A stretch of DNA of 25,156 nucleotides, from positions 1 to 25,156 of the IMG/VR virus record IMGVR_UViG_3300027974_000148; one strand, given 5' to 3'. Position 1 is the stretch's first letter, and each line of letters begins with the position of its first letter. Source of the DNA: a virus. The notes beneath the pieces are model-generated. The model was not told where the DNA came from, ran no database searches, and was given only the letters and a program-made list of their open reading frames with translations. Positions 1-25,156 of the stretch are shown here, in pieces. The position numbers and the translations under genes were made by a program.

Positions 1-29
1 CAAATAAACAACATTTTTACAATAAACAC

Positions 30-58
30 TTGCAATATATTTTAAGTTAGCTTAATAT
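30..58 (+). promoter_or_regulatory. Predicted sigma70-type promoter for the left operon
   Basis: A TTGCAA -35 (30-35), a 17-nt spacer and a TAATAT -10 (53-58) sit about 40 nt upstream of the first gene. The spacer holds the near-palindrome TTAAGTTAGCTTAA (42-55), which overlaps the -10 and recurs in the second promoter region near 2080. Flanking DNA is very AT-rich. The call rests on motif spacing only. Confidence 0.6.
42..55. repeat. Near-palindromic operator-like repeat, copy 1
   Basis: TTAAGTTAGCTTAA differs from its own reverse complement at only two symmetric positions (TTAAGYTARCTTAA). The identical 14-mer occurs at 2080-2093, also inside a promoter spacer. A shared position inside two promoters suggests a binding site for a dimeric regulator. 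No regulator gene is visible in this window. Confidence 0.5.
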
Positions 59-98
59 CTAAATACGGCAATGTGCCGTGTTAATTAGGAGAACTCTT

Positions 99-341
99 AT
101 GAGTGAGCAAGATCAAGACTTTCACAGCTTTCAACAACATTTGGAACGCATCTTTAAAGACCTCGAAGATGGGGTATTTATTACAGCAGATGAGATAGGT
201 GACCTACGCTATGCGTGTGGTTTGCCATCACCAATCCGCAACACCCATGTAAACCCTGTTTTGCGTGATGTTATCAATGACATTGGCAATTGTTTTGGCA
301 ACCCTTTAAATACATTTCCTACAATGTGGAGCAAAAAATGA
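99..341 (+). CDS. Small acidic early protein of unknown function
   Basis: An 80-residue protein that I do not recognise. The ATG at 99 is chosen over an in-frame GTG at 78 because TAGGAGA (86-92) sits at good SD spacing before it. The sequence starts MSEQDQDFHSF and is hydrophilic, with no signal peptide, membrane segment or metal motif. It is the first gene after the promoter at 30-58. Its TGA overlaps the ATG of the SSB-like gene (ATGA at 338-341), so the two are probably translationally coupled. A role next to DNA replication or repair is inferred only from position. Confidence 0.75.
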   Translation: MSEQDQDFHSFQQHLERIFKDLEDGVFITADEIGDLRYACGLPSPIRNTHVNPVLRDVINDIGNCFGNPLNTFPTMWSKK

Positions 342-952
342 TTATTTCAGATAACAGCAAAGAATTTAAGATAGCCCCTGCTGGGTTACACATGGCGCGT
401 TTGTATAGCATCATTGACCTTGGCCACCAATCCGTAGAATGGGCTGGCGAATCCAAAATCATGCACAAGGTTGTATTGACTTGGGAATTGCACGGTAATG
501 ACGATACCGACCAGCCATTAAAAACCGATGACGGTAAACCTTTGATTGTGTCTAAGCGTTATACGGTTAGCCTTGGAGATCAAGCTAGATTACGCCAAGA
601 TTTAGAGGCTTGGGGCAATAAAAAAATGACTGCTGAAGATCGTAAGAATTTTGATCTTAAAGGCTTGTTAGGCCGTTTTTGCATGGTTAATATCACGCAC
701 TCAGAAGATGGCAAATACGCCAACATCAGCGGTATTAGCCCTGTACCGTCAGCATTGCGCACCGCCCAGCCAGAAGGCATTAACCCACCATTACATTTCT
801 GGTTAGCTGAATTTGACCAAGCTAAGTACGATGCGTTGCCAAAGTATTACAAAGAAAAGATTACAGAATCATCTGAATGGCGCGGTCAAAAGGCTAGGGA
901 TGCAAATGAGCCAAAGACTGAAGATACTAACCTTGACGATATTCCATTTTAA
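338..952 (+). CDS. Putative single-stranded DNA-binding protein (SSB-like)
   Basis: A 204-residue protein ending in an acidic tail and DDIPF. This matches the C-terminal tip (DDxIPF) through which bacterial and phage SSBs recruit partner proteins. The N-terminal 130 residues are mixed basic and beta-rich, as expected for an OB fold, although I cannot prove the fold by eye. The ATG at 338 is preferred over one at 290: it overlaps the previous stop as ATGA and has GGAG at 328-331. It lies two genes before a PD-(D/E)XK nuclease, so a replication and recombination module is likely. The alternative is an uncharacterised phage protein with a convergent tail. Confidence 0.65.
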   Translation: MIISDNSKEFKIAPAGLHMARLYSIIDLGHQSVEWAGESKIMHKVVLTWELHGNDDTDQPLKTDDGKPLIVSKRYTVSLGDQARLRQDLEAWGNKKMTAEDRKNFDLKGLLGRFCMVNITHSEDGKYANISGISPVPSALRTAQPEGINPPLHFWLAEFDQAKYDALPKYYKEKITESSEWRGQKARDANEPKTEDTNLDDIPF

Positions 953-961
953 GGGGCTAAC

Positions 962-1207
962 ATGAAATCATTTTTAGAAGAAAACAACCTTATTGGGCCA
1001 ATAGAAGTAACTTTGCGTGATTATTTTGCGGCTAAAGCTATGCCAATGGTTTTCAAATTTGTTCAAAATGCAATCACAGAAGATGGTGAAAGTTTTGAAA
1101 TTGAAGATGATCAAAGAGAAAATAATATTTCATCAGAAATGGCTGTAGTGGCTGAATATTGTTACATATTGGCTGATGCAATGATGAAAGCTAGAAATGA
1201 TAGTTAA
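962..1207 (+). CDS. Small acidic hypothetical protein
   Basis: An 81-residue protein, not recognised. The ATG follows AAGGGG at SD distance, 9 nt after the SSB-like stop. The middle is strongly acidic (EDGESFEIEDDQRE), and the C-terminal third is helix-prone with several Met and Ala. There is no membrane segment. The 3' end overlaps the nuclease gene by 11 nt, which suggests coupled expression. It could be an accessory factor of the nuclease or of replication, but the sequence itself does not show a function. Confidence 0.7.
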   Translation: MKSFLEENNLIGPIEVTLRDYFAAKAMPMVFKFVQNAITEDGESFEIEDDQRENNISSEMAVVAEYCYILADAMMKARNDS

Positions 1208-1958
1208 AGAAAAGGTACAAGAAAATGGTCATTGGTACACAAAAGACGGCACTCCAGCCTATACAACCATCGGCAAAACTGGAGAGCGGCCAACAACGCT
1301 TCGCGATGCACGGAAAATTGGACTTTTGCCAAGTGTTACAACAATTAACGGAATGTTATCAAAAGCAGGCCTTGATACATGGAAACAGCAACAAGTCCTC
1401 TTAGCCGCCCTAACGCTTCCTAGAGGGCCACAAGAGCCTGAAGATGAATGGCTAAAGCGTGTAATGCAAGATAGTAAAGCTACTGGTAGGGAGGCGGCAG
1501 AACGCGGTACGGCCATCCACGCCATTATTGAAGGCTACTTTGAGCAGATGTATTTGCCAGAAAAGCCAGCTTATCTTGACGCGATTGATAGTATTTTAAA
1601 AGATACTTTTGGTGACCAGCCGTGGCTTGCAGAGCGTTCTTTTGCTCATCATCTGGGATTTGGTGGCAAATGTGACTTAATAGCCAAACCCATCAACGGT
1701 CAGGGTAATGGGTTTGTAGTAGATTTCAAGACAAAAGACACCGACCTTGATAAAGTTGATGTATATTTTGAGCATGAAATGCAGTTAGCGGCTTATCGTG
1801 AAGGACTAAACTTGCCTACTGCACGGTGCGCTATCGTATTTGTCAACGGAACTACAAACCAAGTAAAATTGATAGAAGTGGAAGAACCCCAGCTTCAAAA
1901 GAGTTGGGAGTGTTTCCAGCATTTGTTAAGGGTCTATCAGATCAAGAACAATATCTAG
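1197..1958 (+). CDS. PD-(D/E)XK nuclease, Cas4/RecB-like exonuclease
   Basis: A 253-residue protein with the RecB/Cas4-type nuclease signature. GTAIH (H108) lies in a helix before the core. GGKCDLI carries the first metal-binding Asp (D160), VDFKTK holds the D-x-K pair (D176, K178), and QLAAY (196-200) matches the C-terminal Q-x-x-x-Y motif. In phages such proteins are usually 5'-3' exonucleases or recombination nucleases that trim ends for annealing by a partner. The SSB-like gene upstream fits that setting. No Cys cluster for a Cas4 iron-sulphur centre is visible. The start overlaps the previous gene and has only a weak SD (GAAAG). It is followed by about 180 nt of promoter-like DNA. Confidence 0.85.
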   Translation: MIVKEKVQENGHWYTKDGTPAYTTIGKTGERPTTLRDARKIGLLPSVTTINGMLSKAGLDTWKQQQVLLAALTLPRGPQEPEDEWLKRVMQDSKATGREAAERGTAIHAIIEGYFEQMYLPEKPAYLDAIDSILKDTFGDQPWLAERSFAHHLGFGGKCDLIAKPINGQGNGFVVDFKTKDTDLDKVDVYFEHEMQLAAYREGLNLPTARCAIVFVNGTTNQVKLIEVEEPQLQKSWECFQHLLRVYQIKNNI

Positions 1959-2038
1959 TTTCCTTCACGGGAACGGGGGAAAGCAAAATTGCTTCACATA
2001 CAGGATTGTGAGTACCCCACCTTTTAATTGTTGTATTT

Positions 2039-2100
2039 TTGCACTTAGGGTATATCCCTATAAAATAATACTTGCATTGTTAAGTTAGCTTAACTAAACT
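2039..2100 (+). promoter_or_regulatory. Tandem promoter and operator region for the small-gene operon
   Basis: Two overlapping promoter-like sets are visible. The first is TTGCAC (2039-2044), a 16-nt spacer and TAAAAT (2061-2066). The second is TTGCAT (2072-2077), a 17-nt spacer and TAAACT (2095-2100). The first spacer contains a perfect inverted repeat, TAGGG-tatat-CCCTA (2046-2060). The second contains TTAAGTTAGCTTAA (2080-2093). The 183-nt gap 1959-2141 holds no other gene that I can support. It also contains AGCAA-aa-TTGCT near 1982, of unknown meaning. Confidence 0.5.
2080..2093. repeat. Near-palindromic operator-like repeat, copy 2
   Basis: An exact copy of the 14-mer at 42-55, here lying between a TTGCAT -35 and a TAAACT -10. 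Its distance from the upstream TTGCA motif is 4 nt shorter than in copy 1, so the repeat itself, rather than the whole promoter, is the conserved unit. Confidence 0.5.
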
Positions 2101-2141
2101 GGTGTTACTCAATAACGAGTGAGATAGAAAAGGAAATAAAA

Positions 2142-2324
2142 ATGCAAAATTATTTAATAACAGTTACACCAAAAAACATTACTTGGAATAACCAGCAGTA
2201 CACCGTAATCAAAAGAGCCAAAGATGCTCCATCAGCTATAAAAAAAGCTAGGTCTGAGTACAGCGACACATTTTGGAGTAAAGATTTTTCAGCGGCAACA
2301 TACAAAGCAAAGTTAGCAGATTAA
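2142..2324 (+). CDS. Small basic hypothetical protein
   Basis: A 60-residue protein, not recognised. It is rich in Lys and Ala with aromatic residues (WNNQQYTVIKRAKDAP). The strong SD AAGGAAA lies 7 nt before the ATG, and the gene is the first after the promoter region at 2039-2100. The 5' leader contains ACTC-aataac-GAGT, a possible short hairpin. The end is followed directly by a UUCG-capped hairpin, so this gene may be transcribed partly alone. A nucleic-acid or protein-binding role is possible from the charge, but is not shown. Confidence 0.7.
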   Translation: MQNYLITVTPKNITWNNQQYTVIKRAKDAPSAIKKARSEYSDTFWSKDFSAATYKAKLAD

Positions 2325-2329
2325 TAAAC

Positions 2330-2351
2330 TGCCCTTCGGGGCATACTTTTT
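2330..2351 (+). terminator. Short intrinsic terminator or attenuator with UUCG loop
   Basis: TGCCC (2330-2334), TTCG loop (2335-2338) and GGGCA (2339-2343) form a 5-bp stem closed by a stable UUCG tetraloop. TAC and five T (2347-2351) follow. The stem is short, so termination is probably partial; it lies in the 43-nt gap between two genes of the same operon. Confidence 0.5.
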
Positions 2352-2367
2352 AAAAAGTGAGATAGAC

Positions 2368-2595
2368 ATGAGCAAAAATTATTTATTTTCGATGTATGTT
2401 GGCGATACCTACCTTGACATACACGGTTCAGCAGAACCCGATGAGCCTAGCTTGGGCCATTCAGGAAGTTTAGATATAGAAGATGTATTTATTTGCGACA
2501 CCAAAACCAGCGTGTTAGAAATGATACACGCCCTTAATTTTAATGAATTTGTTAAACAAGCAGAAGAAGCCTACTCAGAACTGGAAAAATCATGA
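2368..2595 (+). CDS. Small acidic hypothetical protein
   Basis: A 75-residue acidic protein, not recognised. It begins MSKNYLFSMYVGDTYLD and has a Glu-rich helical C-terminus. AGTGAGATAGA lies immediately before the ATG. The same 11-mer occurs at 2118-2128 in the leader of the preceding gene, so this may be a duplicated leader segment. The stop overlaps the ATG of the lipoprotein gene (ATGA at 2592-2595). There is no signal peptide or metal motif. Function unknown. Confidence 0.7.
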   Translation: MSKNYLFSMYVGDTYLDIHGSAEPDEPSLGHSGSLDIEDVFICDTKTSVLEMIHALNFNEFVKQAEEAYSELEKS

Positions 2596-2846
2596 AATAT
2601 TTATTATTTTTAGCCCTATTAGCATTAGCCGCCTGTAGTTCTTTTGACCCACCGCCTCATGTCAGCCTTGAAACTGATAAGCAGGCGTATCACATGAACC
2701 GCCAAGCCGTGATCCTTGGCATTACTGAGTGTGAAGAAGCTGGTACGCGCCCAGTAATTATTACTGCCAAGCGTAGGATTAACGGCATTATGAGCGATGT
2801 TCCAGTAGAAGTTACTTGTCACCCACGCTACAAACTATTTCACTAG
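2592..2846 (+). CDS. Small predicted outer- or inner-membrane lipoprotein
   Basis: An 84-residue protein with a textbook lipoprotein signal: MKYLLFLALLALAAC, a charged start, a hydrophobic stretch and the lipobox LAAC with Cys15 as the lipidated residue. The mature part is about 70 residues, starting CSSFDPPPHVS. It contains two further Cys (in TECEEAG and VTCHPR) that could form a disulphide in the periplasm. It is translationally coupled to the upstream gene by ATGA. Phage lipoproteins of this size can act as o-spanins (Rz1) or in superinfection exclusion. The early-strand location and lack of Pro-rich Rz1 character favour a host-envelope or exclusion role, but this is inference. Confidence 0.75.
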   Translation: MKYLLFLALLALAACSSFDPPPHVSLETDKQAYHMNRQAVILGITECEEAGTRPVIITAKRRINGIMSDVPVEVTCHPRYKLFH

Positions 2847-2855
2847 GAGATCAGC

Positions 2856-2948
2856 ATGAAAGAATTTATTTTAGGCGGTTTGATGGCCCTGTTTATTTGT
2901 GTAATTATTTTTGGTACTACCTATTTAACTCAGGGGTATCCAATATGA
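2856..2948 (+). CDS. 30-residue single-span membrane microprotein
   Basis: An ATG at 2856 follows TAGGAGA at ideal SD spacing and opens 30 codons: MKEFILGGLMALFICVIIFG, then a short polar tail ending in GYPI. Residues 4-24 form one hydrophobic span. The stop TGA overlaps the next ATG (ATGA at 2945-2948), and it starts 9 nt after the lipoprotein gene, so the spacing is that of a real operon gene. It may be a small membrane partner of the lipoprotein. Coding status rests on the SD, the overlap and the clean hydrophobic span. Confidence 0.7.
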   Translation: MKEFILGGLMALFICVIIFGTTYLTQGYPI

Positions 2949-3250
2949 ACAATAAATGGACTAAAGAAAATTTTGAAATTTATGATGCTCAAAACCCTGA
3001 CATCTGGTTAATGTTTAAAAAGTTCTCTTTGCAGGTAGCATCAAGGCGGCAATACTTCTCAGCTAAGTGCGTATTTCACCGTGTACGATGGGAAACGGCC
3101 ATTGGCAATACTGGGGACTTTAAGATTGATGATGGTTGGATTAGTCACTACGCTAGAAAGTTTGCTAAAGAGTTCCCAGAGCATGAGCAATTGTTTCAGT
3201 TTAGGGTTCGTAAGGTTAGCTATCACAATGACAGCTACGCCCCTTTTTAA
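2945..3250 (+). CDS. Conserved small phage protein of unknown function
   Basis: A 101-residue protein. The ATG at 2945 is chosen because it overlaps the upstream stop as ATGA and follows AGGGG; an in-frame start at 2816 would overlap two genes. The pattern RWETAIGNTGDFKIDDG, followed by HYARKFAKEFPEHEQLFQFR, resembles a short protein family that I recall as widespread in phages and without known function. It is rich in aromatic and basic residues and has no membrane segment. Its stop codon interlocks with that of the convergent endolysin gene (4-nt overlap). Family assignment is from memory. Confidence 0.75.
   Translation: MNNKWTKENFEIYDAQNPDIWLMFKKFSLQVASRRQYFSAKCVFHRVRWETAIGNTGDFKIDDGWISHYARKFAKEFPEHEQLFQFRVRKVSYHNDSYAPF
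3217..3248 (+). terminator. Possible terminator hairpin at the convergence point
   Basis: TAGCTATCA (3217-3225), CAA loop and TGACAGCTA (3229-3237) form a 9-bp inverted repeat with one mismatch on the + strand, which becomes a G-U pair on the - strand. CGCCCC and TTTTT follow (3244-3248). It lies inside the last codons of the 101-residue gene. The U run is 6 nt away from the stem, so efficiency is doubtful. Confidence 0.3.
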
Positions 3251-3666
3251 GCGATCTGTTTGCCTTCTTTAAGATCAGTTAGGGTTAGTCCACCAGTATA
3301 TTGAAAGTGGGCTAACTCTTTAAATGTTCTCCACCTGCCAGCCCATTCTAATCCTGCTTGTTCCCCTAGTTCCCCGATTTTAGTCCATACAGGATCAGAG
3401 CCATCCCAATTAGGCTTACCGTTAATGAGGGGTACAACATCAATAGCACAACGCCAGTTATGCCAAGAATCGCCAGCTTTTGCATTAGTAACCACCTTTC
3501 CTGCTGTAGTCCTACCTTGTTCGTACAAAGCCTGTTGTGATTCGTGATCGCGGTAAGTAGAAGTAACTAATAGGTCTATGTCATTTTCTTTGCAAAGCCG
3601 CAAAAATTGTTCTACACGCTCTTTAGCTACGGGAAGTAGCTCATCTAGTAAGCGACTGTTAATCAT
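3247..3666 (-). CDS. Endolysin, peptidase M15 (L-Ala-D-Glu or D-Ala-D-Ala type)
   Basis: A 139-residue zinc peptidase that cleaves peptide cross-links of peptidoglycan at the end of infection. The M15 motifs are visible: STYRDHESQQALYEQGRT (36-53, substrate-binding Arg region), DSWHNWRCAID with zinc ligands H69 and D76, GLEWAGRW with the likely catalytic Glu107, and HFQ with zinc ligand H120. The size matches single-domain phage endolysins of the T5 class. There is no signal peptide, so export depends on a holin. The holin-like gene is immediately upstream with a 4-nt overlap. It is the last gene of the late operon. Confidence 0.9.
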   Translation of the reverse strand: MINSRLLDELLPVAKERVEQFLRLCKENDIDLLVTSTYRDHESQQALYEQGRTTAGKVVTNAKAGDSWHNWRCAIDVVPLINGKPNWDGSDPVWTKIGELGEQAGLEWAGRWRTFKELAHFQYTGGLTLTDLKEGKQIA

Positions 3667-4031
3667 TTTTTGAGGTTAGCCATAATGCGTGTTCCAAATA
3701 GGAATCCAAACGCAATATTTGCGGCTTCAACGCCAATTCTTTGAATCTCTGGGGTAACTGATAAAAACAATGTACCGATTCCTACAACAATAACAAACAA
3801 TGCCCCCAAATAACGACTAGAAGCCCTTAAATCAATGACCCATTGGCTAGGTGTACCGTAGGGGTTATCTAGCGCGGCAATGGCCTGTAGCTTGCTTATT
3901 TCGTTTTGGTCTAGCTTGATCTGCTCATCTACAGAAATAGGCTTTACGCCCCCTGTAAACATCCCAATGAGGCTTTTAATCCCGTCAATACCAACGGGAA
4001 CTAATGCGCCAATGATGGTTTCTAAAATCAT
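3663..4031 (-). CDS. Putative holin with three hydrophobic segments
   Basis: A 122-residue membrane protein directly upstream of the endolysin. The ATG at 4031 overlaps the stop of the preceding gene as ATGA and is preferred over an in-frame start at 4103, which would lie deep inside that gene. Hydrophobic segments are at about 3-24, 74-92 (YLGALFVIVVGIGTLFLSV) and 103-115, with a basic C-terminus. The pattern resembles the three-span holin family seen in gene transfer agents and many phages (my recollection). The middle loop (30-72) is polar and charged. Position, size and topology support a holin; the exact family is uncertain. Confidence 0.75.
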   Translation of the reverse strand: MILETIIGALVPVGIDGIKSLIGMFTGGVKPISVDEQIKLDQNEISKLQAIAALDNPYGTPSQWVIDLRASSRYLGALFVIVVGIGTLFLSVTPEIQRIGVEAANIAFGFLFGTRIMANLKK

Positions 4032-4243
4032 TTGTTTGTCAAATAATGGCTTAAAAAGCCGATAAAAGTAGATAAAGCGGAAACAATAACCATTCCTGCC
4101 CAAAATCCACCACGACCCTTATTGGCTAAAGCAAGCAATTCTTCCATGCCTTCTTCTAGCTTATCTACTTTTTGTTGAAGATTTTCAACTTGGTTGACTA
4201 GCCCACCAAACTTGAACATATCAAAATTTTCGAGGTCAGCCAT
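4028..4243 (-). CDS. Coiled-coil protein with C-terminal membrane anchor (lysis module)
   Basis: A 71-residue protein. Residues 14-41 form a heptad-type coiled coil (VNQVENLQQKVDKLEEGMEE), followed by a basic hinge (NKGRGG) and a hydrophobic span at 47-67. The layout resembles XhlA-type accessory lysis proteins and small i-spanin-like or antiholin proteins. It is coupled by ATGA to the holin gene and begins 1 nt after the Gly-rich tail gene. A lysis-timing or spanin role is inferred from context. No separate Rz/Rz1 pair is visible in the late operon. Confidence 0.65.
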   Translation of the reverse strand: MADLENFDMFKFGGLVNQVENLQQKVDKLEEGMEELLALANKGRGGFWAGMVIVSALSTFIGFLSHYLTNK

Positions 4244-4244
4244 A

Positions 4245-5078
4245 TCAAGAGCCTATTTTAAATGTACCGCTAGATGTATATTTGTGAACTATGTAATTAA
4301 TACCGCCAGATGAGTAAGATGTTACAGTTCCACCTGTTCCAATTTGTGCAGTTGCTGGATAAGAAATAGCAATAACACCCGAACCCCCAGACCCACCACC
4401 GCCACCTTTGGTAGCACCGTTGCCACCATTGCCAGTATTGGTACTGCCAGATGAACCTCCACCAATAGAACCACCAGTAGAATAAGTTACGGCAGAACCA
4501 GTAATAGAATTGCTTGCACCAGCGCCCCCAGTTCCTCCAGAATTACCACTTGTACCTACAGCACTTGCGCCACCACCGCCACCACCAGTACCCAAACCGC
4601 CTGAACTTCCTGAATTTCCACCATTAAAGCCTTGGCCAACAACTCCTGTGCCTCCAATAGAACCGTCTGATCTGCCACCACCTCCACCGCCTGAACCACC
4701 ATTTCCACCTGCGAATGATGTCCCATCGTTTGCACCAAAACTACCGCCGCCACCGCCAGAAGAAGTTATTGATGTAAATCTAGAACCCGTAATAGATGAA
4801 CTTCCTCCATTAGACCCCATAGAAATACCAACACCTGCACCAGCACCGCCAGCGCCAACAGTAACGGTATATGTAATTCCATATACAAAAGATACTGTAT
4901 TTGTTAATAAACCACCAGCGCCACCACCGCCGCCACCATTGATTTCATTACCATTTTCATCAGTACCACCACCGCCACCAGCACCAGCAACCGTTAAATA
5001 ATTAGCTGTTAATGCACCACCTTTGCCAAATCCATAAGCATAGGCAGATTCATTTCCAAGAGTAGAAATTAATGGCAT
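4245..5078 (-). CDS. Glycine-rich tail tip or adhesin protein
   Basis: A 277-residue protein dominated by Gly runs (five or more Gly) and GGSGG and GAGGAG blocks, typical of the phage Gly-rich tail domain and of T4 gp38-like adhesins with polyglycine II packing. The motif GGSGVIAISYP (about 228-238) is the usual closing strand of the domain. Near the N-terminus ITYTVTVGAGGAG is the opening. A C-terminal unit (INYIVHKYTSSGTFKIG) follows. Polyglycine loops form the receptor-binding surface in gp38-type adhesins. It lies 3 nt after the short tail-fibre gene, so it probably caps it. Only a poor SD is seen, so coupling is likely. The GGN repeats make the gene prone to length variation. Confidence 0.8.
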   Translation of the reverse strand: MPLISTLGNESAYAYGFGKGGALTANYLTVAGAGGGGGTDENGNEINGGGGGGAGGLLTNTVSFVYGITYTVTVGAGGAGAGVGISMGSNGGSSSITGSRFTSITSSGGGGGSFGANDGTSFAGGNGGSGGGGGGRSDGSIGGTGVVGQGFNGGNSGSSGGLGTGGGGGGASAVGTSGNSGGTGGAGASNSITGSAVTYSTGGSIGGGSSGSTNTGNGGNGATKGGGGGSGGSGVIAISYPATAQIGTGGTVTSYSSGGINYIVHKYTSSGTFKIGS

Positions 5079-5081
5079 AAT

Positions 5082-5783
5082 TTAAGAAAATTTAGTTTGA
5101 GATACAAAAGAAGTAAAAGTAGCTGAAGCAGTTTTTACAATAGCAATTGTGTACATATCTATTGAATTAGCATTACCAGAAGTAATGGCAAAACCACCTT
5201 GGTATTTTGGTGTAACAGTTGTACCGTCAATTTGAATGACATTAGGGTAATAAGGTGTAGCACCGTTAGTAACCATTAATACCATAGTCGCTGTTTGGCC
5301 TATAGCCATTACTGTATTTAAGCTAGTTGTAGAATTTCCACGAACATTAACAGTAAAGTTAGTTGTGGCATTAGATGTGTAATAAAGCACAGCTTGAGTT
5401 TTAAAATCATAATTTGTAGTAGCTGAAGGGGCAGAAGCACTTACTGTAGCGCCTTCTAAAATACTGCTAATAGAACCACCTGTAATAGCTACAGCATTAG
5501 CATTTTGGCTTGCCATAGTGCCTAAAGCGCCTACATAAGTATCTACATAGTTTTTGGTGGCTACATCTTGTGCGTTAGTAGGGTCAGCAGTATTAACAAT
5601 ACGGTTTGTACCCATATTGAGATTGCCAGAAGCAGTTGTTTGGCCATCAGAAGCTAATGAGCCTGTTAGGGCGTTAGCAATGTCAGTAAGGGTTGTATTA
5701 CCCCATGTAGAACTAATGGTTGTGCCTGTTACTACTGGATTACCAGCAGGTAGGGAATATGTACCCGATCCGTTTCTACTCAT
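5082..5783 (-). CDS. Short tail fibre protein with conserved N-terminal module
   Basis: A 233-residue protein. The N-terminal segment contains YSLPAGNPVVTGTTISSTWGN, then LASDGQTTASGNLNMG and NAQDVATKNYVDTYVG, a block common near the virion-attached end of podovirus tail fibres. The rest is beta-rich, Thr- and Asn-rich and suits a trimeric fibre. The ATG has GGAG at SD spacing and overlaps the previous gene by 8 nt. The Gly-rich adhesin follows. Together they likely form a two-part receptor-binding device. Receptor unknown. Confidence 0.75.
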   Translation of the reverse strand: MSRNGSGTYSLPAGNPVVTGTTISSTWGNTTLTDIANALTGSLASDGQTTASGNLNMGTNRIVNTADPTNAQDVATKNYVDTYVGALGTMASQNANAVAITGGSISSILEGATVSASAPSATTNYDFKTQAVLYYTSNATTNFTVNVRGNSTTSLNTVMAIGQTATMVLMVTNGATPYYPNVIQIDGTTVTPKYQGGFAITSGNANSIDMYTIAIVKTASATFTSFVSQTKFS

Positions 5784-7404
5784 TTGTTGCTCCTTGTACG
5801 CCTTGTAATGTTAATAGTCTTGCCAAGTTGCGCTGTTCAGGCGTTAAAAATGGTGCGGCCGTGCTTGGAATTAAACGATTTTGAACAGGAGAAGATAATG
5901 CAACCGCCCTTAATGCTGGTCTAGCCAAAATAGCGCCAGCACCAGCGCCACCTGTGCTTACTCCACCAATCAATCCAGCGGCATAATCCAATGGACTTAA
6001 TTGTGGCAAACTACCCATAGCTTCTGTTGTTTGACTTGCTTTTGGAAATGCTTGACTAAATTGAGCAATATCCTTCAATTCACCAGATAAAGGTTTGCCA
6101 CGCTGTAATTGGGCGGCTAATTTTTTAGCATCAATCGTGCCAGTAGTCGCATTGGCCGCTTTTTCAATAGAATAAGTTTTAGCAATTAATTGCCGTGCTT
6201 CTCTAAATTTACTTAACAAATCAGTTTGTTTAGTTGAACTTAAATGATCTTCAATTGCATTTTCTAAAGCATTTGCAGTTTGTTTTGCCGCACGACCTAA
6301 TTCAGTATTGCCAGTTCTAAAAGCGTCATCAGCTTGTGTTCTTAATTGCTTAATTTTTTCAACCGCTGAACCTGAATCAAAAAATTCAGTTTTTAAAGAA
6401 TTTACAAGATTAATTACTGGACTTGGCGTTTGATTTGGAAAACTTTGTTGTGTTGCAACAAAAGGTTTTTTTATATTATCTAGTTGATCGTAATAGCTTT
6501 TATTTGGCATTATTACGCCAATATTTCCTAATTTATCGTAGGATTGACCTGCTACGGTACGCAAATCTGATAAAACTTGCGGAGTAATAACAGCATCTTC
6601 AGCCAAACCTAATGATTTAGCCGCTAGTTTGTTGGTAATTTCTTGGTTTTTAGCACTAGCGTTTTGAGCCGTGCTAATTTTTCCAGCAACGCCTTCCATA
6701 AACCGATTAAGCGCACTAGGGTTAGCTTGGGTTGGCGGTATTACATAACCTAGATCTCTTGCTTTAGTAATGGCATCAACCATTTGTGGGCTAGGCTGTT
6801 TACCACGCAACATAGAAGATAGTTGACCAACCGCAGGAATAGCACCTCCTAAAGCCGTGCCAAGCGCAACATTTTGACCAACATTTTGATAAAGTTCTGA
6901 GCCAGTTTCACCTGTGTTTGTAGGGGTCATTAACCCTGAAGTAGCACCTAAAGCCGCACCTTGCACCATTGGATTAGCACGGGCAAAACTAGGAATCATT
7001 CCTGCACCCTTAGTTACGGCTGAAGCAGGGGCTACTGCACCACCTACACGACCAGCTATATAGGACATTGGGTTTTCGTTGTAATAAACATCAGCTTGTT
7101 TGTCTAGGTTTTGCGCTAATTTGCTTGTACCTAAATTACCGCCAGTTGCTAATTGCGCCCCTGCAACAAGTGGATCAACAACCGATTTAGTCATACCAGC
7201 TAAAGCAGATTCTAACGGTCTAGGTTGAGCCTGAACATTGGTACGATCAACCATTCTTGGCTTGCCAAAAGCCGCATTACCAGCATTAGATTGCCATACT
7301 GGGTTTTCTTGAATAGCTGGGCCAGAATAATTGCTTGATGCAAGCGTTACTACCTCATCGGGAACAAAGCGTGGGGCTTGCTGAGTATCAGGTATAAATG
7401 CCAT
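5776..7404 (-). CDS. Large internal virion or DNA-ejection-type protein
   Basis: A 542-residue protein. The ATG at 7404, one base after the previous stop, is preferred over an in-frame GTG at 7428. Residues about 60-220 are Ala/Gly-rich with small hydrophobic stretches (GAALGATSGLMTPTNTG, ALGGAIPAVGQLSSML). This pattern is seen in phage ejection proteins that leave the virion and cross membranes. The middle (about 240-440) is helical and charged, and the C-terminal part again has a Gly/Ala-rich stretch (AAGLIGGVSTGGAGAGAILA). It sits with two Gln-rich proteins between nozzle-like and fibre genes, where podoviruses keep internal core proteins. No lysozyme or transglycosylase motif is seen. Function is by context. 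Confidence 0.6.
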   Translation of the reverse strand: MAFIPDTQQAPRFVPDEVVTLASSNYSGPAIQENPVWQSNAGNAAFGKPRMVDRTNVQAQPRPLESALAGMTKSVVDPLVAGAQLATGGNLGTSKLAQNLDKQADVYYNENPMSYIAGRVGGAVAPASAVTKGAGMIPSFARANPMVQGAALGATSGLMTPTNTGETGSELYQNVGQNVALGTALGGAIPAVGQLSSMLRGKQPSPQMVDAITKARDLGYVIPPTQANPSALNRFMEGVAGKISTAQNASAKNQEITNKLAAKSLGLAEDAVITPQVLSDLRTVAGQSYDKLGNIGVIMPNKSYYDQLDNIKKPFVATQQSFPNQTPSPVINLVNSLKTEFFDSGSAVEKIKQLRTQADDAFRTGNTELGRAAKQTANALENAIEDHLSSTKQTDLLSKFREARQLIAKTYSIEKAANATTGTIDAKKLAAQLQRGKPLSGELKDIAQFSQAFPKASQTTEAMGSLPQLSPLDYAAGLIGGVSTGGAGAGAILARPALRAVALSSPVQNRLIPSTAAPFLTPEQRNLARLLTLQGVQGATNE

Positions 7405-7405
7405 A

Positions 7406-8722
7406 TTATTGCCAAGTTCCGCTAACACCGTTAATAGTGATTTTTTGCCCTACTTTTAACCTTCCAGAATCAAATGCTTTTTGAGCATCAGCTTCATTTG
7501 AAAATGAATTTGATTGAGGCGCATCAGGTTTTTTAGCTGGAGATACCCTAGTTCCTTTTTCAAAGTCATTTAGGTATTTATTAAATCCTTCTAATTTGGA
7601 AATAATTTGGTCGGCATTATCGGTTGTAGCTGGTAAGAAAGCATTAAGTCTTTGCAATTCTTGTGCGCTTTGGGCTGTACCTGCACGCTCTTTAATGACA
7701 GATGACACATTATTAAATACATAAGCACGGGTTTGTGTATCTTCAGGCTTTTCAAATCTACCTGCAATAGATTCGCCATAAGGTGCGTTTTGCGCCAAAC
7801 CACGACCAAAACTAAAAGCTGATTTATTTTGCTTAATATCAGCAATAGCACCATTAATAGTTGCTCTTTGTTGATTTATGCCTGTAATGTCTTTTGATTG
7901 TTCAGCAGTTAATTTTGGAGCAATTGTTTGACCATTAATCATTAATGGAGAAGCAGTACCCGATTTTGTGTTTATTAATAATGGGCCATCAGCACTCTCA
8001 TATACTTGACCAGCGGTAGGCATTTGGGATTTAGGAATTCTTTGCAATACCTTGCTAATATCATTAGGATCACGGAACTCAATAGCTGTTCCAGTATCAA
8101 TTTGAATAGGCTTTTTAACTCCTGCGGCTACTTGTTTTGTAGTTCCGTCAGGTTGTCTTTCAAAACGAACAGCGCCTTCAGACAAAGTAAACGCTTCAGG
8201 ATCAGCACTCATTTTGGTAAACGCTAAATTTCTTTGTGCGGCAGATGCTTTAGGGTTTGCATACAAATTAGCATAAGCCGCTTGGGGATTAGCTGGAATA
8301 GCGGCAACAGGGGCAACTTGCTTATATTGTGGATTTAACTCCATATTAGCCCCGTACATATCAGCAGTAGTTTGAGTGGTAAGCTGGTTATCAGGGCCAT
8401 AAATACCACCTTCAACGCCTGCTCTACCTTGTTTTTGCTGAAGAAAATCAGCCATAGCAGAAGTTTCATCTGCTCTTAATTGTTTTGCCAAATCAATTTG
8501 TGCTTGATTGGCTTTATCAATACCTTTTTGACCAAAATATACATTTGCTAAACCAGCAAGGTTTTGAGCAAAAGATGGAGCAACATAGCGACCGCTAACC
8601 ATTTGACCTTGTGGTTGTTGCATACCCTGTTGAACAAGCATTTCAGCCATTTTTTGTTGGCGCAAAATCTGTTGCTGTTGCAACATTTGTTCTGGAGTGA
8701 GTGTTCCCATATCAAGAGCCAT
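7406..8722 (-). CDS. Putative internal virion or ejection protein, Gln-rich N-terminus
   Basis: A 438-residue protein. It starts with a Met- and Gln-rich helical segment (PEQMLQQQQILRQQKMAEML). A beta-containing middle follows (about 190-275). About 300-395 is a helical domain (ERAGTAQSAQELQRLNAF) of the kind found in phage DNA-transfer proteins. The short C-terminal module KVGQKITINGVSGTWQ ends in Trp-Gln; I have seen this ending in other phage structural proteins. It starts 2 nt after the 96-residue gene. The assignment to the ejection set is inference from order and composition. Confidence 0.6.
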   Translation of the reverse strand: MALDMGTLTPEQMLQQQQILRQQKMAEMLVQQGMQQPQGQMVSGRYVAPSFAQNLAGLANVYFGQKGIDKANQAQIDLAKQLRADETSAMADFLQQKQGRAGVEGGIYGPDNQLTTQTTADMYGANMELNPQYKQVAPVAAIPANPQAAYANLYANPKASAAQRNLAFTKMSADPEAFTLSEGAVRFERQPDGTTKQVAAGVKKPIQIDTGTAIEFRDPNDISKVLQRIPKSQMPTAGQVYESADGPLLINTKSGTASPLMINGQTIAPKLTAEQSKDITGINQQRATINGAIADIKQNKSAFSFGRGLAQNAPYGESIAGRFEKPEDTQTRAYVFNNVSSVIKERAGTAQSAQELQRLNAFLPATTDNADQIISKLEGFNKYLNDFEKGTRVSPAKKPDAPQSNSFSNEADAQKAFDSGRLKVGQKITINGVSGTWQ

Positions 8723-8724
8723 GA

Positions 8725-9015
8725 TTAATACCCTGCGTAGTTATAAGCTGAATCTACTGGCATTGGTTGACTGTAGTCTGTAACAGGTGCAGGCTTTCTT
8801 GGGTCTTTTTTACGCAAAGCCATAGCCATAGCCAAAGGGTTCATGCCGCCTTGTTGCCCTGTTTGACCAGCTTGTTGAACCAATTGATTTTGCTGTGCAA
8901 GTGCGGCATTTTGATTAGCTTGTTGATTTCCAATGTTCTGAAAAACAGGCGATAAACCTTGCTGATCTTGCTGTGCAAAATACGGGTTTACATTAGTAAT
9001 GTATGGATTAGGCAT
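8725..9015 (-). CDS. Small Gln/Asn-rich virion-associated protein
   Basis: A 96-residue low-complexity protein with many Gln, Asn and Pro (QQANQNAALAQQNQLVQQAG), then a basic patch (ALRKKDPRKP) and a Tyr-containing C-terminus. Its start overlaps the S74-domain gene by 8 nt and its end is 2 nt before the 438-residue gene. The composition matches the N-termini of its two neighbours, which suggests that the three proteins pack together in the virion. There is no motif with enzymatic meaning. Function unknown. Confidence 0.6.
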   Translation of the reverse strand: MPNPYITNVNPYFAQQDQQGLSPVFQNIGNQQANQNAALAQQNQLVQQAGQTGQQGGMNPLAMAMALRKKDPRKPAPVTDYSQPMPVDSAYNYAGY

Positions 9016-10183
9016 TTAGTTTTCCGTAATCTACGGCTAAATAGCCGTTTTCAAGGGTAATAACAGCTTCAGGCATAAAGGCTTGAACTTCTTGTGCCAT
9101 CACGCCTGTGTGCGTTCCATGTCCTGCTAATGGGTAATCTTTAAACTCAGGCTTATATTCAAACTGGTAGAACGGTAAACCATTAGGTAAAGTACCGATT
9201 GCTACAATGTTTTCTTTAGTGCGAACATCAGACAACATTGCTGAACCAGCAAGACTAAATAAACCACTATTTAAGTTTTGCTGTGCCGCTTGTTTAGCGT
9301 TAAAGTCACCCATTTGGGCGTTGTAACCCATCTGACCAGCACCAAGAAAATCAGCACCACTTGTATTAGCTTGTTGTGCAGAGTTTACAAATGATGGATT
9401 TTGAACTTGTGCGCCAGTACGCAATGCACTTAATGTGTTTAGTGGTAAATTGTATCGGGTAAGTGCTTGGTTAAATGCTTGTTGCTGTGCAGTATTACCA
9501 AAATTACCTTGATTAATTAAAGATTGATTTGTAAATTGACCGCCTTGCAAACCTTGGGTAAATAGGTTTTGACCGATACCTTGACCAGCCAATTGGGAAT
9601 TAGTAAGCAAGTCGTTTTGACCTTGATTAAAGGTACGCATAGCGTTTTCGTATGCTCTAGTACCTTGTTTGATACCTTGATTTGCTAATCGTGCCGCTTG
9701 TGCATCCCGTTGCATATCCATTTGTGGCTGTAAACGGGCTTGAAGAATCTCGTTTGCCCTGTCCCAACCTTGCATACCACTTGCATAATTAGGATCGGTA
9801 ACATAATTAGACCCTAAACTTGTTTGGGTTTCTGGAATGTTAGGGTTAAAACCACGCCCCATAACATCTTGTACTTGCCCTAATTGGGCATTAATAGCAC
9901 TTCCCAAACCTAAACTGGTTTTGTTTTGCATATCTAATAATGCTTGCCCAGTAGGAGATAAGCTAGTAGTTGCAGTCCAAGTAGGATTACCCTGTGAATC
10001 TGTACCGCTTTGGGTGTAATTTAAATTTCCGTAAGGAGTAACTTGGTTTACACGATTGGCGGCAGTAGCGGCTTGAGCCGCTTGTAAATTACCTTGCGCT
10101 GTTTCTTGTGCGGCCGCCCTGTAATCAGGTGCGGCTGGTGCGCTTGGCGCAGGCCCTAATCCTAAAAATCCACCACCACCCAT
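9008..10183 (-). CDS. Virion protein with C-terminal S74 intramolecular chaperone domain
   Basis: A 391-residue protein in two parts. Residues 1-310 are Gln-, Asn- and Ala-rich and helical (QAAQAATAANRVNQV and similar), not like a fibre shaft. Residues 317-391 match the peptidase S74 or intramolecular chaperone domain: LSDVRTKENI with the proposed Ser318-Lys323 catalytic pair, then GVMAQEVQAFMPEAV and VDYGKLNA. In known fibres and spikes this domain trimerises the protein and then cuts itself off before the Ser. Here it is attached to a helical, probably internal or tail-base protein, which is less usual. The strong SD (GGAG) is 6 nt from the ATG. It follows the GNAT gene by 1 nt. Confidence 0.75.
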   Translation of the reverse strand: MGGGGFLGLGPAPSAPAAPDYRAAAQETAQGNLQAAQAATAANRVNQVTPYGNLNYTQSGTDSQGNPTWTATTSLSPTGQALLDMQNKTSLGLGSAINAQLGQVQDVMGRGFNPNIPETQTSLGSNYVTDPNYASGMQGWDRANEILQARLQPQMDMQRDAQAARLANQGIKQGTRAYENAMRTFNQGQNDLLTNSQLAGQGIGQNLFTQGLQGGQFTNQSLINQGNFGNTAQQQAFNQALTRYNLPLNTLSALRTGAQVQNPSFVNSAQQANTSGADFLGAGQMGYNAQMGDFNAKQAAQQNLNSGLFSLAGSAMLSDVRTKENIVAIGTLPNGLPFYQFEYKPEFKDYPLAGHGTHTGVMAQEVQAFMPEAVITLENGYLAVDYGKLNA

Positions 10184-10184
10184 G

Positions 10185-10628
10185 TCATTCTCCTTTTGCA
10201 GTTCTTAAAGGGCATTTGATGTCGAGCCATCGACAATCTTCACGCCTCATAGCCATAATCACTAAATCACCATCCATGTGAGCATCAGGGATTTCGGCTA
10301 TTACTTTAAAACCAAGGTGTCGGTTTAATTTTAAGGCAGATTCATTATCTGCACAAATTTGACCTAGTATAACGCTAACACCAAGTTTATTAAAGGGATA
10401 ATCGAAAGCCGCCCACAATAAATCTCTATTCATCCAATTAACTTCATCTACTGCCGCAATGTGCATTTGACACGCTTTTGGCATAAAACTGGCAAATCCG
10501 ACTACTGCTACTAAATTACCGTCAATTTCTTGACCTATGCAAACCGTTTCTTCGGGTAGCGGATGGTTCATCAAACGAACCAACCAATCACCCATATATT
10601 GTTGATTTTCAGTAGTAACTTGCCTCAA
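10185..10628 (-). CDS. GNAT-family N-acetyltransferase
   Basis: A 147-residue enzyme of the acetyl-CoA-dependent GNAT fold. IDGNLVAVVGFASF (about 35-48) matches strands 2 and 3. VSVILGQICADNESALKLNRHLGFKVI (84-110) carries the last core motif, with N95 and the LGF turn that packs against CoA. The substrate cannot be told. The start is TTG at 10628, overlapping the upstream TGA (TTGA) with GAGGTGG at SD distance; the next Met is residue 12. It sits between nozzle-like and S74-protein genes. Acetyltransferases recur in phage structural operons, where the target could be a virion protein or a host envelope or toxin component. Confidence 0.85.
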   Translation of the reverse strand: MRQVTTENQQYMGDWLVRLMNHPLPEETVCIGQEIDGNLVAVVGFASFMPKACQMHIAAVDEVNWMNRDLLWAAFDYPFNKLGVSVILGQICADNESALKLNRHLGFKVIAEIPDAHMDGDLVIMAMRREDCRWLDIKCPLRTAKGE

Positions 10629-12391
10629 AGAACGCCACCTCGTTCCATTACATAATCGCTAGAAATCCAATACACATCAATGCCTTGTGAGGCTATTTTC
10701 ATAATAATGCCACCCGAATAACCTATTCCCGTAACACCTTGCCACAGTTTTGTAAGGGCTAAATTACCGCCCCAAACATCTTCATCCCAAACGGCTACAT
10801 CCCATACCCCAAGGGTAGAACTGACCGCATTAAAACTAACTGCACCAAGGCTGTTCTGGGCATCAAAATCAGTATTTATACCCACTAAAATTGCTGGTAA
10901 ACCGTTATCTGTCTGAAAAATTGGGCGAATCATTGTGAATCGTTTTTGTTGGCCTACGCTATCAAAATAGCTGTAAGCCTGTTGTACTTCGGCATTAATA
11001 TTGTTGCCGTTATCGCTATAAGAATCCCAAAAACGACCTACATAACCATTGCCACCAAAGTACATTTGGTCATAGCTTAATTCCCAGCACTTTGCTTCTA
11101 TGTTAGAAAAGCTACACCAAGCCTTAGATATGGTGTGCATACAAAACTGTTGCACCCCCCCAGTAGACGGGACATTAATCATTAACATATTTTCACTAGC
11201 AAAATATGCTATTTGCCAACCAAAATTACTTGAATATAACGATGCTTCACGGCTAATTTCGTAGTAAATTTTGTCTGTAAGGTTAATTCTAGGGTCTAAG
11301 CGGCTTGACTGCAATGCTGAAGCTAATGGCACTAATCCATCTTGGGTAAGTAATAAAAGATCACCACCCCATTTTAAAAAACATCTACGGTTATAAGTTT
11401 GGCCTAATTGCCATACGCCTTTCAAAACCCAAGTATCTGCATTGTCAGGGTCAGTACCGTTATAAACAATCACTTCACCCATGCTAGTTACAAATACTGC
11501 GTAGTCATCAACGCCTTGACCAGCATCTATAGTCCAAGTACCCATTGCCTGCAAGAACCCTGAATTTCTAGCAATTCCACCAAACAACAACGGAGAAGCT
11601 GGGCCACTAACCGCATCTACACCTAAATACCAACAATCAAGACTGTTTTCTTGGGTGAAATATAAGCGATTTTTAAAAAGGTTTACATGAACAAAAGTGT
11701 TTGAATTTACGCCTGTAATAGCGTAATTAATAGTGTATGCGCCTACAACAGTAGCATTTGTAGCAGGGGCAGAAGCCATTGTGTAAGTAAATGTGCTTGC
11801 ACCTGTTCTAGTAATAATAAATGTGCCGTTATATTGGGCTGGGCTTGCACCTGCAACAACAATTTGGTTTCCTGTTACTAAATTATGGGCGGTAGCAGTA
11901 GTAACGGTAGCGGTTAAGTTTCCTGTGCCACCTCTGGTAATAGTGCTTATTGTTTGGGCAGTTGCAGTAGTAGCAATGCTGATCCAATTAGTTCCGTCAT
12001 ATAACTGGGCAGGATCAACGCCATTAACAGCTACCAAAAAGTGACCACCAGAATTGGTAATGTTGACATATTGAAACTTGTCATCTGTGATCGTTTTAAC
12101 TGCAACGGCTGTAGTGCCTGAAGCATCATAAATAGCTGTTCCAGCGGCCGCAAATAGCTTTTGATTGCTTACGCCTGCATAGTTCATCAAGGTATTAACT
12201 TGACCTGTTATGCCAGTAGAGAACCTTGTATAACCAAGTCTTAGTTGAACGCTAGTAGGTGTAGGCCAAAAGTTATTTAAAACAACCGCATCCAATGGCG
12301 GCATATTAGCAATAGAATCTCTAGCGTTCCAGCCACCAATAGGCGCAGAAACACTAGCGGTTACGGCTTGTCTTTTTTGTGCGACTGCCAT
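10625..12391 (-). CDS. Tail nozzle or tubular-type structural protein (T7 gp12/P22 gp10-like position)
   Basis: A 588-residue beta-rich protein. The ATG at 12391 is chosen over one at 12430 because GGAAG precedes it and it lies 2 nt after the adaptor-gene stop. The N-terminal block APIGGWNARDSIANM, then PPLDAVVLNNFWP, is a recurring opening of podovirus stabilisation or nozzle proteins. Residues about 140-230 hold an inserted immunoglobulin-like module (LVTGNQIVVAGASPAQYNGT, then FTYTMAS). The remaining repeats (GVDDYAVFVTSMGEVIVYNG and others) suggest a beta propeller. It probably closes the tail tube below the adaptor. The exact homology to gp12 or gp10 is inferred from order and layout. 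Confidence 0.65.
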   Translation of the reverse strand: MAVAQKRQAVTASVSAPIGGWNARDSIANMPPLDAVVLNNFWPTPTSVQLRLGYTRFSTGITGQVNTLMNYAGVSNQKLFAAAGTAIYDASGTTAVAVKTITDDKFQYVNITNSGGHFLVAVNGVDPAQLYDGTNWISIATTATAQTISTITRGGTGNLTATVTTATAHNLVTGNQIVVAGASPAQYNGTFIITRTGASTFTYTMASAPATNATVVGAYTINYAITGVNSNTFVHVNLFKNRLYFTQENSLDCWYLGVDAVSGPASPLLFGGIARNSGFLQAMGTWTIDAGQGVDDYAVFVTSMGEVIVYNGTDPDNADTWVLKGVWQLGQTYNRRCFLKWGGDLLLLTQDGLVPLASALQSSRLDPRINLTDKIYYEISREASLYSSNFGWQIAYFASENMLMINVPSTGGVQQFCMHTISKAWCSFSNIEAKCWELSYDQMYFGGNGYVGRFWDSYSDNGNNINAEVQQAYSYFDSVGQQKRFTMIRPIFQTDNGLPAILVGINTDFDAQNSLGAVSFNAVSSTLGVWDVAVWDEDVWGGNLALTKLWQGVTGIGYSGGIIMKIASQGIDVYWISSDYVMERGGVL

Positions 12392-12393
12392 AA

Positions 12394-13299
12394 TTAGCTT
12401 CCATAACCAGTATCGGGAATATTTGCCCAACCAATCAATACAGCACTTGGCTGTGGCGCAAAAGACAATGTTGCAGAACCCTTGTCATTAGCTTTGGCTA
12501 CATTTAGATAGCGTGTGTAATCTTGTTGCAATGCAGTAGTATCAAAAGATTTAATTTGGAAGTATTTAAGTTTGGTCAACAATACAATGATTGCATCATC
12601 TAATACGGATGTATCGGTATCAACTGTAAAGCTGTTTTTAACTGCATCTGCGGCACTTCTTACCCAACCTTTTGAGCGATATTCAAAACCTAAATACTCT
12701 AAAGTGTTATATGGTGGCCAGATTTCAAACTTATTACCCAATATTCTCCAACGCACTCTTGGGCCAGTTGAAATATAACCTGATTTAAGCCATTGCCATT
12801 GCTGGGCATCTACAGGGCCAAGCATCTGCCAATGTTTTGTCTTATCCCAATGGGTATTATCGGTAATGGTTTCGTAATCAGGCGGTAACGGGTAAATAGT
12901 CTGACTAAAAGTGACTGTTTGACCTATGGATGTAGCTGAAGCTAGTTGACTTGTAGTCACGCTAGTTGCACTATTTACTGTTTCTACATAAGTATCTTGT
13001 GGAATACTTGTACCAACAATAGAGTAGTTGCTGTCCAGACCTACGGTACTAGGAATGTTAGTTAATAAATAAGACCCATTCAAAGTATCGCAGGTCGTGG
13101 TGATTGCGTTTGTATAAAACCTATATTCCAACTCTAATGCCTGCCAATTGTGTTCCTTAATTAAGTCATACCCAGCACGATTCATCAACGCAAGAATTTG
13201 TTGCACATCTTGGTTGGTGTTTCCTGCTACATAAGTAGGTACGGCTAAGTTAAGTTCAGCGGTTACTTGCTGGACTAATGTAAGCATTGTTGATGACAT
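12394..13299 (-). CDS. Head-to-tail adaptor-like protein (T7 gp11/P22 gp4 position)
   Basis: A 301-residue protein. The first 60 residues form helices (MLTLVQQVTAELNL, ILALMNRAGYDLIKEHNWQ) typical of adaptor rings that sit under the portal. Then comes an inserted beta module (about 75-130, GTSIPQDTYVETV and TSIGQTVTFS), then YPLPPDYETITDNTHWD and a helical C-terminal region (about 225-275). Gene order places it between a coiled-coil protein and the nozzle-like gene, where podoviruses encode the adaptor. The start has GGAAG at SD spacing and is 1 nt from the previous stop. Confidence 0.65.
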   Translation of the reverse strand: MSSTMLTLVQQVTAELNLAVPTYVAGNTNQDVQQILALMNRAGYDLIKEHNWQALELEYRFYTNAITTTCDTLNGSYLLTNIPSTVGLDSNYSIVGTSIPQDTYVETVNSATSVTTSQLASATSIGQTVTFSQTIYPLPPDYETITDNTHWDKTKHWQMLGPVDAQQWQWLKSGYISTGPRVRWRILGNKFEIWPPYNTLEYLGFEYRSKGWVRSAADAVKNSFTVDTDTSVLDDAIIVLLTKLKYFQIKSFDTTALQQDYTRYLNVAKANDKGSATLSFAPQPSAVLIGWANIPDTGYGS

Positions 13300-13300
13300 A

Positions 13301-13951
13301 TTAGGCTTCCTCTGTGGCTACCGTTTTCTGTTTACGGGGTTTCTTTTCACCAACAGCGGCAAGTATAGCGGCCATTTGATCCTGCATTTGAGCCAGCTTC
13401 GCATCTGTTTCTTGCTTCATTTTAGCAGTTTCTAAGTCTTTTTTGGCAAGTTCTTCTTTTAAAGCGTTAATTTCTTGTTCACGCTTATCTGTTTCTGCAG
13501 AAGTTGTTGCCAGATTTAAAAATGCCTTTGCCTTATCGCGGAACGCATACGGTGACATTCCTGCCGCCATACCCATACGCTGTAACTGCTGATCCGAAGC
13601 GTTTGCAATAGATTCTACCGTGTGAAATTTCATTGCCCGTAGTTCTTCAGCTTGGCTTTTTGATACTAAAGGCCATTCTGATACAGGTGTTCCAACCACT
13701 TCTTCATCATTTGCGCCAACACGGTTCATATAGTTAGCCCATTGGATAGGGAAACGCTGTTTATGCTGTTGAAGTGCGTAAGTGTCAATTTCGGTAAGGG
13801 TATCGCCAGCAACGCAAATGTGTACAAAATCAAACTCTTTGTAAATTGGTCTGCCAGCCTCTAATGATTCTTGCTCTTGGTGTACGGGTTTTTTGTAAAA
13901 GCGTACTTGTAAGCGTGAATCTGCATTGTTTTCGTCTGAAGGTAAAGCCAT
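13301..13951 (-). CDS. Conserved coiled-coil protein, first gene after the capsid terminator
   Basis: A 216-residue protein. The N-terminal half is mixed alpha/beta (YKEFDFVHICVAGD, then GTPVSEWPLVSKSQAEELRA). VESIANASDQQLQRMGM (about 112-128) resembles a helix-hairpin-helix. Residues 150-200 are a charged coiled coil (INALKEELAKKDLETAKMKQ) with a basic tail. I recall similar proteins near capsid genes in other phages, without a proven role. Its SD GGAG is good. It is separated from the capsid module by a terminator, so its expression depends on readthrough or an unseen promoter. Confidence 0.65.
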   Translation of the reverse strand: MALPSDENNADSRLQVRFYKKPVHQEQESLEAGRPIYKEFDFVHICVAGDTLTEIDTYALQQHKQRFPIQWANYMNRVGANDEEVVGTPVSEWPLVSKSQAEELRAMKFHTVESIANASDQQLQRMGMAAGMSPYAFRDKAKAFLNLATTSAETDKREQEINALKEELAKKDLETAKMKQETDAKLAQMQDQMAAILAAVGEKKPRKQKTVATEEA

Positions 13952-13986
13952 TTTTAAATCTCCTAAGTAGTTAGGTAAAGTTAAAG

Positions 13987-14017
13987 AAAAAAGGGGTCAG
14001 CCTTTTGAGCCAACCCC
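13987..14017 (-). terminator. Strong intrinsic terminator after the capsid module
   Basis: Read on the - strand, GGGGTTGGCT (14017-14008), a CAAAA loop and GGCTGACCCC (14002-13993) pair over 10 bp with three G-U pairs, then six U (13992-13987). On the + strand the G-U pairs become A-C mismatches, so it works in the direction of the late operon only. Its place, right after the capsid genes, parallels the T7 terminator downstream of gene 10. Confidence 0.85.
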
Positions 14018-14039
14018 CTGTTTTTACTACATTTTGCTC

Positions 14040-14336
14040 TTAAACACTAGCCTTGCTAAACCAGCCATAATCGCCTGATGCCATTGAAGCACCTGACAAA
14101 TATGTGCCTGTCGCACCCAAAGTTACTTGGAATGTTGAAGCGTTGATAATGCAAGTTGCGGCTGATGTGCCAATTGCTACAGCGGCTTGGGCAAAAACAT
14201 AACGGAAACCGTCAGAACCAAACACTTCAGCACCAGTAGGGCCAAAAGTTGGGACATTAGTTCCAGCAGAGTTTGCGTTTACTTGAGCGGTGTTATAAAG
14301 ATCAACACCAGCTAAAGGGGTAATGGTATATGCCAT
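14040..14336 (-). CDS. Small capsid-associated (decoration-type) protein
   Basis: A 98-residue protein rich in Ala, Gly, Thr and Val. No charged helices are visible and beta strands are likely (AAVAIGTSAATCIINAS, FQVTLGATGTYLSG). It is encoded 43 nt downstream of the capsid gene with an AAGGA SD, and directly before the terminator, so it is co-transcribed with the capsid at high level. Size, composition and position suit a head decoration or capsid-stabilising protein. No direct homology is claimed. Confidence 0.6.
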   Translation of the reverse strand: MAYTITPLAGVDLYNTAQVNANSAGTNVPTFGPTGAEVFGSDGFRYVFAQAAVAIGTSAATCIINASTFQVTLGATGTYLSGASMASGDYGWFSKASV

Positions 14337-14379
14337 GATAATTCCTTTTCTATTAGTTAAGTTGAGTTAAAAGATTCAA

Positions 14380-15878
14380 TTAAGAACCTGTCAACACGCC
14401 TTGTAATTGAGCATTTGAAGTAGTCAAGTTACCAGCCCAACCGTATAACTTAACGATTGCATCTTGGTTGATTGACTGACGCTCGCCACCGATAGGAACG
14501 AAATTACGCTCTTTGTGTGGGCGGAAGAAGATGTAATTAGTGTTCAAGAAGTACATATACAATGCGTTTTCTTGAGCGCCAATACCACCACCTAATACCA
14601 CATCAGCAGACATACCGCCACCGTAGAACTTCAATGATGCAAAGCCAGCCGCGCCTTCTTCAACACCAGCAATACGCTGAATAGCTTGCAATGAAGCAAC
14701 ATAGCGTGTGTATAGTGTGTTACCAGCAATAATCAGGTCAGTCTTATCAGTTCCACGAACGGACTTGATAGCGGCTGTTGTCATTGCGGCTTGGATCAAA
14801 GCGGATGTGTCAGCACCAGTTGTTGCTTGGTTTCTCCAGAACTCCCAATTGGCTCTATTAATGCCACCGTACGTTCCAGATGTAGGTGATGTAGAAATTG
14901 CGGCCGCTAGACCAGTAATGTTCTTACCACCATTACCTGTACCGTCACCATAAAGGTCGGTAGAGATACGGTTTAACAAGCGTGCTTCAGAAACTTGCAT
15001 ACGGCCGTCTAACAGGTCGATGATCGCCTCTTTGGAACTGTTTTGCAACATTTCTAGACCACTCATTGTCACAGAATCAGCATACTGAGTAATGCTGTAC
15101 TGAGCCGCAGAGATAGGGCTATCAGGGGTGATGTTTAATACTTCATCAATTTTGTTATCGTAGTGGCTCTTTATCCGCTACTTCAATATGTCACCATACT
15201 GTTCAGACTATATCATCCCTTTCGGGTGGGAGGCTCGTGGGGGTATTACTGATTTCTCTCGACCCCTAGTCGTTACACCTTCTGTGTCCCTAGCCCTTTC
15301 GGGTTACATACACAGCTTGGCTCGGTATTATCTTTAAACTCACCTTAAAATCTAAAGGTTTCCACCGAATTCATCCCATTTGCTACAAAAACTTGCTTAC
15401 TGCAAATTAATGAAGGGGCTAGAAGTCAACCCACTATAACTGTTTGCATTGTTAGTGTTTGGATCATTGTACATGATCTCCTCGCCTATTGTTAATGGTC
15501 ACTAACTTAACCATGTTAGGTCATTTCTGCCTAACTCTTGGACTTAAATTACATCAAGTTATATCCAAGTGCAGACTATCGCTTCACCTTTGCAGGTGTT
15601 CTCTCGCTTAGTCGTTCAGGCTGTATTTAAACTTGCCCCTTGTTGTCCCCTTCGGGAGTTCCAAGTCAATCAGAGAGAATTCTCACATCTGAGTTTTAAT
15701 TCAGAGTGACCCCAACATTAAGGATTACATTACCACCTGAGAAGGGCCGTACATTTCCCTTACTATTTAAACGCTGAAGAATTGCGTTGTTCTGCGTTAA
15801 GTTGTCTGCCAATACTCCGCTACGGCTTTGAATGGTAGTAGCGATAATATCGGTGATTGCGCTATTTGCGAATGCCAT
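14380..15878 (-). CDS. Major capsid protein, gene split by two group I introns
   Basis: Proposed join, - strand: exon 1 15878-15721 (158 nt), exon 2 15484-15429 (56 nt), exon 3 15146-14380 (767 nt); total 981 nt, 326 residues, in frame. Exon 1 encodes MAFANSAITDIIATTIQSRS to about residue 52, exon 2 about IMYNDPNTNNANSYSG, exon 3 from EVLNITPDSPISAAQ to the C-terminus. Tyr72 is split T|AT. Without splicing, exon 1 runs into a TAA at 15696. The chain resembles a capsid family of about 330 residues (MSGLEMLQNSSKEAI, LLNRISTDLYGDGTGNGG) with an HK97-type role; this is from memory. It follows the scaffold gene by 23 nt with an AAGGA SD. An alternative junction 1 (after 15717, resuming at 15480) also keeps frame and length but gives Asn-Glu instead of Leu53-adjacent Glu-Glu. 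Confidence 0.85.
15147..15428 (-). ncRNA. Group I intron 2 in the capsid gene (subgroup IA, ORF-less, 282 nt)
   Basis: On the - strand, P1 pairs exon GGGT (15432-15429) with GCCC (15419-15416), giving the required U-G at the 5' site. P2 is ATTTGC/GCAAAT, P3 TGGGA (15378-15374)/TCCCA (15231-15227), P4 CGGT/ACCG (15367-15364, 15326-15323), P5 ACCTT/AAGGT, P6 CTGTGT/ACACAG. P7 is GACTA (15271-15267) with TAGTC within GATATAGTCTG (15214-15204). GGGG/CCCC between P7 and P3 is P7.1, typical of IA introns. P8 has a GAAA loop, P9 CAGTATG/CATATTG with GTGA loop, P9.2 GTAG/CTAC. The end AACAAAATTG supplies the terminal G. The order is that of phage introns such as those of Twort (recalled). There is no homing endonuclease ORF. 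Confidence 0.9.
15485..15720 (-). ncRNA. Group I intron 1 in the capsid gene (ORF-less, 236 nt)
   Basis: On the - strand, P1 pairs exon ATCCT (15725-15721) with GGGGT (15713-15709), U-G at the cut. P2 is TCACTCTGA (15709-15701) with TCAGA-t-GTGA (15692-15683). P3 CTCTC (15677-15673)/GAGAG (15605-15601). P4 ACTTG (15666-15662)/CAAGT (15635-15631). P5 CCC-GAA-GGG. P7 GACTA (15613-15609)/TAGTC (15578-15574). P8 CACCT-gcaa-AGGTG (15598-15585). P9 CTTGGA/TCCAAG, P9.1 GTTAGG/CCTAAC, then ATGGT/ACCAT. The end AATAGG gives a terminal G. There is no P7.1 insert, so it is a different subgroup from intron 2. Boundaries may move by up to 5 nt. Confidence 0.85.
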
Positions 15879-15901
15879 GATATTTCCTTTATTAGATTAA
15901 G

Positions 15902-16999
15902 TTAAACCCGACCACCCTCTGCATCGGCCAAATTAGCCATCAGCAAGGATCGTCTATCCTTTGCATCTGCTTTACTCACTTGACCGCTAGGTGTAACGGA
16001 TCGTGGACTAACCGCAGTTGCTTTAGCTTTTGCTACTTGCTGTGCCTTAGACGCTTGGGTGTTGGCTGATCTCAGGAGTTTTTCCTGCTCTAACTTAAAC
16101 GCTTCGTCATTCATACGCACCGCTTTGGCATAAGCCGATTCTAGGTCTTGGGCTAAACCTCGCTCAAGTAATTGAGCCATATCTTCCCTTACCATTTCAA
16201 AGTGCGGAAAAGCCACTTTGTTGCTACTTACACGGCTAATTTCATTGGTCAACCGTGCATTTTCTTCTTGATCCCGTATCGCTGACAGTTGCTGAACTTG
16301 TTGCTGGGTAGCTTGAAGTTGTTGCATTAACTGCTGTTGATAAGGGTCTACATACGCCTGTTCTGGCGTATGTAAGCTATCTGAATTCAATTGTATTCCA
16401 TAATCTTGTGCAAGTCTATGGAACATCTGCACCTTCTGGTCGTAAGGCGCTTTAGACAGAACCATGTGGGCGCGACCAAGATTATTGATCCAAGCTACAG
16501 GATGAATACCTTGTTGCTGTAATTCAGGCACAAACGGATTAATAGCATCCGTCAATTGCCTAGCGTTATCAGCTTCAGCTTTGTAAGCGGATACGCCTTT
16601 TTTGTATTCAGCTTCGCGTTGGTTGGCATATTCAGCAAACTTAATAAATTCTTCTTTTTCTAAGGGTTTGCCATCTTGCATCTTATCCCAGACATCGCGG
16701 TACTCTTTTTTCCAAGTAGTAGGGCGCTTTACTTCTTCTTGAACTTCATCAGTAGCTTCTGCCACCAGTTCAGGTTCTTCAACGGTATCGTCTTGGCTAC
16801 TGGTTTTTTCGGCATTGCTTTTGAAACGACCTTTTTCGTCACGGTCGTTGCTTTCTTCAGGGCTGGCTTCTTCGCTTTCGGCTTGGATTGGATCGTCATT
16901 TACTTCAATCTCCTTTTCTACAGGGGCTTCTAAAGTGCCTTCTTCGGCTTGTTCTAAAGCGGCTTCAAGCATTTCTCTGCGGTCTAATTCTTCTGACAT
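15902..16999 (-). CDS. Capsid scaffolding protein
   Basis: A 365-residue highly charged protein. Residues 1-95 are acidic and disordered (Glu/Asp/Ser-rich, with GRFKS as a basic patch). Then comes PTTWKKEYRDVWDKMQ and a long helical region. Residues about 215-250 are Gln-rich coiled coil (QQQLMQQLQATQQQVQQLSA). The C-terminus is basic (KAKATAVSPRSVTPSG, then SKADAKDRRSLLMANLADAE), as scaffolds need to grip the inside of the capsid shell. It is located directly before the major capsid gene, the usual order. Scaffolds guide procapsid assembly and leave or are cleaved afterwards. No protease domain is seen. Confidence 0.85.
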   Translation of the reverse strand: MSEELDRREMLEAALEQAEEGTLEAPVEKEIEVNDDPIQAESEEASPEESNDRDEKGRFKSNAEKTSSQDDTVEEPELVAEATDEVQEEVKRPTTWKKEYRDVWDKMQDGKPLEKEEFIKFAEYANQREAEYKKGVSAYKAEADNARQLTDAINPFVPELQQQGIHPVAWINNLGRAHMVLSKAPYDQKVQMFHRLAQDYGIQLNSDSLHTPEQAYVDPYQQQLMQQLQATQQQVQQLSAIRDQEENARLTNEISRVSSNKVAFPHFEMVREDMAQLLERGLAQDLESAYAKAVRMNDEAFKLEQEKLLRSANTQASKAQQVAKAKATAVSPRSVTPSGQVSKADAKDRRSLLMANLADAEGGRV

Positions 17000-17007
17000 G
17001 GTTTACC

Positions 17008-17406
17008 CTATCTGTAATTAAGTTTGGAATAAGTGATTTCCGCAATTTCACGCTTACGGGCTTCATGTTCTTTTTTGCTAAATTCATGCGTTTTTTGGGC
17101 AGTTGGTACATCGTTACCCAATTCAATACAATTATTGCGCTTTAGATTTTCACGGTGCTTAGAACGGCTAGAAACCCATGTACCATCAGCCATGCTAATG
17201 TGGCCTTGAATATCAGGAACTACCATAGGGGCTTCTTTTGGGGTCATATTTAGCTTGGCTTGCCACGCTTCTTCAGCTTCAGGCGTATTAAACGGAATAT
17301 TCCAGTAAGCAAGGTACTTTTCCTTGTCATCATATTGCGTTGCATCATATTCTTCATGGTCAACCTTGCAATGTGGGCATTTAACGGTGACTTTGACTAA
17401 AGCCAT
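17008..17406 (-). CDS. Zinc-ribbon-like hypothetical protein
   Basis: A 132-residue protein. The N-terminus has VKCPHCKVDH (C10, C13, H17), half of a zinc ribbon; the second pair is not obvious, with only C93 further on. The C-terminal half contains GTWVSSRSKHRENLKRNNC, then IELGNDVP, a pattern I recall from phage FmdB-like zinc-ribbon proteins. The tail is basic and helical (KKEHEARKREIAEI). It has a strong SD (AGGAG) and overlaps the end of the glycosyltransferase by 1 nt. Role unknown; nucleic-acid or protein binding is likely. Confidence 0.65.
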   Translation of the reverse strand: MALVKVTVKCPHCKVDHEEYDATQYDDKEKYLAYWNIPFNTPEAEEAWQAKLNMTPKEAPMVVPDIQGHISMADGTWVSSRSKHRENLKRNNCIELGNDVPTAQKTHEFSKKEHEARKREIAEITYSKLNYR

Positions 17407-18311
17407 TACATTCTCCTTATTATTTCGGGTAATTGGTCGTATTCATTTGGTCTAAGTAGGCAAATGCTGTCGTACCAACGGGCATTTTTCCATCTCCAGC
17501 AAACAAATTCTTCTTTTGGTAGCAAAACTACGCATTTCACGCCCAAAGCACCAGCAAGGTGAGCCGTTCCCGTGTCAACAGTAACAATTCCCTTCATAGC
17601 TTTCATGTGGCTGGCTGTTTTTACCCAATTTTGCTTCCAGCCATCGTTAGGTAATGGGTGAAATAAGCCATCAGAATTAGGGTTTAAGCTGTAACAGTCA
17701 TCCCCAACCAATTCAGCCATGTGTTCATGGGCAATTGACTTAATGTAATACAAAGTTTGTTTAGATGCTTCCCAATTTACGCCAATTTTGGATGGAATAT
17801 TGCTAGGTTGGGCGTGTAAATACCCTTCTGAACCTACAATTTTCTTGCGTGTTACTGGAAACATTGCTTTTACAATAGGGTGCGACAAAGAAATGTAATA
17901 AGGCAATGACATTGACCCAATCCAATAATCAGATTCATTGGCAACCCCTTCTAAACCGTTGCTAAACACATCTACAGCGTGTATTTGCCCTAAAAGGTAA
18001 TGCAATGTACCTTCTTGCAAAACAACAACTTGTTTAGCCCCTAAAGCCTTTAATGCTGGCAAAAAACGGGCAAACATAATAATGTCACCAAAACCCTGTT
18101 CCATTTGTACTGTGATTGATTTACCCATTAGGGATTCACCTCTCCATACAGGCATTTTTAACGCAGGGGCATAGGGCTGGGCTTGCTTTGCAATTATTTC
18201 TGGATGCCAGCGGTATTCAAACTCCCTAAAACCAGCTTCATAGCGGCCAGCGTGTAGGTGTTCGTAAGCCTTCTTATATTCCGTGTGCGGATTTAATGTA
18301 AGAGCAGTAAT
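17406..18311 (-). CDS. GT9-like glycosyltransferase, start uncertain (ATT at 18311 or ATG at 18155)
   Basis: The enzyme resembles heptosyltransferase-type family GT9 and TPR-linked glycosyltransferases: EQGFGDIIMFARFLPALKAL (nucleotide-sugar fold start) and VDTGTAHLAGALGVKCVVLL (donor-binding loop). From the ATG at 18155 it has 249 residues, but that ATG has no SD and cuts the conserved block WRGESLMGK just after its beginning. The same frame is open back to 18320 and encodes typical family residues (YEHLHAGRYEAGFREFEYRW). This part has no ATG, GTG or TTG. ATT at 18311, 7 nt after GAGG, would give 301 residues. It overlaps the end of the upstream gene by 19 nt. It may modify host lipopolysaccharide or virion glycans. 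Confidence 0.75.
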   Translation of the reverse strand: MTALTLNPHTEYKKAYEHLHAGRYEAGFREFEYRWHPEIIAKQAQPYAPALKMPVWRGESLMGKSITVQMEQGFGDIIMFARFLPALKALGAKQVVVLQEGTLHYLLGQIHAVDVFSNGLEGVANESDYWIGSMSLPYYISLSHPIVKAMFPVTRKKIVGSEGYLHAQPSNIPSKIGVNWEASKQTLYYIKSIAHEHMAELVGDDCYSLNPNSDGLFHPLPNDGWKQNWVKTASHMKAMKGIVTVDTGTAHLAGALGVKCVVLLPKEEFVCWRWKNARWYDSICLLRPNEYDQLPEIIRRM

Positions 18312-18763
18312 AGTGCGGCCTCATCGTCAAGTTCCTCTTGGCGTTTGGCTTCCATTACCCTAAGTTGCATCTCAATGTTTGCAACTTCTTGTCTGTAAGC
18401 TACTGCCGCAAGGATGTTATCCCGTTGTCTTTCAAGGTAGCTTATTGACCGTTGTAATTCTTCTGTTTCAGCTAACGGTATATCAGCTTTAACCTCTTGT
18501 TTTGATTGTACTTTAGTTTGCTTAACTTTTGCAATAGGTTGTGGATCAATCTGATCCTTGAAGGCTTGCTTGCGTGAAGCGTTTGCATCTCTTGTAGCTT
18601 GTTCAAGTTTGCGTTGGCGGTCAGCTATTTTGTGCTGTAGCTTTTGTATTCTACGGAGTTCTTCTTTAGTCCAATGGCCACCATCATCCCCACCTACGGG
18701 TTCTACATTGATTTGAAATGCGTTATTTTGAAACGCATTAGGCTGAAAAGCGGTTTGAAACAT
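18293..18763 (-). CDS. Coiled-coil hypothetical protein with FQxNAFQ repeats
   Basis: A 156-residue protein. The N-terminus carries tandem Phe-Gln units (FQTAFQPNAFQNNAFQ), a short repeat I recall from other phage late-gene proteins. A Gly/Asp linker and WTKEELRRIQKLQHKIADRQ follow, then two long coiled-coil stretches (about 33-70 and 98-150), ending in five Leu and His. It starts one base inside the stop of the upstream gene. The 3' end overlaps the open frame of the glycosyltransferase. Probably virion-associated; no enzymatic motif. Confidence 0.65.
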   Translation of the reverse strand: MFQTAFQPNAFQNNAFQINVEPVGGDDGGHWTKEELRRIQKLQHKIADRQRKLEQATRDANASRKQAFKDQIDPQPIAKVKQTKVQSKQEVKADIPLAETEELQRSISYLERQRDNILAAVAYRQEVANIEMQLRVMEAKRQEELDDEAALLLLLH

Positions 18764-19128
18764 TAGGTAACTTCAACCCAAGATATAGTGGCCTCATTCC
18801 AATTGTATGGTTTGCCATCTGTGGGTTTAGGTGTTGGCGCTTCCCATGTCCATGTAGGCGCAGAAATAACCCAACTTGCAAATGGTTTTGGCGCATAAAA
18901 CACATCGTTTGCTTGGTCGTATGTGTATCCAATACCAGCATAATTACCACGCAAAGGTATTCCGCCATCAGGCTGTCCATCAGCACCATAATGGACATTT
19001 CCTCTTGTGTTGTAAGAGGTCTGAATCCAATCGCCAGAACTTAAATCTACAAATGTATCAAAAAAGTCAGGTTCAGCAACAATAACTTGTGTTACTTTGC
19101 CGTCTACTACTTTTGCAAAATGGCCCAT
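18763..19128 (-). CDS. Conserved phage protein (MGHFAKVVDGKV family)
   Basis: A 121-residue protein. The opening MGHFAKVVDGKVTQVIVAEP, then WIQTSYNTRG, GNYAGIGYTYD and APKPFASW, is a pattern I recall from many aquatic phages, where the protein is uncharacterised. It is aromatic-rich, with regularly spaced Trp near the C-terminus (WVISAPTWTWEAP, YNWNEATISW), which suggests a beta-structured virion or fibre-associated protein. The SD AGGAG is strong. It lies between the 89-residue gene and the coiled-coil gene, downstream of the long tail fibre. Function unknown. Confidence 0.7.
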   Translation of the reverse strand: MGHFAKVVDGKVTQVIVAEPDFFDTFVDLSSGDWIQTSYNTRGNVHYGADGQPDGGIPLRGNYAGIGYTYDQANDVFYAPKPFASWVISAPTWTWEAPTPKPTDGKPYNWNEATISWVEVT

Positions 19129-19141
19129 GTAAATCTCCTAA

Positions 19142-19411
19142 TTAAGCGTCTACTGCGCCTTCGTAATCGCTAAAAGTCTTGAGAACTTCATAGATTGCAG
19201 GGATTAAATCACCCTTCAAATCCTCAATAGCGATGTAATGTGCATTTTCTTTAACTGTAGCCATGTTGCCATGTCTTGCATCTTCGTTATAGTAAATAGC
19301 TACTTGAACTTGGATTTGGTCTTTAGTACCAAAGAAGTTAGTGATTCGTGCGTAGGCTTGTGGGGCTGGTACACCGAATTGGGTTGATGCTAGGTTAAGT
19401 TGTAGTGCCAT
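19142..19411 (-). CDS. Small protein downstream of the long tail fibre
   Basis: An 89-residue protein. The ATG at 19411 follows AAGGAG at ideal spacing and lies 11 nt after the fibre stop; an in-frame start at 19543 lies inside the fibre gene and is rejected. It opens MALQLNLASTQFGVPAPQAY and looks like a compact alpha/beta protein (IQVQVAIYYNEDA, YIAIEDLKGDLIPAIYEVLK). It is not recognised for certain. It may be a fibre chaperone or a small virion protein because of its position. Confidence 0.65.
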   Translation of the reverse strand: MALQLNLASTQFGVPAPQAYARITNFFGTKDQIQVQVAIYYNEDARHGNMATVKENAHYIAIEDLKGDLIPAIYEVLKTFSDYEGAVDA

Positions 19412-19422
19412 GTTAATACTCC

Positions 19423-22377
19423 TTAGTAAGTCATTTCTGTTGTACGGATTTGGCAAACTGTACGAATTGTTGTAGCGGCTTGCCCTGTAAAGGTAACTCT
19501 TAAACCACCATTGGTTGTATCGGCTGTAACTGCAATAGCCCATGTTGCCGCACCAGCATCAGCATAAAGGGAAGTTACTGTAGAACCAACTAAAGCTGTA
19601 GTTCCTACACCAGCACCTCGTTTAATTACACCCTCAATAGTCCAGCCTTTAGTATCTCCACCACCAGTTACTCCTGATACCACTTCACCAGTAAAGAAGT
19701 AAGCAGAGTTGTTAGGTAGTATTACTTGGTTTACTCCGCTTGCGGCATTAGAATCAGAACATAAAGCTGTAGCAGTTGCGTCTGTAGTTTGTCTTGCAAG
19801 AACTAATAATGCGGATTGAGATATTCCTGTTACATCTCCAATTGGATTTACTCCACTAAAAACCGCATTACCCAGAATGGCTCTTGTTGTTGAACGCCTT
19901 CCACTTAAACAAGAAGAATAATCACCGCTTGCTGTATTTCTTGACCCAAGAACCGATGAACTGGTTGCTGATGATAAATTACCAAAGCCAGAAGCAATAA
20001 AACTTGTTGTTCCTGATGCTGTATTACCAGCAACACTACTACCAAATGTGCCACCACCAGCCACAACAGAACCAATGCCTGTAGCTTGATTAGCTTGTCC
20101 ACCACCAACAAAAGACCAATCCCCACTAGCCACATTCCTATTAGCCGCAGTACCAGCATCGCCACCACCACCGATAAATGAATAAGCCCCTGTAGCTTGG
20201 TTATTACCACCGCCTACTACTACTCCGTGAGGTGTGTAGAAAGATAGCGTAGAGGTAGATGAACCTGATGCGACTTGGGAAAGGGTAAGGCTTGTTCCTG
20301 ATATAGCGGCTACATAAGTTGGTGGAAATGAATTAATACTTGTACCAGAAATTATTTGACCAACTTTGATATTAGCGTTAGAACCACTTAATGTAACCGC
20401 AGTAGTGGCATTCATTGTTCCTGATTGCGTTGTTACTGCGGCTGATGCAGTTCCAGAATTAGCATATCCACCACCAATAAAGTTAAAAACACCGCTAATA
20501 GAATTTGAATATCCTGTAACAATTCCAGAATATAAATTACCATAACCACCACTATTTGCTATGTTAGAAAGTCCGTTTCCAACAAATGTATAAGTTCCTG
20601 TTGCAGAATTTGATTGACCGCCAGTTACTGTGCTTCCATAACCATCAACCTTATTATATTGACCACCAGCCAAAACTGTGTAAGAACTTGAAGCAACTTG
20701 ATTGGCATTGGTTCTAATGGTCTGCCAATCAACAGCATTAGCACCCCTAGCATTACCACCTACTGTAGATGATGTAGTAGCTTGTGCTTGTAATGCGCCT
20801 GTTCCTGCTGGAGAAACATATAAAGCACCATTAGATTCTAGTCCTAGTCCTGCTACTCCACTAAAGGATAGGGTAGGAGTTCCGTAGACTACTGTAGTGG
20901 TTGTGGCAACATAAGTATTTGCAACAGAACCCATTTCTACTTGAGTTCCATAAACAAATGCACCTGATGTTCCATCTCCAGCAAATGTTGCCCCAAAAGC
21001 AGTTAAAGTTGCCCCTGATGCGTAAGGAGTAATTGTTGCCCTTGAGGAAGATGTAGGTGTTCCTGTGGTTGTTAATGTAAGCCTATACCAACCAGTTGCA
21101 CCTGTTACAGCAGTAATTGTTCCTGTGCATCCTGTATTTGGAGTTGCCGTTACCGCAGTTAAATTGTAAGAACAAGCAAATGTGCCAGCAGTAGCATCAT
21201 TAATATAAAATAATGTATAACCACTTGCTTTTACATAAACACTAATAGTAAAGGTTGTTGTTGAAGAAAAAGCGGCTGTGCTATTTGCAAGATAATGTGC
21301 AGTATTTGTAACTGTTGGGACAAGTAAAGATGCAGTAGAACCGCCAACAGGGTCAGATTGTGAACCAGTAACTGTAATTGCACCATTACTCCAACCAGTT
21401 ACAAAGTTATTAGAATATTGGATTAAATTTTGCCCAGTACCTTTTAATACTTCTGTCTGTCCTGTAATCGTGGTTGCAGTAATAGCGGCTGGGGTAGTGC
21501 CACCAATGACTGTGTTGTCTATTGTGCCGCCAGTTATTGCAGGAGTTGTTAGCGTAGGGCTAGTATTAAGTACATTTGAACCACTACCAGTTGATGTTGT
21601 AACCCCTGTACCACCTCTGTTTACAGCAACAGTATTACCATTCCAAGTAGCTGAAGTAATAGAACCAGCGTAATCAAAAGTATTGGTAGACCAACTTACA
21701 TTTGATGGCGCTTGGTCATGTCTATCCCAAGAACCTGCGGCTATTGCATTAGATAACAAATTAACTAAAACAAATCCACCGCTAGGAACAGAAACAACTA
21801 AAGTATTAGAGTTGTTATTGACAGTTATTGCACCACTACTTTGGTTATTATCAAATTGAAAAACTGTGCCATTTGTTAATGTAGTTGCATCAGGCAATTT
21901 AATAACTTGACCACCTGAACCAGTAATTGTGTATCTTCTTGGCGATGCTACAGTTAATGTAATTAATGTACCTGATGCGGCAGTATTTGTATAAGAATCA
22001 TCTAAAGCATTGGCATTAATATTATTGTTATTATCAACAGTTACGCCAGAATTTTTAATCAACTTGCCAGTAGTAGAATCAAATCTAGCTATTGCATTGT
22101 TTGTGCTTGACGCTGGGCCAACTACATCACCTGAACCATTAGTAGTCCAAGTAGCATTAGTTCCATCAGTTGCTAGAACTTTGCCATTATTTCCTGTTTG
22201 GCTAGGAAGTAGATTATTTAAACCATCTGCGGCAGTAGAAGCACCTGTACCACCATTAGCTACAGGAATAGTACCTGTTAAATCATGGTCATCATTCCAA
22301 TTAGACGGCCTTACTACTGTTGCATCTGTGCCGTCAGGTATTGCGCTGACAAACTTATGCTTGACTGTTATAGCCAT
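19423..22377 (-). CDS. Long tail fibre with carbohydrate-binding-like and head-repeat domains
   Basis: A 984-residue fibre protein. Residues 1-75 carry the common opening (PSNWNDDHDLTGTIP, VANGGTGASTAADGLNNLL, NNGKVLATDGTNATW). A central domain (about 310-500) starts NLIQYSNNFVTGW and looks like a beta-sandwich carbohydrate-binding module. From about 560 to 850, repeats such as VTGGQSNSATGTYTFVGNG and VVGGGNNQATGAYSFIGGG resemble YadA-head left-handed rolls of trimeric adhesins. The last 125 residues (ARQTTDATATALCSD, NNSAYFFTGEVV, to RTTEMTY) form a C-terminal cap common in phage fibres. Its start has GGAG and overlaps the portal stop as TAATG. It is unusually placed between portal and scaffold. 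Confidence 0.85.
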   Translation of the reverse strand: MAITVKHKFVSAIPDGTDATVVRPSNWNDDHDLTGTIPVANGGTGASTAADGLNNLLPSQTGNNGKVLATDGTNATWTTNGSGDVVGPASSTNNAIARFDSTTGKLIKNSGVTVDNNNNINANALDDSYTNTAASGTLITLTVASPRRYTITGSGGQVIKLPDATTLTNGTVFQFDNNQSSGAITVNNNSNTLVVSVPSGGFVLVNLLSNAIAAGSWDRHDQAPSNVSWSTNTFDYAGSITSATWNGNTVAVNRGGTGVTTSTGSGSNVLNTSPTLTTPAITGGTIDNTVIGGTTPAAITATTITGQTEVLKGTGQNLIQYSNNFVTGWSNGAITVTGSQSDPVGGSTASLLVPTVTNTAHYLANSTAAFSSTTTFTISVYVKASGYTLFYINDATAGTFACSYNLTAVTATPNTGCTGTITAVTGATGWYRLTLTTTGTPTSSSRATITPYASGATLTAFGATFAGDGTSGAFVYGTQVEMGSVANTYVATTTTVVYGTPTLSFSGVAGLGLESNGALYVSPAGTGALQAQATTSSTVGGNARGANAVDWQTIRTNANQVASSSYTVLAGGQYNKVDGYGSTVTGGQSNSATGTYTFVGNGLSNIANSGGYGNLYSGIVTGYSNSISGVFNFIGGGYANSGTASAAVTTQSGTMNATTAVTLSGSNANIKVGQIISGTSINSFPPTYVAAISGTSLTLSQVASGSSTSTLSFYTPHGVVVGGGNNQATGAYSFIGGGGDAGTAANRNVASGDWSFVGGGQANQATGIGSVVAGGGTFGSSVAGNTASGTTSFIASGFGNLSSATSSSVLGSRNTASGDYSSCLSGRRSTTRAILGNAVFSGVNPIGDVTGISQSALLVLARQTTDATATALCSDSNAASGVNQVILPNNSAYFFTGEVVSGVTGGGDTKGWTIEGVIKRGAGVGTTALVGSTVTSLYADAGAATWAIAVTADTTNGGLRVTFTGQAATTIRTVCQIRTTEMTY

Positions 22378-24656
22378 TATTGAACTCCAATGATTTTGCC
22401 GTCAGAACCTCGAACCACTTGTTTGGGTTGATTTAGCTTATTCATTAATTCACCAAGCATCATAGCCATTTGGTTGCTATTGTTGTTGATTGCATTAGCG
22501 ACTGTTTCCATAGGGTTTTGCATTGCTTGTGCCATATCTTCTTCGTTAGCATAAGCCATTGCACCGTCTGAATCATCTGAACCAATCCTTGCAACTTCAA
22601 TCTTAGCCCCATTGTTAATATGCGCCAATAAAACTTGGGTATTGCGTTCAGTCATCATCTTCATTTGGGCAACTTTGACTTCCATGTCCATCTTCATTTG
22701 GTCAGCTTGCATTTTCATTTGGGCATCGGCCTGATTGCGCTGATCTTCCAATTGGAATTTAAGCTGGTTTTCTTGGGCTTGGTATTCTTGCTTGGCTTTC
22801 TCCAGTTCCATCTGCATTTGCATTTCGGCTTGCTTGGCTTGAGATTGGGCTTGTAACTTAGCCTGTTCCATCTGTGCTTGCATCTGTAACTTCTGCATTT
22901 CAGGTGATGGCGGCTTGGGTTGACCTTCTGCCGCTTTAGCTTGCTCACGGAACTTGTCGGCAGTTTCGTCAATCATGCCTTCCATTTGCTTACCAGCCTT
23001 AAACGCTGTTACGCCAAACTTGAGCATTTCCATAAGCAACGGTGTGAGTTCAGGAACGCCCTGTGCTACTGGTAAAGCGGTTTGCATAAAGCTACTGACT
23101 GCGGATAAAAACTCAATGCGGTTTTGCTTTTCTTGTTGCTCATCCTGATAGATCATGGAATCGCTAGTGACTTCGATACGGAAGTTCTTAGCTGGTTCGT
23201 CTTTCAGTAATGCAAGGGCTTGCGGTATAAGTTGTTGATCTTGCGGAGATAATTGCATTGCACCGCTAATCTTAACGATGGTGTCATCGGTGAAGTGTTG
23301 GCAAATAATCTGCGCTTTGATCTGCAACAGGGCAGTAGCAAAGTTCACTACATCGTGTTGCATCGTCTTTAAACGCCCAGAAGCGTTGTTAGACTTGATA
23401 ATTTGTGCGCCTAATGTTTCGCTTGGATCGGTTTGGCCACGCTGAATATCAGCAATACCCATGATTTCATAGATTTGACCTTTGACCTGCTCCATAGCTT
23501 GATAAGCCATTTGCAAGCCTTGAGCGATCGGAGCAATATCAACTAGGTTAATAGCCCCAGCCATGCCGCCCTTCTCACTAAATGCACCGTAATTCTTAAC
23601 TGGTAACAAGGCGTTGTTTTCGCCCTCAGTAAACAAACGCTGTAAGGATGGCTCAGAAGCATCGTAAACGCCCCGAACCTTGAGTGCTTGGATGAATCCA
23701 TCAATACGGTCTGCAAGCGTGTCTAGCTGTCTTGCTTGGTCTTGGTAAAGAACATAGTCAGGAACAGGTACAAGCGTATCAGTTGTTAGCGTAGAGAACA
23801 TTGGCTTTGGACATGGCCAGAAGTTCTCAAGCTGTAGCGGATCATCACGGGTATCAAGAATCTTACCTAAAGACTTAGATAGCCATAAAACTTGACCTGT
23901 AGTTTTATCCCAAATCTCATAAACAACGGCCTCAGATGAACCTTCGCCCATCTTTTCGTTGAAAGTTTTAGAAGTTTCAGGCTTAGTATCTAGCGGTATC
24001 TTGCCGCCTAGTTCTTCACCAAAGCGCTCAACAAGGGCTGGTCTGCCCATATAAACTTTACGCCATACCGCTGTTACTTCTTCCCATGTACGGGCAACGG
24101 TTAAACCAAAGTCACGCCAATGGACATAATCTACAGGGGCGCACTCATATTCAATACGCTCTTGGTTCTCACGAAAAATGCCGCCTTCGGTTTCTGCTTC
24201 GTCAATATCTTCTGTAATCTGAAAGCCATCATCGGGTGCGCCTTCACCTTCGCCGCCCATTTCACCAGTAATATGCGGTTCATAACGAACCCATGCTGTA
24301 CCACGCCCACCTAACAAACGGTCTTGAACGGCTTGCTTCATGGCACTAGCGTAGTCACCGTAATGCTCAACTTCATATTCTAGGGCGCGTTCTAACATCA
24401 TTGAGGCTACACGGCCAACAGGATCGTTGTCGCGGAATCTACGGCTTACATCTGGTCTTGGTAATCGGGCAAAGATTGCTGGAGTTATGGTTTGAACATT
24501 GCTCCATAGGATATTAAACTTTGCATTAGGGTTATTCCTAGTACGGGAATCATCGCGATACCGTTTGGTAATTTTGTCTGCTCTGCCTTCCCATTCTTTG
24601 TATGTACGCTCATACTGGGTAATGCAGTTATACCAATCTTGGTATGTATGTTCCAT
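22377..24656 (-). CDS. Portal protein, P22-like
   Basis: A 759-residue portal, the dodecameric ring through which DNA is packed and ejected. The N-terminal part (YQDWYNCITQYERTYKEWEG, RFRDNDPVGRVASMMLERAL) and the wing region (GGRGTAWVRYEPHI) match P22-type portals, about 725 residues in P22. The stretch YEIMGIADIQRGQTDPSETL, then AQIIKSNNASGRLK (about 396-429), is the typical stem and clip region. Residues about 560-690 form a very long Gln- and Met-rich coiled coil (QMQMELEKAKQEYQAQENQL), the barrel that extends into the capsid. It follows the terminase by 2 nt, with an AGGA SD. Confidence 0.9.
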   Translation of the reverse strand: MEHTYQDWYNCITQYERTYKEWEGRADKITKRYRDDSRTRNNPNAKFNILWSNVQTITPAIFARLPRPDVSRRFRDNDPVGRVASMMLERALEYEVEHYGDYASAMKQAVQDRLLGGRGTAWVRYEPHITGEMGGEGEGAPDDGFQITEDIDEAETEGGIFRENQERIEYECAPVDYVHWRDFGLTVARTWEEVTAVWRKVYMGRPALVERFGEELGGKIPLDTKPETSKTFNEKMGEGSSEAVVYEIWDKTTGQVLWLSKSLGKILDTRDDPLQLENFWPCPKPMFSTLTTDTLVPVPDYVLYQDQARQLDTLADRIDGFIQALKVRGVYDASEPSLQRLFTEGENNALLPVKNYGAFSEKGGMAGAINLVDIAPIAQGLQMAYQAMEQVKGQIYEIMGIADIQRGQTDPSETLGAQIIKSNNASGRLKTMQHDVVNFATALLQIKAQIICQHFTDDTIVKISGAMQLSPQDQQLIPQALALLKDEPAKNFRIEVTSDSMIYQDEQQEKQNRIEFLSAVSSFMQTALPVAQGVPELTPLLMEMLKFGVTAFKAGKQMEGMIDETADKFREQAKAAEGQPKPPSPEMQKLQMQAQMEQAKLQAQSQAKQAEMQMQMELEKAKQEYQAQENQLKFQLEDQRNQADAQMKMQADQMKMDMEVKVAQMKMMTERNTQVLLAHINNGAKIEVARIGSDDSDGAMAYANEEDMAQAMQNPMETVANAINNNSNQMAMMLGELMNKLNQPKQVVRGSDGKIIGVQ

Positions 24657-24658
24657 GT

Positions 24659-25156
24659 TTATATCCTGCTATTGATAGTTTTTGGGGTTTGCTTCCACAT
24701 TTCGTTCAGCGTTACATCCGTTTGGCCAACATGAAGTCCTTTAATCCTTGAATCTTTGAGGATAGGGCTGTCCTCATCTTTCCATACAATCGATAGGTAC
24801 CTAAAAGCATCCGCAGAGTGGCTTGTCCAATCATGTTTAGGGCGATCCCTAAAAACTTTTTTATCATCATCCCACTCTCGTTGATATTGACGCAAACATT
24901 CGATGCCTTCTTCGCATCTATTATCAAACCAAGTTCGAGTTAATGCAAGCCTTGTTGCTTGAATTCCATCCTGTAATGACAGATTTGGAACGATTTTTAG
25001 ATGTTTTATGTCGATTTTTGTCGCAATTTGTTCGATTATGCTCTTACCGCCAGATGCCAAGGTTTTAGCTCTAGCGTCATGGGGCAGGTAATGGTAGCCA
25101 TATTTGTAGCCAAATTCTTCTTCTTTTTGGGCAAGTAAACCCGTGTAATACGGTAT
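24659..25156 (-). CDS. Terminase large subunit, C-terminal nuclease part (runs off the window)
   Basis: The reading frame is open from the window edge to 24659, giving 166 visible residues; an internal TTG at 25060 is not the real start. GYHYLPHDARAKT near residue 30 and HDWTSHSADAFRYLSIVW near residue 118 are typical of the RNase H-like nuclease of phage terminases (PHD and a late catalytic Asp in SHSADAFRY). It cuts concatemeric DNA during packaging and pairs with the portal encoded next. The ATPase half lies outside. There is nothing abnormal in the visible part. Confidence 0.85.
   Translation of the reverse strand: MPYYTGLLAQKEEEFGYKYGYHYLPHDARAKTLASGGKSIIEQIATKIDIKHLKIVPNLSLQDGIQATRLALTRTWFDNRCEEGIECLRQYQREWDDDKKVFRDRPKHDWTSHSADAFRYLSIVWKDEDSPILKDSRIKGLHVGQTDVTLNEMWKQTPKTINSRI

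Follow-up and report, generated by a model that had tools for sequence, protein, structure and literature searches.

How is a glycosyltransferase-like (GT) gene translated when its frame offers no ATG, GTG or TTG ahead of 55 codons of family-typical sequence? The question is posed by a viral record, IMGVR_UViG_3300027974_000148, of which a stretch of 25,156 nucleotides (the window) was analysed. A reading made from the sequence alone had proposed three answers for this gene: a rare AUU start, the one it favoured, a -1 frameshift from the upstream gene, or decay of the start codon. Comparison with relatives favours the AUU start, from which the GT gene is very probably translated, directed by a GAGG motif.

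Anatomy of the gene junction

The GT gene lies on the minus strand between a 156-aa upstream gene and a gene of 132 aa that starts with an ATG overlapping the GT stop (17406). The features of the junction are as follows.

18763-18293, minus strand: upstream gene, 156 aa, MFQTAFQPNAFQ...DDEAALLLLLH, stop TAA at 18295-18293
18323-18321, minus strand: TGA closing the GT frame upstream of the AUU, the same in nearly all relatives
18322-18319, minus strand: GAGG, putative Shine-Dalgarno (SD) sequence of the GT gene, 7 bases (18318-18312) before the ATT
18311-17406, minus strand: GT gene as read from the AUU, 301 codons plus TAA at 17408-17406
18311-18309, minus strand: ATT (AUU), putative start codon of the GT gene; an in-frame ATT is present in the overlap at 155 of 155 junctions
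18311-18293, minus strand: overlap of 19 bases between the GT start and the upstream gene end
18155-18153, minus strand: first canonical ATG of the GT frame, read here as an internal codon and not as the start

The positions given by the sequence-only reading were all recovered. On the minus strand, the GT frame is open for 55 codons ahead of the ATG at 18155, with no ATG, GTG or TTG between that codon and the TGA at 18323-18321. The GAGG is followed by 7 nt and the ATT at 18311, and the frame of the upstream gene ends at 18293. The GT frame has a phase of -1 relative to the upstream gene, which runs 16 bases beyond the ATT before the end of its stop codon; in relatives this distance is 16, 19 or 13 bases. 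SD-like motifs also precede other genes of the window.

The upstream gene (18763-18293) had no confident family match. The GT protein scored 19.1 bits against the Pfam family Glyco_transf_9 (PF01075), under the curated cut-off of 22, and 46 of 53 members of the GT family matched PF01075 at E-values up to 0.01. Its structure was predicted with a pLDDT of 79 and a pTM of 0.62. The best PDB matches of the model were WaaF, GT9, WaaC and TibC, with E-values of ~1e-6 to 1e-4 and TM-scores of only 0.41-0.46. The protein is likely a GT9-like sugar transferase: it comes nearest to the GT9 heptosyltransferases (WaaC, WaaF, TibC) by a weak profile and by its best fold matches, may share their GT-B fold, and differs from them in scoring below the Pfam cut-off.

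The gene sits among virion-structure genes, with the portal at 22377-24656. A capsid-like gene (MAFANSAITDI...), also on the minus strand, is split by two group I introns (15184-15437 and 15552-15732) into exons at about 15878-15733, 15484-15438 and ~15150 down to 14380. Rfam Intron_gpI matched the introns with E-values of 2.9e-08 and 0.028, neither of them reaching the gathering score. An uninterrupted relative is found in locus L190. The sequence before the GT gene in that locus (L190 1-640, on a contig shared with L357) is unrelated to the upstream gene and gives no canonical GT start; it matched no other locus, and Rfam returned nothing significant for it. It is possibly an insertion, an intron or an assembly joint.

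Relatives and the conserved GAGG and ATT

Five scans of IMG/VR yielded 369 loci with both genes, representing 217 distinct junctions. Junctions were deduplicated by exact sequence and close relatives were kept, so changes were counted on the tree and not per sequence. The GT relatives were 52-100% identical. The arrangement of the window, with an upstream stop TAA or TAG, a GT frame open through that stop and no canonical start, was shared by 155 of the 217 junctions. A sister group of 37 has the same gene pair in the same -1 phase, joined by an ATGA stop/start overlap, which is absent in the window, where the upstream gene ends in CAT TAA. The remaining 25 have other arrangements, mostly separated genes with a GT ATG behind an SD-like sequence. 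In the GT tree, the 155 AUU-type junctions cluster together, separate from the sister group, and the cluster is broken only by two loci with canonical starts (L203, L339). Rooting with outgroups of 25-29% identity gave a branch of 2.8 and conflicting placements, so that the ATGA/AUU exchange may have run either way. The AUU-type phages are known here from metagenome records alone, and GenBank phages gave distant matches only.

Where the protein begins was visible in an alignment of 53 members. AUU-started proteins read I-T-T-x-L-N-P-H-x-Q-Y-K and ATG-started ones M-T-P-x-x-Q-Y-K or M-N-P-H-A-Q-Y-K, with a variable number of residues from the AUU to the conserved QYK. In five loci with separated genes (L203, L208, L219, L339 and L272), the GT ATG is some five codons or less from the AUU position. 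One of these, L339, lies inside the AUU group and begins with ATG (MNPHAQYK versus ITTALNPHAQYK); an inserted HNH-endonuclease-like ORF (L339 1355-1850) separates its two genes, and the GT ATG overlaps the TGA of this ORF. The same is seen in L272 of the sister group, with an HNH-endonuclease-like ORF at the same junction (L272 1547-2003) and a GT ATG overlapping its TGA. The two ORFs look related, and are independent insertions at the same junction in different groups. In L203, a GTG-started mini-ORF of 13 codons (1356-1410) with a strong SD, AAAGGAG, lies between the genes and ends in a TAA overlapping the GT start (ATGAGTTCTAA); it is perhaps a coupling leader.

The dN/dS ratio in three successive GT regions from just after the overlap was 0.05, 0.11 and 0.05, the first two covering the stretch up to the equivalent of the ATG at 18155 and the third lying further on. 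The first 50 residues are under purifying selection, so the protein needs them, and the start has to lie at the AUU or a few codons from it.

The bases of the putative start are themselves strongly conserved. All 155 junctions have an in-frame ATT within the overlap, 153 of them at one and the same codon, and the GAGG-N7-ATT block is exact in 148. An NTG occurs within the first 22 GT codons at only 2 of the 155. Seven junctions deviate from the block: L237, with the ATT 10 bases after the GAGG; L185, with 4 bases; and L204, L233 and L036-L038 (GAGA/GAGAG). In L034, one of the two exceptions in ATT position, GAGG and ATT are displaced together by one codon with the N7 spacing kept.

For a silent-site test, the Asp-Asp codons of the upstream protein served as the anchor, and sequences were included whether or not they carried GAGG or ATT. 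The A of the ATT is a third codon position in the upstream frame, and no change at it was inferred on the tree of 155 sequences; the codon holding it varies among TTA, ATA, CTA and GTA, while the A stays constant. Two changes were inferred for the first T of the ATT, one for the base after the ATT, and two for the silent G of the GAG codon in the SD, although 70% of the Glu codons elsewhere in the gene are GAA. Nearby silent sites changed 37, 26, 12, 32 and 35 times (most 26-37), with the caution that the start region is not unique in its conservation, since codons 79-100 of the upstream gene, ~170 bases upstream and taken up again below with the promoter-like element, are silent-site conserved as well. 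One relative has exchanged the upstream Leu for Phe, yet kept the ATT.

In the ATGA sister group, in contrast, GAGG-N7-ATT was found at 0 of 37 junctions and an ATT at that codon in 6 of 37, and the equivalent of the silent A changed 6 times among the 37 sequences. GAGG and ATT are frozen in the AUU group alone. These bases are thus conserved where a start is needed and not where an ATG supplies it. With its recurrence at 155 distinct junctions and its silent-site conservation at GAGG and ATT, the arrangement exceeds what chance would give.

Other ways into the GT frame

The sequence-only reading raised a -1 frameshift as the alternative. Programmed to occur close to where the upstream gene ends, it would give a fusion protein with no separate start, and would suit the -1 phase of the GT frame and its lack of a canonical start. 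The junctions, however, do not look like slip sites. The absence of a classic slippery heptamer, already noted for the window, extends to the whole group, with an in-phase XXXYYYZ heptamer at 0 of 155 junctions, and a codon that could re-pair in -1 at two positions is missing from 152 of the 155. Silent sites just past the overlap vary freely (pS 0.73) and RNA folding is no better than that of shuffled sequences (z -0.32), which together argue that there is no conserved frameshift stimulator. Moreover, the sister group reaches the same -1 phase via an ordinary ATGA overlap, and the conserved bases look like an SD with a suitably spaced codon rather than a place of slippage. On slip sites, silent sites and folding, frameshifting is not supported, and we consider it highly improbable. 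Reinitiation after termination, at an NTA codon (TTA, ATA, GTA or CTA) overlapping the upstream stop, is very unlikely as well. Such a codon is the positional equivalent of the ATG in the ATGA group, and some relatives carry ATA there; reinitiation at stop/start overlaps is common (PMC6728339). Against this, the first base of the codon is free, with A, T, G and C all common and 32-35 changes, and there is no SD at a fixed spacing. We know of no use of TTA, GTA or CTA as start codons. The NTA start also leaves the frozen GAGG and ATT, four codons upstream, unexplained. Because its first base is free, this codon cannot serve the whole group; in principle it could do so in the few ATA cases.

Translation could also begin inside the gene, at the ATG at 18155, which is the first canonical start of the GT frame in the window; the protein would then be made without its first 50 residues. 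Only 66 of 151 relatives have their first canonical start at the equivalent codon, and in several the frame runs for more than 55 codons without one. The 50 codons ahead of it are conserved as protein (LHAGRYxAGFRLFEYRWH), at the low dN/dS of 0.05-0.11, and ATG-started relatives begin upstream of this conserved region. No homologue starting at the equivalent of 18155 was seen among the relatives, and the ATG itself is not conserved, so we give an internal start hardly any credence. Decay of the start codon or a sequencing error, which would make the GT gene of the window's record a pseudogene, has nothing in its favour beyond the missing canonical start. The same start is missing in 155 distinct junctions from many metagenomes under strong purifying selection (dN/dS about 0.05-0.11), which refutes decay and excludes an error in the record; the probability of either is negligible.

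An ATG in the third frame (18322-18320, inside GATGAGG) was considered as an entry and rejected as unconserved: of 148 junctions, 13 have C and 2 have A in place of the T that precedes GAG.

Possible role of the AUU start and comparison with known systems

The AUU start is supported by the near-invariant GAGG-N7-ATT, by the absence of a canonical start and by the neighbouring ATG in rearranged relatives. In the mechanism we propose, the strong SD GAGG would direct initiation at the AUU 7 bases downstream, both elements lying in -1 phase within the final codons of the upstream gene. Initiation at the AUU, with fMet, would reach a fraction of the strength seen with AUG and so keep GT expression low, probably with help from ribosomes that terminate 10-16 bases downstream at the upstream gene's stop. 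Since AUU is a poor start in E. coli, the yield may be small. We infer initiation at the AUU itself, its strength, its coupling and its sensitivity to IF3.

In the history of the gene pair, the common ATGA overlap and the AUU overlap were probably exchanged for one another. With TAA or TAG instead of TGA as the upstream stop, an ATG is impossible there, and the GAGG-AUU a few codons upstream would take over. In -1 phase, any NTG start gives the upstream gene a TGN codon (Cys, Trp or stop). By sequence logic, an ATTA-to-ATGA change would turn the upstream TTA into TGA, at the loss of the last five or six residues; 154 of the 155 junctions are a single base from this change, which was not seen. 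What matters is either the upstream tail or the weak start, two options that the data do not separate. One version of the latter is that selection keeps the AUU as a regulator, holding GT low and IF3-sensitive so that its output follows the translation state of the host, and favouring it over an ATGA overlap, which most members could reach by a single base change if the upstream protein gave up its last residues. We regard this as possible but rather unlikely.

A further lead, and not a result, is a promoter-like element within the upstream gene.

18534-18505, minus strand: promoter-like TTGCAA-N18-TACAAT in the upstream gene, noted for its consensus match and silent-site conservation
18499-18476, minus strand: conserved 24-base block CAAGAGGTTAAAGCTGATATACCG, immediately 3' of the -10-like box

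The silent sites of both elements are conserved in the AUU group as well as in the ATGA group. In the sequences scanned, the full element with CAAGAGGTTAAAGCTGATATACCG was found only in loci with this gene family; divergent variants of the promoter-like element exist. It may be an internal promoter giving the GT gene its own transcript. No regulatory RNA passed the gathering thresholds of Rfam.

Very few AUU-started genes are established, and the putative GT case is conserved over hundreds of phage records. The sister ATGA group would provide a natural experiment, in which a weak start replaced a strong one or was replaced by it. Gene callers limited to ATG, GTG and TTG would truncate or miss the GT gene in every member. 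No AUU start in a phage turned up in the literature searched, an absence that is weak evidence.

Among ATGA termination-reinitiation overlaps (PMC6728339), that of the sister group has the same gene pair in the same -1 phase; the window group differs in its upstream stop (TAA or TAG), in lacking the ATG, in overlapping by more bases (13-19) and in having a putative SD of its own. A conserved noncanonical start missed by gene callers is also known for sigR of Streptomyces (PMC5472188); there it is GTC and not ATT, and IF3 repression was shown experimentally. The closest parallels are AUU starts of cellular genes. E. coli infC starts with ATT (PMC5472188) and, like the phage GT gene, has no canonical start; its AUU serves IF3 autoregulation, whereas the GT gene encodes an enzyme, has its AUU inside the upstream gene and implies no feedback. 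The second chromosomal AUU start of E. coli is that of pcnB (Binns and Masters 2002, as cited in PMC13009471). The weak AUU limits expression of this cellular gene, as proposed here for GT. To our knowledge, pcnB is not embedded in an overlapping gene. In Staphylococcus aureus, infC and ccpN start with AUA (PMC13009471; PMC5472188), and cvfC1 has an AUU start with a strong SD, both conserved across the genus, that gave ~10% of AUG in a reporter (PMC13009471). The strong, conserved SD ahead of an AUU is shared with the phage GT gene; cvfC1 differs in being the first gene of its operon, without overlap, and its start was measured by ribosome profiling and reporter, while that of GT is deduced from comparison. 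In its anatomy, the putative start of the phage GT gene thus resembles the AUU starts of infC, cvfC1 and pcnB.
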